NCBI RefSeq assembly: GCF_003149185.1
Contig: NZ_QGDO01000002.1
Span: 1,116,001 to 1,180,000, forward strand
Length of the DNA: 64,000 nucleotides
Direction: 5' to 3'
Source: Sediminitomix flava
Lineage (GTDB): Bacteria > Bacteroidota > Bacteroidia > Cytophagales > Flammeovirgaceae
Shown here: positions 1-64,000 of the stretch, piece by piece
Layout: the number at the start of each line of letters is the position of its first letter
Position numbering within the stretch: position 1 is the stretch's first letter
The notes under the pieces: model-generated
What the model saw: the letters and a program-made list of their open reading frames with translations, nothing else
Told to the model about the DNA's origin: nothing
Database searches by the model: none
Program-made: the position numbers and the translations under genes

Positions 1-87
1 ATGTACTTTGATATCATTGTTGTCTATTTACTTAATCACATTTTACTCATTTATTTTTTACATAGTTCCAAATACCGTATCTATGGC

Positions 88-1176
88 TTAAATTTTCTTC
101 AAAAATTGAACAATTAAACTTTTTAAAAAAATCTTATAAAAGCCTTTAGAAGAAAAACCATATATAGTAACTTTCCTAACATTATTTTGTTGGTCAAGGC
201 TAACAACTTGAGATAAAAGATACCAAAAAGCGACAGAATCCTTATATTTTCTTATTAATTGACCTAATGAAAAATGACGACTTGAATATTCATCTGGATG
301 TTGAATAACTTCTTTTAATGTATCCTTATTATTCTTGAAATGTTGCTCAGTTAATTGTCTTATAATATTATCGGACACCCCTAATTTTCTGAAATAAGAA
401 TATACATCAAGTAAAAAAGTAAATGATATAGTCTTCCATTTTCCAATCCATTTTTGCTCTCCAATACAAAAATATATAACTGGTTCTTGTATTACTCCTA
501 AACTCTTGCCAGCAAACATATCGGACCAAAGCATTAAATATGCAAATGTTCCAACTGTAGACTCTAGGGCATTATTTTGCCCCTCAACCTGCCCTAAATA
601 TGTATTTAAATACTTATTCCAATCCTTTAAATAAAAAATATGAGAGACAATCGAAGTTAAAAAGCCATCAGGTCTTTTGATATATGAAAAGGATTCTTCC
701 CAAAGAATATTATTAGGAATCTTATCAGATATTTGTGATTCATGATTCAAACAACTGGAATCACCTTCTAAAACGGACGATTTTATTTCGGATTTCTCAT
801 ATGAAAAACCAATAATAAAACCTTTAGTATTTTTAGCATTTTCCAGCGTTTCAACTATATTCTTCAAACTATCTTCCGCTAATAAATCATCGTCTCCTAT
901 TATCCATCCATACTTTCCTTTAGCATAAGTCGTTACTTTTAATATATTAGCAGTTACTCCAATATTACTCCCATTTCTAAAGTACTTTATCGGTAACTGA
1001 TCTTGAAAGTTTGCCACTACTTCATAAGAATGATCTGGACTATTATTATCAGATATTATTATTTCAACTTTCTCTTTAAGTTCTTCATTAAAATTTCTAT
1101 GTATAGATGTCAGTAATTGACCTAATGAATCTGCCCTATTATAAGTCGGTATACAAATTGACAGTATAAACTCCAT
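88..1176 (-). CDS. GT2 family glycosyltransferase of the polysaccharide locus
   Basis: Probably transfers an activated sugar onto the growing surface polysaccharide at the cytoplasmic face of the inner membrane. The N-terminus has the GT-A fold start ICIPTYNRADSL (residues 7-18), the nucleotide-binding SDNNSPD (42-48) and the metal-binding DDD motif IIGDDDLL (92-99). The C-terminal two thirds show no motif I recognise. It lies 3 bases downstream of the sulfotransferase gene on the same strand, so it is the most distal gene of the locus seen here. Donor and acceptor cannot be read from the sequence. The 87 bases beyond the stop codon hold no complete gene; another gene may start just outside the window. 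Confidence 0.85.
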   Translation of the reverse strand: MEFILSICIPTYNRADSLGQLLTSIHRNFNEELKEKVEIIISDNNSPDHSYEVVANFQDQLPIKYFRNGSNIGVTANILKVTTYAKGKYGWIIGDDDLLAEDSLKNIVETLENAKNTKGFIIGFSYEKSEIKSSVLEGDSSCLNHESQISDKIPNNILWEESFSYIKRPDGFLTSIVSHIFYLKDWNKYLNTYLGQVEGQNNALESTVGTFAYLMLWSDMFAGKSLGVIQEPVIYFCIGEQKWIGKWKTISFTFLLDVYSYFRKLGVSDNIIRQLTEQHFKNNKDTLKEVIQHPDEYSSRHFSLGQLIRKYKDSVAFWYLLSQVVSLDQQNNVRKVTIYGFSSKGFYKIFLKSLIVQFLKKI

Positions 1177-1179
1177 GAA

Positions 1180-2067
1180 TTACTTAGTTAATAGTTTGTT
1201 AGAAAGAAATTTTCTCAAAATAGAATTGAAATGCCCCCTTTTATCCTTACTATCTTTATTTTGTGCTGCACACCTATTCCTAAAATCCTCTAGCTTAGTA
1301 CTAAATTCATTAGGAGAAAAGATTTTTTGTTGCAAATCAGAAAGATAATTATTTGACATTTCATATAATGCGTTATCTACTCTAAGCCACGGAAGTTTAT
1401 TAATTTTAGATAAAGTATCTTCAGATATAACCAAATCTTTTTCGGAGGTATTGACTCTTTTAGTGTAAGAACAGTCTTTAAATTTAGTAGGGTAAAGAGT
1501 TTCAAGTATCACACATACCTCATCAAATCTTTCTGTTGGAAATAAATGGAAAGATCCATTATTCAAATAGTCTTTAAAAGGGTCTATTGTTTGTGTTTCC
1601 TGCCCTAAAATCCAGTCAGCTTGCCCTGTATCTAATAGAAATGGGTGAAAATTTCTATTAGCACATAAGAAATCAATAACCTCATCTAAACTTTTATTTC
1701 TCAATATATGCCAATCAGATGTCATTGATCTATTTTTTAAATAAAAATAGCTAGACAGTAATTTTTCTATTGGATTGCGAACAAAAGAAATGCCTATAAT
1801 ATTTAGTTCGTCAAAAGGTAAAGATAACAAACTATAGTTATGTGATGTAAAACACTCAAATGGATACAAATATAAAAGAGATCTAATATCTTCTTTATCA
1901 TATTTTTTATAACTCACATATGGCAGATCATCACCAAAGTTATCTTTAAAATTTCTCTTTAAAATATTTCGGAACATTGACCCTGCTGACTTAGGGTTAT
2001 GAATATGCATAAATGTAAGATCAATATCCCTTTTCGTAAAAAGCTCTTTCGGTATGGTATACTCCAT
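1180..2067 (-). CDS. Sulfotransferase family protein (PAPS-dependent), likely polysaccharide sulfation
   Basis: Likely moves a sulfuryl group from PAPS to a sugar hydroxyl. It has the two hallmark PAPS sites: the 5'-phosphosulfate loop NPKSAGS (residues 24-30) after a short beta strand (FMHIHN), and the 3'-phosphate strand and helix ISFVRNPIEKLLSSYFY (93-109) with Arg and Ser in the usual places. At 295 residues it fits the heparan-sulfate-type (Sulfotransfer_2) branch. There is no signal peptide or membrane segment, so it should act in the cytoplasm before export. It sits between rfbH (12-base gap) and a glycosyltransferase (3-base gap), which ties it to the dideoxyhexose O-polysaccharide. 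The acceptor sugar is unknown. Confidence 0.75.
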   Translation of the reverse strand: MEYTIPKELFTKRDIDLTFMHIHNPKSAGSMFRNILKRNFKDNFGDDLPYVSYKKYDKEDIRSLLYLYPFECFTSHNYSLLSLPFDELNIIGISFVRNPIEKLLSSYFYLKNRSMTSDWHILRNKSLDEVIDFLCANRNFHPFLLDTGQADWILGQETQTIDPFKDYLNNGSFHLFPTERFDEVCVILETLYPTKFKDCSYTKRVNTSEKDLVISEDTLSKINKLPWLRVDNALYEMSNNYLSDLQQKIFSPNEFSTKLEDFRNRCAAQNKDSKDKRGHFNSILRKFLSNKLLTK

Positions 2068-2079
2068 CTTATATCAATA

Positions 2080-3342
2080 TTATCGAACATATTTCTTTAC
2101 TACATCATACATATAATCAAGGTGATCCTCATCTAGTCCTGCCCATACTCCTAACCATAACGATTTATTCATTACAATGTCTGTATTTGTCAGTTCCCCT
2201 ATTACTCTATGTTTTATATCTTTATAAGCTGGTTGACGAAGTAGATTACCACCAAAAAGTAAACGTGTTCCAACTTTACTAGACTCTAAATATTGCACTA
2301 ACATATGTCGATCTTCTGCAGTTCCCTCTCTTAATGTCATCAAAAAACCAAACCATGATGGATTGCTATTAGGTGTTGCCTCAGGAAGAATAAAAATATC
2401 TTCAAACTCTTTCATACGCTCATATAAAGCACTATGGTTTTTCCTACGTTGATCTATAAATCTATCAACCTTGCGTAGTTGAGACAAACCTATAGCAGCT
2501 TGTATATCTGTAACTTTTAAGTTAAAACCGATATGAGAATAAGTATATTTATGATCGTAACCATATGGTAAATCACCCAATTGCTGCGAAAATCTACATC
2601 CACATGTATTATCTTTTCCAGGTTCACAATAGCAATCTCGTCCCCAATCTCGAAAACTTTCAGCAATTTTTTTTAGTTTGGGGTTATTTACTAAGACTGC
2701 TCCGCCTTCTCCCATTGTAATATGATGGGCTGGATAAAACGATAAAGTTGCTAAATCACCAAAAGAACCTGTCTTTTTACCTAAATACTCAGCTCCAAGA
2801 GCATCACAATTATCTTCTACAAGCCATAAATTATGTTTTTTTGCAATATCTGCAATCACCTCTAGATTAAACGGATTTCCGAGAGTATGAGCAATCATTA
2901 TCGCTTTTGTTTTCTCTGTGATAGCTTCTTCTAGTAAACTTACATCTATATTATGTGTTGTTAAATCTATATCTAAAAATACAGGTGTACAACCATATTG
3001 AATCATAGGATTTATGGTTGTAGGAAAACCTCCTGCTACTGTAATCACCTCATCCCCAGGCAATATTTGACGTCCTCCCAATTTTGGTGAAGTCAGTGTA
3101 TAAAAAGCTAATAAATTTGCAGAAGATCCAGAGTTAACTAAAAATGAATACCTTGATCCCATGTACTTAGGTAATGTTTTTTCAAATTCTCTTGCAAAAC
3201 GACCTGCTGTTAGCCAGCCATCAGCTACTGCTTCCATACCTAATTCTAAATCATCTTTTTCAATTACTTTTCCTGTAACAGGAATATAATCTTCACCTGC
3301 TATAGGCTTCTTAAAAGTATTTAATGTTAAAGAAGAAATCAT
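2080..3342 (-). CDS. rfbH: CDP-6-deoxy-D-xylo-4-hexulose 3-dehydrase (E1/RfbH)
   Basis: PLP and [2Fe-2S] enzyme that removes the C3 hydroxyl of CDP-4-keto-6-deoxyglucose, the step that creates 3,6-dideoxy sugars. It has the DegT/DnrJ aminotransferase fold, but the PLP-binding lysine is replaced by His in [14 protein letters not shown] (201-214, His206), the signature of this dehydrase. The four cluster cysteines fit C-X57-C-X1-C-X7-C exactly (C179, C237, C239, C247), with an extra C249. It directly abuts the downstream-reading SDR and follows rfbF and rfbG. The reaction needs a ferredoxin-type reductase partner (E3/RfbI/AscD), which is not in this window. Confidence 0.93.
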
Positions 3343-4197
3343 TTATTTCGTATTTAATGTTAATTCTAACCCTTTATTAATGTCCACTAGATTCGACCAT
3401 CCTAGCTTATTCAAAAATGATGTATCTGCTTTTTGTTCTTCAACCTCATTTTGTCGACGCTCTAACACTCCAAAATCTAATACCGCCTGAGAGTCTGGGT
3501 ATATTTCTTTGATTTTAAATAAAAGATCCTTTAGAGCAATTGCATTTCCACTACCTATCGGAATATCTATATATTCATCAAAACTATCCTTGTGCTTTAA
3601 AATACATTTATAAGCCTCTATAATATCATCAATATATATGAAGTCTCGTTTTTGTTCACAACTAGTCAAAGGAATATATTCATCATTCTTAATTTTCTGA
3701 GCCATAGTTGTAATAAACTTCCATGAACTATCCTCTTTCCCATAAAAATACTCAGGAATTGTATTAATCACCTTTATTTGATTTGACTTTAACAATAGCC
3801 AATCTCTGAACATTTTTTTAGTCAATGAATAACGATTAACTAAACGTTCTAAAGATGTATCAACATTTATAAAATAAATACAACTATTTTCTATAGCTAA
3901 ATTCAGTAACTCTAAAGGAAATAATAAATTACTTTGAATAAGTTCTAAATCTTCCTCCTTCTGACGTCCATAATCTGTTGCGACATGTAAAACTAGCTCA
4001 ATATCTTGCTTTTGAAATACCTTACATAGTTCTATCTCATCTAAATTATAGCAAGTAATATCTGATATATAAGTTGATATTCTTGATAAATCTGAACTTG
4101 AACGCTTAAGTAAGACAATCTGATATCCTTCTTTCAAGAATAGCTTTAAAAGGTTACTACCTAAATAACCAGTCCCTCCTGTTAGTAAAATTTTCAT
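3343..4197 (-). CDS. NAD(P)-dependent SDR, candidate CDP-paratose/abequose synthase (RfbS/RfbJ-like)
   Basis: Extended short-chain reductase, about 284 residues. It has the nucleotide-binding GGTGYLGSNLL next to the N-terminus and the catalytic YxxxK in RYSLTKKMF. It follows rfbF-rfbG and precedes rfbH, so the natural role is the final 4-keto reduction of the CDP-3,6-dideoxyhexose, giving paratose or abequose. The length matches RfbS/RfbJ. I start it at the ATG at 4197 (MKILLTGG) because this gives an ATGA overlap with the rfbG stop; an in-frame ATG at 4206 would add three residues. Which stereoisomer it makes cannot be told by eye. An unrelated epimerase role is possible. Confidence 0.78.
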   Translation of the reverse strand: MKILLTGGTGYLGSNLLKLFLKEGYQIVLLKRSSSDLSRISTYISDITCYNLDEIELCKVFQKQDIELVLHVATDYGRQKEEDLELIQSNLLFPLELLNLAIENSCIYFINVDTSLERLVNRYSLTKKMFRDWLLLKSNQIKVINTIPEYFYGKEDSSWKFITTMAQKIKNDEYIPLTSCEQKRDFIYIDDIIEAYKCILKHKDSFDEYIDIPIGSGNAIALKDLLFKIKEIYPDSQAVLDFGVLERRQNEVEEQKADTSFLNKLGWSNLVDINKGLELTLNTK

Positions 4198-5303
4198 TTT
4201 GCCCATTGAATGTTCTTCTCTCTTGCTAAAGCTATATATTCTTTAATTTGACTTTGGCGAGCACTCAATATCAAGTTGCTTTGAATATCTGCTTGATATC
4301 CTTCTACTGTAAAACGTACCGTTTCATCAAAATCCAATACAGGATACCATTGTAAATGATTAACAGCTTTCGATATGTCCAACTTCAGTAAATTAGCCTC
4401 ATGTAATATCGATTTTTCATTGACATATGATAAGCTTCCATGCCCCATATATTGGATCATTTTTTCAGCTAAGTCTTTTACACTAAAATGACTTTGGGTA
4501 GCAGGTCCAAAATTCCAACCTCCTTGGTAACTTTCTTTATTCTCCCACAACATAGCTGCTAATTGTAAATAACCACTTAACGGATCCAACACATGTTGCC
4601 AAGGGCGTGTAGCATTAGGATTTCTTAAATAAATTTCTTTCCCTTTATTAATCGCCCTAAAAAAGTCTGGTACAATACGATTTTCAGCCCAATCACCCCC
4701 TCCTATTACATTTCCTGCTCGTGCACTTGCTATAGCACAAGTGTTATTTTGATCAAAATAAGAGTATAAATAAGAACTTGTAATTAATTCAGAACAGCCC
4801 TTAGATGCACTATAAGGATCCTTTCCTCCCATAGGGTCGTCTTCTCTATATCCCCAAACCCATTCCTTATTATCATAACATTTATCTGTTGTTACATTCA
4901 CTGCTACCTTAACAGAAGGTGTCATTCGTACTGCTTCAAAAAAATTTACAGTTCCCATCATATTAGTCTCAAAAGTTTCTCGAGGATCTTTATAAGATTC
5001 CAAGACAAGCGGTTGAGCAGCTAAATGAAAACAAATATCTGGTTTAATTAGCGTTAAATACTCTTGAAACATTTGCATATCTCGAATATCTCCTATTTTA
5101 TGAGATATTTCATTTTCAAGTCCACATCGGATAAAATTACCTCCCTTTGATTGTGGTTCCAAAGCATAACCATATACTTCAGCGCCTAATAACTTCAACC
5201 AAATTGATAACCATGTCCCCTTAAAACCAGTATGTCCAGTTATTAGAACCTTTTTACCTATATAAATACCTCCAAATACTTTTCCTACTTCCATATTTTC
5301 CAT
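4194..5303 (-). CDS. rfbG: CDP-glucose 4,6-dehydratase
   Basis: Converts CDP-glucose to CDP-4-keto-6-deoxyglucose using bound NAD. The Rossmann motif [12 protein letters not shown] near the N-terminus is the distinctive form seen in RfbG/DdhB, and the catalytic YxxxK is in DPYSASKG. Length is typical (about 370 residues). ATGs at 5324, 5303 and 5294 are all in frame. I favour 5303 or 5294, because family members begin only about ten residues before the Rossmann strand and the overlap with the preceding rfbF stop stays short (19 or 10 bases). The 3' end overlaps the next SDR by 4 bases (ATGA), indicating translational coupling. Confidence 0.93.
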
Positions 5304-6055
5304 GGGGCTGTTCCTTTTTCCCATAATAGCTCTAGTTCATTTTTATCTCTCAGTGTATCCATGGGTTTCCAAAATCCATCATGAAAACGAGCAACCATTT
5401 CCCCATCTGCAGCAATTCGTTCCATAGGCTCTCTTTCCCATATCGTATCATCCCCGTCTATATAATCAATTATTTCAGGGTTACAAACAAAGAAACCACC
5501 ATTAATCCAGGCGCCATCTCCTTTAGGTTTTTCCTCAAAAGAATCTACCCTATTACCCATTAAATTTAATGCTCCAAATCTACCTGAGGGTTGAACTGCT
5601 GTTACAGTCATTAACTTAGTATGTTCCTTATGAAAATTCATTAATGCAGTTAAGTCAACATTGCCTACCCCATCACCATAGGTCAACATGAATGGTTCAT
5701 TATTCAAATATGGTGCAACCCTTTTAATCCGCCCACCTGTCATTGTATTCAAACCAGTGTCAACCAAAGTTACTTTCCAAGGCTCTGCTGTATTTCGATG
5801 TACCTCAACACTATTATCCCTTAAATCAACAGTTAAGTCCGCTTGATGTCGATAATAGTTCACAAAGTACTCTTTTATTTTATAAGCCTTGTACCCCAAA
5901 CAAATTACAAAATCATTAAAACCATATGATGAGTATATTTTCATAATATGCCATAGAATGGGCTTCCCTCCTATTTCTACCATAGGTTTAGGGATTAATT
6001 GGGTTTCTTCAGAGAGCCTTGTACCAAAGCCTCCTGCTAATATCACAATCTTCAT
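5285..6055 (-). CDS. rfbF: Glucose-1-phosphate cytidylyltransferase
   Basis: Makes CDP-glucose from CTP and glucose-1-phosphate, the entry step to CDP-dideoxyhexoses. The N-terminus carries the nucleotidyltransferase signature [13 protein letters not shown] (6-18) followed by [17 protein letters not shown]. At 256 residues it has the standard length. Its start overlaps the stop of the Wzt gene in an ATGA arrangement, so export and sugar-nucleotide genes form one operon. Very confident because the protein is highly conserved along its whole length and is followed by rfbG, an SDR and rfbH in pathway order. Confidence 0.95.
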
Positions 6056-7272
6056 TTAAAAGTTATTTGATTAGAATCTAACATATAGTTAATTACCGCT
6101 TGGGTATGAACATTTGTGCTTATTATCACGGCTTGCATATTATCCACTCTTTTCAGAACACGGCCAAAACCATCAACTATTATTGCTGAAAGCATATATT
6201 TACCTGAAGCTAAGTTTATATTAGGACAGTTCACCTCAATACATTGACTTTCTAGTGTATCCCGTAAACAAATCCCATTTTGCCCTGCATAAATATCCGC
6301 TACTGGCTTTAATTCTTGATCCCATAACATCAACCATAAATATGCTTTATTTGATATATTAAGCTTCAATTCTATTGAAATTCTTAATTCTGCTGACATA
6401 TTTTTGCTATATGAAACAGCAACATCACTGCCATAAATAGTTGCTCCTCCCACTCCTAATTCTAGCCTATTTTCATTTGAAAAAAGCTCATAGTATTTTT
6501 GAATACCCATGCTAATTTCACCTAAAAACTTTACTCTACCCCTTTCCAACAACATAGTTCCTGTACTTACCCTAGAGATTTGAGTCATAGAATGTGATAC
6601 AAAAATCACACATGTTCTTCTTATTAATTCACTAATTTTACTTATACATTTTAATCTAAATCCTACATCCCCTACTGCCAATACTTCATCAATTATCAAT
6701 ACATCAGGCTCCATCTGTGCAGCAACCGCAAAACCCAAACGCACTTTCATCCCCGAACTATAGTTTTGTACAGGTGTATCAATAAAGTCTCTAATTTCAG
6801 CAAACTCAATAATGTCTTCGAGTTTTGCATCTACCTCTTCTTTACTAAAACCTAGAACAGCGGCATTGTTATAAATATTTTCTCTTCCTGTAAGAATAGG
6901 ATTAAAACCCGCTCCTAACTCAATTAAAGCCCCAATACGACCTTTCATTGTGATCGTACCTTTATCGGGTTTTATCAAGCCATTGAGCATCTTAAGCAGT
7001 GTAGATTTACCAGCACCATTATGTCCGATAAGTCCTAGACAGTCCCCCCTCCTAAGCTCAAAGCTCACATCGTTGACCGCCCAAAATTCATCAGCTCTAA
7101 GCTCTTGAGTTTTATCTTTTCCAACTATTTCACTCGCTATATCTTTGACACCATACCAAAGAGACTTCTTTAAGCTTCTACAAAACTTCTTTGATACTCC
7201 CTCAACTTTAACAAGTACTTCTCTGTCTAAAGTTGTAGTATTTTGATCTACATGTAATTGATCTTCTATCAT
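6052..7272 (-). CDS. wzt: Polysaccharide ABC exporter ATPase with C-terminal substrate-binding domain (Wzt-like)
   Basis: ATPase of an ABC-2 exporter that moves completed O-polysaccharide across the inner membrane. Walker A is GHNGAGKST (83-91), the ABC signature is YSSGMKVRL (171-179) and Walker B is [12 protein letters not shown] (191-202). Residues from about 265 to 406 form an extra beta-rich domain, as in O8/O9a-type Wzt, where this domain recognises the finished chain end. Its presence suggests chain-length or terminal-modification control is coupled to export. It is 13 bases downstream of the permease gene and overlaps rfbF by 4 bases. Confidence 0.92.
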
Positions 7273-7285
7273 CTTTTCTTAAAAT

Positions 7286-8140
7286 TTAAGATCCTACTCT
7301 TTCAATAATATGTGGCATTGCTAACTTGTAGAGAACGATAGATATAAATGCTAAAAAGAAGACTAATATACTTACTACATAAAATCCGTCTAAATCGGAA
7401 ACAAAACCTTTACTTAACCATAACCTAGTAGTCTCTAATAATGGCACCACTGGATTAACTTTTGTAACTACCCCCATCAACCCGTCTTTATTTACAGGGT
7501 ATATAATTGGCGTTAGATAAAAACCAAATTGAATAAGTGGTTGTAATGCTCGCTGTACATCACCGTATAAAAGACCTAAAGGGGTTAATAGTACTCCAAT
7601 ACTATACCCTAATAACATAAGCATCAAAACCCCAAAAGGAACAAGAAAAATACTAGCTGTAGGAATCACACTGAACCAAATCATAACTCCTATCAGTAAA
7701 ACTGTCTTTATTAGGAAACTAAATAATACCTCATAAATTCCTGTTAAGAGTAAAGCTTCTCTCGGAAAATTAATCTTGACTAACATCGCTTTTGATGCCG
7801 CTACAATTTGTAAAGGTTTTAATAAAGACTCTGTAAATAAAGACCATAATATGGTACCAGTCATGACAAAAACTGGATAAGGTACGGGTGGAGCGTCCAC
7901 TTTAAAAACTTTTTGTCCATTCAAAAATATCCATACTAAAGCTGTAATCAATGGTGGAATAAAGGCCCAAGTCAAACCTAAGATAGATTGACGATACATC
8001 GCCTTTGTATTTCTAATAAATAAACGCCATGCTAATTCTCTACCCTCTATAAAATCATTGAAAATCTCTCGAATGAGTTTCAACGGATGCTTTGCTGCTG
8101 ATTCGGGAGAATAAATAGTTACTTTTAACTCTTGATTCAT
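7286..8140 (-). CDS. wzm: Polysaccharide ABC exporter permease (Wzm-like)
   Basis: Membrane subunit paired with the Wzt-like ATPase. The 284-residue protein begins with a cytoplasmic helix (LIREIFNDFIEGRELAWRLF) and then shows about six hydrophobic segments, the ABC-2 permease pattern. The sequence NTKAMYRQSILGLTWAFIPP is typical of O-antigen and teichoic-acid exporters. It is the first gene of the minus-strand block that runs to position 88, because the 285 bases upstream separate it from a divergent plus-strand gene. A hairpin lies just upstream of its start codon. Confidence 0.9.
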   Translation of the reverse strand: MNQELKVTIYSPESAAKHPLKLIREIFNDFIEGRELAWRLFIRNTKAMYRQSILGLTWAFIPPLITALVWIFLNGQKVFKVDAPPVPYPVFVMTGTILWSLFTESLLKPLQIVAASKAMLVKINFPREALLLTGIYEVLFSFLIKTVLLIGVMIWFSVIPTASIFLVPFGVLMLMLLGYSIGVLLTPLGLLYGDVQRALQPLIQFGFYLTPIIYPVNKDGLMGVVTKVNPVVPLLETTRLWLSKGFVSDLDGFYVVSILVFFLAFISIVLYKLAMPHIIERVGS

Positions 8141-8155
8141 TATGCTAAAATCTAA

Positions 8156-8182
8156 ACTCTACTTTTCTATAGGAAATAGAGT
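8156..8182 (-). promoter_or_regulatory. Leader hairpin upstream of the Wzm gene
   Basis: Arms ACTCTA and TAGAGT (8157-8161 region and 8177-8182), extended by further A-T/G-T pairs around a TATA loop, end 16 bases before the ATG on the minus strand. No gene precedes it on that strand within 1.7 kb, so it belongs to the leader of the export operon rather than to an upstream gene's end. It could tune translation or act as an attenuator; this is inference. Confidence 0.3.
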
Positions 8183-8307
8183 CTTTAATAATTTCTTGAA
8201 TATATAGAAACTTAAAAGCCTAACTTCTCAGTTTCTTACTACGAATTATAATATTCTAATAAAAAATAAAATTAGATAGATTATTTTCTACATTTTTTAG
8301 ATTTAAA

Positions 8308-8340
8308 TTTGATTCATAGGATTATCATCAGCTATACTTG
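8308..8340 (+). promoter_or_regulatory. Bacteroidota-type promoter for the 158-residue gene
   Basis: TTTG at 8308-8311, a 21-base spacer, then TATACTTG at 8333-8340, against the Bacteroidota consensus TTTG/TTG and TAnnTTTG (one mismatch). The same 21-base spacing occurs in the tRNA promoter in this window. Transcription would start near 8347, leaving a leader of about 80 bases before the ATG at 8426. Confidence 0.55.
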
Positions 8341-8425
8341 CACTATACCAAATCAGAAAGATGCATCAAAAACAGATTCGGTACATTCAATTAATCTTAT
8401 TTAGAATAACTAACACCAATTAATT

Positions 8426-8902
8426 ATGGCAACCATTGCTTTTAACAGTGTATTTAATTCTTCAAACTTTGCTGACTTTGTAGAATCTTCGTCTGAAGCC
8501 CAAGATTTTATGGATGGACTACGCAAAGCCTACTTCAATGCAAATTCAAATTTACAACGTAATCAAATCACACAAGAAGAAACGTTACTCTCACGTTCTG
8601 AACTCAAAAAATCCATTGCCAAAAAAGAAGCGCAAGTAACCGCTCTTGAAGCCCTAATGGATGTGACTACCGATCCCGAAGAGTTGGCAGACTTAAGTCT
8701 TGAAAAAGATGATGCGAGTGTGAAATTACGTAAAGATGAAAATGCCTATGAAAATCGTTACCAGTTTCCTTTTATCAAGAAAGGCTTCGAAATCGAGCTC
8801 TATAAAGCCGAAGCAGAAGACCTTTATTCGGTCATACAAGATTTCCTTGGTTTTGTGGATTCGCAAACTTGGACTATAGAGGAATATGGTTTGAGAAGCT
8901 AG
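8426..8902 (+). CDS. Hypothetical protein, 158 residues, helical, unknown function
   Basis: I do not recognise this family. The protein is soluble, with no signal peptide or membrane segment. The middle (about residues 40-110) is charged and heptad-like (LSRSELKKSIAKKEAQVTAL), suggesting coiled coil, and the C-terminal part has hydrophobic helices ending in a Trp-containing segment. It is transcribed against the surrounding polysaccharide genes from its own good promoter, and codon use looks like that of its neighbours. A gene encoding an IS30-like helix-turn-helix protein follows after 124 bases on the same strand, with a perfect palindrome between them. Confidence 0.6.
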   Translation: MATIAFNSVFNSSNFADFVESSSEAQDFMDGLRKAYFNANSNLQRNQITQEETLLSRSELKKSIAKKEAQVTALEALMDVTTDPEELADLSLEKDDASVKLRKDENAYENRYQFPFIKKGFEIELYKAEAEDLYSVIQDFLGFVDSQTWTIEEYGLRS

Positions 8903-8949
8903 GGCTAGTGTTTAATCTTCACTCTAATAACAGAACAGCTATCCACAGC

Positions 8950-8977
8950 GTAGAGACAAGGCATGCCTTGTCTCTAC
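8950..8977. repeat. 28-bp perfect palindrome (REP-like)
   Basis: A perfect 28-base inverted repeat with no mismatches, reading GTAGAGACAAGGC outward from a central ATGC. It can form a 12-bp hairpin with a 4-base loop in RNA or a cruciform in DNA. GTAGAGAC...GTCTCTAC palindromes are familiar as dispersed REP-like repeats in cyanobacteria and some Bacteroidota. It lies between two plus-strand genes, so it could also end or attenuate the transcript after the first. Only one copy is seen in this window. Confidence 0.85.
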
Positions 8978-9026
8978 AATATCATAAACGTAACCTGACT
9001 AAAACCGAGGCTTTAGCCTCAAAACC

Positions 9027-9581
9027 ATGTCTAAAAACCTCCGATATATCGAACGAAAAATGATAGCAGAAGGCTTAAAGCTTAAACTCAGTAAAACTGA
9101 GATTGCGCACAGTCTTGGGCTTTCTGTTTCTACGATATATCGTGAGCTAAAACGAAACACGAAAAAGAATGGTGTTTACGATCCTGAATTTGCCCACAAA
9201 CTTGCTAAAGCACGAAAAAAACGTGTAGGAAGTCTACCGAAAAAAGCAACAATTCAAAGTAAAAAGAAAGTTTACCGCTTATACGCTGATCGTAGATTAA
9301 TTTATTGGTTTTCCGATAGTCCGATTGGACGAAAACCACAATCAAATTTTTTAGTTCCTATTTCTTTTGGAAAAAACTATCAAGCTAGATTAGGTAAAAA
9401 GACCTTCCACTTTTATCAGGATGCGACCTTGTTTTTACTCTTGCTCAAATATGAATCTTGGGCATTCCCAACAATGGTTGATGTGCTTTATCAGCCTTTC
9501 CTAAAGAGAAAAAAGATGATCACCTTCCAAAATACTGAAAGTAAAGCCACTCCTTATCAAATTACGATTCGGGCTGCTTAA
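9027..9581 (+). CDS. IS30-like helix-turn-helix protein, non-transposase C-terminus
   Basis: Residues 5-45 form an HTH_38-type domain as at the N-terminus of IS30 transposases (ERKMIAEGLKLKLSKTEIAH, then LGLSVSTIYRELKRN), followed by a basic stretch (AKARKKRVGSLPKKA). After that the similarity to IS30 stops: there is no DDE catalytic core, and the remaining 100 residues are unfamiliar, with several aromatic and hydrophobic segments. At 184 residues it is about half an IS30 transposase. It is either a DNA-binding regulator that took over the HTH or the rearranged remains of an IS. Gene order suggests co-transcription with the 158-residue gene. Confidence 0.62.
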   Translation: MSKNLRYIERKMIAEGLKLKLSKTEIAHSLGLSVSTIYRELKRNTKKNGVYDPEFAHKLAKARKKRVGSLPKKATIQSKKKVYRLYADRRLIYWFSDSPIGRKPQSNFLVPISFGKNYQARLGKKTFHFYQDATLFLLLLKYESWAFPTMVDVLYQPFLKRKKMITFQNTESKATPYQITIRAA

Positions 9582-9646
9582 TGCTATCCTTTTTTCCAGT
9601 TCATATCACGCTCTATCTGCCAAATTTCTTTTTTTTGACTTCTCTT

Positions 9647-9747
9647 CTTATTCACTCCAATTCTCAACCCTATTATACTACACAAAACTAAGAAAGTGTG
9701 ATTTCAAAAGGGTGTTTTGCATTTGCTCACGAATTGGAGTCAATAAG
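9647..9747. repeat. 101-bp element bounded by 17-bp inverted repeats
   Basis: CTTATTCACTCCAATTC (9647-9663) and its inverted partner GAATTGGAGTCAATAAG (9731-9747) match at 16 of 17 positions. The interior (67 bases) contains possible nested pairs (CCCT with AGGG, CACA with TGTG). It begins 66 bases after the HTH gene. It could be a structured RNA 3' end, a protein-binding site or a small non-autonomous mobile element. Confidence 0.7.
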
Positions 9748-9765
9748 AGACGAGGTCTCGTTGGA

Positions 9766-9847
9766 TTGTTAAGCTGTTAAATCGTTGAATTGAAAAAAGT
9801 AATTATAATAATATCTTTAATAATTAAACACTTCAACAGCTCAACAA
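9766..9847. repeat. Imperfect inverted repeat of the TTGTTGA(A/G)CTGTT type
   Basis: TTGTTAAGCTGTTAAAT (9766-9782) faces CTTCAACAGCTCAACAA (9831-9847), pairing at about 14 of 17 positions around an AT-rich loop. It lies 29 bases after the stop of the UDP-xylose synthase gene, so it may serve as that operon's 3' structure. Related repeats occur at 12075-12260 and 17283-17345. Confidence 0.55.
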
Positions 9848-9876
9848 GGTAAAGCCGCTTCAACTATCAAGCAATA

Positions 9877-10827
9877 TTAGCTCTTTACTTCTACCCCTAA
9901 TTTTTCCATAAAGTATTGAAGCGTGATTGCTAAACCATCTTTACGGTCTACTTTAGGTTCCCAGTCTAGGATTTCTTTGGCCTTACTAATATCAGGACGA
10001 CGTTGTTTCGGGTCGTCTTTTGGTAAATCTTGGTAACTAATTTTACTACCTGTTTTTGTTAAAGCCACTACTTCTTCTGCAAATTCTTTAATCGTAATTT
10101 CAGAAGGGTTACCAATATTGACAGGTTGTGCGTGTTCACTCAACAATAATCTGTAGATACCATCTACTAAATCATCTACATAACAGAAAGAACGTGTTTG
10201 GCTACCATCTCCGAATACAGTAATATCTTCTCCTTTTAAGGCCTGTGACATAAATGCAGGAAGTGCACGACCATCATCCAGACGCATACGCGGACCGTAA
10301 GTATTGAAAATACGTACTATTCGAGTCTCTAAACCGTGAAAGGTATGATATGCCATGGTAATCGCTTCTTGGAAACGCTTTGCTTCATCATACACCCCTC
10401 TTGGCCCTACAGGATTTACATTCCCCCAATATTCTTCTGTTTGAGGGTGTACATTTGGATCTCCATACACTTCAGAAGTCGATGCGATCAGGAATCGAGC
10501 ATTCTTTTCTTTCGCCAACCCTAAAAGATTATGACAACCTAAAGAGCCTACTTTCAATGTTTGAATTGGCATTTTAAGGTAGTCAATAGGACTCGCAGGC
10601 GATGCAAAGTGTAAGATATAATCCAATTCTCCCGGTACGTGTACAAACTTACTAACATCGTGATGGTAAAACTCAAAGTTCTCTAAAGCAAAAAGGTGTT
10701 CAATATTATCTTTGGAACCCGTCAATAGGTTATCCATACCGATCACGTGATACCCTTCTTTGATAAAACGATCACATAAATGTGACCCTAGGAAGCCTGC
10801 TGCTCCAGTAATAAGAACTCTTTTCAT
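9877..10827 (-). CDS. uxs: UDP-glucuronate decarboxylase (UDP-xylose synthase)
   Basis: Extended SDR that oxidises and decarboxylates UDP-glucuronate to UDP-xylose. It has GAAGFLGSH (8-16), the UXS-typical STSEVYGDP (116-124) and catalytic Tyr146/Lys150 in VYDEAKR. The segments [11 protein letters not shown] (73-83), FNTYGPRM and DDGRAL are also strongly typical of UXS. There is no membrane anchor, so it is cytosolic. It would supply xylose, or a precursor, for the surface polysaccharide. It is downstream of gmd and fcl on the same strand, but the 309-base gap before fcl is filled with repeat modules. Confidence 0.88.
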
Positions 10828-10859
10828 TATTTATATTGGTTACTATTTTTAACTACTTA

Positions 10860-11130
10860 ATGTTTTTTTCGGGATTAAGAACCACTGTTCTTAGAATTAA
10901 CGAAGTGGTCTAAGAACTCACAAATGAACGTAAGTACTAGGACAAATGATTTTGGGGTAAAGTTTTACTGTTCTTAGAGTTGTTCTAAGAACTCACAAAT
11001 GGATACCAGAGTCTTCAGACTCGATTTTATATACATTTTTAGAGTCTAAAGAACTGCGTCCGCCTCTTTCTTTCATAGATAAACCTTAGATACTGCACTC
11101 GCTAGCTTCGCAAATTCTAAGGATAGTATC
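10860..11130. repeat. Modular hairpin repeat, copy A (between uxs and fcl)
   Basis: This fills the 309-base gap between the two genes. Module 1 (10887-10917) has 9-bp arms GTTCTTAGA/TCTAAGAAC around a 13-base loop ATTAACGAAGTGG. Next come TACTAGGACA (about 10935) and a second GTTCTTAGA/TCTAAGAAC hairpin near 10970-10992. Then follow GAGTCTTCAGACTC, the reverse half AGAGTCTAAAGAACTGCG, and a CCTTAGA...TCTAAGG hairpin with a longer loop ending near 11122. The same modules recur at 15436-15629, 18656-18729 and 57878-58115. Confidence 0.8.
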
Positions 11131-11136
11131 CCCTTA

Positions 11137-12072
11137 CTAGTTTGCTATTTCTAATTCCTGAAAATCTTGATAGACTTTTTCGATCCCCTCTTTTAGATCG
11201 ATTGTATATTTCCAGCCTAATCTTTCTAGCTTAGATACATCCATCAGTTTTCGAGGAGTTCCATCAGGTTTAGAAGTATCCCAAATTAATTTTCCTTCAA
11301 AGCCTACTGTATCTTTAATGGTCTCCGCTAGTTCTTTGATGGTCACATCAGTTCCTGTTCCGATATTCACAAGGCCTTCTTCGCTATATGTATTCATCAA
11401 GTATACACAGGCATCTGCTAGATCGTCAGCATGAAGAAATTCACGCATAGGTGATCCCGTACCCCAACAAACAACCTCTTTATCTCCTTTTACTTTGGCT
11501 TCATGAAATTTACGAAGTAAAGCAGGCAAGACATGTGAATTATTTAGGTCATAATTATCATTAGGTCCATACAAATTTGTAGGCATCACAGAAATAAAAT
11601 CACAACCATATTGTGAACGATAAGCATCACACATTTTTATACCTGCAATTTTTGCGATAGCATAAGGCTCATTTGTAGGTTCCAATTCCCCTGTCAGCAA
11701 ATAGTCTTCTCTTAAAGGCTGTGGAGCCATTTTTGGATAGATACATGATGATCCCAAGAACATTAGTTTTTTCACTCCATGAACATAAGACTGATGAATG
11801 ATATTCGTCTGAATCATCATATTGTCATAAATGAAATCAGCTCTATAGGTATTATTCGCATGAATACCACCTACTTTTGCTGCCGCTAAAAAAACATACT
11901 CAGGTTTTTCTTCTTCAAAAAATGAAGCAACTTCTACTTGATTTCTCAAGTCTAGTTCTCTAGAAGTCCTTAAAACAAAATTATGATAGCCATCTTGTTT
12001 TAATCTTCTTAGAATTGCAGAACCAACCATTCCTCTGTGACCTGCAATATATATTCTACTATTTTTATGCAT
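11137..12072 (-). CDS. fcl: GDP-L-fucose synthase
   Basis: Epimerase-reductase that turns GDP-4-keto-6-deoxymannose into GDP-L-fucose with NADPH. It has [14 protein letters not shown] (11-24), catalytic SSCIYPK (108-114), and Tyr137/Lys141 in EPYAIAK. Normal length (311). It is encoded 194 bases downstream of gmd on the same strand and completes that two-step pathway, so fucose is very likely part of the polysaccharide. The spacer between the two genes contains inverted repeats, so the two may not be tightly coupled. Confidence 0.95.
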
Positions 12073-12074
12073 TG

Positions 12075-12260
12075 ATCTAATGTTGAATTGTTCAACTGTT
12101 GAGTTGTTGAACTGAATAAAGTAACCTTTTTAACTGTTCATTTTTTTCGTCCTCGTTTAGTTTTAGCGTAACGAAGACGAATGTTCAGCTAGATGATAAC
12201 TTACGGAACTGGCTATAGCAAACTCAATTCAAAAGTCGAACGACTCAACAATTCAACTTC
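12075..12260. repeat. Long inverted repeat of the TTGAAC/GTTCAA family between gmd and fcl
   Basis: The left part (12075-12110) has GTTGAATTGTTCAACTGTTG followed by AGTTGTTGAACTG. The right part (12230-12260) has GTCGAACGACTCAACAATTC and AACTTC. The two halves are largely reverse-complementary across about 120 bases of spacer. They share the GTTGAAC/GTTCAAC core with the repeats at 9766 and 17283. Confidence 0.5.
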
Positions 12261-12266
12261 TTTTTA

Positions 12267-13379
12267 CTACTCATAATAGTTAAAGACATCATGCCCCCCT
12301 TCTTGAAGGTATTGGTCTTTTTGGAAAAGCTTTAAGTCCGATTGTACCATTTCTGACACTAAGCCCTGTAGATCGTATTCTAATTCCCAACCCAATTGTT
12401 TTTGTGCTTTTGTCGGATCTCCAATCAATAAATCAACTTCGGTTGGCCTAAAGTATCGAGGATCAACTTTTAGTATCACGTCTCCTTCTTTTACTTTAAA
12501 GTCTGAATTCTTGGATGATTTTACCTTTGCAATTTCATTCACTCCTTCGTCTTCAAAAGTAAGTTCTATGCCCAATTCTTGAAAAGACATACGTACAAAT
12601 TCACGAATACTCGTTGTTACGCCAGTCGCAATTACAAAATCCTCTGCTTTATCTTGCTGAAGGATCAACCACATTGCACGAACATAATCTTTCGCGTGTC
12701 CCCAGTCACGTTTCGCATTCAAGTTTCCTAAATACAAAACATCTTGTAAACCTAAAGCAATACGTGCAGCAGCTCTTGTAATCTTACGAGTTACAAATGT
12801 CTCTCCACGCTGAGGTGATTCGTGATTGAAAAGAATTCCATTACAAGCATACATATTATATGCTTCTCTATAATTCACGGTCATCCAATAACCATATAAC
12901 TTAGCTACGGCATAAGGTGATCTAGGATAGAAAGGAGTTGTTTCTTTTTGTGGTACTTCTTGTACCAAACCATAAAGCTCAGAAGTAGAAGCTTGATAGA
13001 TTCTTGTTTTTTCAGTTAAACCTAAAAGACGTACGGCTTCCAATATTCTCAGCGTCCCAAGCCCATCTACATTCCCTACGTATTCTGGTGTTTCAAAACT
13101 CACTCGCACATGAGACATGGCACCCAGATTATATATTTCATCAGGTTGAACTTCCTGAATTATTCTCGTTAGGTTTAAAGAATCTGTTAAATCTCCATAA
13201 TGAAGTTTTAACTTAATATCCTTTTCATGTGGATCTTGATATAAATGATCAATACGATCGGTATTAAAAGACGATGACCTTCTTTTTATTCCATGAACTT
13301 CATAGCCTTTTTTCAATAAAAACTCGGCTAAATAAGCCCCATCTTGTCCTGTAATCCCTGTGATCAGTGCCTTCTTCAT
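12267..13379 (-). CDS. gmd: GDP-mannose 4,6-dehydratase
   Basis: Converts GDP-mannose to GDP-4-keto-6-deoxymannose, the first step to GDP-fucose. It has the characteristic [15 protein letters not shown] (8-22), [16 protein letters not shown] (32-47), STSELYG (131-137) and catalytic Tyr156/Lys160 in SPYAVAK. The 370-residue length and whole-protein conservation make the call near certain. It is the first biosynthetic gene after the UpxY-type regulator, as often seen in Bacteroidota capsule and O-antigen loci. Confidence 0.97.
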
Positions 13380-13432
13380 GGATATTATACTACTGCTATA
13401 TGTTCTCTTACAATGGTTGAATTACTACAAAG

Positions 13433-13978
13433 CTAATCAATCAAATCTAATTCATTGGCTTTTAGTACTACTTTCAAATCCATCATTAAGGCTTCAATTC
13501 TCAAATGAACTGTTTTACCTTTTATTTCTTCAATAATTCCTTCTTGGCCTAAAAAGCTTGGCGCTTGAATTTTTACCTTATCTCCTTTTTGGAAGTTGAT
13601 TACTTCAGTTGAAGCAATTTGATCGGAGTTTTCAAAAATACGTTTCAGTTGAAAAATTTCCTCTTCCTTTATTTTCGCAATTTCCCCCAACCAAAAAACA
13701 AAATTCACTACTCCTGAGTCTTGTAGAACTTTAGATTGCTCAAGCGGAGCTACTTTTATAAAAACATAAGATGAAAAAACAGGAACTGTTACTTTTTTCT
13801 TTCGGTCACTCCATTGACGAAGTGTTGTTAGTGTCGGACAATAAACTTCAAAACCCGCTTCTTCTAGTCGGTCAGCTACCTTTTTCTCACTTCTAGATTT
13901 TGTATAGATGGCGGTCCAATGTGGAATACGCTCAGGTCGTTTTATCGTTTTAAGTCCATTATTATCTTGAGTTGACAT
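13433..13978 (-). CDS. UpxY/NusG-like locus-specific transcription antiterminator
   Basis: 181 residues with an N-terminal NGN domain (HWTAIYTKSRSEKKVADRL at about 20-38; VYCPTLTTLRQWSDRKKK; PVFSSYVFIKV) and a C-terminal KOW domain (KGDKVKIQAP, GQEGIIEEIKGK). In Bacteroidota such specialised NusG paralogs sit at the head of one polysaccharide operon and let RNA polymerase read through it. That position is kept here, just before gmd. It lies 24 bases downstream of a winged-helix regulator gene and is probably co-transcribed with it. Confidence 0.86.
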   Translation of the reverse strand: MSTQDNNGLKTIKRPERIPHWTAIYTKSRSEKKVADRLEEAGFEVYCPTLTTLRQWSDRKKKVTVPVFSSYVFIKVAPLEQSKVLQDSGVVNFVFWLGEIAKIKEEEIFQLKRIFENSDQIASTEVINFQKGDKVKIQAPSFLGQEGIIEEIKGKTVHLRIEALMMDLKVVLKANELDLID

Positions 13979-14002
13979 ACGCTTTCACTTTAAATCCCTA
14001 AC

Positions 14003-14527
14003 CTACTTTGTCCAAATCAAAAGGTTCTGCTGCTTATTTACTTCTTCTTTCGAAAATTCATCCTCTGTATAGATGAGGTATCGAATTTTCCTAGAAATCA
14101 GTGCTTCTGCCTTTTGAATGGTTTCTGTTAGGTAATTTCTGTTGATGTCTCCTACCAAGATTAGGTCTATTACACTACTGTCTATTCCTCTTGCAATATC
14201 CCCTGTTAGGTAAACGTATTTCAAATCACCTAGGCCTCTTACAATGTTATTTACGATGATATCGACACCGACATACTTCTGAACAATTCGTTGTACGTCT
14301 ACAAAAAGTGGGTGTCCTCTATTGACACTAAAAATCTTTTTGTTGCCTTCCATGATCGTTTGTAACATCCCAGCTTTTTCCATCCGATTCAACTCTAATC
14401 GAATTGCATTGGTTGACTCTCCAAACTCACTTTCCAAACTGCGGAGGTAAGATGAGGTATTCGGATTAAGAAAAAACTTCAACAGAAGCTTGATTCTTGT
14501 TTTAGAAGTGATAAGAACGTCTAGCAT
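14003..14527 (-). CDS. Winged-helix regulator with degenerate nucleotidyltransferase-like domain
   Basis: Residues 1-75 form an ArsR-like winged helix (SKTRIKLLLKFFLNPNTSSY, then LRSLESEFGESTNAIRLELN). Residues 90-174 resemble the MNT/Pol-beta nucleotidyltransferase fold: YVYLTGDIARGIDSSVIDLIL recalls the GS...D.D pattern, but the invariant GS and the catalytic acid pair are altered, so it is probably a sensor rather than an enzyme. It is the first gene of the polysaccharide locus and precedes the UpxY-type gene by 24 bases. Proteins of this design commonly head Bacteroidota polysaccharide loci; its ligand is unknown. Confidence 0.62.
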   Translation of the reverse strand: MLDVLITSKTRIKLLLKFFLNPNTSSYLRSLESEFGESTNAIRLELNRMEKAGMLQTIMEGNKKIFSVNRGHPLFVDVQRIVQKYVGVDIIVNNIVRGLGDLKYVYLTGDIARGIDSSVIDLILVGDINRNYLTETIQKAEALISRKIRYLIYTEDEFSKEEVNKQQNLLIWTK

Positions 14528-14640
14528 TTACCTTCAATTGGATAGGGCTTCGCCCCCTCAGTCCCACTTTTTAGTGTTCTGTCGTTGGCTTCCCTTTGTG
14601 TTTACATCCTTAAATCTTACTTAATAAATTTAAAGGATGC

Positions 14641-14671
14641 GCAATATAATTGAGTAGAATTATTACTCAAA
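14641..14671 (-). promoter_or_regulatory. Candidate promoter of the polysaccharide operon with an inverted repeat in its spacer
   Basis: On the minus strand TTTG (14671-14668) is followed by a 19-base spacer and TATATTGC (14648-14641). The latter matches TAnnTTTG only partly. The spacer contains TGAGTA/TACTCA arms (14651-14656 and 14664-14669), a possible operator. A start near 14634 would leave a leader of about 105 bases before the first gene. Confidence 0.33.
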
Positions 14672-14953
14672 CTATATGCCAAGATAAGATTTAAAAATGA
14701 GCTGTTCTAGAATATTTTGTTAATGATGAACTTATAACTGAAAGACTCCATCTTAATCTTAGCCTTCGAAATTTGAATGATAAAGCATAGAAATACAACC
14801 ATTTGAAGACACTTTAATGGAAAAATACAAAAGATTCTTACCATCATCAGATAGCCTCAAATGAAATCACTTTTCAACAGGTATAGTATGCCTCATTTTT
14901 CTACTCAAAAATTAAATGTATCGAAAACACTTATACTAGAATTGAGATCAAAA

Positions 14954-14988
14954 AGAAAAGTCAAGACATTTGATGTCTTGACTTTTCT
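14954..14988 (-). terminator. Strong 16-bp hairpin, likely bidirectional terminator
   Basis: Arms AGAAAAGTCAAGACAT and ATGTCTTGACTTTTCT pair perfectly around a 3-base loop. On the minus strand it is followed by a TTTTTGA run. It separates the SDR gene (stop at 15706) from the polysaccharide operon and would stop read-through into it. Confidence 0.6.
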
Positions 14989-15435
14989 ATATTCAAAATT
15001 ACATCTCAATACTTTCAGCTCATCGCTTAAGTACTAGGACAATTGATTTCGGATAATTTCAATTTTCATTCAAATTGATCTTTCCCAGTGTGTACAATCG
15101 TCCATTGTTGATTTGATTGTAGTCTTGACTGCGTCCGCCAATTTTCCTTGATGAAAAACGAATGTTGCACTCGCGCAAAAATCAAGTCCCATTCGATCAT
15201 CCTCCCCACAAATCATCCCAAGCTTCGCACGATGGGACAAGCCTCCCTTTTATGGACTAGTGGGCTGTTTGCCACAAAAGCGGAGAAGCGGAGCTAGTGC
15301 GCTGACCGTTTTTTATGTGGCTTGATTTTCTTTGCTTCGTTTCTTTGATCAAGCAAAGAAATGAAGGCTACAATTTGAAAAAGGAACACAATCCCCGCTG
15401 TGTATGAATTTTTATGAATGAAAAACAATCCTATT

Positions 15436-15629
15436 TACTTAAGTACTAGAACATATATTTTCGAGATAAAACTTTACTGTTCTTAGAGTTACTCTAAGAA
15501 CTAATAAATGAGAGTAGAGGCGGACGCAGTTCTTCTGACTCTATTGTATGTGCATTTTTCGAGTCTAAAGGCTTCTTCTTTCATAGAGAAATCCTTAGAT
15601 CGCTCCGCTAACTCTAAGGATAGTTAAAA
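15436..15629. repeat. Modular hairpin repeat, copy C
   Basis: It contains TACTAGAACA, the near-perfect palindrome GTTCTTAGAG-T-TACTCTAAGAAC (15479-15501), GCGGACGCAGTTCTTC, and GAGTCTAAAG. The last module is a 31-base hairpin (15591-15621) with arms ATCCTTAGA/TCTAAGGAT and a 13-base loop that is the reverse complement of GTTAGCGGAGCGA, a variant of the loop in the other copies. A partial copy (TACTAGGACA, ACTGCGTCCGCC) lies at about 15031-15140. Confidence 0.8.
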
Positions 15630-15705
15630 TTTTTTCAAATCGAAATAGATATGCCACCTCACCTACTTAACACTTGAGTAATTCTATTATTGTGGCCTCG
15701 ATCAA

Positions 15706-16422
15706 TTACTTCTTTGTTGGAGGAGTTGTCGGTCTCACTTCAATTTTACTTGGAAGCGTTCTTGGATTCATTTTCAAAAGATCAGCTACCATTTGCCCTA
15801 TATCTTCAGGTTGTATTTTCCATGCATCTGCCTCACTCGGAACATGGTTATTAAAATGACTTGTCACTGAGCCTGGCATAATAGTCGTTACTTTCACACC
15901 ATACTCACGTAGGTCAAGCATGACTGCCTGTGTAAAACCAACTAAGCCAAACTTACTCGCATTGTAGGCGGCTCCATTTGCAAAAAAGTTAGTCCCTGCC
16001 AAACTCGCAATTGTCATCAAATAGCCTTTACTTTTTTTCAGCGCAGGAATTGAAGCCTTAGTCGTGTTAAAAACTCCTGTCAGGTTGATATCTACGGTAT
16101 CATTCCACTGTTGCTCGGTCATATCTTCAATATTTGCAAAATGACCGACACCTGCATTTGCAATCACTACATCCAAGCTACCCCATTTAGAAGTAATACT
16201 CTCCACAATCTTTTCTTGAGAACTCAAATCTCTAACATCTGCTTCATAGCCTACAATTTCGCCGTATTGCTCTAACTGTTTCACCGCTAAATCTGCAGCC
16301 AATTGTGAACGGCTAGTAATTGCCACTTTCATTCCTTCTTTTAGCAAATATTCAGCTATACCTAAGCCTATCCCTTTACTTCCTCCTGTGATTAATACAG
16401 TTTTATCCTTTAAACTCGTCAT
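15706..16422 (-). CDS. Short-chain dehydrogenase/reductase (classical SDR)
   Basis: Classical SDR of 238 residues: cofactor loop TGGSKGIGLG (12-21), NAG motif (89-91), catalytic Ser140, Tyr153 and Lys157 (YNASK). It resembles 3-oxoacyl-ACP reductase-like enzymes, but the substrate cannot be assigned. Arg39 in TSRSQ after the second strand suggests NADP(H). There is no operon partner: the neighbouring lipoprotein gene on the same strand is separated by a terminator hairpin at 16483-16520. Confidence 0.86.
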   Translation of the reverse strand: MTSLKDKTVLITGGSKGIGLGIAEYLLKEGMKVAITSRSQLAADLAVKQLEQYGEIVGYEADVRDLSSQEKIVESITSKWGSLDVVIANAGVGHFANIEDMTEQQWNDTVDINLTGVFNTTKASIPALKKSKGYLMTIASLAGTNFFANGAAYNASKFGLVGFTQAVMLDLREYGVKVTTIMPGSVTSHFNNHVPSEADAWKIQPEDIGQMVADLLKMNPRTLPSKIEVRPTTPPTKK

Positions 16423-16482
16423 TATAATATTTTTGATTTATGGTTCATTACACGGTAATCCTCTGAATTTAATGCAAAATAA

Positions 16483-16520
16483 AAAAGGTCAAAAGTATAA
16501 ACTGTGACTTTTGACCTTTT
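16483..16520 (-). terminator. Rho-independent terminator after the lipoprotein gene
   Basis: Perfect 14-bp stem AAAAGGTCAAAAGT/ACTTTTGACCTTTT with a 10-base loop, 24 bases after the stop at 16545 (minus strand) and followed on that strand by TTTTTTATTTTGC. Confidence 0.75.
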
Positions 16521-16544
16521 CTACTAAGAAAATCGTGCTATTAG

Positions 16545-17090
16545 TTAGTTGGCTACTACTTTATCTAATACCCAATTGACTGTTATCGTTTGATAATTTT
16601 CTAAATCTTCATTTCCATCGTCATCCTCATCATACAAATCCATATCAAAAGAAGCATTTGCGCCCTCTGATGTTAAATCAGAAATTGCTACGGCAAGTGT
16701 TTCAGCGCTATCATCAAATGATAATGTCAATACATTGTCTTCAAAAGTATAGCTAGCCGTCTCAGCATCAACACCTTCACCTATAGATGCAACACCTTCA
16801 CTAAAGTTGAGAGACATTCCTACAAAAGAAGTGGCAATAAATGTATTGATCAAAGCTTCAAATTGCGTTTCGTCAAACGTAGGGTCTTGAGCTTTGATTA
16901 AAGGTAAAGCACTAGCCCATGGCACTGTCACGCCGTCAATCGTTATAGATTTGATTCCAGCTGTAGCTTCAGCTATTTCCCAGCTACCATCAATAGATGC
17001 TGCTGCAGGCTCTTCATCTGTAGTACACGAAGAAGTTAGTAATAATGAAAGTACTAATAGAATGTAAAATAGTTGGTTTAGAATTCTCAT
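16545..17090 (-). CDS. Lipoprotein with lipocalin-like features, unknown function
   Basis: 181 residues. A signal peptide ends in a lipobox (SLLLTSSC) with acidic residues soon after the cysteine (CTTDEE), which in Bacteroidota can direct lipoproteins to the cell surface. The mature part starts with DGSWEIAEATAG and has alternating strands (ASYTFEDNVLTLSF), like small lipocalin-type lipoproteins (GxW start and a later L-x-F strand). An acidic segment, DLYDEDDDGNEDLEN, near the C-terminus may bind calcium. It is flanked by terminators and repeats, so monocistronic. Function unknown. Confidence 0.7.
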   Translation of the reverse strand: MRILNQLFYILLVLSLLLTSSCTTDEEPAAASIDGSWEIAEATAGIKSITIDGVTVPWASALPLIKAQDPTFDETQFEALINTFIATSFVGMSLNFSEGVASIGEGVDAETASYTFEDNVLTLSFDDSAETLAVAISDLTSEGANASFDMDLYDEDDDGNEDLENYQTITVNWVLDKVVAN

Positions 17091-17282
17091 AGAACAAGGG
17101 TTAATAAGAACACAATTAAAATATGCGTTGAAGATAAAAAAAACGCTTTCAGCTCAATAACATGAAGCTAGAATAGTTTCAAAACAGCTTTAATTCCGTA
17201 TTATATTCAAGATAAAAATAAGATCAATCCTATTTCAGTGTTTCACAAACACTCAAACATGCCTTATACATCTTAAAAAATG

Positions 17283-17345
17283 TAGTCGAACTGTTGATCA
17301 GAAAGTACACATTTGTATAACACAACCAACAGTTCAACAACTTAT
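17283..17345. repeat. Inverted repeat of the GAACTGTTGA/TCAACAGTTC family
   Basis: GTCGAACTGTTGATC (about 17284-17298) faces ACCAACAGTTCAACAAC (about 17325-17341), across an AT-rich spacer. It lies just past the stop codon of the efflux adaptor gene and is related to the repeats at 9766 and 12075. Confidence 0.5.
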
Positions 17346-17360
17346 TCTACAAGCTTTGAA

Positions 17361-18599
17361 TTAATGTTCATGAGCAGTTTCTGCCTTCCCTAATTCAGCG
17401 ATAAGCCAATAAGCTCCTTTTTTCACAATTTTGGTTTCAAGACTTAATTCTTCTAAGAACTTAACTTCGCTATAACCAAGAGCTGTAATCCCCGAAACAA
17501 CTTCAGACATTCGATAACTTGTTCCTTCTTTATGCCCATGATGGTTGTGCCCATGTACATGATGGTTACCTTTCCCCTCTTGAACTTCCCCTTCAGTACC
17601 ATCTTCTTCTATAAAAACATAACTCTTTCCATCTTTTTTCACAATGGCTTCTGTAGGTAAAACATAACACATTTGGGTTTGTGTAATCACTTCACCAACC
17701 ACATACATTCCAGGATATAACTTATGACCATCCCCTTTTTTTAAATGTGTATGAATCTCACTCCTTTTTGTTTCTTCATTAAAACTAGAAGAAAGTGCAT
17801 AGACCTCTGCCACAAAATCCCCTTCCGTTTTATTGGGAGTGGTAAAACGTATCTCATCTCCTTTTTGGATTCTCCCTAAATCTTTTTCAAAAACCATAAA
17901 GTGGATATGAAGATCATCCAGATTGATAATCTCAAACATAGATTGTTGTGCTGTAGCAAAACTCCCCAAGTTGATACTCACTTGATCAATAATTCCATCA
18001 ATTGTTGCTCGGATACTCACCTTAGATACAAGCGCTCCTTTTTCTACTTGTTTAGGGTTTATTCCTAGCATCTCCAACTGAGCATGTAAAGCACTTAACT
18101 TTACTTTTGTAGAATTGTAATCTGAAGAAATACGCTGATATTCCTTCCCTGCCCCAACCTGTTGTTCATAGAGCTTTTTCTTTCGACCATATTCTTTTTC
18201 TAAAAAAGTGAGTTCATTGAACTGCTCTAAATAGGCTTGCTGCAAGTTTATAAAATCGGGATGTTCCAAGGTAGCTAGTAATTGCCCTTTTTTGACACGA
18301 TCACCTTCAATCACTTTCACCTCCCGAACAAAACCTCCGATAATTGGACTGATGGTGGCTTTTCGTTGAGGAGGAATTTCAACTCTTCCACTCAATTCCA
18401 ATACTTCTCCCAAGTTCTTCTGCTCAACTTGCCCGCTTTCTAAACCAATAGCTTGTTGCTGTCGCTCAGTCAATACAACTTTATTCTGATTTTCATCTTC
18501 ATGATGTTCATGTTCATCATGTCCGTGTTGATCTGTAGAACTACAAGCTACCGCCATTCCAAATAAAACTGTGCTCAGTATATATATTTTAAAATTCAT
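17361..18599 (-). CDS. Heavy-metal efflux RND periplasmic adaptor lipoprotein (CusB/CzcB family)
   Basis: Membrane-fusion protein that links the RND pump to the outer-membrane channel. A lipobox (GMAVAC) ends the signal peptide. The mature N-terminus is His/Asp-rich (HGHDEHEHHEDE), and a second His cluster (HHVHGHNHHGH) lies near residue 345-360, both likely metal-binding. Between them are the barrel-sandwich (IIGGFVREVKVIEGDRVKKG), an alpha-hairpin (residues about 120-180) and beta-barrel domains. It is encoded 120 bases downstream of the pump gene, separated by a repeat module. Metal specificity is not certain; the pump motif points to divalent cations. Confidence 0.88.
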   Translation of the reverse strand: MNFKIYILSTVLFGMAVACSSTDQHGHDEHEHHEDENQNKVVLTERQQQAIGLESGQVEQKNLGEVLELSGRVEIPPQRKATISPIIGGFVREVKVIEGDRVKKGQLLATLEHPDFINLQQAYLEQFNELTFLEKEYGRKKKLYEQQVGAGKEYQRISSDYNSTKVKLSALHAQLEMLGINPKQVEKGALVSKVSIRATIDGIIDQVSINLGSFATAQQSMFEIINLDDLHIHFMVFEKDLGRIQKGDEIRFTTPNKTEGDFVAEVYALSSSFNEETKRSEIHTHLKKGDGHKLYPGMYVVGEVITQTQMCYVLPTEAIVKKDGKSYVFIEEDGTEGEVQEGKGNHHVHGHNHHGHKEGTSYRMSEVVSGITALGYSEVKFLEELSLETKIVKKGAYWLIAELGKAETAHEH

Positions 18600-18655
18600 T
18601 TTTTCTCGTATTTAAATTAGTACTAGTCTAAAAACTAAGCTCTAAACTTGTAACT

Positions 18656-18729
18656 ATCCTTAGAGTTAACGAAGTGATCTAAGGATTTCTCGATGAAAGA
18701 AAGAGGCGAACGCAGTTCTTTAGACTCCG
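18656..18729. repeat. Modular hairpin repeat, copy D, reaching into the pump gene's stop codon
   Basis: Hairpin 18656-18686 has arms ATCCTTAGA/TCTAAGGAT and the 13-base loop GTTAACGAAGTGA. It is followed by ATGAAAGAAAGAGGCGAACG and CAGTTCTTTAGACTC, which match copy A in reverse. The TTTAGACTC part overlaps the final codons and the stop (18720-18722) of the RND gene. Confidence 0.8.
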
Positions 18730-21700
18730 CCCAAGTAGTATTCGATATCTGAAAAGACTTGGTAAAATTGATGAACGGTATCCCAATACATACTTTGAGT
18801 TTTCATCGCATTATCCAGACTTCGGATATAAGTTACATAGTCAATTTCTCCAGCTTCATAGCTTAGCTTTGCATGTTTTATTTGTTCTTCACTCAAAGGC
18901 AGTGCTTGTTCTTGATAATAGAACAAGGTTTGTTGTAGCTGTCTGTATTCTTGAACTTTCTGTTGAAGGAGTGTTTGTAACCTTATATCTTCTTCTTTAT
19001 ACTTTTGCTCTGTAAGCTGCTTATTCAGCTTTGCAGCCTGTAGCTTTCCTTTTTGTGGAACAAACCACAAAGGAATCGCCAAACCAACTTGATAGGAATA
19101 CAAACGACTAATCATACCAGGATCATCCCGCTCTTGCCAACGGTATTGCAATTGGATATCGGGGAGAAATTTATTCTTTTCAATTTTAACCGCTCTATCA
19201 CTCACTTCCTCCATCTGTTTGAAGTATTGCAAGTCAGGATTTTGAAGTAAATCTAAATTCGCCAAATCAATCATCGGAAAGGCTTCCAAATCAAAGAGTG
19301 ATTGCTTAATGACCTCTGCACTTCCGACATAACGCTGTAAATCAAATTGCGCTAAACGTAATTCGGTCAGCATTTGCTGATAAAAAACTTGCACCAACTG
19401 ACGAGTATTCATGGCATTCAGGTATTCAGTACGAGAAGTTTCTTCCAAATTGTAACGCAGTTCTACAGATTGTTCAAAGTCTACATAAACACTATCAATA
19501 CGTCTGAATAATTCAAACTTTTTCTGAGCGACAGCCTGTTTGTACCATGCTTTTTTGACCAATCTATTCAGCTCATTTTCTTTACGGATGACATTTTTCC
19601 CTTGCAATTCTTCCAACTCATTCAACCATTGATGCTGAGCGCTGTAAACCGTTGGAAAAGCAAATTGCTGAGAAACGCCAAAAACTGTTCGAATTCCGAA
19701 ATCTTCACCTCCAGCCTCATCTTCCCCTATAAAAACTTGCGTCTTGTTGATATTTACAGCTGTCGATTTTAAAGCGGAAGCTGCCTGATGTGATAAATCG
19801 GCTTGTTGGACAGTTGGGTAATAAGCAACGGCTGTACTCAAGACATCTTCCAATCGCCATACTTTTTCAGACTCTTGTGCGAAGGTAAACTGAGATTGAA
19901 AAAAGAACAGGGTAAACAAAATAGTAGGTAAAACCACCTGTGGTGTTATTAGTCCTAAAGCACTTCCTTCTTCATCTTTTCTTTCTTCTCGTTTTTCTAC
20001 CACATAATAGAGAATTGGTATAATGATCAGCGTAAGTACAGTAGCTGTAAACAAACCACCAATAACTACTGTGGCTAAAGGTCGTTGTACTTCAGCCCCT
20101 GCAGATCTTGATAGTGCCATGGGGAGAAACCCTAAGATATCTGTAGATGCCGTCAATAAGATAGGACGAAGGCGCTCTTTGGTAGCCAACAAAATACGCT
20201 GCTTGATATCCGTTACGCCCTCTTCTTTCAGAGCATTCAAACTACTAATCAATACCAAACCATTCAGAACAGCCACTCCAAACAAAACGATAAAACCAAT
20301 TCCTGCCGAAATACTAAAAGGCATTCCTCGGAGTAGCATCGCCCAAACACCTCCCATGGTTGCTAGCGGAATTGCAATAAAAATCATCGTAGTTTGGCGT
20401 ATCGATTTGAGCGCAAAGAAAAGTAAGATAAAAATCAAAAGAAGTGCCACAGGAACAAGTAGGAACAAACGTTCTTTGGCTTGTTGTAAATTTTCAAATG
20501 CTCCTCCATATCGGATATAATAACCTGCTGGCAGATTGAGCTTCTCATCTAAAACACCTTCAATTTCTTGAATTAACGATTCGACATCTCGACCTCTCAC
20601 ATTTATTCCGATAGAGATTCTACGATGTGTATCTTCTCTTGTGATCTGCATTGGCGCTTCTTGGTACTCAATTTTTGCGACTTCAGACAATCTGATTTGC
20701 CCTCCCGTTGGCGTGGGCACATATAAATTTCGGAGTGATTCAAGATCTGATCTGAAATCTTTTTCGAATCTTAATACCAAATCAAAACGGCGCTCTCCTT
20801 CAAAAATCTGCCCTGCTGTTTTACCACTAAACGCAGATTGAATGATATCATTGATTTCTCCGAGATGAAGACCGTAACGCGCCAAACGTTTTCGATCATA
20901 ACGGATATTCATTTGTGGTAAACCTTGTGTTGCTTCCACATTCATATCACCAACCCCTTCTACATTTGCGACCAATCGACTGACTTCTTTTGCTTTTTGA
21001 GCTAAGACATCAAGTTCTTCTCCATAAATCTTAATCGCTATGTCTTCTCTCACCCCTGTCATCAACTCATTAAAACGCATTTCGATAGGTTGTGAAAACT
21101 GTAGATTTACTCCAGGCAATACCGATAAAGCCTCTTCCACCTTTTCTATTAGCTCAGCCTTACTCTCTACTTTTTTCCATTCCGAATCGGGCTTTAGTAT
21201 CAGAAATACATCAGCTAAATCCAATGGCATTGGGTCAGTAGGAATTTCACTTACACCTATTTTACTTGCTACAGATTCTAATTCATCTGGAAATTCAGCC
21301 AATAAGATTTGCTCTATTCTTTTCGTTACATTTTCAGTTTCGCTCAGTGCCGAACCTGGTTTGAGAATGGCGTGCATCGCAATGTCCCCTTCATCCAACT
21401 GAGGCATAAACTCTCCCCCCATCCGATTCAATTGCCAGAGCGATAACACAAAACTTAAAAGTGCTGTAAATACAATCGGTCTACGGTATTTTAAAGCAGC
21501 TTGTACAATAGGTGCATAAAAATCTTCGAGCTTCTGAATCACTTTATCCCCGAAACTAAATTTATCCATGCCTTTCCAAGACATAAACACAGAAGAAACC
21601 ATCGGCACATAGGTCAGACATAGAATCATAGCACCAATGATTGCAAATGAAAATGTCAGCGCCATAGGTTTAAACATCTTCCCTTCCACGCCTGTCAAGC

Positions 21701-23084
21701 TTAGAATAGGCACAAAGACAATAAGGATAATCAGCTGTCCAAAAAAGGCTGCATTCATCATTTTACTCGAAGAATCAACCACTAACTTATCCTTAGATGT
21801 TTCTTCGTCCTCACTTTTTGATTTCAAAAATTTCTGCATAGAAAGCACGATACTTTCTACAATAATCACTGCTCCATCTACAATAATCCCGAAGTCAATT
21901 GCTCCTAAACTCATGAGGTTTGCCCACACATCAAAGATGTACATCATGATAAAAGCAAAAAGAAGTGATAGCGGAATCGTAGAAGCGACGATCAATCCTC
22001 CTCGCCAATTCCCGAGTAGAAGCACTAATACAAAAATCACGATCAGCCCACCTTCAATAAGATTTGTCGCTACCGTAGAAGTGGTTCGTTCGATTAGTTT
22101 TGTTCGATCTAAGAATGGTTTGATATGTACTCCTTCGGGTAAAGATTTCTCAATTTGAGCTACTCGTTCAATCACATTTTTGATCACTTTATCTGAATTT
22201 GCCCCTTTCAGCATCATGACCAAACCACCAACGGCATCTTTTCCATCTTTGGTAAAAGCCCCATACCGAATAGCTCTACCAAATTGGACTTTAGCGATAT
22301 CTTTCACCAAAATTGGAGCTCCCCCAATAACTTTAACCACTATATTTTCAATGTCTGAAATAGAAGTAAGTAGACCTTCTCCTCGGATAAAATTGGCTTG
22401 ATGATTTTTTTCGATGTACGCACCACCTGTATTTGCATTGCTCGACTCCAAGGCTTCAAACACATCTACAACACTGAGTTCATAATTATGCAAAAGCTGT
22501 GGATGTAAGGCTACTTCATATTGTTTTAAGTTCCCTCCAAAACTATTGACTTCTGCCACACCTTCCAGCATTGCCATCTGACGCTTGACAATCCAGTCTT
22601 GCATACTACGCAGTTCTGTTGGAGAGTAAGTATAGCCTTCTTCGACTTCTAAACAGTACTGATAAATTTCACTCAATCCTGTACTGATTGGCCCCATCAT
22701 TGGAGAACCGAAACTTTCGGGGATATCTTCTTTTACTTCTTCTAATTTCTCAGCAACTAATTGCCTTGGAAGGTAAGTTCCACTTTCATCTTTAAAAACT
22801 ACGGTAACTACCGACAGACCCGATCGAGATACCGAACGAAGCTCTATCACTCCTGGTAAATTGGCCATCGAAAGCTCTACAGGATAGGTGATAAAACGTT
22901 CAATATCTTCCGTTCCAAGGCTTGGCGCTGTCGTAATTACTTGAATCTGATTGTTAGTAATATCTGGTGTTGCATCAATCGGGATTTCACGCATTGCAAA
23001 AATCCCCATTCCAATCCAGAACAACATCATGAAGCTAATTGCCAATTTGTTCTGAACCGAAAAAGCAATAATTTTTCGAATCAT
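18720..23084 (-). CDS. CusA/CzcA heavy-metal RND pump fused to a TolC-like outer membrane factor
   Basis: 1454 residues. Residues 1 to about 1045 are a complete heavy-metal RND pump: N-terminal helix MIRKIIAFSVQNK, and the proton-relay motif AIDFGIIVDGAVIIVES in a membrane helix, the DFG...DGA form known from divalent-cation (Zn/Co/Cd/Ni) pumps rather than Cu/Ag ones. A hydrophobic segment ending in FAQES (about residue 1066) looks like an internal signal peptide. The last 390 residues are an outer-membrane-efflux domain (VLSTAVAYYPTVQQADLSH, repeated alpha-hairpins). Long CusA fusions of this kind occur widely in Bacteroidota. The last codons and stop lie inside a dispersed repeat. Confidence 0.92.
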   Translation of the reverse strand: MIRKIIAFSVQNKLAISFMMLFWIGMGIFAMREIPIDATPDITNNQIQVITTAPSLGTEDIERFITYPVELSMANLPGVIELRSVSRSGLSVVTVVFKDESGTYLPRQLVAEKLEEVKEDIPESFGSPMMGPISTGLSEIYQYCLEVEEGYTYSPTELRSMQDWIVKRQMAMLEGVAEVNSFGGNLKQYEVALHPQLLHNYELSVVDVFEALESSNANTGGAYIEKNHQANFIRGEGLLTSISDIENIVVKVIGGAPILVKDIAKVQFGRAIRYGAFTKDGKDAVGGLVMMLKGANSDKVIKNVIERVAQIEKSLPEGVHIKPFLDRTKLIERTTSTVATNLIEGGLIVIFVLVLLLGNWRGGLIVASTIPLSLLFAFIMMYIFDVWANLMSLGAIDFGIIVDGAVIIVESIVLSMQKFLKSKSEDEETSKDKLVVDSSSKMMNAAFFGQLIILIVFVPILSLTGVEGKMFKPMALTFSFAIIGAMILCLTYVPMVSSVFMSWKGMDKFSFGDKVIQKLEDFYAPIVQAALKYRRPIVFTALLSFVLSLWQLNRMGGEFMPQLDEGDIAMHAILKPGSALSETENVTKRIEQILLAEFPDELESVASKIGVSEIPTDPMPLDLADVFLILKPDSEWKKVESKAELIEKVEEALSVLPGVNLQFSQPIEMRFNELMTGVREDIAIKIYGEELDVLAQKAKEVSRLVANVEGVGDMNVEATQGLPQMNIRYDRKRLARYGLHLGEINDIIQSAFSGKTAGQIFEGERRFDLVLRFEKDFRSDLESLRNLYVPTPTGGQIRLSEVAKIEYQEAPMQITREDTHRRISIGINVRGRDVESLIQEIEGVLDEKLNLPAGYYIRYGGAFENLQQAKERLFLLVPVALLLIFILLFFALKSIRQTTMIFIAIPLATMGGVWAMLLRGMPFSISAGIGFIVLFGVAVLNGLVLISSLNALKEEGVTDIKQRILLATKERLRPILLTASTDILGFLPMALSRSAGAEVQRPLATVVIGGLFTATVLTLIIIPILYYVVEKREERKDEEGSALGLITPQVVLPTILFTLFFFQSQFTFAQESEKVWRLEDVLSTAVAYYPTVQQADLSHQAASALKSTAVNINKTQVFIGEDEAGGEDFGIRTVFGVSQQFAFPTVYSAQHQWLNELEELQGKNVIRKENELNRLVKKAWYKQAVAQKKFELFRRIDSVYVDFEQSVELRYNLEETSRTEYLNAMNTRQLVQVFYQQMLTELRLAQFDLQRYVGSAEVIKQSLFDLEAFPMIDLANLDLLQNPDLQYFKQMEEVSDRAVKIEKNKFLPDIQLQYRWQERDDPGMISRLYSYQVGLAIPLWFVPQKGKLQAAKLNKQLTEQKYKEEDIRLQTLLQQKVQEYRQLQQTLFYYQEQALPLSEEQIKHAKLSYEAGEIDYVTYIRSLDNAMKTQSMYWDTVHQFYQVFSDIEYYLGGV

Positions 23085-23389
23085 TATCTCTTATAAAATC
23101 TACTCTTAAAAAATGTACTTAAGGTGGGAAACAAAAAATAGAGATGCTTTAAGCACTATATTTTTTGTTTGATACTAGTACTAGATTATGATTGAGGCTG
23201 AAAATATTCCTATTTAGCTGAGTACTGTCTATCATGCTTTCAAAAGAAAAGCTTTTCGTAGTATTTCACTAAAAGGAAAATTCAAGGATAGCAATTGATT
23301 TCCTCTTAAGAATCACCTAATTATAAAGAGATATCACGTACTTTTCTTCGACTTTTTTAGTTTTCAACAAATCCTAGTGCTAGTGTGTC
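23085..23389. other. Spacer between the Cys-rich gene and the RND pump gene, with a 12-bp hairpin
   Basis: There is no coding potential in this 305-base spacer. A hairpin with perfect 12-bp arms AAACAAAAAATA (23129-23140) and TATTTTTTGTTT (23159-23170), with an inner TGCTT/AAGCA pair, lies 45-86 bases upstream of the pump start codon. It may be an attenuator. TACTAGTACTAG (about 23174) resembles the end of the dispersed repeat family. Confidence 0.5.
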
Positions 23390-23713
23390 TTAAGCTAGCC
23401 GAGGCGGGTCGAGTAAATCTTCTGAGAAAGATTCTGTTAAGGAATAAATAAGGGGAAAATTGATATTGTGGTAGCTATAAAAGAATGGGATATGAATTGT
23501 AAAAAAGGTAAGCGGTTCGATTGACACCCCACAACCACAAGGGCAAAACGGAGAACAAAACTCAAAGGCTAATTGCCCATCTTCATGATCTCCATCTAAC
23601 AAACAATTCGCTTCAATAGTATCTGTCAATATGCTTTCCTCTCCATCAGCACAAGGCTTTACCGACAGGATCAACACAATAACAGATAATATGTAAAACG
23701 GAATTTTTCGCAT
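23390..23713 (-). CDS. Small Cys-rich exported protein next to the metal pump (DUF6660-like)
   Basis: 107 residues with an N-terminal hydrophobic segment (MRKIPFYILSVIVLILSVKP). The mature part has a dense cysteine cluster, CSPFCPCGCG (about residues 53-62), two further Cys (CADG, NCLL) and a hydrophobic/aromatic C-terminus. Such small proteins (annotated DUF6660 in my recollection) commonly sit immediately upstream of CusA genes in Bacteroidota, as here. A role in metal binding or sensing is plausible but unproven. The C-terminal half has no recognisable fold. Confidence 0.6.
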   Translation of the reverse strand: MRKIPFYILSVIVLILSVKPCADGEESILTDTIEANCLLDGDHEDGQLAFEFCSPFCPCGCGVSIEPLTFFTIHIPFFYSYHNINFPLIYSLTESFSEDLLDPPRLA

Positions 23714-23728
23714 GCTACAATATTACAA

Positions 23729-23763
23729 CAGAAGAGATACTTTTTCACAAAATATCTCTTCTG
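23729..23763 (-). terminator. Perfect 11-bp hairpin between the VWA gene and the Cys-rich gene
   Basis: Arms CAGAAGAGATA (23729-23739) and TATCTCTTCTG (23753-23763) with a 13-base loop, 20 bases past the VWA stop. The U-tract on the minus strand is weak (TTGTAATATT), so it may instead be a regulatory structure or operator for the gene starting at 23713. Confidence 0.45.
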
Positions 23764-23783
23764 AGTTTTAATTTATAATCAGA

Positions 23784-24755
23784 CTAAATTCTGATCACCT
23801 TTACAGTAATCAAAACATCAATAATCATTAATAAGACAGCTACGGTCAAGAAATAATAGTATTTGTTAGAAGCAGCATCAACTTGTGTTGAAGAACGAAG
23901 CTGTCCTTCTATATTTTTGATGCTATTGACCATGCGCTGCATGTCATTTCGTTTGTCGCTTATTTCAAAGTACTTGCCATCAGTAGCTTTGGCTAAGTCT
24001 TTTAGTGATGTATTATTCAAACGAGTGACCACTTCATTGCCATCTTTATCTTTTTTGAAACGGTACCCCGAAGGAATTCTGCCTCCTTTTTCTGTTCCGA
24101 CACCAAGTGTAAAAAGTTTAATTGATTTGCTCTTGATATCACTTATGATAGAAGAAACAGAACTACCGAAGTCTTCTCCATCACTTACCAAAATAATGAT
24201 TTTGGCTTGTTGTTTATCATTCTGTGTATCTTCCTCCGTGATCAATTTATCATAGGCAATTTCTAATGGCGGAGCGAAATCTGTACCTCTACTTGATACC
24301 AAAGAAGTATTCATTGCCTCTAAGAACATCTTCAAAGCGGCATTATCATACGTCAATGGACTTTGAAGAAAGGCATCATCAGAGAATATGATCAATCCGA
24401 TTCGGTCAGAAGAAAATTCATCAATTAACTTCTTCATCTCAAACTTCACTTTCTGCAAACGCGAAGGCGCTATATCTTGTGCATCCATAGAAGCCGACAA
24501 GTCAATCGCGATATAAATATCTTTCCCGATATCTTGAATCTCCTTTTTCATTTCACCGAAAGTAGGTCCGATCAGTGCAATGATCAGGAGTATAAAGTAA
24601 ACAGTTCTTAATATTAACTTATAAGCGAGTGTTGAAAACCCTGTTTTAAAAATTCTTGCCACATTATAGACTCTATGCAAATACAAGGCATAAAGAAAAA
24701 TGAAGATAAGAATCAAACCGATTTCAAGAACACCGATATCTTTTGAAAAAACCAT
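23784..24755 (-). CDS. BatB-like VWA-domain membrane protein
   Basis: The best start is the ATG at 24755 (MVFSKDIGVLEIG); the open frame upstream has only non-ATG options. About 323 residues: membrane helices at about 8-27 and 50-66, a VWA domain with the MIDAS motif DLSASMDAQ (85-93) and later SDGEDF, and a C-terminal membrane helix (YYFLTVAVLLMIIDVLITV). This is the BatA/BatB aerotolerance-type arrangement, in which a large VWA domain faces the periplasm between terminal anchors. The usual MoxR and BatA/C/D partners are not adjacent. Exact function unknown. Confidence 0.8.
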   Translation of the reverse strand: MVFSKDIGVLEIGLILIFIFLYALYLHRVYNVARIFKTGFSTLAYKLILRTVYFILLIIALIGPTFGEMKKEIQDIGKDIYIAIDLSASMDAQDIAPSRLQKVKFEMKKLIDEFSSDRIGLIIFSDDAFLQSPLTYDNAALKMFLEAMNTSLVSSRGTDFAPPLEIAYDKLITEEDTQNDKQQAKIIILVSDGEDFGSSVSSIISDIKSKSIKLFTLGVGTEKGGRIPSGYRFKKDKDGNEVVTRLNNTSLKDLAKATDGKYFEISDKRNDMQRMVNSIKNIEGQLRSSTQVDAASNKYYYFLTVAVLLMIIDVLITVKVIRI

Positions 24756-24954
24756 TGTCAAAAAACTTATTCCAATTTTTGAAAATGAAAGGACGAGGTA
24801 TATTCCCCCTTCCTTTCCCAACAAGCTATATGCTAATTTATAGAAAGCAATTCAATCTTGCTATTCTCTAAAAATTTTATGAAAAAAAATCTCCTTGTAT
24901 ATCAATCAGATGCATTTTATGTTTACTTATTTTTAACTTTTTTTTTCGTAGCGG

Positions 24955-24987
24955 TTTGGTGAAATGAAATTAATGATGCTATATTTG
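24955..24987 (+). promoter_or_regulatory. Consensus Bacteroidota promoter of the tRNA array
   Basis: TTTG (24955-24958), a 21-base spacer and TATATTTG (24980-24987) match both consensus boxes perfectly. A start at about 24994 precedes the first tRNA by about 26 bases. Confidence 0.78.
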
Positions 24988-25019
24988 CATCGCATTTACG
25001 GAAAAGGCGTGAAAATTCC

Positions 25020-25102
25020 GGAGAGTTGGCAGAGTGGTAATGCAGCAGCCTGCTAAGCTGTCATCGGTTTCCGATGCGCGGGTTCGATCCCCGCACTCTC
25101 CA
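25020..25102 (+). tRNA. tRNA-Ser (anticodon GCT)
   Basis: Acceptor stem GGAGAGT/ACTCTCC, anticodon loop CTGCTAA, class-II long variable arm (ATCGG/CCGAT) and T-loop TTCGATC. No CCA is encoded. First of eight genes in the array. Confidence 0.95.
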
Positions 25103-25136
25103 CAACTTTTCTACTTTAGTACGTAAATTCATTGTT

Positions 25137-25211
25137 CGGGGCGTAGCGCAGCCCGGTTAGCGCACCTGGTTTGGGACCAGGGGGTCGCAGGTTCGAATCC
25201 TGCCGCCCCGA
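25137..25211 (+). tRNA. tRNA-Pro (anticodon TGG)
   Basis: Acceptor stem CGGGGCG/CGCCCCG, anticodon loop TTTGGGA, T-loop TTCGAAT. CCA not encoded. Identical to the copy at 25463. Confidence 0.95.
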
Positions 25212-25235
25212 CGAATAATGAGAACGAAAAATGGA

Positions 25236-25309
25236 GGTCCGATAGCTCAACTGGATAGAGCAACTGCCTTCTAAGCAGTAGGTTCCAGGTTCGAGTCCTG
25301 GTCGGATCA
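25236..25309 (+). tRNA. tRNA-Arg (anticodon TCT)
   Basis: Acceptor stem GGTCCGA/TCGGATC, anticodon loop CTTCTAA, T-loop TTCGAGT. First of four Arg-TCT copies in the array. Confidence 0.95.
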
Positions 25310-25357
25310 CAAAGAGAACTGCTCTTGTAGTGGTTCTCTTTTTCTTGCCAAAATTCT

Positions 25358-25440
25358 GGAGAGTTGGCAGAGTGGTAATGCAGCAGCCTGCTAAGCTGTC
25401 ATCGGTTTCCGATGCGCGAGTTCGATCCTCGCACTCTCCA
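25358..25440 (+). tRNA. tRNA-Ser (anticodon GCT), second copy
   Basis: Same as the gene at 25020 except for one compensated pair in the T stem (GCGGG/CCCGC becomes GCGAG/CTCGC). The pair change keeps the fold, so both copies are under selection. Confidence 0.95.
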
Positions 25441-25462
25441 CACTTGGCTAGAGAAAATAATT

Positions 25463-25537
25463 CGGGGCGTAGCGCAGCCCGGTTAGCGCACCTGGTTTGG
25501 GACCAGGGGGTCGCAGGTTCGAATCCTGCCGCCCCGA
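25463..25537 (+). tRNA. tRNA-Pro (anticodon TGG), second copy
   Basis: Identical to the copy at 25137 over all 75 bases; part of the duplicated Ser-Pro-Arg unit. Confidence 0.95.
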
Positions 25538-25555
25538 CGAATTATTTCTTTAAAA

Positions 25556-25629
25556 GGTTCGTTAGCTCAACTGGATAGAGCAACTGCCTTCTAAGCAGTA
25601 GGTTTCAGGTTCGAGTCCTGAACGAATCA
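25556..25629 (+). tRNA. tRNA-Arg (anticodon TCT), diverged copy
   Basis: Acceptor stem GGTTCGT/ACGAATC and T stem TCAGG/CCTGA both differ from the other Arg copies, but all changes are paired; the anticodon arm is unchanged. Confidence 0.94.
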
Positions 25630-25670
25630 CAAAATCATCTAGTTTATAAAATAATAGTTGATTCCAGTAT

Positions 25671-25744
25671 GGTCTGATAGCTCAACTGGATAGAGCAACT
25701 GCCTTCTAAGCAGTAGGTTCCAGGTTCGAGTCCTGGTCGGATCA
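25671..25744 (+). tRNA. tRNA-Arg (anticodon TCT), third copy
   Basis: Acceptor GGTCTGA/TCGGATC with one T-G wobble relative to the copy at 25236; the rest is identical. Confidence 0.94.
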
Positions 25745-25798
25745 CTATTATTTATCGAACCACACTTGGAATGAATCATCCTGATTCTTTTCAAATTC

Positions 25799-25872
25799 GG
25801 TCCGATAGCTCAACTGGATAGAGCAACTGCCTTCTAAGCAGTAGGTTCCAGGTTCGAGTCCTGGTCGGATCA
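25799..25872 (+). tRNA. tRNA-Arg (anticodon TCT), fourth copy
   Basis: Identical to the copy at 25236 over the tRNA body (GGTCCGA/TCGGATC). Last gene of the array; a terminator begins two bases downstream. Confidence 0.95.
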
Positions 25873-25873
25873 C

Positions 25874-25907
25874 AAAGGATAGCTTTTTTAAGCTATCCTT
25901 TTTTCGT
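25874..25907 (+). terminator. Rho-independent terminator of the tRNA array
   Basis: AAAGGATAGCTT and AAGCTATCCTTT pair perfectly around a short T-rich loop and are followed by a T run, directly after the last tRNA. Confidence 0.88.
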
Positions 25908-25938
25908 TTTATATCTTAAACACCTAACATTGTAAACA

Positions 25939-27375
25939 TCAATCTGCTTTTTCCTCTAAATTATACTTCTCTTCTCTCACTACTTTGATGTGTTCTCCAG
26001 GCTCTAATGGATCAGAGATTTCTTTTTTATCATTAATGATCACCGTCAGACTATCTTTTAAGATATTCTCTTCTCGATGGACAAACTCATTCAATGATTC
26101 GTTATGTAAAACTGTGCCTACTCGTAGTAACTTATACTTAATATCATTTTTCTCTTCTGAAGTTAAGGTCCGTAAACTGCCCACAGACTTTTCTAAGTAG
26201 TAGCGGTACTTTATAGGAGTTATACCTATAATTTTAAATAAGTGCTCTCCTAAAGGTAACCACAATACATAGGCATGAACTAAACCCTGTGCGGTCTTCT
26301 CGCTAAAAGAAATCAAATAACCTTTCTTTCCTTCAACCTCATAAACTTCTGCGGCATCCATTTTTTGTGCATATTCTTTAGGGATACTATCTAAAAAAGC
26401 TTGACCTGCTGCTTCAGGAGTTACGGAACTAGAGTCAAGAGCTAAAACCAGTGCTGCTTCATGTTGGGGATGAATCGCTGTTAGTGTTTCGGGTTTATTT
26501 TCAACAATCCAACCTTCGGGGAAAATAATGCTAAAATCTAAGACAGGATGTATAAATTGGTTTGCATCACAAATCCCTGTTAAGGGCGAATCTCCTACAA
26601 CCAAGCTATCCCATTCATACAAAAAATCAGAGGATTCGTGAGGTCTTCTAGGGCTATCCTTCAATTTATGAATCTCCTTATTAATCTTAGAAATCCGATC
26701 TGGCGTATAAGGATGATCATTGAAGTAACTTTTCTTCTCTTCGTTTCCTGTGGCAACTTCTATAGCTGAAGACATTCGTCCTAAAATCGAATTCATAGCA
26801 GAAGGATCATAACCCGCTTTTGCAGCTAATTTAATTCCCTCAACGTCTGCTTCAGTTTCAAATTTCCGACCATAGGATGCAAATAACAATGCGTTCGATG
26901 TTTGAATCGGGGCATTGAACAAGGCTCCTAAATCTCTACTGAAAATCCCTAAAATATTACCTGGTACTTCTAATAACTTGGGCAGAATACTTTTTTTCAT
27001 CTGCTTGATGGTATGCCGATGATTTGAATGAATGATTTCATGTCCAATAATACAGGCCAATTCATCTTCTGTTTCAAGCAAAGGAATAATCCCTGTCGTC
27101 ACATAAATATAGCCACCTGGCAGTGCGAAGGCATTGGGCATTTCATCGGGTACAATCTGAAACTGGTAATCGAACAAAGGTTTATCTAATTCGGCTACCA
27201 AACGCTCACCTACACGCTGCAAGTAAGCCGTCTTTATCGCATCTGGATAAATCCCCATTTCTCGGGCTACTGCTTGTGCATTTTCTTGCCCTAATTTTTT
27301 GTCAAGGTCTATACTTTGTGAAACGCTAAGAAAACTATTAAATAGGAAGATTAGCACAAAAGTTAGAAATCGCAT
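25939..27375 (-). CDS. Exported M48-family zinc metalloprotease
   Basis: 478 residues with a signal peptide (MRFLTFVLIFLFNSFLSVSQ). The zinc site is HEIIH (112-116), followed by a helix and the third ligand in ETEADVEGIKLA. NAFALPGGYIYV (81-92) is the strand preceding the active helix in M48 proteases of the BepA/LoiP type, which act in envelope protein quality control. The C-terminal 220 residues include a region about FSIIFPEGWIVENKPET that resembles small periplasmic lipid- or protein-binding domains, plus a basic/acidic tail with no clear homology. No TPR repeats are visible, unlike BepA. Monocistronic. Confidence 0.9.
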   Translation of the reverse strand: MRFLTFVLIFLFNSFLSVSQSIDLDKKLGQENAQAVAREMGIYPDAIKTAYLQRVGERLVAELDKPLFDYQFQIVPDEMPNAFALPGGYIYVTTGIIPLLETEDELACIIGHEIIHSNHRHTIKQMKKSILPKLLEVPGNILGIFSRDLGALFNAPIQTSNALLFASYGRKFETEADVEGIKLAAKAGYDPSAMNSILGRMSSAIEVATGNEEKKSYFNDHPYTPDRISKINKEIHKLKDSPRRPHESSDFLYEWDSLVVGDSPLTGICDANQFIHPVLDFSIIFPEGWIVENKPETLTAIHPQHEAALVLALDSSSVTPEAAGQAFLDSIPKEYAQKMDAAEVYEVEGKKGYLISFSEKTAQGLVHAYVLWLPLGEHLFKIIGITPIKYRYYLEKSVGSLRTLTSEEKNDIKYKLLRVGTVLHNESLNEFVHREENILKDSLTVIINDKKEISDPLEPGEHIKVVREEKYNLEEKAD

Positions 27376-27491
27376 AGGCTTACATTTGTATTCACTCTAT
27401 AATTAAAGAGAACAATAGCCTTGTTGAAAAAGAAACTTCGAACTCAGTATCTGAATCAATAACCATAAAAACACTTCTATTCTACATATTT

Positions 27492-28235
27492 CTAGTCATC
27501 CATTCCTTGCCAAAGTAAAGCCTCCCACTGCAACTCGGTCAGTGTATTGGAAAGCTCATGATGTAACTTGACATATGCTCCAAAGGATTGACGGTCTAGC
27601 TGATTGATTTTCTCTTTTAGCTGATTAAACTCTTTAGCTGTAGCATATTTATCACTCAAAACTTTATTGTCCTCTATATTAATAGGAGCATATTCTTCAG
27701 CCAGTATGCTTGCCTGTTCTTGAAAATCTAAAACGATATTTTCTAGCTTTTTTTGTTCTTGCTCATCCCCTATAATTCGCTTAATCTGACTGGACATATC
27801 TTCAACAGATTTTTGAAGCTCTTTCAAATAATCCGTTTGACGATAACGCGTCTTTTTAAACTCATGCTGCAACTCAACCAACATTTTATCCCATTCCTCA
27901 CTAGAAATCAGTTCTCGAATTTTAATTCCTTGACTAATCGCCAAATCAGCTCGCTGATCTCTGACAGAGATATAGTCTTCGTAAACATCCCATAGCTGCT
28001 CCCGAGACGAACCTTTATCCAGAAATAGATTTTCTAATGTGATTGCTAACTTTTCTTCTTTTTTCTGAATACGCTTGTCTGTCTTATTATGATAATTCAC
28101 GATAGCCATAATTTCATCCAAACGCTGTTCTTCTGTGATATATTTTTTTAGAATACCCTTTGTTTTTGGATGTATAAGTTGATGTTCAAAACCATTGCCG
28201 AGTAAGAAAAAGGAAAATAAAAGTGTCCAAAACAT
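27492..28235 (-). CDS. Exported helical protein of unknown function
   Basis: 247 residues starting with a hydrophobic leader (MFWTLLFSFFLLGNGFE). The remainder is charged and almost entirely helical (coiled-coil-like EKLAITLENLF, LKELQKSVEDMSSQI, FNQLKEKINQLD) and ends in LSNTLTELQWEALLWQG. The pattern of long helices with an LTxxQ-like end recalls Spy/CpxP-type periplasmic stress proteins, but the match is weak. It is divergent from the ECF sigma gene at 28495, which makes a regulatory or stress link plausible. Confidence 0.52.
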   Translation of the reverse strand: MFWTLLFSFFLLGNGFEHQLIHPKTKGILKKYITEEQRLDEIMAIVNYHNKTDKRIQKKEEKLAITLENLFLDKGSSREQLWDVYEDYISVRDQRADLAISQGIKIRELISSEEWDKMLVELQHEFKKTRYRQTDYLKELQKSVEDMSSQIKRIIGDEQEQKKLENIVLDFQEQASILAEEYAPINIEDNKVLSDKYATAKEFNQLKEKINQLDRQSFGAYVKLHHELSNTLTELQWEALLWQGMDD

Positions 28236-28494
28236 GCTTTTTAAATATTGCCTGTTTTCTAAACATCAATTGTAGAATACTTATTCTAAAAAGGTTTAAT
28301 TTTAACGACGTATTTTTTAGCTATACATCTGATTTAAAAAAAAATTAGATTTTTTTTTCTGACTACTGTAACAAAACTGAAAGTAGTGTTACTAACCATT
28401 TTAGAAAGACAAAGAATTAGCTACTCTACGGTCAATTACTCCTGTAAGGCATGCACAGGTGTATTTTTTCTCAAACGAAAACAATTCAATCATT

Positions 28495-28992
28495 GTGAAA
28501 CAAGATACAATAACGAATGAATTCTTAGATCTGCTCGAGAAGCACCAAGGTATCGTTCATAAGGTTTGTAGAATATATGAGAGAGCGGAAGAAGATAGAA
28601 AGGATTTATTTCAACAAATCATTTGCAATGCCTGGCAAGGTTATCAGCGATTCAGAAAAGATGCTCAGTTTTCTACTTGGCTTCATAAGGTAGCCTTGAA
28701 TACAGCACTTTCTTATAAAAGAAAAACGGAGCATCAAGCAAGCACGAAACAAATGGATTCATTGGACAAGGTCTATCATATTGCCGAAAAAGGACAAGAA
28801 CCGATGCCTTATGAAGACCTTTACAGTGCCATTGCTCAACTGAACAAAGTAGAGAAGGCGATCATTTTTCTATACCTAGAAGACAAGTCTTATCAAGACA
28901 TTGCCGAGATCACAGGTATTACAGAAGGAAACTTGAGAGTTAAGCTGAATCGTATTCGTAAAAAGCTCAAATTAATCTTAGAAACATCATGA
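28495..28992 (+). CDS. ECF-type RNA polymerase sigma factor
   Basis: Region 2 is recognisable (EDRKDLFQQIICNAWQGYQR, then AQFSTWLHKVALNTALSYKR), as is the region 4 helix-turn-helix (LEDKSYQDIAEITGITEGNL, then RVKLNRIRKKLK). I start it at the GTG at 28495 (KQDTITNEFLDLLEKH follows), which gives the usual length of about 165. A longer frame from a GTG at 28459 adds 12 unconserved residues. It overlaps the next gene by 4 bases (ATGA), so the membrane protein downstream is likely its regulator. No other sigma-regulated promoter could be defined. Confidence 0.86.
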   Translation: MKQDTITNEFLDLLEKHQGIVHKVCRIYERAEEDRKDLFQQIICNAWQGYQRFRKDAQFSTWLHKVALNTALSYKRKTEHQASTKQMDSLDKVYHIAEKGQEPMPYEDLYSAIAQLNKVEKAIIFLYLEDKSYQDIAEITGITEGNLRVKLNRIRKKLKLILETS

Positions 28993-29603
28993 ACGAATTA
29001 GATATATTAAAACAGCAGTGGCAAAACTTAAATGCCGCTGAAGAAAATAAAAAAGAAAGTAAAGATTCTTTACAACAACAGATAAAAGCACAGGCAGATA
29101 CAGCTTGGGGGAAACTGAAAAAATTCTCTTTCTGGGATTCAACTTTGGGAATGCTTGTCTTTGTGGTTGGGATGATTGCCTCTACGCTTTATACTACTGA
29201 GATTGGGATAAAGATTGCATCTATAGCTCTTTGTTTTTTGATTATCGCGATCGGAATCTACAATCTTTATTTCCTCAGATGGGCAGATCGTTTATTTATG
29301 AATGGAGATAGCATTAATGAAACCTATTCGATCTTGGGTAAAAAACTCAGAAGAAATTACAACATCACTTGTATGAGTCTTTTAGTTATGGCTCCTGTCA
29401 TTCACTTTATCAGTATGCTTTGGGGAATGGATATGGCCATGGATGCTGATAAAGAATTCACATCCAAAATGTACCTCATTGCACTTGGAGGTTCTATTTT
29501 ACTGGGTCCAATTTACTTCGTACTTGTCAGAAAGTATCTGCTAGAAAAGTTCTATCTCCCAAAAATTGAAGCAATAGAAGAAGTAAACCAATCATTAGTC
29601 TAA
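28989..29603 (+). CDS. Membrane protein coupled to the ECF sigma factor, candidate anti-sigma factor
   Basis: 204 residues. A charged N-terminus of about 50 residues (MNELDILKQQWQNLNAAEEN) is followed by two membrane helices (about 51-90) and a second pair (about 123-175). The layout (cytosolic helical head, then membrane segments) and the 4-base overlap with the sigma gene suggest sigma sequestration. No zinc anti-sigma motif (HxxxCxxC) is present. I do not recognise the family, so the function is inference from context. Confidence 0.62.
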   Translation: MNELDILKQQWQNLNAAEENKKESKDSLQQQIKAQADTAWGKLKKFSFWDSTLGMLVFVVGMIASTLYTTEIGIKIASIALCFLIIAIGIYNLYFLRWADRLFMNGDSINETYSILGKKLRRNYNITCMSLLVMAPVIHFISMLWGMDMAMDADKEFTSKMYLIALGGSILLGPIYFVLVRKYLLEKFYLPKIEAIEEVNQSLV

Positions 29604-29632
29604 ATTTTTTACCTACTCAAATTTTAAAAATC

Positions 29633-30544
29633 ATGTTTGAAAAAGCACTTATCGGAAAAAATAATATTTGGAAATATATTCTAGTTCTATTTTTAGTATT
29701 TGTTTGTACGCAAGTCATATCTGGAGTTCTATTGTTTTCGACTTTAGGCAATGAAGGAATTGTAGCGCTGAGTAATGGGAATTATGAATTTTTATATGCA
29801 CAAGGTTTTAGTAAGAACCTGATTTATGCCTTATTCCTTTCTCCTTTTGTAGGTGGATTCTTTGCCTTTCTAGGGTTAATTAAATGGATTCAGAAAAAAT
29901 CTTTCACAAGTATCAGTACAGGAGCTTCAAAATTCAGATGGAAACGATTCATGTTTGGTTTTGACATTTGGGCAGTACTTTGGCTTTGTGTTTTCGGACT
30001 TGGTCTTTTAGCAGCTCCCGAAGATTACACTTTCCAATTTGATTTGCAGAAGTTCGCTATCCTTGCTCTGATCTCTATTTTATTTCTTCCTTTACAAACA
30101 GGACTTGAAGAACTTTTATTCAGAGGATATTTACTACAAGGTTTTCAGCTTCTAACCAAATCAAAAATTGCTTCGGTTCTTATCACTTCTGTGCTTTTTG
30201 CACTTCTTCACCTTGCAAACCCTGAAGTAGAAGCATTTGGTTTTTGGTTGTCAATGGGAACGTACTTGAGTTTAGGACTTCTTTTTGGCTTACTAACCTT
30301 AAAGGATGATGGACTAGAACTCGCTTGGGGTATCCACTGTGCCAACAATCTGTTAGTTGCACTTTTGGTTTCTCATAAAGATGCCGCATTCCAAACCGAT
30401 GCACTTACTTTGGCTACAAATGTAGAACCTGTGGAAGGACTGATTAGTATAGTGATCATGGCTATTATTACTTACTTTGCTTGTCACAAACTATTGGGTT
30501 GGAATAAGAAAAAAGAAGCAAAAGAAACATTAGCAGAAGTCTAA
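29633..30544 (+). CDS. CPBP-family intramembrane metalloprotease (CAAX-like)
   Basis: 303 residues with about eight membrane segments. The CPBP motif 1 EELLFRG (159-165) and motif 2, with His193 in FALLHLANP, are intact; a further His lies in AWGIHCANN (about 235). The family includes Rce1-like proteases, and many bacterial members have unknown substrates. It follows the sigma/anti-sigma pair by 29 bases and is followed by a terminator, so all three probably form one unit. Cleavage of the putative anti-sigma factor would be an attractive role, but this is inference. Confidence 0.86.
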   Translation: MFEKALIGKNNIWKYILVLFLVFVCTQVISGVLLFSTLGNEGIVALSNGNYEFLYAQGFSKNLIYALFLSPFVGGFFAFLGLIKWIQKKSFTSISTGASKFRWKRFMFGFDIWAVLWLCVFGLGLLAAPEDYTFQFDLQKFAILALISILFLPLQTGLEELLFRGYLLQGFQLLTKSKIASVLITSVLFALLHLANPEVEAFGFWLSMGTYLSLGLLFGLLTLKDDGLELAWGIHCANNLLVALLVSHKDAAFQTDALTLATNVEPVEGLISIVIMAIITYFACHKLLGWNKKKEAKETLAEV

Positions 30545-30570
30545 ATCATATTTTTCAGCAAATACGAATA

Positions 30571-30606
30571 GGGTTATCTCAAACAAAATTGAGATAACCC
30601 TTTTTT
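30571..30606 (+). terminator. Rho-independent terminator after the CPBP gene
   Basis: GGGTTATCTCAA/TTGAGATAACCC, 6-base loop, followed by TTTTTT; 26 bases past the stop. Confidence 0.9.
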
Positions 30607-30832
30607 ACTTATTAAAATGTGCCTTGAAACTTAAAGTTTAGAAATAATCAATCTAAATGATCTAACTCATTCTCACAAAGAACTTATCAACACATTTCCT
30701 CTTCAGAACTAAATATTAAAAGTAGAACTTATACTTAAAATCTTCTTTTGCCTGCCAACTTATTTCTATATTGAATAAAGCCCAAAACAAGAAGGCTAAG
30801 AATTAGTTTTCTAGTAAACAAGTCCAGAAACT

Positions 30833-31933
30833 ATGATTGGTTACCGATTCTCAAACTATATACCCGAACAGAGTCAAGAAGGAGAACCTTTTGACCAACT
30901 TCTAAAAATATTCTTAGAGCTTATCACCATCACTAGTGGCGATGTGAGTGAAACCATGAGCTGGCTCAACAATTTGGATCGTCAGTACAATCTGACCACA
31001 GATGATTATGGCATAGGAGATTTTTACGAAGACCTAAAGAAAAAAGGATACATCAAAGAAAATCCGCAAGATGGCAAAGCACAAATCACAGCCAAAAGTG
31101 AAGGAAACATCCGAAAAAGTGCTTTAGAAGAGATATTTGGGAAACTCAAAAAGAAAAACCGAGGAGGACATAAAACACCCTATAGCGGTACGACTGGTGA
31201 TGAGTTTTCGACGGATAGAAGATCTTATGAGTTTGGAGATTCGCTAGGACAAATCTCCATGACAGACTCTATCAGAAATGCACAAATCAACCACGGAATT
31301 GGCAGTTTTTCAATCACTGAAGATGATTTGGAAGTCTATGAAAAGGAATATTATACACAAACTTCTACAGTTTTGATGATTGATATTTCTCACTCCATGA
31401 TTCTCTATGGTGAAGACAGAATTACCCCTGCCAAAAAAGTGGCAATGGCATTATCCGAACTGATTACCAGAAAATACAAAAAGGATACACTAGATATTAT
31501 TGTCTTCGGAAATGACTCATGGCAAATTGATATTAAAGACTTGCCATACCTTCAAGTAGGTCCTTACCATACCAATACTGTAGCAGGTTTGGAACTAGCC
31601 CTTGATATTTTACGAAGAAGAAAAACGGCCAATAAGCAGATTTTTATGATTACCGATGGGAAACCTTCTTGTATAAAAGAAGGCATCAATTATTATAAAA
31701 ACAGTTTTGGTTTAGATCGAAAGATTGTCAACAAAACCCTCACACTTGCAGCACAAGCTCGCCGACTCAAAATCCCGATTACGACCTTTATGATTGCCTC
31801 TGACCCATACCTCCAACAATTTGTGAGGGAGTTTACAGAAGTCAATAATGGAAATGCCTACTTCAGTGGCTTACAAGGTTTGGGAGACCTCATCTTTGAA
31901 GATTACAAGAGGAATAAAAAGAAAAGAATGTAA
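30833..31933 (+). CDS. VWA-domain protein paired with a MoxR/chelatase-type ATPase
   Basis: 366 residues, no signal peptide. The N-terminal 170 residues are helical and charged (KKKNRGGHKTPYSG in the middle). The VWA domain starts at about 175 with the MIDAS motif MIDISHSM (Asp184, Ser186, Ser188) and continues with FMITDGKPSC. It lies 46 bases before the AAA ATPase gene. Such cytosolic VWA/ATPase pairs act like Mg-chelatase D/I or MoxR/VWA systems that load metals or remodel complexes. Its client is not visible in the neighbourhood. Confidence 0.8.
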   Translation: MIGYRFSNYIPEQSQEGEPFDQLLKIFLELITITSGDVSETMSWLNNLDRQYNLTTDDYGIGDFYEDLKKKGYIKENPQDGKAQITAKSEGNIRKSALEEIFGKLKKKNRGGHKTPYSGTTGDEFSTDRRSYEFGDSLGQISMTDSIRNAQINHGIGSFSITEDDLEVYEKEYYTQTSTVLMIDISHSMILYGEDRITPAKKVAMALSELITRKYKKDTLDIIVFGNDSWQIDIKDLPYLQVGPYHTNTVAGLELALDILRRRKTANKQIFMITDGKPSCIKEGINYYKNSFGLDRKIVNKTLTLAAQARRLKIPITTFMIASDPYLQQFVREFTEVNNGNAYFSGLQGLGDLIFEDYKRNKKKRM

Positions 31934-31979
31934 TCTGACATTTAAAAATTAGATCAAGAAAACACACAATCAACAAAAT

Positions 31980-33500
31980 ATGACTAAGCAATTCAAAAAT
32001 TACTCAGAGCTTTCTGCTGAAGAAAAATTGCAGATCACAACGCTTGCTCAATTAAAGGCATCGGGTTATCAGCCAAAATCAGTAAAGCAAGAATTAAGAG
32101 ACAACCTTATTCATTGCCTTCAAAATAAAATCAATCCATTCCCTAGTATTTGGGGGTATGAAGATACTGTAATACCTGAGCTAGAACGTGCGATTCTTTC
32201 AATGCACAATATCAATTTATTGGGTTTGAGAGGTCAAGCGAAAACACGTATCGCTCGCTTGATGACGCACTTATTAGACGAATATATCCCTGTTGTAGAA
32301 GGCGCTGAATTGAATGACGATCCACTACAACCCTTATCTTGGTCGGCTAAACAAATCGTAGACGAAAAAGGAGACGATACGCCTATTTCTTGGTGGCATA
32401 GAGATGAACGATATACGGAAAAGTTAGCAACACCAGATGTAACTGTAGCTGACCTTATTGGTGATATCGACCCGATAAAAGCCGCTTCTATGCAATTAAG
32501 TTACGATGACGAAAGAGTGATTCACTACGGGTTAGTTCCTCGTTCGCATCGTTCTATTTTTGTAATTAATGAGTTACCCGATTTACAGGCTCGAATTCAA
32601 GTAGCGCTGTTCAATATTCTTCAAGAAGGTGATATTCAAATTAGAGGTTTCAAAATCCGATTACCATTGGATATTCAGTTTGTGTTTACAGCAAATCCAG
32701 AAGATTATACCAATAGAGGTAGTATCGTGACACCTTTGAAAGACCGTATCGAAAGTCAGATCATCACACACTACCCTCACTCTATTGAGATTGGGAAAAA
32801 GATTACAGAGCAAGAAGCTCAAGTCAAACCAGCACAGAAAGAAAACATCAAGATCAGTCCTCTGGCTCAAGACTTAATCGAACAGATTGCCTTTGAAGCT
32901 CGCCACAGTGAATATGTAGATGAGAAAAGTGGTGTATCGGCACGTCTTACCATTTCTGCCTACGAAAATCTTTACTCTAGTGCTGAACGCAGAATGTTGA
33001 TCAATGGAGAAAGCAGTACACATATCCGTCTTTCAGACTTTGTTGGTACTATTCCTGCAATTACTGGTAAAATTGAGTTGGTTTATGAAGGCGAACAAGA
33101 AGGTGCCGATGCTGTTGCTCAAAACCTTTTTGGTAAAGCCATCAGAACAATGTTTACACAGTACTTTCCTTCTCCCGAAGATGTACGTAAAGCGGAGCAA
33201 AATCCATATCGAGAAATCATTCAGTGGTTTGGAAAAGGAAACACACTTGATTTATTGAATGATTTAAGTGATAAAGAATTTAAGAAAAGTCTAAATAATA
33301 TTCCGTCATTGAAGGATACCGTAACGAGTCATCATAAAAATGTAAATAGTGACTTAGAATTTTTCATGGAATTCATTTTGCATGGTCTATCTGAATACTC
33401 ACAACTCAGTAAAAAGACACTGATTTCAAAGACGCAGTTCTCTGACTTACTTAGTGGAATGCTTAACTTTGAAGCTCCTGATGAAGATGATTTCCAATAG
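31980..33500 (+). CDS. AAA+ ATPase of the Mg-chelatase/MoxR type
   Basis: 506 residues. Walker A is GLRGQAKTR (82-90) and Walker B ends in NE instead of DE (SIFVINELPDL, about 188-198). It has the segment IQVALFNILQEGDIQIRGF and sensor FTANPEDYTNRG, followed by an arginine-rich TPLKDRIES. The NE form and ANPEDYTNRG segment are characteristic of a bacterial subfamily related to ChlI. The C-terminal 200 residues are helical. The gene directly follows its VWA partner and is closed by a terminator, so the two form a self-contained module. Confidence 0.82.
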   Translation: MTKQFKNYSELSAEEKLQITTLAQLKASGYQPKSVKQELRDNLIHCLQNKINPFPSIWGYEDTVIPELERAILSMHNINLLGLRGQAKTRIARLMTHLLDEYIPVVEGAELNDDPLQPLSWSAKQIVDEKGDDTPISWWHRDERYTEKLATPDVTVADLIGDIDPIKAASMQLSYDDERVIHYGLVPRSHRSIFVINELPDLQARIQVALFNILQEGDIQIRGFKIRLPLDIQFVFTANPEDYTNRGSIVTPLKDRIESQIITHYPHSIEIGKKITEQEAQVKPAQKENIKISPLAQDLIEQIAFEARHSEYVDEKSGVSARLTISAYENLYSSAERRMLINGESSTHIRLSDFVGTIPAITGKIELVYEGEQEGADAVAQNLFGKAIRTMFTQYFPSPEDVRKAEQNPYREIIQWFGKGNTLDLLNDLSDKEFKKSLNNIPSLKDTVTSHHKNVNSDLEFFMEFILHGLSEYSQLSKKTLISKTQFSDLLSGMLNFEAPDEDDFQ

Positions 33501-33519
33501 ACTACCTTCTTCAAATATT

Positions 33520-33553
33520 AAAAAATGCTCACTGAATACAGTGGGCATTTTTT
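33520..33553 (+). terminator. Rho-independent terminator after the AAA ATPase gene
   Basis: AAAAAATGCTCACTG/CAGTGGGCATTTTTT with a 4-base loop, 20 bases past the stop. Confidence 0.88.
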
Positions 33554-33785
33554 ATCACCTCACAACCGTAAACACCTCTAATTAAAGCATATACGCGATA
33601 TTTCGATGAATAAATAATCCTATTTTTGATTTGGATTTACATTATTCAAATCCGATCTTCGTTCGTAACAGATAAGATACATTCAGTGGATTAGGAATCG
33701 TCATTTCAGGTAAGTGATTAAACCTGAATATTTTTTGAATACTATCACTTTTATGTGAATCATATTTTTAACACTAACTATTACA

Positions 33786-35213
33786 ATGGGGTCAATTATC
33801 TCTAAACTACAAGAGCATCTCTTCTCAGATAGGCTCGATGAAAAAGTACTATCACAAAAATCGGAAACACTTGTCACAAACATGTTCTCCACAACTTTTT
33901 GTGCTATTGCATTTACTATTATTTTTTGGTCAATTAACTTTAAAATAGCTGCAGTTTTAGTTCTGTTTTATTGTATTGCACATGGGATATTAATTTCAAC
34001 CCTTTACCGAAAAGAGTTGGCATATAATTTAGTTGTGAATATTCACCTCACGCTCACATACTTCTTATTTTATGTCATCTGTTTTTATAGTGGAGGTGCC
34101 AAATCTGCATTTTTTGTATGGTTTATGAACTTAATCAGTGCCGCTTTTTGGTACTACAACAGTAAGTTTGCCCTAAAAAGTATTATCACGGTTGTATTGC
34201 TTTATTTTACTTTAGTTGGCATTGACTTTTTTGACTTACACGACATGAGTAGTCAAATACCTCAAGAGTATCAGTCTTATTTCATCTATGCCTGTATTCT
34301 TGGCTTTATCTTAATATCGTATACTTTCCAAGGAAAATTTGACGGAGCACTTTTAAATGCTAGAAAAAACGAAAAGAAGTTAAATGAAGAAATTCTCGCT
34401 CAAAATGAAGAATTAAATCAACAACAAGAGGAAATATTAGCACAGAATGAGCGTCTGTCTATTTCCAATGAGCTGATTGAAAGTAGCTTGAATTATGCAC
34501 AGCGTATTCAAAATTCACTTCTCACACAACAGAATGAAATTGGAAAGTACTTCCAAGGTTGTTTTGTTATCAATAAACCAAAACACACAGTAGGAGGTGA
34601 TTTTTATTGGTTTAGTCCTATAGAGAATATCCGTATTTTTATTCTAGCAGATTGTACGGGACACGGTGTACCTGGAGCATTACTTACAATGTTGGGTCAT
34701 AATATTTTAGATCAAATTATTCAAAAGGAAAAAATCTATACCCCATCTCATATTCTTGAAGAATTGGATAAAAGGTTAAGAAAAAAGCTTAATCATCACA
34801 TAAATGATGGGATGGATATGAGTATCGTTCTGCTCAATCAAAAAGATCAATCTTATACTTTTGCAGGTGCAAAACAGAATTCGCTGCTAATTAATACCGA
34901 AGGAGAAATTGAGCGATTAAAAGGAGGAAAGTTCCCGATTGGTAGTGAGCAACACAAGAAAAAAACATATCACAACATTGAGGGAAAATACCAGAAAGGG
35001 CAAATGTTATATATGTACTCTGATGGTTTCCAAGATCAGTTTGGAGGGCCTGAAAATAAGAAGTACCTAAAGAAACGATTTAGAGAATTTTTATCAACAC
35101 TGACTACAAAATCAGTCGAGCAACAAAAAGATATTTTGGAAAAAGAGTTTACGGACTGGAAAGGACATCAAGCTCAAACCGATGATATCTTAGTTGTAGG
35201 TATCAAACTCTAA
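33786..35213 (+). CDS. Membrane-anchored SpoIIE/PP2C-type phosphatase
   Basis: 475 residues. About six membrane helices (residues 38-185) are followed by a coiled coil with a repeated heptad unit (EEILAQNEELNQQ, EEILAQNERLS; about 200-225). A SpoIIE phosphatase domain (240-475) carries metal-binding VGGDFYWF, LADCTGHGVPGALLTM, and the later YMYSDGFQDQFGG and QTDDILVVG. Such proteins dephosphorylate anti-sigma-factor antagonists in partner-switching systems. No antagonist or anti-sigma kinase gene is adjacent. Monocistronic, with a terminator behind it. Confidence 0.88.
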   Translation: MGSIISKLQEHLFSDRLDEKVLSQKSETLVTNMFSTTFCAIAFTIIFWSINFKIAAVLVLFYCIAHGILISTLYRKELAYNLVVNIHLTLTYFLFYVICFYSGGAKSAFFVWFMNLISAAFWYYNSKFALKSIITVVLLYFTLVGIDFFDLHDMSSQIPQEYQSYFIYACILGFILISYTFQGKFDGALLNARKNEKKLNEEILAQNEELNQQQEEILAQNERLSISNELIESSLNYAQRIQNSLLTQQNEIGKYFQGCFVINKPKHTVGGDFYWFSPIENIRIFILADCTGHGVPGALLTMLGHNILDQIIQKEKIYTPSHILEELDKRLRKKLNHHINDGMDMSIVLLNQKDQSYTFAGAKQNSLLINTEGEIERLKGGKFPIGSEQHKKKTYHNIEGKYQKGQMLYMYSDGFQDQFGGPENKKYLKKRFREFLSTLTTKSVEQQKDILEKEFTDWKGHQAQTDDILVVGIKL

Positions 35214-35223
35214 GGTATAAACT

Positions 35224-35257
35224 AAAAAAAGCTACCAAACCAACTGCGGTTTAGTAG
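35224..35257 (+). terminator. Rho-independent terminator after the SpoIIE gene
   Basis: AAAAAAAGCTAC-C-AAACC pairs with GGTTT-A-GTAGCTTTTTTT, one mismatch, 10 bases past the stop. Confidence 0.82.
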
Positions 35258-35282
35258 CTTTTTTTATTTCTCCTTCATGGAT

Positions 35283-35471
35283 TTAAATTACTTTATTCGT
35301 TTTTAAATCTCTATAGATTTCAATGGCTGCACTTATGATTGCTACGGCAAAACATGGTTGTGCGACAAACACGAATAAGAACATTAGAAGTGGTCCTGGC
35401 GAAATGATATATGGTACTGCAATAGCCATACCCACTATCACGAAAAGGCTTTCTATAAATATCTTTCTCAT
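35283..35471 (-). CDS. Small membrane protein, unknown function
   Basis: 62 residues with two hydrophobic helices (FIESLFVIVGMAIAVPYII and PLLMFLFVFVAQPCFAVAII) and a charged C-terminus (YRDLKTNKVI). It ends the minus-strand run of the tetraheme cytochrome and NapA-like genes, 14 bases after the cytochrome stop, so it may be the last gene of that operon. I do not recognise the family; short size lowers confidence. Confidence 0.5.
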   Translation of the reverse strand: MRKIFIESLFVIVGMAIAVPYIISPGPLLMFLFVFVAQPCFAVAIISAAIEIYRDLKTNKVI

Positions 35472-35485
35472 AGACTTAGCTTCAT

Positions 35486-36169
35486 CTATTTTTCTAAACT
35501 CATTATATATGCTTTTTGCTCTTCTACACTTCGTTGTGCATGATCTGGCAATTCAAGAAGTTTTTCATAGTCAGGATGTCCTGGGGTTCTTCTTGATCGC
35601 TCAGGGTGAGCTCTACCATGGCAATTCAAACAACTAATATTGGGTGTTTCACTTTGCATATTTACCAATACTGGCTCATGCTCCTTTACACTCACAAACG
35701 CTTCTTTTCCTTCATGACAATTCAGACAGTTTTGGTTTTTAAATTCACCTCTATATTGAATTGGTTCATGATAGGTCTTTGTCACATATCTCATCAGATG
35801 TCGGTAACCATCTAGCTTTGCCTTCATGGTACCTTGGAAACCATAATCTTTATGGCAGCTATAGCATTCATAACTCTGAATCCATCCATTTTTATAATGT
35901 CTTGCGGCTAAAGTCATACTCTCTTCATCCAGCATATCGTGGGCAATAGGAGCCATCACATGACATTTCATACAACTTTCGGATTCTTTACTTGTCTCAA
36001 ACAAATGATAGTTTCCTAGTGCTAGTGCAGTAATAGGAATAATGATTATTCCGATGAGCACCAACCACTTTACTTTACCACTTAAATTTGCTCGATTTTT
36101 TCTTAGGGTGAATAAAATGATGACCTCTACAATCAGCAGGACAATAGCAATGATACTTAAAAAGTTCAT
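35486..36169 (-). CDS. NapC/NrfH-family tetraheme cytochrome c (quinol dehydrogenase)
   Basis: 227 residues. Two hydrophobic helices at the N-terminus (about 3-20 and 36-52) anchor it in the inner membrane. Four CXXCH heme sites follow: CMKCH, CYSCH, CLNCH and CLNCH, with CMKCH soon after the membrane helix as in NapC/NrfH. It would oxidise menaquinol and pass electrons to the NapA-like enzyme encoded 106 bases upstream on the same strand. A second membrane helix is unusual for NapC. There is no NrfA or NapB gene beside it. Confidence 0.86.
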   Translation of the reverse strand: MNFLSIIAIVLLIVEVIILFTLRKNRANLSGKVKWLVLIGIIIIPITALALGNYHLFETSKESESCMKCHVMAPIAHDMLDEESMTLAARHYKNGWIQSYECYSCHKDYGFQGTMKAKLDGYRHLMRYVTKTYHEPIQYRGEFKNQNCLNCHEGKEAFVSVKEHEPVLVNMQSETPNISCLNCHGRAHPERSRRTPGHPDYEKLLELPDHAQRSVEEQKAYIMSLEK

Positions 36170-36275
36170 ACCTCTGTTTATTTTTGCTTATTAATGATTT
36201 TCATCCCCATTTCTTGAAAAGTCCCTCCTACATAAACAACAATTATCGTCTACTAAAGAACTCATGAAATGGCGA

Positions 36276-38570
36276 TTATTTTTTACGATCTAAAGAGGTC
36301 GCTTTGGATACGTTTACTGCAGTCACTTTGTAAACTGGTTCTTTCGAGATCGGATCATAGTCATCATTTACGATTTTATTGACCAAGAATTTAGGATCAT
36401 AGAATGATGCAAAGACTACTCCTGGGGTTTCATTTTCGGAGATATCTACATGACCAGTGATCGTTCCGTAAGTACTTTGTACAGATGCCAAATCTCCTTT
36501 TTTCAACTTCAATCTTCGGGCATCTTCGGGGTGCATAATAAATCGGCCACCTCCACTTTGAATATTGAGTTCTTTGATACCTCCAGTCATTGTTCCCGTG
36601 TGCCACTGAGACACTACTCGACCTGTGGTCAGATAAAGAGGTTTGGTCGTTGATGTTACTTCTTTCACCCTTTTGTAAGGTCTCAAGAAAACGACTGCTT
36701 TCCCATCGGGTTTCCCATAGAAATAATGGTCTTTGCCTTCTGGTACAAATGGGTCTCCTTTGGTATATCTACGTTTGGTTCCAGGATGGTTTTCATCGGG
36801 ACAAGGCCATTGAATTCCTCTCTCTTTTTTTAGCCTTTCTCTCGTAATTCCTTTAAAGTTATATTTTGAATGAGAAGAAAGTTCTCTGTATTCTTCCCAA
36901 ACCTCTTCCGATGTATGAGCTGTTATCAGCTTGTCTTGCCCCATTTTTTTAGCAAATTCTACTAGAATCTCTAGGTCACTCTTCGCCTCTCCTACAGGGT
37001 CTACTAATTTCTCAATAATCTGATACCTTCGTTCAGTTTGCCCATACACACCTTCTTTTTCAATGTAAAGTGCTGCGGGTAAAACTACATCAGCAAACTT
37101 GGTTGTTTCTGTTTCAAAGATATCAGCCACAGCCAAGAATGATTTCTTCATTCCTTCTCTGTAGTGATCGTTATTCGGTAAACTTTGTGCGGGGTTGGTA
37201 CACATGATTAGACAAGCCTTTAACTTTTCGTCCACCATAGCTTGGAACATGGCTAATGCATGATAGCCTGGTTTCGGATTGATCGTTCCAGCAGGTACCT
37301 TCCAAAGTTTTTCCATCTCTGCTCGGTGTGTAGGATTGGCTACAAGTCGACCATTTGGTAATAGGTGAGAAAGTGAACCTGTGTCTCTTACGCCACCGCA
37401 AGCATTTGATTGCCCCGTAAGACTTAAAGGCGTTGCTCCAGGTCTATTGATCTGCCCTGTAAGCAAGTGCATACTATTCAAATTATTATTTAAGAATACA
37501 CCTTGCGCTCTTTGGTTGATCCCCATTGTCCACATGGACATAGTTGCTTTTGAAGCTCCAAACCAATAAGCGGCCGTACGAATCTGACGAGGGGTTAGCC
37601 CTAATTCATCAGCTACTTTTTCGGGTTTATAATCTTCTAGGAAGAGCTTGAATTTCTCAAAATCTACGGCAGATTTCCCATCATTGAATGTCACATTTTT
37701 TGATATAAAGTCTGTATCGCACAAATCTTGCTCGATGAAACAATACATCATAGAATTCAATAACAGCATGTCCGTACCTGGCACAACAGGCAAGTGTATA
37801 TCAGCTTTTTCAGCCGTTTTTGTATACCTAGGGTCTACTACTATGATCTTTGTATTCGGGTGGGATTTTTTACGAATCATAATTCGCTCCCACAAAGGCG
37901 GGTGTCCTTCATAGGTATTTGAACCGATCAAGAAGAAGCAATCGGCATGATCCATATCTTCATAACAACCGGGAGGCTCATCTTTCCCAAAGGTTTGTGT
38001 ATAACCTACAGCAGCTGAAGCCATACATAGCCTTGGGTTTCCATCTACATTATTAGACTTAAACCCTGCCTTAAATAACTTATTCGCCGTATAAGACTCT
38101 TCAATTAATAATTGTCCAGAACCATAATAGCCAACACTTTCAGGACCATTTTCAGCTAAAGCTTCTTTAAACTTATCAGCCATCAAACTCAACGCTTCAT
38201 CCCATGTTGCACGTTCAAGCTTACCATTTTTTCGGATCATCGGATATTTAATCCTACGATCTTCTTGCTTCATCAAATTGCTAAGGGTTGAACCTTTAAT
38301 ACAAATCACCCCTTTGTTATGTGCTTCTTGGTCTCCTCTCACACGTACGAGCTGATTCTCCTTACTCATTCCCAACATCACACCACAGCCTGTTCCACAA
38401 TATCTGCAAACGGACTTATGCCATTTGTCCACATCTCCTTCATCAACAATCAATTCGGTCACAAACCAACCTCCAGTGGCTAAGCCTCCAATCGCTACAG
38501 CCCCACCAGCAAGTTTCATAAAATCTCTTCGGCCTAGTTTGTGTATTTCTTTGTCGTTTTCTTCGGACAT
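36276..38570 (-). CDS. napA: Periplasmic molybdopterin oxidoreductase, probable nitrate reductase NapA
   Basis: 764 residues. A Tat signal (GRRDFMKLAG) is followed by the [4Fe-4S] cysteines C55, C58, C62 and C90 (CRYCGTGC...CIKG). The molybdenum ligand is expected to be Cys182 in GNPRLCMASA, followed by GYTQTFGKDEPPGCYEDMD, a stretch close to NapA. Other NapA features are NQRAQGVFLNNN, TGQSNACGGVRD and the C-terminal TGRVVSQWHTGTMTG. It is about 60 residues shorter than proteobacterial NapA. With only a tetraheme partner and no napB or napD in view, its exact electron path differs from the textbook operon. Confidence 0.85.
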   Translation of the reverse strand: MSEENDKEIHKLGRRDFMKLAGGAVAIGGLATGGWFVTELIVDEGDVDKWHKSVCRYCGTGCGVMLGMSKENQLVRVRGDQEAHNKGVICIKGSTLSNLMKQEDRRIKYPMIRKNGKLERATWDEALSLMADKFKEALAENGPESVGYYGSGQLLIEESYTANKLFKAGFKSNNVDGNPRLCMASAAVGYTQTFGKDEPPGCYEDMDHADCFFLIGSNTYEGHPPLWERIMIRKKSHPNTKIIVVDPRYTKTAEKADIHLPVVPGTDMLLLNSMMYCFIEQDLCDTDFISKNVTFNDGKSAVDFEKFKLFLEDYKPEKVADELGLTPRQIRTAAYWFGASKATMSMWTMGINQRAQGVFLNNNLNSMHLLTGQINRPGATPLSLTGQSNACGGVRDTGSLSHLLPNGRLVANPTHRAEMEKLWKVPAGTINPKPGYHALAMFQAMVDEKLKACLIMCTNPAQSLPNNDHYREGMKKSFLAVADIFETETTKFADVVLPAALYIEKEGVYGQTERRYQIIEKLVDPVGEAKSDLEILVEFAKKMGQDKLITAHTSEEVWEEYRELSSHSKYNFKGITRERLKKERGIQWPCPDENHPGTKRRYTKGDPFVPEGKDHYFYGKPDGKAVVFLRPYKRVKEVTSTTKPLYLTTGRVVSQWHTGTMTGGIKELNIQSGGGRFIMHPEDARRLKLKKGDLASVQSTYGTITGHVDISENETPGVVFASFYDPKFLVNKIVNDDYDPISKEPVYKVTAVNVSKATSLDRKK

Positions 38571-38932
38571 ATTATGATCCTCTTTCGTAATTACTAATTA
38601 GCTAATACTTCTCACACTCATCGGTGAGGTCTCATAATGTAAGTCGTTTTTTTTGATGTGAATTCGTACAAAGGCTCCTAATAAGTGAATTAATTTATAG
38701 ACTTCTACTTAGGCTAAACATATTCATATAAATAAGAAAGGGAAAAGTGCCAAACTCAAACTTAAAGGCACTATTAGTTTTAGAGTTGATTGAGAAAAAT
38801 AAGCAGAAGTAGTTGTTAAGGCTCGAATACCTGATAAAGTAAGTGGGCATATCTATTCGGGTAAAAACTGCTTCTGCCTTTAAATCCCACCTAGAATTGG
38901 AGATAATCTACATGCTAAAAGCTTTCAATTCA
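38571..38932. other. Spacer between the hydrolase and napA genes with two hairpins
   Basis: No gene seen in 362 bases. AGTGCC (38746-38751)/GGCACT (38767-38772) is followed on the minus strand by TTTTCCCTTTCTT, a plausible terminator for the hydrolase gene. GCAGAAGTAGTT (38803-38814) pairs with AACTGCTTCTGC (38866-38877) at 11 of 12 positions across 51 bases. No promoter matching the Bacteroidota consensus well was found for napA. Confidence 0.5.
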
Positions 38933-39802
38933 TTAAGAGTGAGGTTGTAGCATCTCATCAAAAAGTGCCAAATACTTTTGCCTACGCTGATTCATTCCAT
39001 TAATATGAAGTCCATCTATTTCCCAAAACTGAGTAGATTCCTTATTACTGGCTTGGTACAAAGCTCTACCAAGTTCATAAGGTACTTGTTTGTCTTCTTT
39101 ACTGTGAATGACCACGACAGGCTTATGAATTTTTTGGATGTTTTCTTCTGCTGGATAATCATTCGGAGAAAGAAGTGGTATCATCCATTTAATCTTTTCC
39201 ATATTGACCATTCCTGCATAATGTTGCCCTATAGCATTAAATGAATTAAAGGTTCCTTCTACGATGAGTCCATCAGCAAAATCATGTCTTTCTGCCATAT
39301 TCATGGTCGCAAATGCACCTCCCAAAGATTGCCCCCAAAGAATGACAGGCTTACCTTTTACAGTTTCCTCTTTTATCAATTGGTCAAACACATTTAAAGC
39401 ATCGTCCTTTAATTCTAGTGCGTTGTCTGCTACTCCCGTAGAATTGGCAAAACCTCTACGCTCATAAGTAAAAACTTGATAGCCTCTTTCGATTAGAAAG
39501 CTGTACTGAACTGCGGCTCTGTTGATGTTCATTCCATTTCCAGGGTGATGAAAAATTGTCGCAATTGCTTCAAGCGAATCAGGTTTAAATAAAGCTCCAT
39601 GAAGCTTTACTCCATCTTCCATTTCAAAGTAAAACTCTTGATGAGATAAATCACTTTGAATTTTTTCATAGCTATAATCTTTACGAACTGTAAAAAACTG
39701 CTTGTCCATCACTCTCGATGTTCGCATAAAAATGATGGAGGAGATAAACAGAAAACCTAGTACAAAAAAGGTCCACTTGAATATTTTAAAAAATGTTTTC
39801 AT
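38933..39802 (-). CDS. Membrane-anchored alpha/beta hydrolase
   Basis: 289 residues: an N-terminal membrane helix (WTFFVLGFLFISSIIFM) and an alpha/beta-hydrolase fold. The nucleophile elbow is GQSLGG (about 156-161), the oxyanion region is IFHHPGNGMN (84-93), and HSKEDKQVP and DGLHIN supply the likely Asp and His. It resembles the BEM46/YfhR-type membrane hydrolases. The substrate cannot be deduced. It stands alone between terminator-like hairpins. Confidence 0.82.
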   Translation of the reverse strand: MKTFFKIFKWTFFVLGFLFISSIIFMRTSRVMDKQFFTVRKDYSYEKIQSDLSHQEFYFEMEDGVKLHGALFKPDSLEAIATIFHHPGNGMNINRAAVQYSFLIERGYQVFTYERRGFANSTGVADNALELKDDALNVFDQLIKEETVKGKPVILWGQSLGGAFATMNMAERHDFADGLIVEGTFNSFNAIGQHYAGMVNMEKIKWMIPLLSPNDYPAEENIQKIHKPVVVIHSKEDKQVPYELGRALYQASNKESTQFWEIDGLHINGMNQRRQKYLALFDEMLQPHS

Positions 39803-39888
39803 GGTTAAAATTGAATTTTAGAAAGAAATATAGTTTTAATATAATCTTTTAATATTCAATTAAACATCTAGTAACCAATAAAAAATAA

Positions 39889-39930
39889 AAAACACCTCTA
39901 AACTGTATGAACAGCTATAAGAGGTGTTTT
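39889..39930 (-). terminator. Terminator of the murein recycling operon
   Basis: AAAACACCTCT (39889-39899) pairs with AGAGGTGTTTT (39920-39930), with an inner CTGT/ACAG stem; T-rich on the minus strand after the stem, 26 bases past the NlpC gene. Confidence 0.8.
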
Positions 39931-39955
39931 ACCTTGTAACCAAAAAACGTGCGAT

Positions 39956-41137
39956 CTATTTTGCTGAGAGTTGTGCGACAACTTCTTTACTTAGTTTCTT
40001 CTGATCATTACCCAAGATTCGTTTTACCTTTAAAAAACGTCCTAAGTTATATTCATCAAATTCTTTATCATCCTCTATAAAACTACTAATGCGTACCTGC
40101 CCTTGAGAATGGATAAATTTTCCATCGCCAATCCACATCCCTACATGCACTACTTTTTCCTTCTGCTCTTCTGTTTTTCTTCTACCGAAGAACAACAAAT
40201 CACCTACTTCTAAATCCACGTAGTTATTCGCTGTATCGATTTCAACGCCTTCAAATACTTGCAATGAAGCATCACGAGGCAATTCCAATCCGTTCATCCA
40301 ATAAACTGAACGTGTAAAACCACTACAATCGACACCTTTATAAGAATTACCACCCCAATGATAAGGAACTCCCATAAACGTTTTAGCCGTTTCCAACAGG
40401 TTTTCTTTATTCAAATTTCGACTAGCTAACCATTGATCTAACTGAACAGCTTCCTTCTTTGAAATGATCGCCTCGCGGCCATCAGGATATGAAATGGTAT
40501 ATGCTGAAGCTGTTTCTTTCTTCAATGCCACAATATTTCCATACACCAAGTCACTCACTTGTTTCGTTGGTTTTTCTACCGAAATACTGTTTCCGTAATC
40601 TTTGGTATAAATTACCTTTGGAGCTGCTTTCCATTTGGCTAAAGAGTCGGCATTCATACGGGTAAATGCTCCTGACTGAATCCAAGAAATATAACCATCA
40701 GTTGTTTTTGCACGATACCAACCTCCTTGCTTTTCTAACAATTCAATTTCTTCACCTAACAAACCTTGCTTTGCCATTCCTGATGAAAAGCCTGGACGAA
40801 CACGCATATTGATTACAGAATTATTGATCACTCCGTAAAGTTCTTCTCCAAGTGCGGTATCGGGTAATACCTTAACCGATAAGGCTACATCTTTTGAGAA
40901 AACAGACAAATATTCATCCAAAGCCACAAGTGCTTCTGCCTCAGTCGTACTTCCTTCAATTTCCCATTTGCCTTCTATTTTCTCGGCTCTGATGTCAAAC
41001 ACACCTAGACGACTATCTGGAACATAGGTACTTTTGATATTCTTGAGAGCAGTAGCAAGCTCCTCTTTCTCTTTTTCAGTTTGCTGACAACCTAAGAGTG
41101 TTGCAATTAGTAGAGAAAAAAATAATAGCTTCTTCAT
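39956..41137 (-). CDS. NlpC/P60 murein peptidase lipoprotein with SH3 domains (YkfC-like)
   Basis: 393 residues. A lipobox (IATLLGC) makes it a lipoprotein. Two bacterial SH3 domains (about 100-230; NMRVRPGFSSGM, GWYRAKTTDGYISWI) precede an NlpC/P60 domain with catalytic Cys in YKGVDCSGFTR (about 272), His in VVHVGMWIGDG and a third polar residue (FIHSQGQVRI). YkfC-type enzymes cut gamma-D-Glu-diamino-acid bonds in murein peptides. It lies 4 bases downstream of the Ala-Glu epimerase gene, the same partnership as YkfB/YkfC in Bacillus. Confidence 0.88.
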   Translation of the reverse strand: MKKLLFFSLLIATLLGCQQTEKEKEELATALKNIKSTYVPDSRLGVFDIRAEKIEGKWEIEGSTTEAEALVALDEYLSVFSKDVALSVKVLPDTALGEELYGVINNSVINMRVRPGFSSGMAKQGLLGEEIELLEKQGGWYRAKTTDGYISWIQSGAFTRMNADSLAKWKAAPKVIYTKDYGNSISVEKPTKQVSDLVYGNIVALKKETASAYTISYPDGREAIISKKEAVQLDQWLASRNLNKENLLETAKTFMGVPYHWGGNSYKGVDCSGFTRSVYWMNGLELPRDASLQVFEGVEIDTANNYVDLEVGDLLFFGRRKTEEQKEKVVHVGMWIGDGKFIHSQGQVRISSFIEDDKEFDEYNLGRFLKVKRILGNDQKKLSKEVVAQLSAK

Positions 41138-41141
41138 TTTA

Positions 41142-42161
41142 TTAATTCAATTCGAGTTCAACACCATTTCCAAAAACTTCTGGGAAGTGTACTTTCCCAT
41201 CCATTACCGAAACTCCTTTAGCAGGATCATTTTTCAAAAGTAAAGCGCCATCCATATCCACATAATCCAACAAAGGTAAAAGTTGGGCTATAGCCGAAAT
41301 TCCTACAGAAGATTCTGTCATACAACCCACCATTACTTTTAGACCAAGTTGCCTCGCTTTTTCAATCATTCGAAGCGCAACTGTCGGTCCTCCACATTTG
41401 GTTAGTTTGATATTTATAGCATGAAATTGTCCAACACATTTTTCTACATCAGACTCCACGATACAAGACTCATCTGCCAACAATGGAAGGTGAGAATGTT
41501 GATAAACTTCTCTCATTCCTTCTACATTTGAAGGATGCATCGGTTGTTCGATCAACTCCACTCCTAAGTCTTTCAAAACTTTTGAGTTTTCAATGCTTTC
41601 TTCAACACTCCACGCACAGTTTGCATCTACCCTGAAGATGGCATCGGTATGCTCACGCAAGGCTCTTACAATTTCGATGTCTTCTTTCGTACCTAATTTA
41701 ATTTTATAAATCGGATTAGGCACTTCTTTCATTTTTGAGACCATTTCGTCAATTGAACCAATCCCGATTGTGTAATTCGACAATGGCAATTGATTCAATT
41801 CTAGTCCCCACAGTTGATAGGTTTTTTTCTGATGCTTCTTTCCGTAAAAGTCAAGATAGGCTTCGTCTAGGGCACAAATTGGAAAGCTTTGCCCATCTAA
41901 CCACTGCGATATTTGCTGATGAAAAAGAGCTGGCGAAAGGTCTTCTACTTTTGCCAGCTTTTCTTCTATGTTTTCTATAGAGTTTATGATCTGCTCCTGA
42001 CTCACGCCATAAAACTTATTGGCTGTAGCTTCGCCATAACCTGTATAAGTCCCATCAGAGAGTGCAACAATCACCGATTTTTGCACATCTCTTTGGTCAT
42101 GGGCAATTTTAAAGGTATGTTTCAATTGCAGATCATAAGGGTATATTTTCAACTTCATCAT
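41142..42161 (-). CDS. ykfB: L-Ala-D/L-Glu (dipeptide) epimerase, enolase superfamily
   Basis: 339 residues. The enolase-superfamily active site is visible: the acid/base lysines in YKIKLG (about 153-158) and INIKLTKCGG, and metal ligands in RVDANCAW, IEQP and ADESC. The KxK/DxN pattern matches muconate-lactonising-enzyme-type dipeptide epimerases. It interconverts L-Ala-D-Glu and L-Ala-L-Glu from murein turnover. Its ATG immediately follows the upstream stop codon (42162-42164), and NlpC follows after 4 bases, so the three genes are tightly coupled. A second in-frame ATG at 42158 is possible. Confidence 0.88.
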   Translation of the reverse strand: MMKLKIYPYDLQLKHTFKIAHDQRDVQKSVIVALSDGTYTGYGEATANKFYGVSQEQIINSIENIEEKLAKVEDLSPALFHQQISQWLDGQSFPICALDEAYLDFYGKKHQKKTYQLWGLELNQLPLSNYTIGIGSIDEMVSKMKEVPNPIYKIKLGTKEDIEIVRALREHTDAIFRVDANCAWSVEESIENSKVLKDLGVELIEQPMHPSNVEGMREVYQHSHLPLLADESCIVESDVEKCVGQFHAINIKLTKCGGPTVALRMIEKARQLGLKVMVGCMTESSVGISAIAQLLPLLDYVDMDGALLLKNDPAKGVSVMDGKVHFPEVFGNGVELELN

Positions 42162-43445
42162 CTAAGAACCAACTGCTTTCAACTCTTCTTTCAAATGTGC
42201 CATTATGCTATTCATTAAAGCTTCTTCTACTGTATAGAACTTAGAAGGTGCTTCTTCTACTAAAGATGAATTCACAATCACAACTACGCCATATTGTTCA
42301 ACAGGATCAAAGAACAACATACTATGCAAACCGTATGCATCGCCTGTATGTCCGTACAAACGCTCGCCTTTTACTAGTTCTTCAGTAATATGTGTACAAA
42401 GTCCTATTTCTTTAAACAATTTATCGTCTGTTTTCCATTGCAACTCATTCATTAGGCTCACCGTTTCTGGCTTCAAAATCTGTTTTCCTTCCCACTCACC
42501 TTGTTGCAAATGAAGCTTCATAACCTTCGCTAAATCTTCTGCGCTACCTCTAAAGCTTCCTTGAGGACCGAAAGCGACACCATTATGACCTATTTCGTAA
42601 TTTTCTAAATCTGTACGTGGTTCAGGACGTACACCTTTGTGATTATCAGTTTGAGGAACCCATTTCTTACTAGGGTCTAAATCTTCTCTTCTGTATAAAA
42701 CAGACAATTCATCGATATTCTCTAAATCCTCAACATTAAAGCTTCCTGTTACCCCGATTGGTTCTAACAACGTCTTCTTCACATACACATCAAAACGCTC
42801 TCCTGAAAGCTTTTCTATCACATTACCAATGATACCAAAAGCCAAATTACAGTACTCGAAATGTGTTCCCGGCTTCACTTTTTGCCAAGTATCTTCACTC
42901 GAATACTGTGACTTCCCATCAAATAATTCTGTGATTGCAGGATTCTTTTGATGGTAAGTATCTATTAAGAAATCAAAATATTGATCACTATCTGTCAAAC
43001 TAGAAGAATGTGTCAACAAATGCTTCATTGTGATTTTCTCTTCTGGGAAATTTGGGTTTCTCAAAGTGAAACCAAGGTATTTACTCACATCCTCATCCAA
43101 GGTAAACTTTCCTTCCTCATAAAGTTTCATCAGAGCTGTAGTCACGATGTACTTCGAGATAGAAGCTACACGATATTTCGTTTCAGCTGTGATTGCTTTT
43201 TTTCTTTCCTCATCTGCCAAACCATTATAGAAAGAGTAAATCTCTTCTCCATTTTTAATGGCTACCACACTCATTCCAAGAATGTCGAATTTCTTTTGTT
43301 GTAGTTTTAATTCTTTATCTAGCGGGCTTAATGATTCTTCGGCAGGATTCAATGTTGCTTCAGTTTGGTCCAAGGATTCTTCAGATTGATTAACAGTACA
43401 TGACATTGCGAAGGCAACTAACATGCTTAAAAAAATATATCTCAT
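42162..43445 (-). CDS. Serine hydrolase lipoprotein, class C beta-lactamase/DD-peptidase family
   Basis: 427 residues. A lipobox (LVAFAMSC) is followed by an acidic linker (EESLDQTEATLNPAEESL). The penicillin-binding fold has SISK (Ser95, Lys98), a YCN motif (FEYCNLAFG) and HTG near the C-terminus (YGHTGDAYG), the three active-site motifs. It is the first gene of the operon with the Ala-Glu epimerase and NlpC peptidase, so a role as a murein peptide peptidase is likelier than antibiotic resistance. The upstream region holds two hairpins. Confidence 0.86.
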   Translation of the reverse strand: MRYIFLSMLVAFAMSCTVNQSEESLDQTEATLNPAEESLSPLDKELKLQQKKFDILGMSVVAIKNGEEIYSFYNGLADEERKKAITAETKYRVASISKYIVTTALMKLYEEGKFTLDEDVSKYLGFTLRNPNFPEEKITMKHLLTHSSSLTDSDQYFDFLIDTYHQKNPAITELFDGKSQYSSEDTWQKVKPGTHFEYCNLAFGIIGNVIEKLSGERFDVYVKKTLLEPIGVTGSFNVEDLENIDELSVLYRREDLDPSKKWVPQTDNHKGVRPEPRTDLENYEIGHNGVAFGPQGSFRGSAEDLAKVMKLHLQQGEWEGKQILKPETVSLMNELQWKTDDKLFKEIGLCTHITEELVKGERLYGHTGDAYGLHSMLFFDPVEQYGVVVIVNSSLVEEAPSKFYTVEEALMNSIMAHLKEELKAVGS

Positions 43446-44011
43446 AATCTCTTTATTTAAAAATAGAGCCTGCAGTTAAATACATGTACTCACTACAGGC
43501 TTTTCCATAACTAAATGAATATACCAACTTAAGTATAGACGCTAAACAAAAAAAGAAAAGGGGAGAATATCCTCCCCATAATAGAAATTCAATTCTGATT
43601 AAGATCTATCAGTAATGCATTTACTTATCCACTATTTAACTAACGCGCAAAACCTACTGATCTATTTAAGAAGCAAAGTAATACATCTCTAAAAATGTGT
43701 TGTAACGGTTTTCGGGGATATATGGAAATCCATGAATATTTTGGAGACTGAAAAAGAAGGATTCATCACGCAAAAAAGCACAGGTAACATTGTACAATTC
43801 TGATAACAGATTTAGGAATTAAAATGTAATTACTCTTTACCTAAAGGTTGCTGCCCTCTTTTTTAGTTTAAAAAAAGGTTATTCATTACTTTGAATAGAG
43901 AAAGGATAAATCTTTGTATTCTTGAACTAATCAAATATCAGTCAGATATACCAAAGTGAAAGACCTTAATCCTTTTACCTAATCAGCCCAAACACAACTA
44001 AAACCTAAAAT
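43446..44011. other. 566-base divergent spacer with two hairpins
   Basis: Between the murein operon (minus) and the OmpA lipoprotein gene (plus). No gene larger than about 18 codons. Hairpin 1 (43468-43500): GCCTGCAGT with ACTACAGGC, one mismatch. Hairpin 2 (43560-43577): GGGGAG/CTCCCC, followed on the minus strand by TTTTCTTTTTTTG, an intrinsic-terminator shape that lies upstream of the operon it precedes. It could be an attenuator or the end of a short RNA. The plus-strand promoter of the OmpA gene was not clearly identifiable. Confidence 0.5.
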
Positions 44012-46003
44012 ATGAATACCCCATTATTCAGATGTTGTCTACTTCTGCTGTTCCTTGCCCAAGCTTGCGGAGGTAGTAAAAATATAGCCGAAAAGAAATT
44101 TCAGTTAGGAGAATACAACTCTGCGATTCCTCTTTATGAAAAAAAGCTGTCTTCAGCCAAAATGGGAGCCACAGAACAAGCGGAGATTAATTTTAAGATC
44201 GGAGAATGCTACCGTTTGTCTAACCGAGTGGAACAAGCTGTACCTTATTATAAGAAAGCAATACAAAATGGTTTTCAAGATGAAGACATCCTCTTTTATT
44301 ATGCTTACGGTCTCAAGAAAATAGGTGAATATGAAAAAGCAGTCAAATACTTTAAAGCTTATAAAAAGGATGGGGAAGATTTCAAGCTAATTTACAGAAC
44401 TAAGAAAGAGATTAAGCTTCTTTCAGAGTCGATCCATTCTATCATAAAAGAAGATCCATTTATTGAAATCACGAATTGTTCGGGAATCAATACAGATGCC
44501 GCTGAATTCTCCCCAACACTTTGGAATGATAAGGTTGTATTTACGGCGTCCAGAGATAATGACATGATTTATGAAGGTAATGGTGCTGGTTATACGGACC
44601 TTTTCGTACACGATTTAGAGGAAGTACAAAAGTGTGAAGGAGAAATTCAAAAACTATCCGACCTTATCAATACTCCAGGATTTCATGAAGCTTCTGCTAC
44701 TTTTAGTAAGGATGGAAAAACAGTTATTTTTGCGAGAAGTAACAGTGGCAAAAAGAAAGATGATTTGAAAGAAGTAAACCTCTACGAATCTGTTTACGAT
44801 GGAAACGACTGGAGTGAGCCAAAACTGCTTTCTATTAATCATCCTAAGTTTTGGAATGGCTGCCCCGCACTTTCTGCCAATGGAAAAACACTTTACTTTG
44901 TATCTAACAGACCTGGAACTTTAGGAGGTTTAGATATTTTCAAAGCGAGTAAAAGCATCAAAGGTGAATGGACAAAAGTAACTAACCTTGGTAAAAAGAT
45001 TAATTCAAGAGGGAATGAAATGTTTCCGTATGTGGCTAAAGATGGCAAACTCTATTTTGCTTCAGATGGACTTCCCGGTTTAGGAGGGCTTGACCTTTTT
45101 GTGGCAGTAAGAAAAGATAAAAAGATTGTGGTTGAAAACATGGGAAAACCCTTCAACTCTCCAGCTGACGACTTTTCAATCTGCTTTTTTGATAAGAAAA
45201 ATGGTGCATTTTCTTCCAATAGAAATGATGGTGATGCTAAAGGTGATGATGACATTTACCTTTTCACAGACACTACACCTAATTACAAAGTGCTAAAATA
45301 TTACCTACAAGGTTTCACTTTCAATGAGAATGCCGATGGCGATACCCTAGTCGTTCCAGAAGTAGCACTAGAACTTGTCAATGAAAAAGGAGAAGCAGTA
45401 GCTTTCACTGAGTCTGATGAAAAAGGCTACTTTAAATTTGACAAGGAACTTGAAATGGGACCTGAATATACGATAGTGGCCATCAAACAACGTTACCTTG
45501 CCGATTCACTTTTATACACTACCGCCGAAAAAGAAATAGAACAAGAAACAGTAAAAGACAGACCCGAAAAAATCATTGATATAACACTCGATACTGAGGT
45601 TCCAATGATTATCGATATCTATGAAGAATTGATTTCTGAAGGAGAAGTAACCTTAAATAATATTTTATACGACTTTGATGATTATCGTATCCGACCAGAT
45701 GCGGCTAAAGAACTAGACAAACTTGTTTCTTTCATGAATCAGCACACAGATATTACGATCATTTTAGGTTCACATACCGATACACGAGGTTCGAGAAGGC
45801 ACAACCAAAAATTGGCAGAAAATAGAGCGAAAGCAGCCGTTGAATACATTGTGAGTAGAGGGGTAAGCGATAAGAGACTGAAAGCTAAAGGATACGGTGA
45901 AGACTATCCTTACATCTATGATGCTCAAACTGAAGAGGAACATCAGTTGAATCGTAGAACCACAGTACAATTATCGGACGAAGAAGAATTTGAAGAATTC
46001 TAA
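44012..46003 (+). CDS. OmpA-family lipoprotein with TPR, PD40 propeller and CRD domains (PorE-like)
   Basis: 663 residues. A lipobox (FLAQAC, with GGSK and no acidic export signal) suggests the periplasmic face of the outer membrane. Domains in order: TPR repeats (25-130); a WD40-like PD40 beta-propeller (150-420) with FSPTLWNDKVVFTAS, LSANGKTLYFVSNRPGTLGG and the later PYVAKDGKLYFASDGLPGLG; a carboxypeptidase regulatory-like domain (435-505); and a C-terminal OmpA peptidoglycan-binding domain (550-650) with GSHTDTRGSRRHNQKLAENR. This is the architecture of PorE of the type IX secretion system, but many Bacteroidota paralogs share it, so a T9SS role is inference. Confidence 0.86.
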   Translation: MNTPLFRCCLLLLFLAQACGGSKNIAEKKFQLGEYNSAIPLYEKKLSSAKMGATEQAEINFKIGECYRLSNRVEQAVPYYKKAIQNGFQDEDILFYYAYGLKKIGEYEKAVKYFKAYKKDGEDFKLIYRTKKEIKLLSESIHSIIKEDPFIEITNCSGINTDAAEFSPTLWNDKVVFTASRDNDMIYEGNGAGYTDLFVHDLEEVQKCEGEIQKLSDLINTPGFHEASATFSKDGKTVIFARSNSGKKKDDLKEVNLYESVYDGNDWSEPKLLSINHPKFWNGCPALSANGKTLYFVSNRPGTLGGLDIFKASKSIKGEWTKVTNLGKKINSRGNEMFPYVAKDGKLYFASDGLPGLGGLDLFVAVRKDKKIVVENMGKPFNSPADDFSICFFDKKNGAFSSNRNDGDAKGDDDIYLFTDTTPNYKVLKYYLQGFTFNENADGDTLVVPEVALELVNEKGEAVAFTESDEKGYFKFDKELEMGPEYTIVAIKQRYLADSLLYTTAEKEIEQETVKDRPEKIIDITLDTEVPMIIDIYEELISEGEVTLNNILYDFDDYRIRPDAAKELDKLVSFMNQHTDITIILGSHTDTRGSRRHNQKLAENRAKAAVEYIVSRGVSDKRLKAKGYGEDYPYIYDAQTEEEHQLNRRTTVQLSDEEEFEEF

Positions 46004-46025
46004 TCTTAAGTAGCCTATGATAATG

Positions 46026-46056
46026 AAGGAGTTTGAGAAATCGAACTCCTTTTTTA
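46026..46056 (+). terminator. Rho-independent terminator after the OmpA gene
   Basis: AAGGAGTT/AACTCCTT stem followed by TTTTT, 23 bases past the stop. Confidence 0.82.
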
Positions 46057-46193
46057 GTACACTCGTTCGATTTTTTGGGGTATTACAATATTCAAACAAC
46101 TCCCAATGAGCTATAATGAGTGTTTACAACTCTTATCTTTTGGAACTAAATAGAGTCTTATATACAAACAATAAACATTAAAATATATTTATA

Positions 46194-46697
46194 ATGAACA
46201 AACAAACTACGCTAATCGCTTTAACTTTCGTCTTTTTAGGCTTTTTCTATACTCCTACTTTTGCTCAGAATGAACCTATGCCAGAGAGCGTAAAGGAAGA
46301 CCTAAAAATGCTTAAGGAAATTTTGAAAATGGAGAAAAGAGATTTCTTTGAGCAGAATATGAATATCCAAGATGTTGAAAAAGCAGATCAGTTTTGGGCA
46401 CTTTACAGTCAATATGATAAGGATAGAGCTACCATAATTGGTTCTGAAGGGAAAATATTAAAAACCTTAGTGAATCGAGGAGATAAAGCATTGACCGAAA
46501 AAGATAATGATGAACTGGTCTATGGGATTCTTTCTGCTGAAACTAAACAAGCTAAACTCAGAAAAAAATACTACAAAAAAATCAAAAAGATTGATCCAAA
46601 ACTTGCTGTTAGATTCTTTGAATTAGACGAATTTGTTTCAGCACAATTGAAATCAGGATTTTTGGTACAAACACCTATTTCATCTAACCAAAAATAA
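46194..46697 (+). CDS. Exported helical protein of unknown function (Spy/LTXXQ-like shape)
   Basis: 167 residues with a signal peptide ending in TFAQN. The mature part is helical and charged (ESVKEDLKMLKEILKMEKRD, FWALYSQYDKDRATI, AKLRKKYYKKIKKIDPKLAV). In Bacteroidota, short exported helical proteins of this shape are often linked to ECF sigma factors or envelope stress. No sigma gene is adjacent. A bidirectional terminator separates it from the convergent gene at 46776. Confidence 0.58.
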   Translation: MNKQTTLIALTFVFLGFFYTPTFAQNEPMPESVKEDLKMLKEILKMEKRDFFEQNMNIQDVEKADQFWALYSQYDKDRATIIGSEGKILKTLVNRGDKALTEKDNDELVYGILSAETKQAKLRKKYYKKIKKIDPKLAVRFFELDEFVSAQLKSGFLVQTPISSNQK

Positions 46698-46716
46698 TTG
46701 TACCCTTCTTCTACAA

Positions 46717-46757
46717 AAAAAAGATCTAGGTTCTATATCTGAACCTAGATCTTTTTT
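46717..46757. terminator. Bidirectional terminator between convergent genes
   Basis: AAAAAAGATCTAGGTTC/GAACCTAGATCTTTTTT, perfect 17-bp stem with a 7-base loop, serving the genes ending at 46697 (+) and 46776 (-). Confidence 0.92.
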
Positions 46758-46775
46758 CATTTATAATAATCAATA

Positions 46776-47642
46776 CTACTTTTTTCCAATATTATTGATG
46801 ATCAACTTCCCTTTTTCATCCCACTCTCGCCTCACAAAAGGTTCTACTTCACCATCACGATACAAGCGATTACTCTTTGTGTACTGGATTTCTTTCTTTC
46901 TTCTTTTCTTATCTGAACGATCGTAATATTCTGTCCAACGATCTACCTTCTTACCGTCTAAGTACTTTCCACGTTCTTGTATTCTTCCCGTCTTGTAGTA
47001 CTTTAAATAGACACCATTCAACTCTCCATGCTGATAAGGAATCACCTCCTTAACCTTTGTCAGCTCTGTATCATAATAAGTTATCTTGGCATCTTTCGGA
47101 AAACCTCTGAAGTAATACTTTTTATCTGAGACCACTTGGGCAGAGTTGTACACCATCCAACGTCCAGTACGTGTTCCTTTATAATATTGTCCTGTTACTA
47201 CCGTATCGCCGTCTACTGTTTTAGTATAAGGTCCGTGCAGAGGCATCCCAAACTTGTGATCTGTCCATTCACTTTTGGTAATCTCTCTTTTATCATGATT
47301 ATAGTAAAACTTATTCGTAGCATACTTATTCGGTGGTTCATACGAAGGAAGCACATAAAAAATTTCGAAGGTTTCCTTCCCCCCAGATCGGTTTGCTGTG
47401 AATCTTTTCTTGGTTTTAATACCCCAGAATACTCTCTTCTTCTTTCTCTTTTTTTCCCTTTCAACCTTTTTGGTCAGTCCAGGGTTTGCCTTAATCGTTG
47501 GCTTGAAATATTGATCTTCAAGTTCAAGAGAAACTAAAGAATCTTCTTCAACGGTCTCGTTCTTATCTTGTGCGAATCCTGTATTGGATAATAAAAAGCT
47601 AAAAAGACCAAAAGTCACTAGATTGAACAGTACTCTATTCAT
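46776..47642 (-). CDS. Exported MORN-repeat protein (YwqK-like)
   Basis: 288 residues with a signal peptide (LFSFLLSNTGFAQD). Residues 50-75 are very basic (KKVEREKKRKKKRVFWGIK). The rest contains MORN_2-type repeats of the form G(x)Y..G...G.W..Y: YKGTRTGRWMVYNS, HGELNGVYLKYYKTGRIQER and GKYLDGKKVDRWTEYY. These repeats are common in Bacteroidota secreted proteins labelled YwqK family. The gene is 73 bases after the giant 1678-residue gene on the same strand and may be co-transcribed. Molecular function unknown. Confidence 0.76.
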   Translation of the reverse strand: MNRVLFNLVTFGLFSFLLSNTGFAQDKNETVEEDSLVSLELEDQYFKPTIKANPGLTKKVEREKKRKKKRVFWGIKTKKRFTANRSGGKETFEIFYVLPSYEPPNKYATNKFYYNHDKREITKSEWTDHKFGMPLHGPYTKTVDGDTVVTGQYYKGTRTGRWMVYNSAQVVSDKKYYFRGFPKDAKITYYDTELTKVKEVIPYQHGELNGVYLKYYKTGRIQERGKYLDGKKVDRWTEYYDRSDKKRRKKEIQYTKSNRLYRDGEVEPFVRREWDEKGKLIINNIGKK

Positions 47643-47715
47643 ATGATTAATAGGATTTTCAATCCCCTAAATTACTAAAAACAAAGTTAAACGAATATCA
47701 AAATTCGTTGATAAC

Positions 47716-50700
47716 TTAAAATCCATCACCATCATCTTCCATATCTTCAGGAAGATCATCAATAGGATCTTCGGTATCTTCACCCAGATTATCAATTGCT
47801 GAATCTTCAACTGTAATCATATCGATCTCATCATCCTCTTCTTGGTAAAGCGTTTGGAAATTATTGACAAAAGCACTTACATTATCAACATTAGCAAGGC
47901 TAACCGTTCCTTTTTTATCTCCTTTTATCAACTCTCTCACAAGTGCATTTGAAGAATACATCGAGATCTTATCCTTTACAATTTCGAAGTAATACCAGTT
48001 CCCCTTGTAAGATTTTAAGAAAATATGGGCAATATCATTCTTTTCACGCTTTGGCATCTCAATAAATGAGATCACTTTTTGTTGTACGGGATTAGAAAAG
48101 AAGCCATCAAGCGTTACATTTCCTATGTTATGGAATGCGCTGTATTCTGCAGACCAAATCATTTCAGCCTCAGAAATCAGCAGTTGATCAGACAATAATT
48201 CATAGAGTTTCATCCCATCTTCTGCAATCGAAAGGAATTCATCATCTCCTACTACTTGTCTTATATTCTTTAAATAATCTGTTTTGTGATCAATCAGTTT
48301 ATCAGCTTCAATATCTGTTTGCACTCCAAAATCTTTGATCATCTCATTGATAACCTTACGATCTAAGCGAATATTTAAGCCTAAGAACATTCTGAAACTC
48401 AAACTATCTTCAGCATAATAGTGATGACCAGAGGCTACTGTTTTGAGATTATAAACCGCTTCTTTCTTTCGCAATTTAGATGGAGGAATAAGGTTAATCA
48501 CACCATTAAATTCAAGCCTTTCTTCCTTACTCAAATATTTTTCGTATTGACCGAATTTATATTTTTTCAATAAGTTATTTGAATCGTAGATATCATCACT
48601 TATCTCTTCCTCAGGAAAATCTTCTACAGGTTTTATCTCGTAAGATTCTGCCTTATGATCATACTGAAGTTGTCCTGTCACTGTAAATACAGGGTCTATT
48701 TTAGATAAAGCATTATCAAATTCTAAGAAAGGAACCTGCAAATCTTTTTTTCCACTCACCCAAATTCCTGTTTGCAAAGGCTTATTGAAGTTTGTTTCAA
48801 CCAGTTGTTCATTGACCATAATTGGATTTATGGTATCACCATCTTGACAGATATAGTTGAACCAAGGATTATTAGTTCTATTCAACTTCAATCTTGCTTT
48901 TCCTTTGAAGAACATATACGGATGGTTTTCAGAAAGCTTCACATCTCCCGAGTACATTACTCCTGGCAAAAACTCGAAAGGTTTACTTTCATCAATTTTT
49001 CCGTATGCCCTTGCTTCTAAATCTTCATCAGTCTTTACTATTTTGAGTCTATTTAAGAATAATTCAGACTCTGTATATAGCACATAAGTATAATTGTATT
49101 TCCCAGAAGCCTCAAAGTAGTTTTTAGAATAGATATTTACTTTCGCATTATAGAACCTGTGATACTTATTATCTACATTCATTAAGATAACGGCATCTTC
49201 AATTTCATCAATTTTGGCATTTTGACGAATAGTAACAGTACTATCTGAAGGTATTATTTCGGTCCGATCTACAATCACATCGCTAATCTCAGAAACTTTC
49301 AGAGCGTGTTCTTTTAAATCATACTCAGCTCTTCCACCTTCAAAATACAAAGAATCTTGCCCTTGAAATGTCGATAAGAATTGTCCTTTCTTACCCGCTT
49401 CAGCCACCATGTAAAGCTTGTTATTGGCTTGATCCCAATCTGCTTTGTTGATATCTGTTTCGTAATGTGTAAAAGGGAAAGTCAGTTTACCATTACTTGC
49501 TTCATCGGCATAAATCACCGATGATTTATTGATCATATTATTTTCTACCCTTACATGAGTACCTCTCATGGCTGGCAAATTCGGGTCATTAGATTTGATC
49601 TCGAAAAGTGCATCGCTAGCCACATAATCATTCTTATTAAATCGGAATGATTTTGAACCTAAGTAAAAATCATCCGTTTCAATTTCTCCTTGCCCAGAAA
49701 TATTATCGGGTACCAAACCAAGTGTTCCTCTGAAATACAATTGGTCATTATAGAAAGAGAAAGGTTTTCCTTGTTCGGTTTGGAAAATCATACTATCATC
49801 TGCAACCAACCATTTCATCTGATAACTTTCCATTTCTACCCTAGGGTGAATATCAGATTCAATCATCGCTGATGTACCCTTCGTCAACATGGAATCTGAG
49901 AAAAAGATAAAATCTTCTGAACGGAAAGTACTTCCTAGATACTCTACCTGTCCTTTTCCTTGAAGTCCCTTAGAGTCCATGACGATATCACCTTTGAATA
50001 GCCCTTTGCCCTTATAGACATCATAACCTTCCGCTGGTGTAGATCTTTCAAAACCAAAACTCTGATCTTCCTGATTCAAACGAAGTTCTTCTTCAAAATC
50101 AGGGAATATTCCATCAGACTGAAATGTACCCGCAAAAGATTTGTCTTCAATCGCACTGTTTCCATTAAAGGATAATGAGTCCATGACAAACTGTACACGT
50201 TCGTCATAAGCTCCGTCCAAGACACTTTCGTGACCAAATTGCACTGCACCTCCTCCATCAGCATCAAAAGTTGGATAATCATCCATTTTCACTAAACCTG
50301 CTTTGTTTTCTGGAGATGAGATATACAGTGTTCCACCAGTATCAGAGATATGATTTTGGAATTCAGCTTGTTTATCATTTTCATCAAGAAAGGTAATAGA
50401 ATCAACTTCAGCTAGATTTACTGAAAACTGGTCATAATCAAAATCAAAGAGCTGCCCTCTCACAATCATATTTCCAGCAACCATCACGCCTCCAAAACGC
50501 ATATTCTGTCCTTGGTACAATCGGACTTCTCCACTATCTGGTAAGATTCTAACTTTTAGGGAGTCACTTACTTGAAAACTTTCAACCCCTTTTATTACGA
50601 TTGCACTATCGGCTGGATCATAGACTGCATTTTGTCCATTTGGTATACTTGAAAAAATCTCAATGTTGTCATAATCAACATCAGACCTCTTGATTTTATT

Positions 50701-52752
50701 GAGTCTGAAATAAGCATCCTTAAAGAAATAACCTTTAGGAGTAATTATAGCTTCATCAGTTTGTTCACTATAATAAACTAAACCTTCTCGGTGCATCAAC
50801 TGAAGCATTCCTTTTACAGCCTCATATTTCAAACCTCTAGCCTTTGCCAAATCTTCGCCTAGGAAAACCGTTTCACCAGACTTTTCTACATAATTGATTG
50901 TAGAAAGAAGTGGATGTTGCTTTTGTAATCCTTGCAACCTTCTAAATAGCTCTGGCTTAAAGAATCCCATTGACTGGAAAGATGCAGGATTCTTTTCTGG
51001 GGCATATAAAGTCTCGAATGACAAAGAATCAGCCTCCAAATCCCATTTTATCTGATCTACATCTACATCAAAACCATAATATGACAATTTGAATGGAATG
51101 ATTTTATCTAAACCTTTCGGTTTACGAAATGTGGCTACTTCATTATTAATGTCGTAAGTCACTTTAGTAGCAGGATGAAAAATTGAATCTGTCCCAAACT
51201 GATATAAAATAGCCTGTCCTTTTGGTGTCGAGATTATAGAATCTGCTATTGTAAATGTCTCTTTTGTCTTTACTGTAAAAAGTAGTGAGTCTGCATCATC
51301 AGTATAAACATGTAGCCTAGATGAACCTTGTGCGAAAGACTGACTGCTCATATTCTTTCCCTCAAGGCTCAGACCACCTCTGATCTGAATATTATTATCT
51401 ATCGAATGGATTAGAATATCATTCGTATAGGTCTTGAATCTTGGATATTTAGTCTTCTCAGGATTGTGGTTCAGTGGATGAGAAACATACTCAAAATAAC
51501 CAATCGAAACGGTATCTACATGACCTAAATAATGGAATTCGGCATGATGACCTTCCAAAGCTGGTGTTTTCACATTTAGAACATAGTGCGGAATTTCACA
51601 GAAAACGGAATCCTTACTCAAGCCTGCATTTTCCCAAGTAAAACGACCTCCATTTCCAATTAAAGTATCACTATGAAACTCAAATGAACCCGTAATATCT
51701 TCGAGCATTGTAGTGTCATACTTTGATGCCATCGTTAAATTGGCATGTCTGATATATAAAAAAGATGCCGATGGAGATGGTAAAGGCGGTTCTTCTGGAA
51801 TGTAATGGCTTACATCATCTTCATTTCTATGAATCAACTGCTTGACCAAATCTTCAAACTTATCATCTTCTGAAGCCTCAGGAGCTTTATATTCTTCTAC
51901 ATTTGAATGATCTTCTCCTTCCCACTCTTCTCCCCAATCTGACGAATGATCTGACCAATCTGCTGTAGAATCATCATTCTCATCGCTATCGTCATTACCT
52001 AAAAACGATGCCCAAGGATCTTCCTCATCCGAAGAAGAATCATCAGAACTATCGTCAATCATAGCCCAAGGGTCTTCTTCCTCCTCCTCTTCTGCTTCAG
52101 TTATTTCATCTTCTGAACCTTCACTGTCCTCACTGCTCTCTTCTGAATCCTTCTCCTCATCCAAATGATCAAACCATTCCTCTTTAGTAGGCTCTGCTGT
52201 AGCTTCAGAAATTGGTTGATCATGCAATATAAAAGCATCTATAGGCGTATGCTTAAACTCAAAAGTCCCGCCTTCTACTTTCAGTGAATTGAAAGGATGT
52301 TCGTAGAGTAATTCTTTTTCAAGAAATAGTCTGGTCTTTGAAAAAAATGCTTTTGAATATTTGGTAGGGTAAAACATAACGCTACTATCAGCGATTTGCA
52401 GAAAGCGTTTACGTTGTTCATCCGAAAGTTTTTCACTTACAATACAGGCAAAGTAGTTTTCAAGATCTTTATTTACTTTTAGCCCTTTCTGTAACATTTT
52501 TCGAGAAGTACGAACAATTGTCTCTTTGTTTTCAGCGCTTAAAGTTGAAGCTGAATCCCATAAAAATAGGATACCATTACGCACAGTATCTGCAGTATGA
52601 CTTGAGGTACGTTGTAAAAGATAATCTGTATCTACAGAAAAACTATCTACTTCAGTAAAAGGCTTATGAAGTGGTTTTTGGGCAAAACTATAGAAATGGA
52701 CTAATAAAAGTCCGCTAAAAATAAAAACCGATTTAATGAGTCTGTCACGCAT
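47716..52752 (-). CDS. Giant exported protein (1678 residues), beta-rich repeats, unknown function
   Basis: A signal peptide ends in YSFAQ (about residue 24). Residues 25-180 are helical. Residues 185-300 are extremely acidic low complexity with two DPWA motifs (EEDPWAMIDD and EEDPWASFLG). From about 330 to 1480 it is a long series of beta-strand units such as GGRFTWENAGL, GKGLFKGDIVMDSKGL, RGTLGLVPDNISGQGEIETD and YFEGGRAEYDLKEHALKVS, which recall the OstA/LptD-type jellyroll in rhythm only. The last 150 residues are helical/beta and end in an acidic tail. No catalytic motif is seen. A periplasmic scaffold or bridge role is possible; function unknown. Confidence 0.62.
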   Translation of the reverse strand: MRDRLIKSVFIFSGLLLVHFYSFAQKPLHKPFTEVDSFSVDTDYLLQRTSSHTADTVRNGILFLWDSASTLSAENKETIVRTSRKMLQKGLKVNKDLENYFACIVSEKLSDEQRKRFLQIADSSVMFYPTKYSKAFFSKTRLFLEKELLYEHPFNSLKVEGGTFEFKHTPIDAFILHDQPISEATAEPTKEEWFDHLDEEKDSEESSEDSEGSEDEITEAEEEEEEDPWAMIDDSSDDSSSDEEDPWASFLGNDDSDENDDSTADWSDHSSDWGEEWEGEDHSNVEEYKAPEASEDDKFEDLVKQLIHRNEDDVSHYIPEEPPLPSPSASFLYIRHANLTMASKYDTTMLEDITGSFEFHSDTLIGNGGRFTWENAGLSKDSVFCEIPHYVLNVKTPALEGHHAEFHYLGHVDTVSIGYFEYVSHPLNHNPEKTKYPRFKTYTNDILIHSIDNNIQIRGGLSLEGKNMSSQSFAQGSSRLHVYTDDADSLLFTVKTKETFTIADSIISTPKGQAILYQFGTDSIFHPATKVTYDINNEVATFRKPKGLDKIIPFKLSYYGFDVDVDQIKWDLEADSLSFETLYAPEKNPASFQSMGFFKPELFRRLQGLQKQHPLLSTINYVEKSGETVFLGEDLAKARGLKYEAVKGMLQLMHREGLVYYSEQTDEAIITPKGYFFKDAYFRLNKIKRSDVDYDNIEIFSSIPNGQNAVYDPADSAIVIKGVESFQVSDSLKVRILPDSGEVRLYQGQNMRFGGVMVAGNMIVRGQLFDFDYDQFSVNLAEVDSITFLDENDKQAEFQNHISDTGGTLYISSPENKAGLVKMDDYPTFDADGGGAVQFGHESVLDGAYDERVQFVMDSLSFNGNSAIEDKSFAGTFQSDGIFPDFEEELRLNQEDQSFGFERSTPAEGYDVYKGKGLFKGDIVMDSKGLQGKGQVEYLGSTFRSEDFIFFSDSMLTKGTSAMIESDIHPRVEMESYQMKWLVADDSMIFQTEQGKPFSFYNDQLYFRGTLGLVPDNISGQGEIETDDFYLGSKSFRFNKNDYVASDALFEIKSNDPNLPAMRGTHVRVENNMINKSSVIYADEASNGKLTFPFTHYETDINKADWDQANNKLYMVAEAGKKGQFLSTFQGQDSLYFEGGRAEYDLKEHALKVSEISDVIVDRTEIIPSDSTVTIRQNAKIDEIEDAVILMNVDNKYHRFYNAKVNIYSKNYFEASGKYNYTYVLYTESELFLNRLKIVKTDEDLEARAYGKIDESKPFEFLPGVMYSGDVKLSENHPYMFFKGKARLKLNRTNNPWFNYICQDGDTINPIMVNEQLVETNFNKPLQTGIWVSGKKDLQVPFLEFDNALSKIDPVFTVTGQLQYDHKAESYEIKPVEDFPEEEISDDIYDSNNLLKKYKFGQYEKYLSKEERLEFNGVINLIPPSKLRKKEAVYNLKTVASGHHYYAEDSLSFRMFLGLNIRLDRKVINEMIKDFGVQTDIEADKLIDHKTDYLKNIRQVVGDDEFLSIAEDGMKLYELLSDQLLISEAEMIWSAEYSAFHNIGNVTLDGFFSNPVQQKVISFIEMPKREKNDIAHIFLKSYKGNWYYFEIVKDKISMYSSNALVRELIKGDKKGTVSLANVDNVSAFVNNFQTLYQEEDDEIDMITVEDSAIDNLGEDTEDPIDDLPEDMEDDGDGF

Positions 52753-52815
52753 GTAAGTTCAGATGAATACCTTAATTATCGAAATAGGTTTGTCAATCTA
52801 AAAATAGATCTGTAA

Positions 52816-52850
52816 GAAAGGCTGTGCGCTCTAGTAGCACACAGCCTTTC
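52816..52850 (-). terminator. Terminator of prmA
   Basis: GAAAGGCTGTGCGCT pairs with AGCACACAGCCTTTC around a 5-base loop, one mismatch, 28 bases after the prmA stop on the minus strand. Confidence 0.75.
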
Positions 52851-52877
52851 AAGTCAATATCATATATACACAAAAAT

Positions 52878-53699
52878 CTAGCCTTTTTTGAGTCTCATGC
52901 TTACCCAGTTACGTAACTCCAAATGAGATTCATAAGATAATCCATGTTTTTCTGCTTCCGCTTGCATGGTTTCAATATCTTCTGTGTAAAAACCACTCAA
53001 AAGTAAGGTTCCGTTTTCTTTCAGCATTTCAGCGTAAAGTTGCATTTCTGTAAGAAGCACATTACGGTTAATGTTCGCAATTACGATATCATAAGGCGCA
53101 TGAAGTGTCATTTCTTGTACAGTTCCCTGTGTCATATCGAAGTCAACTTCGTTGATTTTTGCATTTTCTATTGCATTCTCAACTGCCCACTCCTCAATAT
53201 CGCATGCATCAACGAGCTTTGCTCCTAGCTTTTTGGCCATAATGGCTAAAATACCAGTTCCTGCACCTAGGTCAGCTACAATTTTATCTTTATGGTCTAA
53301 CTTCAACTGATTTCTCAGCATCAATGTTGTTGTTGGGTGATGCCCTGTACCGAAAGACATTTTAGGGTTAATGACAATTTCGTATGGGTATGGCTTTTCA
53401 GGTTTATGAAAACTAGCTCTGATGATCAATTCCTCAGAAATTTCAACCATATCATAGTTTTCTTCCCAAAGCTTGTTCCAGTTCTTTTTTTCTTCCTCAC
53501 GTACAGTGTACTCGATTTGGCCTTCAAAAGGTGCTAAAACTTCTTTCAGTTCTTCTTCTGCGTACTGATCTTTTTCAATTGATGCTTCGAAACCATTTTC
53601 GTCTTCAAGAAAAGAATCGAAACCAATATTCCCGATCAAGGCCTGCAGAATTTCTGAAAGCTCTTCCCCACATTTGAGTTGTACAGTGATAAAGTGCAT
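52878..53699 (-). CDS. prmA: Ribosomal protein L11 methyltransferase
   Basis: SAM-dependent methylation of ribosomal protein L11. N-terminal substrate-recognition domain (1-60), then NPKMSFGTGHHPTTTLML (about 109-126), motif I DLGAGTGILAIMAKK, and IANINRNVLL (the NIxxxxL active-site region). At 273 residues it has the usual length. It sits between the giant gene and tpiA, all on the minus strand, but hairpins on both sides make it a separate unit. Confidence 0.95.
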   Translation of the reverse strand: MHFITVQLKCGEELSEILQALIGNIGFDSFLEDENGFEASIEKDQYAEEELKEVLAPFEGQIEYTVREEEKKNWNKLWEENYDMVEISEELIIRASFHKPEKPYPYEIVINPKMSFGTGHHPTTTLMLRNQLKLDHKDKIVADLGAGTGILAIMAKKLGAKLVDACDIEEWAVENAIENAKINEVDFDMTQGTVQEMTLHAPYDIVIANINRNVLLTEMQLYAEMLKENGTLLLSGFYTEDIETMQAEAEKHGLSYESHLELRNWVSMRLKKG

Positions 53700-53746
53700 A
53701 TTTTTATGATCTAATTTTTTAATCCTATAAAAACTCTAGAACACAA

Positions 53747-53783
53747 AAAAAGCGATAAACAATGAGATTGTTTACCGCTTTTT
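53747..53783 (-). terminator. Terminator of tpiA
   Basis: AAAAGCG-A-TAAACAA pairs with TTGTTTA-C-CGCTTTT, one mismatch, 27 bases past the tpiA stop, T-rich on the minus strand. Confidence 0.78.
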
Positions 53784-53809
53784 CAAAAATCAGTCGAAAT
53801 AAACTGAAA

Positions 53810-54568
53810 TTAGTATGATTTAGAGATTGCAACGAAATCTGCAGCAGCCAAAGAAGCTCCACCGATCAAACCACCATCTACATCTGCTCCAGCAAAAATT
53901 TCGTTTGCGTTGCTTGGCTTACAGCTACCTCCGTAAAGGATAGAAATATCGTTTGCAGCATCACCATATTTTGCAGTCAACATAGCACGAATTTCTTTGT
54001 GCATGTCTTGAGCTTGCTCAGCAGAAGCAGTTTTACCTGTACCAATTGCCCATACTGGTTCGTATGCAATTACAACTTTCTTGAAATCTTCAACAGGAAG
54101 GTGGAATAAGCTCTCGCTCAATTGCTTGCTTACTACCTCATTTTGCTTTCCAGCTTCTCTTTCCTCTAATACTTCACCTACACAGAAAATTGGAAGCATA
54201 TCGTTTTCCAATACCGCATCTACTTTTGCAGCCAACATTTCGTTAGACTCACCAAAGTACTCACGTCTTTCACTGTGTCCTAAAATCACATAATCCACAC
54301 CGTAAGACTTCAATTGTGCAGCAGAGATTTCTCCAGTGTATGCACCTGAAGGCTTGTCGTAGCAGTTTTGAGCCGCAAGGAATACATTCTCAGCATCGCC
54401 GATGATGTTCTTCACTTCTGCGATATGTACGAAAGGAACGCCCATGATCAATGTAACATCTGAAGGAGTTTCCGCTTTTGCTTGAGCTACTACTTCTGAT
54501 GCCAATGCTTTTGCCTCGTCTTTCACGAGATTCATTTTCCAGTTTCCGGCTACAATTTTCTTTGCCAT
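53810..54568 (-). CDS. tpiA: Triosephosphate isomerase
   Basis: Interconverts dihydroxyacetone phosphate and glyceraldehyde-3-phosphate. N-terminal GNWKMN (Lys12 in the active site), catalytic His in LGHSERR, the glutamate in AYEPVWAIGTGK, and the phosphate loop YGGSCKPSN. 252 residues, full length. A good Bacteroidota promoter lies 33-63 bases upstream on the minus strand. Confidence 0.98.
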   Translation of the reverse strand: MAKKIVAGNWKMNLVKDEAKALASEVVAQAKAETPSDVTLIMGVPFVHIAEVKNIIGDAENVFLAAQNCYDKPSGAYTGEISAAQLKSYGVDYVILGHSERREYFGESNEMLAAKVDAVLENDMLPIFCVGEVLEEREAGKQNEVVSKQLSESLFHLPVEDFKKVVIAYEPVWAIGTGKTASAEQAQDMHKEIRAMLTAKYGDAANDISILYGGSCKPSNANEIFAGADVDGGLIGGASLAAADFVAISKSY

Positions 54569-54600
54569 TGTTACTTTTATTTAGGATTAGTTGAACGCTT

Positions 54601-54631
54601 CAAATATAGATAACCTCATTGCTCTGATAAA
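54601..54631 (-). promoter_or_regulatory. Promoter of tpiA
   Basis: On the minus strand TTTA (54631-54628), a 19-base spacer and TATATTTG (54608-54601), the latter a perfect match to TAnnTTTG. It would start transcription about 25 bases before the ATG. Confidence 0.6.
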
Positions 54632-54842
54632 TGAGTAATGTCATTAATTGAAGGAGGTTCTTTACTGAATCGTTCCATTAAGATTCAACAAAACAGAAAA
54701 GCGTTCCCTAATGTTTCTGCTTTCTACCTCTAAACCTTACTCCTAGACGTACTTTTTGGCTTTATTTTGTTCTGAATACGATGCATTGATTCATTTTCGC
54801 AGTGGAGGAAGTGTAACAATTAAAAAACCCAAAAATGTTTAT

Positions 54843-56201
54843 ATGAAAGCTTCGATGAAACTAAGCATTGCTACATGCTTACTACTAACTTGTATGTTTG
54901 GTTGTAGTGATGACGACGACGGAAACACCACAACTTCATCTTCTCAATTAGACGAACAACTTGAGGAGCAACTCATGGTCTCTTCTAGCGGCGCTGGAAT
55001 GTCATTCTACATTCTTCCCGAAAGTGATGACTACAATAACATTCCTCAAGATCCAAACAATCCTATAACAAGAGCCAAATGTGATTTGGGACAATTACTT
55101 TTCCACGAAACCGCATTGGCTATCGTTCCTAAAAAAGAAATCAGCAGAAACACTTACTCATGTGCTTCATGTCACCACGCGGCTGCCGGATTTCAAGCAG
55201 GACGTATGCAAGGTATTGGAGAAGGTGGACTTGGTTTTGGTATTGCAGGAGAAGGAAGATCTGCACATTTAGAATATGTAGACTCCTTACTAGACGTACA
55301 ACCACTACGATCTCCTACGGCAATGAACGGTGCTTACCAAAAAAATATGCTTTGGAACGGGCAGTTCGGAGCTACGGGTAAGAACATAGGTACTGAAGCT
55401 CAATGGAAAGAAGGAACACCGATCGCGACCAACAAATTAGGCTTTGAAGGATTGGAAACTCAAGCTATTGCTGGCTTAGGCGTTCACCGATTGAGTATCA
55501 ATGACAGTATTCTTGATGATCACAACTATCGAGAGATGTTTGATGCAGCTTTTCCAAACGATCCTGTAAGTGACAGATATAGCCTTACAAACGTTGGATT
55601 GGCCATTGCTTGCTACGAAAGAACACTTATGGCCAATGAATCTGGATTCCAAAAATGGTTAAAAGGAGATAAAACAGCACTTAGTGACGCAGAAAAGCGT
55701 GGCGCTTTGGTTTTCTTTGGGAAAGGCGAATGTTACTCTTGTCACAATGGGCCAGCACTCAACACAATGGAGTTTACTGCCATTGGTATGGGTGACCTTG
55801 AAGGAGCTTTAGTAAGAGGTGCTGAAGATGAAAAAGCAAACTTGGGTAGAGGTGGCTTTACAGGAAATGATGCTGATAAATATAAATTTAAAGTTCCTCA
55901 GCTCTACAACTTGAAAGATTCTCCTTTCTACGGACATGGAAGTACATTCAAAACGATTCGTCAAGTTATTGAATATAAAAACAAAGGTGAAGTTCAGAAT
56001 GCAAATGTCACGGAACAATATCTTGATTCAAGATTTAAGCCATTGAACCTCACTTCAGATGAAATAGATGATTTAGTCAAATTCTGTGAGTATGCACTTT
56101 GGGATGATAACTTAAAACGTTATGAACCGGAAACAATACCTTCTGGGATGTGTTTTCCAAACAATGATGCCCAGTCTAAGTCTGACATGAATTGTGACTA
56201 A
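54843..56201 (+). CDS. Di-heme cytochrome c peroxidase-family lipoprotein, copy 1
   Basis: Member of the CCP/MauG family that reduces peroxide or oxidises substrates with two c-type hemes. Start chosen at the ATG at 54843 (an ATG at 54855 is also possible), because the signal peptide begins there; upstream in-frame residues look non-coding. The lipobox MFGC is followed by SDDDD, matching the lipoprotein export signal of Bacteroidota. Heme sites are CASCHHA (first domain) and CYSCHNG (second). About 450 residues. A second copy follows after a terminator. Confidence 0.88.
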   Translation: MKASMKLSIATCLLLTCMFGCSDDDDGNTTTSSSQLDEQLEEQLMVSSSGAGMSFYILPESDDYNNIPQDPNNPITRAKCDLGQLLFHETALAIVPKKEISRNTYSCASCHHAAAGFQAGRMQGIGEGGLGFGIAGEGRSAHLEYVDSLLDVQPLRSPTAMNGAYQKNMLWNGQFGATGKNIGTEAQWKEGTPIATNKLGFEGLETQAIAGLGVHRLSINDSILDDHNYREMFDAAFPNDPVSDRYSLTNVGLAIACYERTLMANESGFQKWLKGDKTALSDAEKRGALVFFGKGECYSCHNGPALNTMEFTAIGMGDLEGALVRGAEDEKANLGRGGFTGNDADKYKFKVPQLYNLKDSPFYGHGSTFKTIRQVIEYKNKGEVQNANVTEQYLDSRFKPLNLTSDEIDDLVKFCEYALWDDNLKRYEPETIPSGMCFPNNDAQSKSDMNCD

Positions 56202-56303
56202 TAAGATATACCGCAAGATGTATTTGGTATTTGGAGCGATGGAGAAGCGTACGGAAGGAATTGTTGGTGTGTAGATTTAGTTTTCCATTTACAAAAAGCG
56301 GTT

Positions 56304-56336
56304 GAGCTGCCTCAAATTGAGGTAGCTCTTTTTTTA
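56304..56336 (+). terminator. Rho-independent terminator after peroxidase copy 1
   Basis: GAGCTGCCTC/GAGGTAGCTC with one G-T and one further loose pair, 5-base loop and a T run; about 100 bases past the stop. Confidence 0.8.
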
Positions 56337-56484
56337 TGCACAAAAATCAGGTATATCTCTACATTCAAATTTCTTCATTTTTTCATCAAACCTTACATCT
56401 TAATAAAATTCAATATCCTCTTATGTTCTTTATACATCCGCAGATTTAAACGAAGGTGTTAATAGAATCCAAAGAACAACTATC

Positions 56485-57858
56485 ATGAGATTATCGAAAA
56501 AGAGGTGGGGAATACTCATTTCCTCATTACTATCTGTCATGATCATGTCTTGTAGCGATGATGATGACCCAGTAAGTGCCACAACTTCTTCTTCCGAACT
56601 CGACAAACAACTAGAAGAAGCCCTTATGATTGCCTCTGAAGGCGAAGGGATGAATTTTTACATTTTTCCAGAAAGCGACGATTATAGCAATATCCCTCAA
56701 GACCCCAATAATTTAATTACAGAAGAAAAATGTAGACTGGGGAAATTGCTATTCCATGAAACTGGCTTGGCAGTAAATCCAAAACGAGAAGAAGGTAAAC
56801 ACACCTACTCTTGTGCTTCATGCCATAATGCAGGCTCAGGCTTTCAGTCTGGACGAGCACAAGGTATAGGAGAAGGTGGACTCGGTTTTGGATTTAAAGG
56901 TGAAGGTAGAACTCCGCATTTAAATTATGATGACAGCTTGCTTGACATTCAGTCCATTCGTGTACCAACAAACTTAAATGTAGCCTACCAAAGAAATGTC
57001 TTTTGGAATGGACAACTAGGAGCCACCGATGCCAACGCAGGAACCGAAGGTCTATGGGTTGAAGGTTCTGCTTCCTTTACAAACCACTTAGGTTTTTTAG
57101 GTCCAGAAACACAGGCCATCATCGGACTTACAGAACACCGTATGGATATGACTCCTGAATTGGCTGAACAATACGGTTATAAAGAGATGTTTGATGCCGC
57201 ATTCCCCGACTATCCCGAAAGTGAGCGTTACACTCCTGTCACTGCAGGTTTGGCTATTGCTTGTTATGAACGTACACTCCTAGCCAACAGAGCTGGTTTC
57301 CAAAAATGGTTGAGAGGTAATAAAGCAGCTATGTCTGATGCCGAGAAAAGAGGAGCATTAATCTTTTTCGGAAATGGAGAATGTTCTTCTTGTCACAACG
57401 GACCTGCGCTTAGTACATTACAATTTGCAGCTATCGGTATGGGAGACTTAACTGCCTCTTTAGTTAGAAGTGGAGGGAGTAGTGAATCAAGTTTGGGTAG
57501 AGGAGGTTTTACTGGAAATGATGATGAGCTTTATGCCTTCAAAGTTCCTCAGCTTTACAACTTGAAAGATGCACCATTCTTTGGGCACGGAAGTACTTTT
57601 ACTTCTCTTCGTCAAGTCATTGAATACAAAAATAGAGGAGTCGCGCAAAATGCTAATGTCACCGAAAAATACCTCGACCCAAGGTTTAAGCCACTCAACT
57701 TAAGTGAAGACGAGGTTGATGATTTGGTCAAATTCTTAGAATATTCACTTTGGGATGAAGAACTTGAAAGATATATCCCTAGCTCAAATCTTTCTGGATT
57801 CTGCTTTCCTAACAACGATGAACAATCCAAGTTTGATTTGGGCTGTGATCCTCAATAA
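56485..57858 (+). CDS. Di-heme cytochrome c peroxidase-family lipoprotein, copy 2
   Basis: 457 residues, paralog of the preceding gene (by eye about two thirds identical, colinear). The lipobox MIMSC is followed by SDDDD. Heme sites are CASCHNA and CSSCHNG. Shared segments include IGEGGLGFG, GRGGFTGND and KVPQLYNLKD. The two genes have separate leaders with a terminator between them, so they can be expressed independently. Substrate unknown: peroxide detoxification or a MauG-like oxidation is possible. Confidence 0.88.
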   Translation: MRLSKKRWGILISSLLSVMIMSCSDDDDPVSATTSSSELDKQLEEALMIASEGEGMNFYIFPESDDYSNIPQDPNNLITEEKCRLGKLLFHETGLAVNPKREEGKHTYSCASCHNAGSGFQSGRAQGIGEGGLGFGFKGEGRTPHLNYDDSLLDIQSIRVPTNLNVAYQRNVFWNGQLGATDANAGTEGLWVEGSASFTNHLGFLGPETQAIIGLTEHRMDMTPELAEQYGYKEMFDAAFPDYPESERYTPVTAGLAIACYERTLLANRAGFQKWLRGNKAAMSDAEKRGALIFFGNGECSSCHNGPALSTLQFAAIGMGDLTASLVRSGGSSESSLGRGGFTGNDDELYAFKVPQLYNLKDAPFFGHGSTFTSLRQVIEYKNRGVAQNANVTEKYLDPRFKPLNLSEDEVDDLVKFLEYSLWDEELERYIPSSNLSGFCFPNNDEQSKFDLGCDPQ

Positions 57859-57877
57859 TTAATACTGTATTAAATAC

Positions 57878-58115
57878 TAGGACATAAGGAAATAGGTAAA
57901 GCTACATATTCTATTCGAAGAGTTAACAAAGTGATCTTCGAATTAAGATATGGGAGTTAGAGTCTTCAGACTCGACATTTTAGCAGATTTTTCGAGTCTG
58001 AAGACTCTGGTTTCCATTTGTGAGTTCTTAGAGTAACTCTAAGAACAGTAAAGGAGAAATCCTTAGATCACTTCGTTAACTCTAAGGATAGTATTGCCCA
58101 TATTATTATGTCCTA
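57878..58115. repeat. Modular hairpin repeat, copy E, complete with terminal inverted repeats
   Basis: Fills most of the 334-base gene-free gap. Ends are TAGGACATAA (57878-57887) and its inverse TTATGTCCTA (58106-58115). Inside are four hairpins. 57913-57943 has arms ATTCGAAGA and loop GTTAACAAAGTGA. 57959-57975 with 57992-58008 is a perfect 17-bp stem containing GAGTCTTCAGACTC. 58024-58046 is a near-perfect palindrome, GTTCTTAGAG with CTCTAAGAAC. 58059-58089 has arms ATCCTTAGA and the reverse complement of loop GTTAACGAAGTGA. Confidence 0.88.
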
Positions 58116-58144
58116 TTCCTTATTTACTCATAAGTAATAAAAAA

Positions 58145-58175
58145 GGGAACCTCATCACTGAGATTCCCTCTTTGT
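58145..58175 (-). terminator. Terminator of the gldN-like gene
   Basis: GGGAACCTCA/TGAGATTCCC with a 4-base loop, 25 bases past the stop on the minus strand and followed there by TTTTTTATTA. Confidence 0.75.
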
Positions 58176-58192
58176 ATATTCAGCCTTCTAAA

Positions 58193-59017
58193 TTAGTAAG
58201 ACCAAAGTGTCGCTTCGTACTCCATCAATTGGTATAAAGCTTCTAATGATTTGTAATATCCATTTTTACCATCACCATGAAAATCTACAATTGTATTATC
58301 TTTCGGATTTTCATATTTACTCAACACTCCATGATATAACTCTAGGTTAAATGCATCTGTCAAATTTCTGTGCTGTGCTTGGTTTTCTGTATTGTACCAA
58401 ATGGCATCAGGATTATCTACCGTTTTTCCACCTTCTTGCATGTGGAACACATTTTCATTCAATTCTTTGAAAGAGAAAGTAGCAATTGGTAAATCCAATT
58501 CTAAAACATTCTCTTTATGAGGAAGAATAAGTGTGATCGACTGAATATCGTTATACATACGTGAACGACGTTGATCAAATACTCTATCAATTTTCATTTC
58601 TAGCAACCAAAACTGACGCGCATTATATTCATTACCTGCGGCAAGGTCATCGCCCCAAGCTTCCATCATATCTTCATCTAAACCTTCTGTTTGAGGAACA
58701 CGAAGGCGTTTCAAAAATTCTTCTTTACTCATTCTTGTTGCCAAAGAATCATTCATGTAAGGGATGATTTTATCTTCCTTTACAGCATTGATCAGCAACT
58801 TTGAGATTTCATTGTTTTGTGCGAAGAATGGCTCGTTTACTCTAGTTTTGAGGTTTAGTGTAAACCACAAAGACTTTTTCCACATAATATCATCTTCACG
58901 AATAGGACGTACAGAATGAGGGTTGTATTTACCTTCTTTCTCTACATACGCTTCCTGCGCTCCACTTATAAATGGAAAACAAAACAATCCTATGAATAGT
59001 ATTTTGAATATTTTCAT
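58193..59017 (-). CDS. gldN: GldN-family gliding motility/T9SS protein, stand-alone
   Basis: 274 residues with a signal peptide (ILFIGLFCFPFISGAQ). The start of the mature protein (VRPIREDDIMWKKSLWFTLN, then LKTRVNEPFF) and the segment YNARQFWLLEMKIDRVFDQR match the GldN/PorN family, which forms periplasmic rings with GldK in the type IX secretion system. Classical gldN is the last gene of gldKLMN; here gldK, gldL and gldM are absent, so this may be a second paralog with a specialised role. Short for the family. Confidence 0.7.
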   Translation of the reverse strand: MKIFKILFIGLFCFPFISGAQEAYVEKEGKYNPHSVRPIREDDIMWKKSLWFTLNLKTRVNEPFFAQNNEISKLLINAVKEDKIIPYMNDSLATRMSKEEFLKRLRVPQTEGLDEDMMEAWGDDLAAGNEYNARQFWLLEMKIDRVFDQRRSRMYNDIQSITLILPHKENVLELDLPIATFSFKELNENVFHMQEGGKTVDNPDAIWYNTENQAQHRNLTDAFNLELYHGVLSKYENPKDNTIVDFHGDGKNGYYKSLEALYQLMEYEATLWSY

Positions 59018-59191
59018 ACTCTATATTTTTCCTTCTACACCGATTAATCAAACTCTTCAGTCTTAAATTTACTAGGTTTTTATGTAAATATTAATATCTA
59101 TTTGCCAGTAACTTACATTTATTACAAAAAGACTGAAGATCAGCAATCAGTAAGAAAGCTAATACTATGCCATTGTCAGAAAAGTATTTTC

Positions 59192-59962
59192 TTATTCATT
59201 CAGATTCCAGTTATAATCCAAATATTTAACTTTCGCCTCATCCTCAATCTTTGTTTTTGAATATCGATTAATAAAATCAATTACAGTACCATTTTGTTCA
59301 AAATCTCCGCTAAACCAACTGAATATTTTAGAGATCTCAACTTCATTAGATGCAATTTTATTTCTTTTAGCATCATTGATAAAAAGTTCCGCTTGTTCTT
59401 GAAGTTGCTCTTCCACTCTTTCCGCTTCATAAGCTTCATTTCTGAGAATTGGGCAAGAAACAGACGCACAGTTTACTGCAAAGTGAATTCTAGGTTCTGA
59501 AAATTTCTTTCTCAAAATCTGATGTTCGATATTATTCAGGTCATATTTTTCACCTTCAATCTCAATAAACTTGATATCCCAAGGAGATTTCACCAACGGA
59601 ATATTTACAGCCGTAATATCTTTTATACTTTTCAGCGGATAATTATCAATGATAAGCTTTACAGTAAAAGCATTGTAGGCATTAATCCAATAAACTAACC
59701 TTTCTTCTTCAGACCAATTCAACTTATTCGGGTGATTGGTAGATAACAGCTTCAAATATTCATCAAATGCTTTACTATCATTTTTAAAACCTTTGTAATC
59801 TACATCGCCTTTCGCATTCACATGCTTCTTGAGAAGAGCTGTCCATTTTTCGTGAGAAATAGGATTTGAGTCTGATTGAACATCTGGCATTGGAGAAGAA
59901 ATCGAAAAATATCCAAATAAGATGAGCGGGATAAGCACAAGTGGTATTAGTTTTTTGTTCAT
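59192..59962 (-). CDS. DUF547 protein, exported
   Basis: 256 residues from the ATG at 59962 (MNKKLIPLVLIPLILFGYF is the signal segment); upstream in-frame codons are not supported. DUF547 hallmarks are RLVYWINAYNAFTVKLIIDNYP, HQILRKKF, and HFAVNCASVSCPILRNEAY with a conserved Cys pair. The function of the family is unknown; members are exported and widespread in marine bacteria. Divergent from the pth gene. Confidence 0.86.
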   Translation of the reverse strand: MNKKLIPLVLIPLILFGYFSISSPMPDVQSDSNPISHEKWTALLKKHVNAKGDVDYKGFKNDSKAFDEYLKLLSTNHPNKLNWSEEERLVYWINAYNAFTVKLIIDNYPLKSIKDITAVNIPLVKSPWDIKFIEIEGEKYDLNNIEHQILRKKFSEPRIHFAVNCASVSCPILRNEAYEAERVEEQLQEQAELFINDAKRNKIASNEVEISKIFSWFSGDFEQNGTVIDFINRYSKTKIEDEAKVKYLDYNWNLNE

Positions 59963-60112
59963 GATTGTATCTTTGCAATTAATTAAAGTAAATGAGTGCA
60001 TTAGCATAACACTTAGTCAGCTTGCTTGTTTGACTTAGTGCTGTTGAAAGGTGAATTAATCATTAAGTCACCCAAATTGCAATGTATAGCAAAAGCTAGA
60101 AAGAATATACGA

Positions 60113-60676
60113 ATGAAATACTTGATTGTTGGACTAGGTAATATTGGCGCTGAATATGCAGAAACTCGTCATAACGTAGGTTTTATGGCATTAGACCGTC
60201 TTGCAAAAAAAAATGATGTGTCTTTTGATTCTGACCGTTTAGCATTTAAAGCTGAGTTTAAGCATAAAGGCAGACAAATCCATTTGATTAAGCCAACTAC
60301 TTATATGAATTTAAGTGGAAAGGCTGTCAATTACTGGATGAAAGAGCTAAAAATTGAAAGAGATAATGTTTTGGTCATTGTCGATGATCTAGCAATTCCG
60401 TTCGGTGCATTGAGAATGAGAGGAAAAGGTTCTGCTGCAGGACATAACGGTTTGAAAGACATTGAAGCGAAACTTGGAGGAAATAACTACCCTCGTCTCC
60501 GATTCGGAATTGGCGATGATTATCCGAAAGGTCGTCAGATTGACTTTGTACTTGGAGAGTTTTCTCAAGATGAACAAATAGAGCTAGACAATACCTTACT
60601 TGATCGTTGTGGAGATATGATTCTTTCCTTCTGCTCCATCGGGATTGCACGAACGATGAATCAGTTCAATAAATAA
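60113..60676 (+). CDS. pth: Peptidyl-tRNA hydrolase
   Basis: Releases tRNA from peptidyl-tRNA drop-off products. The start is the ATG at 60113 (MKYLIVGLGNIG), giving 187 residues, the family norm; a longer frame upstream is not conserved. Catalytic His20-region is TRHNVGF; also KPTTYMNLSGKAV, VDDLAIPFG, RGKGSAAGHNGLKDIEAKLG and FRFGIGDD-like (RLRFGIGDD). Monocistronic, closed by a terminator. Confidence 0.97.
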   Translation: MKYLIVGLGNIGAEYAETRHNVGFMALDRLAKKNDVSFDSDRLAFKAEFKHKGRQIHLIKPTTYMNLSGKAVNYWMKELKIERDNVLVIVDDLAIPFGALRMRGKGSAAGHNGLKDIEAKLGGNNYPRLRFGIGDDYPKGRQIDFVLGEFSQDEQIELDNTLLDRCGDMILSFCSIGIARTMNQFNK

Positions 60677-60679
60677 TTC

Positions 60680-60718
60680 AAAAAGCCTCAGTCATTAACA
60701 TTTGACTGAGGCTTTTTT
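60680..60718 (+). terminator. Rho-independent terminator after pth
   Basis: AAAAGCCTCAGTCA/TGACTGAGGCTTTTTT, 8-base loop; 4 bases past the stop. Confidence 0.92.
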
Positions 60719-60850
60719 TATTGCAAAAATCCCATTTTGAAGATGATTCATTTTAAAATAACCCCAAGTTCAGTCTATTTTATAAGGAAATAATCCTATC
60801 TTAGGAAGATTTTATCAAAGTGTACAAGTTAAGCTTTTAACGCAAACCTC

Positions 60851-63019
60851 ATGAGAAAACTGAACTTTACCATTTTATTGATGGTATTGAGCGTGTTTAC
60901 ATCTTTCGCTCAAAAGAATATAACATTAGAAAACATTTGGTCGCAATACCTCTTTTATCCGAAATCAGTAAATGCTGTAAACTGGATGAAAGACGGACAG
61001 TTTTACACTGCATTGGCAAACAATGCTATCGTAAAAACAGACGTAACTACAGGTAAAGAAGTAGCTACATTGGTAGAAGGAGACGCTCTTTCTCCAGCAT
61101 TAAAAATTGCAGGTTATGAATTCTCTGCAGACGAAAAGCAAGTGCTTTTACTTACCGACAGAGAATCTATCTATAGAAGATCATTCAAAGCAGAATACTA
61201 TGTTTATGATCTTGAATCAAAAGAATTGAAAAAACTATCAGCAAATGGAAAGCAGTCCTATGCTACATTCTCTCCTGATGGTTCAAAAGTTGCCTTTGTT
61301 CGTGAAAACAACCTTTTCTACGTAGACCTAGCTTCTATGGAAGAAAAGCAAGTGACGACAACAGGTAAATTCAACCATATCATCAACGGTTCTGCTGATT
61401 GGGTTTATGAAGAAGAATTTTCTTTCGCAAAAGCATTCTACTGGTCTCCAGAAGGTGATAAAATTGCGTACTTGATCTTCAACGAAACTGAAGTTCCTGA
61501 GTACAATATGCAAGAATGGAATCACTCAATGCCTTACCCTACAGATTACCGTTTCAAGTATCCTAAAGCAGGTGAGAAAAACTCTGATATCGCTCTTTCA
61601 ATTTTCAATTTAGGAGATGCTTCAACTACAGACGTTGAGCTTGGTACAGAAAAAGATATTTATATTCCTCGTGTACAATGGACAAAAGACAACAATACTT
61701 TGTCTGTTATTCGCATGAACCGTTTCCAAAACAAGTTGGAAATTTTGCACGTAGGTCAAGACGGAAAAGGTGAGGTAGTATTGACTGAAGAGGCTGATAC
61801 ATACGTAGACCTTGATTACTGTGACGAACTTACTTACCTAGAAGACGGAAAGCACTTTGTATATACCTCAGAAACTGATGGCTTCAAGCACATTTACCTT
61901 TACAAATTGAACGGTGAGTTGGTAAGACAAATCACAAAAGGTAACTGGGAAGTAAAGAAATTGGTAGGCGTAGATGAGAATGCAAAACGCATTTACTACA
62001 TCTCTACCGAAGCATCTCCAATGCAAAAAGATTTCTACAGCATTGACTACAAAGGTGGAAAGAAAACAAAACTGAGCAAAAAAGCGGGTAATACTACCGT
62101 AAACATGAGCCGTGATTTCAAATATTACATCTCATACCACTCTAGCTCAGAAGAAGTACCAACAGTTTCTCTTTTTGCTGTAAAAAGAAATGCTGAAATC
62201 AAGGTATTAGAAAACAACGAAGCATTCAAAAACAGAGTAGCTGACTTTAACTATGTGAAAAAAGAGATGTTCTCTTTCACTCCTTCTCACGGAATGGAGC
62301 TACATGGTTATATGCTTAAGCCAGCAGACTTTGACGAGTCTAAAAAATATCCTGTTTTGATGTTCCAATACTCAGGTCCAGGTTCTGAGCAAGTAGCAGA
62401 TAAATGGGGTGGAGGAAACTTCGCTTGGCACCAAATGCTTACACAAAAAGGCTACATTGTAGCGGTTGTTGACGGTCGTGGTACAGGAAACAAAGGTAGA
62501 GCATTCAAGCATGCTACTTACCGCCAATTGGGTAAATTGGAGGTAGAAGACCAAATCACTTCTGCACAATATCTTGCAGAAATGCCTTATATCGATGCTA
62601 GCCGTATTGGTATTTGGGGTTGGAGTTACGGAGGTTACATGTCATCAAACTGTATCATGCAAGGAGCAGATACCTTCAAGATGGCAATTGCAGTTGCTCC
62701 AGTAACGACTTGGAGATTATATGATACGATTTATACGGAACGTTATTTGCAACGTCCTCAAGATAATGCAGCGGGTTACGATGAGAACTCACCAATCAAC
62801 CACGTAGATAAATTGAAAGGTAAATTCTTATTAATCCACGGTACTGGAGATGACAATGTTCATGTTCAAAACGCATTCTTGTTACAAAACGCATTGATTG
62901 GTGCAGGAAAGCAATTCGACTCATTCTATTATCCTGACCGTAATCACGGTATTTATGGTGGAAATACACGATTGCACTTGTACACATTGATGACGGATTA
63001 TGTAATGAATAATCTGTAA
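60851..63019 (+). CDS. S9 family peptidase, dipeptidyl peptidase IV type
   Basis: 722 residues with a signal peptide (LLMVLSVFTSFAQ). An eight-bladed propeller (about 40-460; includes the DPP-IV substrate-anchoring WVYEEEF at about 193) precedes an alpha/beta-hydrolase domain. The nucleophile is in GWSYGGYMSSN (Ser about 593), Asp in HGTGDDNVH (about 665) and His in DRNHGIYG (about 698). The double-Glu motif in YEEEF is typical of DPP-IV, which removes X-Pro dipeptides. Common periplasmic enzyme of Bacteroidota. Confidence 0.93.
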   Translation: MRKLNFTILLMVLSVFTSFAQKNITLENIWSQYLFYPKSVNAVNWMKDGQFYTALANNAIVKTDVTTGKEVATLVEGDALSPALKIAGYEFSADEKQVLLLTDRESIYRRSFKAEYYVYDLESKELKKLSANGKQSYATFSPDGSKVAFVRENNLFYVDLASMEEKQVTTTGKFNHIINGSADWVYEEEFSFAKAFYWSPEGDKIAYLIFNETEVPEYNMQEWNHSMPYPTDYRFKYPKAGEKNSDIALSIFNLGDASTTDVELGTEKDIYIPRVQWTKDNNTLSVIRMNRFQNKLEILHVGQDGKGEVVLTEEADTYVDLDYCDELTYLEDGKHFVYTSETDGFKHIYLYKLNGELVRQITKGNWEVKKLVGVDENAKRIYYISTEASPMQKDFYSIDYKGGKKTKLSKKAGNTTVNMSRDFKYYISYHSSSEEVPTVSLFAVKRNAEIKVLENNEAFKNRVADFNYVKKEMFSFTPSHGMELHGYMLKPADFDESKKYPVLMFQYSGPGSEQVADKWGGGNFAWHQMLTQKGYIVAVVDGRGTGNKGRAFKHATYRQLGKLEVEDQITSAQYLAEMPYIDASRIGIWGWSYGGYMSSNCIMQGADTFKMAIAVAPVTTWRLYDTIYTERYLQRPQDNAAGYDENSPINHVDKLKGKFLLIHGTGDDNVHVQNAFLLQNALIGAGKQFDSFYYPDRNHGIYGGNTRLHLYTLMTDYVMNNL

Positions 63020-63054
63020 CAGTAATCGCTGTATTTTTATAATTAAGATGATGG

Positions 63055-63086
63055 AAAGGTCAAGCTTCTTTGGGGCTTGACCTTTT
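63055..63086 (+). terminator. Rho-independent terminator after the S9 peptidase gene
   Basis: AAAGGTCAAGC/GCTTGACCTTT with a 9-base loop and trailing T run, 36 bases past the stop. Confidence 0.9.
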
Positions 63087-63143
63087 TGTTTGGCTACACT
63101 TTTGTAAAACCTAAAAGAACCGAGCCGCATTCCTAAACTGTTA

Positions 63144-63163
63144 CAGAACAAATATTTGTTCTG
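63144..63163 (+). promoter_or_regulatory. 20-bp perfect palindrome just upstream of the LtrA-family start codon
   Basis: CAGAACAAATATTTGTTCTG is a perfect 20-base palindrome ending three bases before the ATG at 63167. Its position in the leader makes it a candidate operator for a dimeric repressor or a start-site hairpin. No SD-like site competes with it. Confidence 0.45.
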
Positions 63164-63166
63164 CAT

Positions 63167-64000
63167 ATGAAAAAAGAGTTATATCTATGGGAGTATCGTC
63201 AAGCTACATGGCTTGAGCTATTTTTTGATCTCATTTTCGCCGTTTCTCTCGGACAAATCACACATTTACTTTCTCATACACATAATCACCACCTAGAGAG
63301 CGCTAGTTTCATCAAGTTTTTGGTACTTTTCATTCCTTATTGGTGGATATGGCTTTCGCACACCATCTTTTCAAACCGTTATGATCGAGACGAAAAAGGA
63401 CATCGCTTTCTCACTTTGGTACTCATGTTTTTGCTCATGCTCATGTCTGGTGTTTTAGATTTGAAAGTGGAAAGAGGATACCGACTTTTTATCTCTATTT
63501 ATGGTGCAACAAGATTTCTTATCACTTATTTATTCTTTGCTGAGGGAAGGAAAAACAATGATAAAGCAGCTAGCCAAATCGCAGAATATTTCTTTCTCGG
63601 AGCACTGATTTCAACATCAGCACTATTGTTCCCCTTCAAATATGCGGTCTTTATCTTTTTCTTAGGAATTGCCATAGAAATGATTCTACCATTGTTTTAC
63701 AGCAAAAAAAACAATCTAAAACCTGCGGATAGAGATCACCTGGTCGAACGAATTGGACTTCTTGCCATTATTTTACTGGGAGAATCTGTCATTTCATTAT
63801 CTGCAAGCTTGAGAGAAGTAGTTTGGAATACACAAACACTTTCAGCCGCAATTATTGGTTTTGTAATGATCTGTATGATTTGGTGGATTTATTTCGATTC
63901 ATTCACTTTATTAATTGAAAGTAAGCGTGATAAAAATGGAGTCGTTATCGCTTTCTCTCAATTTTTCACCTACGTGTCTTTTGCCTTAATAGCAAATACC
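63167..64000 (+). CDS. Low-temperature-requirement A (LtrA) family membrane protein, 3' end outside the window
   Basis: 278 codons are present, open to the window edge. The N-terminus RQATWLELFFDLIFAVSLGQ (about residues 11-30) is the LtrA hallmark, followed by many hydrophobic helices (PYWWIWLSHTIFSNRYD; FLGIAIEMILPLFY; HLVERIGLLAIILLGESVIS). The family is named for a Listeria cold-growth gene; its biochemical function is unclear. The start at 63167 leaves ten residues before the hallmark, as usual. Full-length members have about 360-400 residues, so about 100 are missing. Confidence 0.86.
   Translation, partial: MKKELYLWEYRQATWLELFFDLIFAVSLGQITHLLSHTHNHHLESASFIKFLVLFIPYWWIWLSHTIFSNRYDRDEKGHRFLTLVLMFLLMLMSGVLDLKVERGYRLFISIYGATRFLITYLFFAEGRKNNDKAASQIAEYFFLGALISTSALLFPFKYAVFIFFLGIAIEMILPLFYSKKNNLKPADRDHLVERIGLLAIILLGESVISLSASLREVVWNTQTLSAAIIGFVMICMIWWIYFDSFTLLIESKRDKNGVVIAFSQFFTYVSFALIANT

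Follow-up and report, generated by a model that had tools for sequence, protein, structure and literature searches.

RUP, a repeat of Streptococcus pneumoniae, has been proposed to be a MITE mobilised by IS630-Spn1 (PMC2229807). The repeats analysed here, from the genome of Sediminitomix flava (the host), resemble RUP as characterised there: they are short, non-coding and intergenic, with IS630-like ends and a TA target. They differ in their interior, a three-hairpin module that exists alone in other genera, and are likened to RUP by description, not by sequence. Correia/NEMIS elements of Neisseria share the small size, the terminal inverted repeats, TA at the termini and base-paired transcripts (PMC2229807). 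Their hosts and sizes are different, a captured REPIN-like core does not figure in the passages on them, and the comparison is again by description only.

REP, BIME and REPIN sequences, together with their TnpAREP (RAYT) transposases, provide the second point of reference. They are intergenic, form inverted palindrome doublets, exist in many stem versions and keep a tag (PMC6006769, PMC3733652), all of which recurs here: the doublet was found at 50 of the 61 places in the host, and Cytophaga and Sphingobacterium contributed 15 and 5 pairs, respectively. The tag of the present repeats, however, is CT, where the known one is GT[AG]G or CGTC; there is an additional, separate hairpin in the centre, and the host copies are bounded by DDE-type ends. 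A motif scan of the examined stretches recognised no RAYT-like gene near the copies; given this and the CT tag, we rejected a simple filing under REP/RAYT. The genes of TnpAREP subclass 2.6, found mostly in Bacteroidetes, are flanked by atypical structures that lack GT[AG]G and have copies elsewhere in the genome (PMC6006769). These structures come close to the present repeats by description, not by structure comparison, but motif scans of the loci found no subclass 2.6 gene here.

A third likeness concerns the hairpin tips. GNA and GNNA loops closed by G-C pairs form exceptionally stable DNA mini-hairpins of the d(GCGAAGC) type (PMC4686876), and such loops with G-C closing pairs recur at the tips described below. 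The mini-hairpins described there are short synthetic fragments. In the present case they form the hairpin tips of a repeat family, and roughly half of the host long-loop hairpins have A-T as their second pair.

Among the titles and abstract openings returned by searches of the open-licence literature, none described this element. Its IS630-type MITE part is of a known kind; the travelling three-hairpin module looks new, and it is this cargo and its distribution that form the new part. We consider it likely that the host repeats are IS630-type MITEs carrying a captured, older palindromic core, and that ends and core were amplified together.

Element copies in the analysed window

The window is the whole 64,000-nt stretch of the host genome that was analysed. 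A sequence-only reading had noted five hairpins in it, and all five are real, each with a perfect 9-bp stem and a 13-nt loop as described. The four loci listed for them do share modules, but turned out to be whole or partial copies of a larger element of ~200-250 bp. Copy E, a complete element, has the 17-bp second stem attributed to it; its terminal repeat is longer than the proposed 10 bp, and the element (57872-58121) extends beyond the 57878-58115 originally assigned. The features are as follows.

57872..58121, no strand: copy E, complete element between the convergent genes 56485-57858 (+) and 58193-59017 (-)
57872..57898, + strand: copy E, left IS630-type terminal inverted repeat AAATACTAGGACATAAGG..., with T before it (TA at 57871-57872)
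57911..57943, + strand: copy E, CT foot and type-B side hairpin ATTCGAAGA/TCTTCGAAT, loop GTTAACAAAGTGA
57959..58008, no strand: copy E, central hairpin with 17-bp stem AGAGTCTTCAGACTCGA / TCGAGTCTGAAGACTCT, from sequence and fold
58024..58048, - strand: copy E, extra type-A side hairpin GTTCTTAGAG/CTCTAAGAAC and AG foot
58059..58091, - strand: copy E, type-C side hairpin ATCCTTAGA/TCTAAGGAT, loop GTTAACGAAGTGA, and foot
58095..58121, - strand: copy E, right IS630-type terminal inverted repeat ...ATTATGTCCTATTCCTT, with A after it (TA)
10851..10931, + strand: partial half-element, weak model match (E 0.02), hairpin 10887-10917, directly before the next element
10932..11153, no strand: element with left end AAGTACTAGGACA (10932-10944) and decayed right end
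15029..15440, no strand: member of a second MITE family, same left end, shortened right end, modules ACTGCGTCCGCC and TGCACTCGC
15441..15668, no strand: three-hairpin element, left end AAGTACTAGAACA, A left hairpin, C right hairpin at 15591-15621 on the - strand
18618..18729, + strand: solo left half whose own end has decayed (AGTACTAGTCTA at 18619-18630), carrying the type-C hairpin 18656-18686
10887-10917, 18656-18686 and 57913-57943, + strand: hairpins noted earlier, read from the sequence
15591-15621 and 58059-58089, - strand: hairpins noted earlier, read from the sequence

In copy E, positions 57959-57975 pair with 57992-58008, and the right half reads as a chimera of A and C halves. Its neighbours encode a protein of the di-haem cytochrome c peroxidase family (56485-57858, +) and GldN (58193-59017, -). 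The window copies are not equivalent: the hairpins at 10887 and 18656 belong to incomplete copies, and immediately before the element at 15441 comes a different one (15029-15440), whose end is of the same kind. The interior of 10932..11153 consists of a type-A hairpin (10970-10992), a central stem with a 12-nt insert and a type-C hairpin. For 15441..15668, the model match stops at 15650, and the right end ...CACCTACTT at 15668 was placed by eye.

The window holds further features. Two adjacent genes of the di-haem cytochrome c peroxidase family occupy 54756-57858 and share a 300-nt stretch of 73% identity. A 1454-aa frame at 18720-23084 (-) appears to encode a fused efflux pump, with matches to an AcrB-type transporter (residues 5-1029) and to an outer-membrane efflux protein domain (1280-1441). 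Eight consecutive tRNA genes (Ser-Pro-Arg-Ser-Pro-Arg-Arg-Arg) lie at 25020-25873, and their four Arg(TCT) copies are 91-100% alike.

Copy number and plan of the element

The host genome (6.6 Mb, 39 contigs; G000) holds many more copies than those in the window, so the refuting outcome named in the sequence-only reading, a genome with these copies alone, did not arise. With copy E as query, 131 matching pieces were obtained, and a half-element model (R1) gave 116 matches at E up to 1, of which 103 reached 0.01 or better. These matches fall into 61 places, 57 of them with at least one match at E 0.01 or better and four resting on weaker ones; since 150 of 6099 first-look candidates were scored, 61 may be a lower bound. 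A left half is followed by an inverted right half in 50 of the 61. Chance or decaying debris devoid of mobility is, judging by copy number, a very improbable source of these repeats: many copies are partial or miss an end, but 61 places with common ends and TA flanks, and multi-copy versions in two other species, contradict it.

The element plan was derived from 30 loci read first and then from all 61 places. After a TA-flanked end, AGTACTAGGACA or AGTAGGTGGACA, come a spacer and the first side hairpin; a central hairpin (GAGTC...GACTC) follows between two linkers, and the element closes with the second side hairpin and the other end, both inverted. Complete copies measure ~200-250 bp and have no coding capacity, the longest closed ATG frame across 37 near-complete copies being 43 aa. 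Twelve-letter inserts are present in some loops and central stems; exact matches to GGCGGACGCAGT number 25 genome-wide, compared with 0 for its reversed control. Three main types of side hairpin were distinguished by their stems, A (GTTCTTAGA), B (ATTCGAAGA) and C (ATCCTTAGA), which make up 41, 24 and 39 of 104 host halves, respectively. The hairpin foot is CT in 91 of the 95 halves that remain after dropping those scoring below 20 (9/104).

The two side hairpins of one element were never of the same type. Once elements with either half below a score of 19 had been dropped, 41 host elements had a score for both hairpins, in 22 AC, 11 BC and 8 AB combinations. Same-type pairs (AA, BB or CC) numbered 0 against 14 expected, a result reached by 0 of 20,000 shuffles that ignore descent. 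This heterotypic pairing could come from three founder combinations. We build no conclusion on it, because the shuffle ignores descent and Cytophaga aurantiaca does have same-type pairs.

IS630-type ends and the TA target

Both ends can be recognised, at up to 4 mismatches, in 23 host copies; TA adjoins the left end in 17 of them, the right end in 19 and both ends in 14. At up to 3 mismatches, ends were found on both sides at 29 of the 61 places, on one side at 21 and on neither at 11, one of the latter being an artefact of the preceding half; the chance rate is 5% per end. The left and right ends of one element are weakly coupled, with 200 of 10,000 permutations reaching the observed value, and we rejected this coupling as pairing evidence on that account.

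The same ends recur in a sister genus. Exact AAGTACTAGGACA occurs 57, 11, 4 and 98 times in the genomes G010, G013, G015 and G017, respectively, where its reversed pattern gave 0 in all four; it is absent from five other sister-genus genomes and occurs once in G011. One filled site in G017 reads AATTCATATATA, AGTACT...AGTACT, TATCTATG, and the corresponding site in G010 reads AATTCATATATA, TCTATG. TA thus stands on both sides of the G017 element and once in the G010 sequence, an exact empty site with TA duplication. This site belongs to the same-ended element of the sister genus; the 38 relative genomes searched included no second genome of the host's genus.

G017 also carries IS630-family frames of 174 and 190 aa (PF13358) between AAGTACTAGGACAAAAGTAATCGAG and AAGTACTGTGACAAAAGAAATGGG, in a unit of ~1.1 kb. 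This transposase is split into two frames, of which the C-terminal one exceeds the NF033545 cut-off and the other scores 62.8 of 100 bits. By eye, 23 of 25 letters agree between AAGTACTAGGACAAAAGTAATCGAG and a host end (L017l). This G017 element is the one IS630 seen with these ends; the IS630 of G015 has diverged ends. Two other IS630 elements of the order (L155 and L156) appear to start with AG directly after TA, followed by differing letters; since the search that yielded them looked for TA-flanked inverted repeats, this is not independent of the TA, and most other loci tried gave nothing clear.

Because the same ends surround an IS630 transposase and an empty site with TA duplication exists in the sister genus, the host copies are best read as IS630-type MITEs and not as hairpin-recognised elements. 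On this sequence evidence, the outer ~27-30 bp of each side would be IS630-type terminal inverted repeats (TA followed by AGTACTAGGACA...). An IS630-family DDE transposase supplied in trans would excise the element at these ends and insert it at a TA, which would thereby be duplicated. We infer that the host copies were moved by such an enzyme. The non-autonomous mobile element suggested from the sequence alone is borne out by the 61 places, the paired inverted ends, the TA flanks and the exact empty site of the same-ended sister-genus element. Recognition through hairpins, as in REP/RAYT or IS200/IS605-like systems, gains no support from the host copies, given the match between their ends and an IS630-family DDE element.

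A search of the host genome at E 1e-5 for relatives of the C-terminal G017 transposase frame found none, and for the one IS630-like gene of the host (C2:474840) matching ends were not found; the helper transposase is therefore absent, lost or too diverged. An end pair at C8:234662-236966 was considered as an autonomous element and rejected, since its two ends start two different MITE families.

Other repeats were observed alongside. The IS630 ends are shared by a second MITE family of the host, ~400 bp long (~210 bp in L103) and represented for example by L093, L094, L098, L100, L103 and L105; some members carry the modules ACTGCGTCCGCC and TGCACTCGC. In G017, locus L064 (query positions 1484-1646) holds a ~161-bp repeat with ends AGTGCTAA/AGTACTAA, which is abundant in G010, G013 and G015 and missing at the matching G010 site. 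MITEs in head-to-tail order, a TACTT end running directly into the next AAGTA twice, are found at G010:C83:16232-16566 (L137).

The three-hairpin core in other genera

A fixed-hairpin scan of GTDB genomes gave two matches outside the host. In Cytophaga aurantiaca all three hairpins are present, and in Sphingobacterium wenxiniae a side hairpin, the central palindrome and a loose second hairpin. A second model (R2), whose rows came from the host (21), Cytophaga (2) and Sphingobacterium (1) and which was thus partly trained on its targets, retrieved 49 halves in C. aurantiaca, 30 in S. wenxiniae and 111 in the host, with 150 candidates scored per genome. In 15 genomes of the host's family it found 0 to 3 halves each. 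The narrow pattern AGARTTWRCGNAGYKATCT, which misses diverged stems, was searched in a 395-genome sample of the phylum and gave 34 matches in the host and 1 elsewhere, compared with 1 for the reversed control. We rejected the lone match outside the host, which has no element layout and looks coding by eye. The type-C hairpin had no exact match in viral contigs, and neither a Cytophaga nor a host copy was matched in plasmid records.

Twenty-one of the Cytophaga and Sphingobacterium places were inspected: 15 C. aurantiaca pairs (133-153 bp), 5 S. wenxiniae pairs (110-122 bp) and 1 single hairpin matched on both strands. These stand-alone cores run from CT to AG, and an IS630 end was not seen by eye at any of the 21. 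Across the 15 C. aurantiaca pairs, mean identity is 80-85% over the 20 nt inside the feet and 26% over the 20 nt outside. The foot is CT in 56 of 59 Cytophaga and Sphingobacterium halves, and at least 8 of 9 stem pairs are formed in 54 of 59. In the sister genus, six R2 matches all have a diverged 9-10 bp hairpin of this kind; five show a CT foot, and one lies at a contig edge and was read on the other strand. The central palindrome is present in five loci (L262, L263, L264, L269 and L274), and a second side hairpin is visible in L262 and L263. A seventh R2 match (G001) is a CT-footed hairpin with an AAA tip.

We judge the core to be independent because it also occurs, free of IS630 ends, in other, distantly related Bacteroidota. 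It is most likely a REPIN-like repeat, which in the host lineage became enclosed by IS630 ends and was amplified with them. In the proposed sequence of events, a core of 5'-CT, a ~9-bp side hairpin, the GAGTC...GACTC central hairpin, the other side hairpin inverted and AG-3', found elsewhere without IS630 ends, would have come to lie between such ends and spread with them. The direction of capture, from an older core into IS630 ends, is presumed. Host cores with other stems and without terminal inverted repeats (e.g. C2:869639, C3:210361 and C8:155865) may be stand-alone remnants or decayed copies, and decay could account for the host copies of this kind.

The stand-alone cores also bear on a different explanation, in which the hairpins themselves are the mobile signal. 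A Y1 (HUH) transposase, for instance of the Bacteroidetes-specific TnpAREP subclass 2.6, would recognise CT-footed single strands, and the IS630 ends of the host would be secondary. We give this somewhat less than an even chance. Two inverted hairpins around a centre, multi-copy in two genomes without IS630 ends, speak for it, as do the absence of a target duplication by eye at stand-alone copies and the atypical structures reported around subclass 2.6 genes. The clear DDE-type ends and TA flanks of the host copies speak against it, as does the strength of the present stems, given that PMC6006769 describes the subclass 2.6 structures as weaker. Scans for the [ND]HxH motif, covering the examined loci including the listed C. 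aurantiaca neighbourhoods and, in S. wenxiniae, ~656 kb, were run twice and yielded 5 and 4 frames, none of which we judged by eye to be a Y1 transposase. By analogy, subclass 2.6 is the best candidate for a mover of the stand-alone core, and recognition through hairpins may apply to the REPIN-like cores of other genera.

Captured cores in IS630-type MITEs, our preferred reading for the host, and a hairpin-recognising enzyme elsewhere may be combined. We advance only tentatively, and consider rather doubtful, the idea that a widespread Bacteroidota family of three hairpins with CT foot and GNA/GNNA tips spreads by a putative single-strand DNA transposase and was captured by an IS630 transposon in the host, so that one sequence would be spread by two unrelated mechanisms. 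A REPIN-like repeat joined to a DDE transposon would allow the two modes of spreading to be compared in one genome, and the stand-alone cores offer a concrete recognition sequence with which to seek the transposase in Bacteroidota.

Stem pairing, loops and tips

The stems of the five window hairpins are fully paired, as had been noted; genome-wide, all nine pairs are Watson-Crick in 64 of the 95 well-scored host hairpins. Counted by cell, these 95 halves give 808 Watson-Crick, 17 G-T and 30 mismatched pairs in 855 cells, and the Cytophaga and Sphingobacterium halves 507, 12 and 12, respectively. The variation is compensatory, in agreement with the covariation proposed earlier: 18 distinct perfect 9-letter stems were found, 7 in the host, 8 in Cytophaga and Sphingobacterium and 3 in the sister genus, not counting one further Cytophaga/Sphingobacterium stem that is the same stem in shifted register. 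In an alignment (A3) of hand-chosen rows (21 host, 2 Cytophaga and 1 Sphingobacterium) that lean towards well-paired copies, both partners vary in 5 of the 9 stem pairs and in 1 of the 2 tip pairs, and 98.8% of cells are paired compared with 26-45% when the strands are slid. The covariation score was reached by 0 of 500 shuffles and the number of pairs changing on both sides by 101 of 500.

Replication can turn quasi-palindromes into palindromes, which gives stems an appearance of covariation. Pairing kept by such templated mutation, and not by selection, is compatible with captured cores in IS630-type MITEs, and we regard it as a rather unlikely main cause. Of the 60 host cells off the type consensus, 46 are one-sided (29 mismatches, 17 G-T) and 14 both-sided (13 paired), so that unpaired intermediates exist and G-T is not favoured, which speaks for it. 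The CT foot, the conserved inner AGA/TCT and the GNA rule, which recur in different genomes, are not explained by it.

The 13-nt loop holds in the five window hairpins but is not fixed across the host genome, where the outer pair, the middle triplet, inserts and short type-A loops vary. The long loop contains a small hairpin and is present in types B and C and in 3 of 37 well-scored A halves; the other 34 have loops of at most 8 nt, mostly 5, and most type-A hairpins of the host are without a GNA tip. Among 61 host long loops, the outer pair of the inner hairpin is A..T in 30, G..C in 26 and other in 5 (Fisher p 2e-13). As middle triplet, 48 of these loops have GAA, 4 GGA, 4 AAA, 2 GTA, 1 GCA and 2 another one, and 55 fit GNA. 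In Cytophaga and Sphingobacterium the tip x-C-GNA-G-x' is present in 44 of 54 halves, with GC as outer pair in 36, CG in 7 and AC in 1. Sister-genus tips are GTTA, GTCA, GATA and GCCA (GNNA), GCA on the other strand of L270 (GNA) and GTAT, which is neither.

By way of the stable DNA mini-hairpins of PMC4686876, the GNA/GNNA tips point to the DNA strand as the selected form, and the hairpins would, by this analogy, act as single-stranded DNA. They link a natural repeat family to mini-hairpins known from chemistry, and make the choice between DNA and RNA as the selected form directly testable.

Alternatively, the elements might give rise to a structured RNA, or serve at the RNA level as terminators or mRNA stabilisers, with covariation reflecting selection on RNA. 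Folds are strong in 16 whole copies (-60 to -101 kcal/mol, values without a shuffled control). At gathering score, however, the only Rfam matches in the window are eight tRNAs, and one copy compared with Rfam at E up to 1 gave 17 matches, all below gathering score; we rejected a filing under an RNA family for want of a match at that score. The near symmetry of the element means that neither strand is marked, separate terminator-like hairpins adjoin several copies by eye, and the tips, GNA or a GNNA whose third base is a pyrimidine, fit the DNA GNA/GNNA class better than RNA GNRA, as the sister-genus GTTA, GCCA, GTCA and GATA are not GNRA. We thus hold the RNA explanation to be improbable, and the original suggestion of either a mobile element or a structured RNA is upheld in part, for its first half.

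Genomic setting

Sixty of the 61 host places lie between reading frames, 25 of them between convergent, 33 between tandem and 2 between divergent genes. Other gaps are convergent in 5 and divergent in 12 of 55 cases (Fisher p 9e-5 and 0.003, respectively), by a crude gene call (frames of at least 90-100 aa) and with a window share of the baseline (32 gaps) that still includes element-bearing gaps. An intergenic position, often between convergent genes, would also suit an RNA function. Insertion tolerated behind genes and away from promoters fits the setting, and for REPs, too, insertion is tolerated behind genes and away from promoters. In C. aurantiaca, 10 of 25 places are convergent, 12 tandem, 2 divergent and 1 inside a frame.
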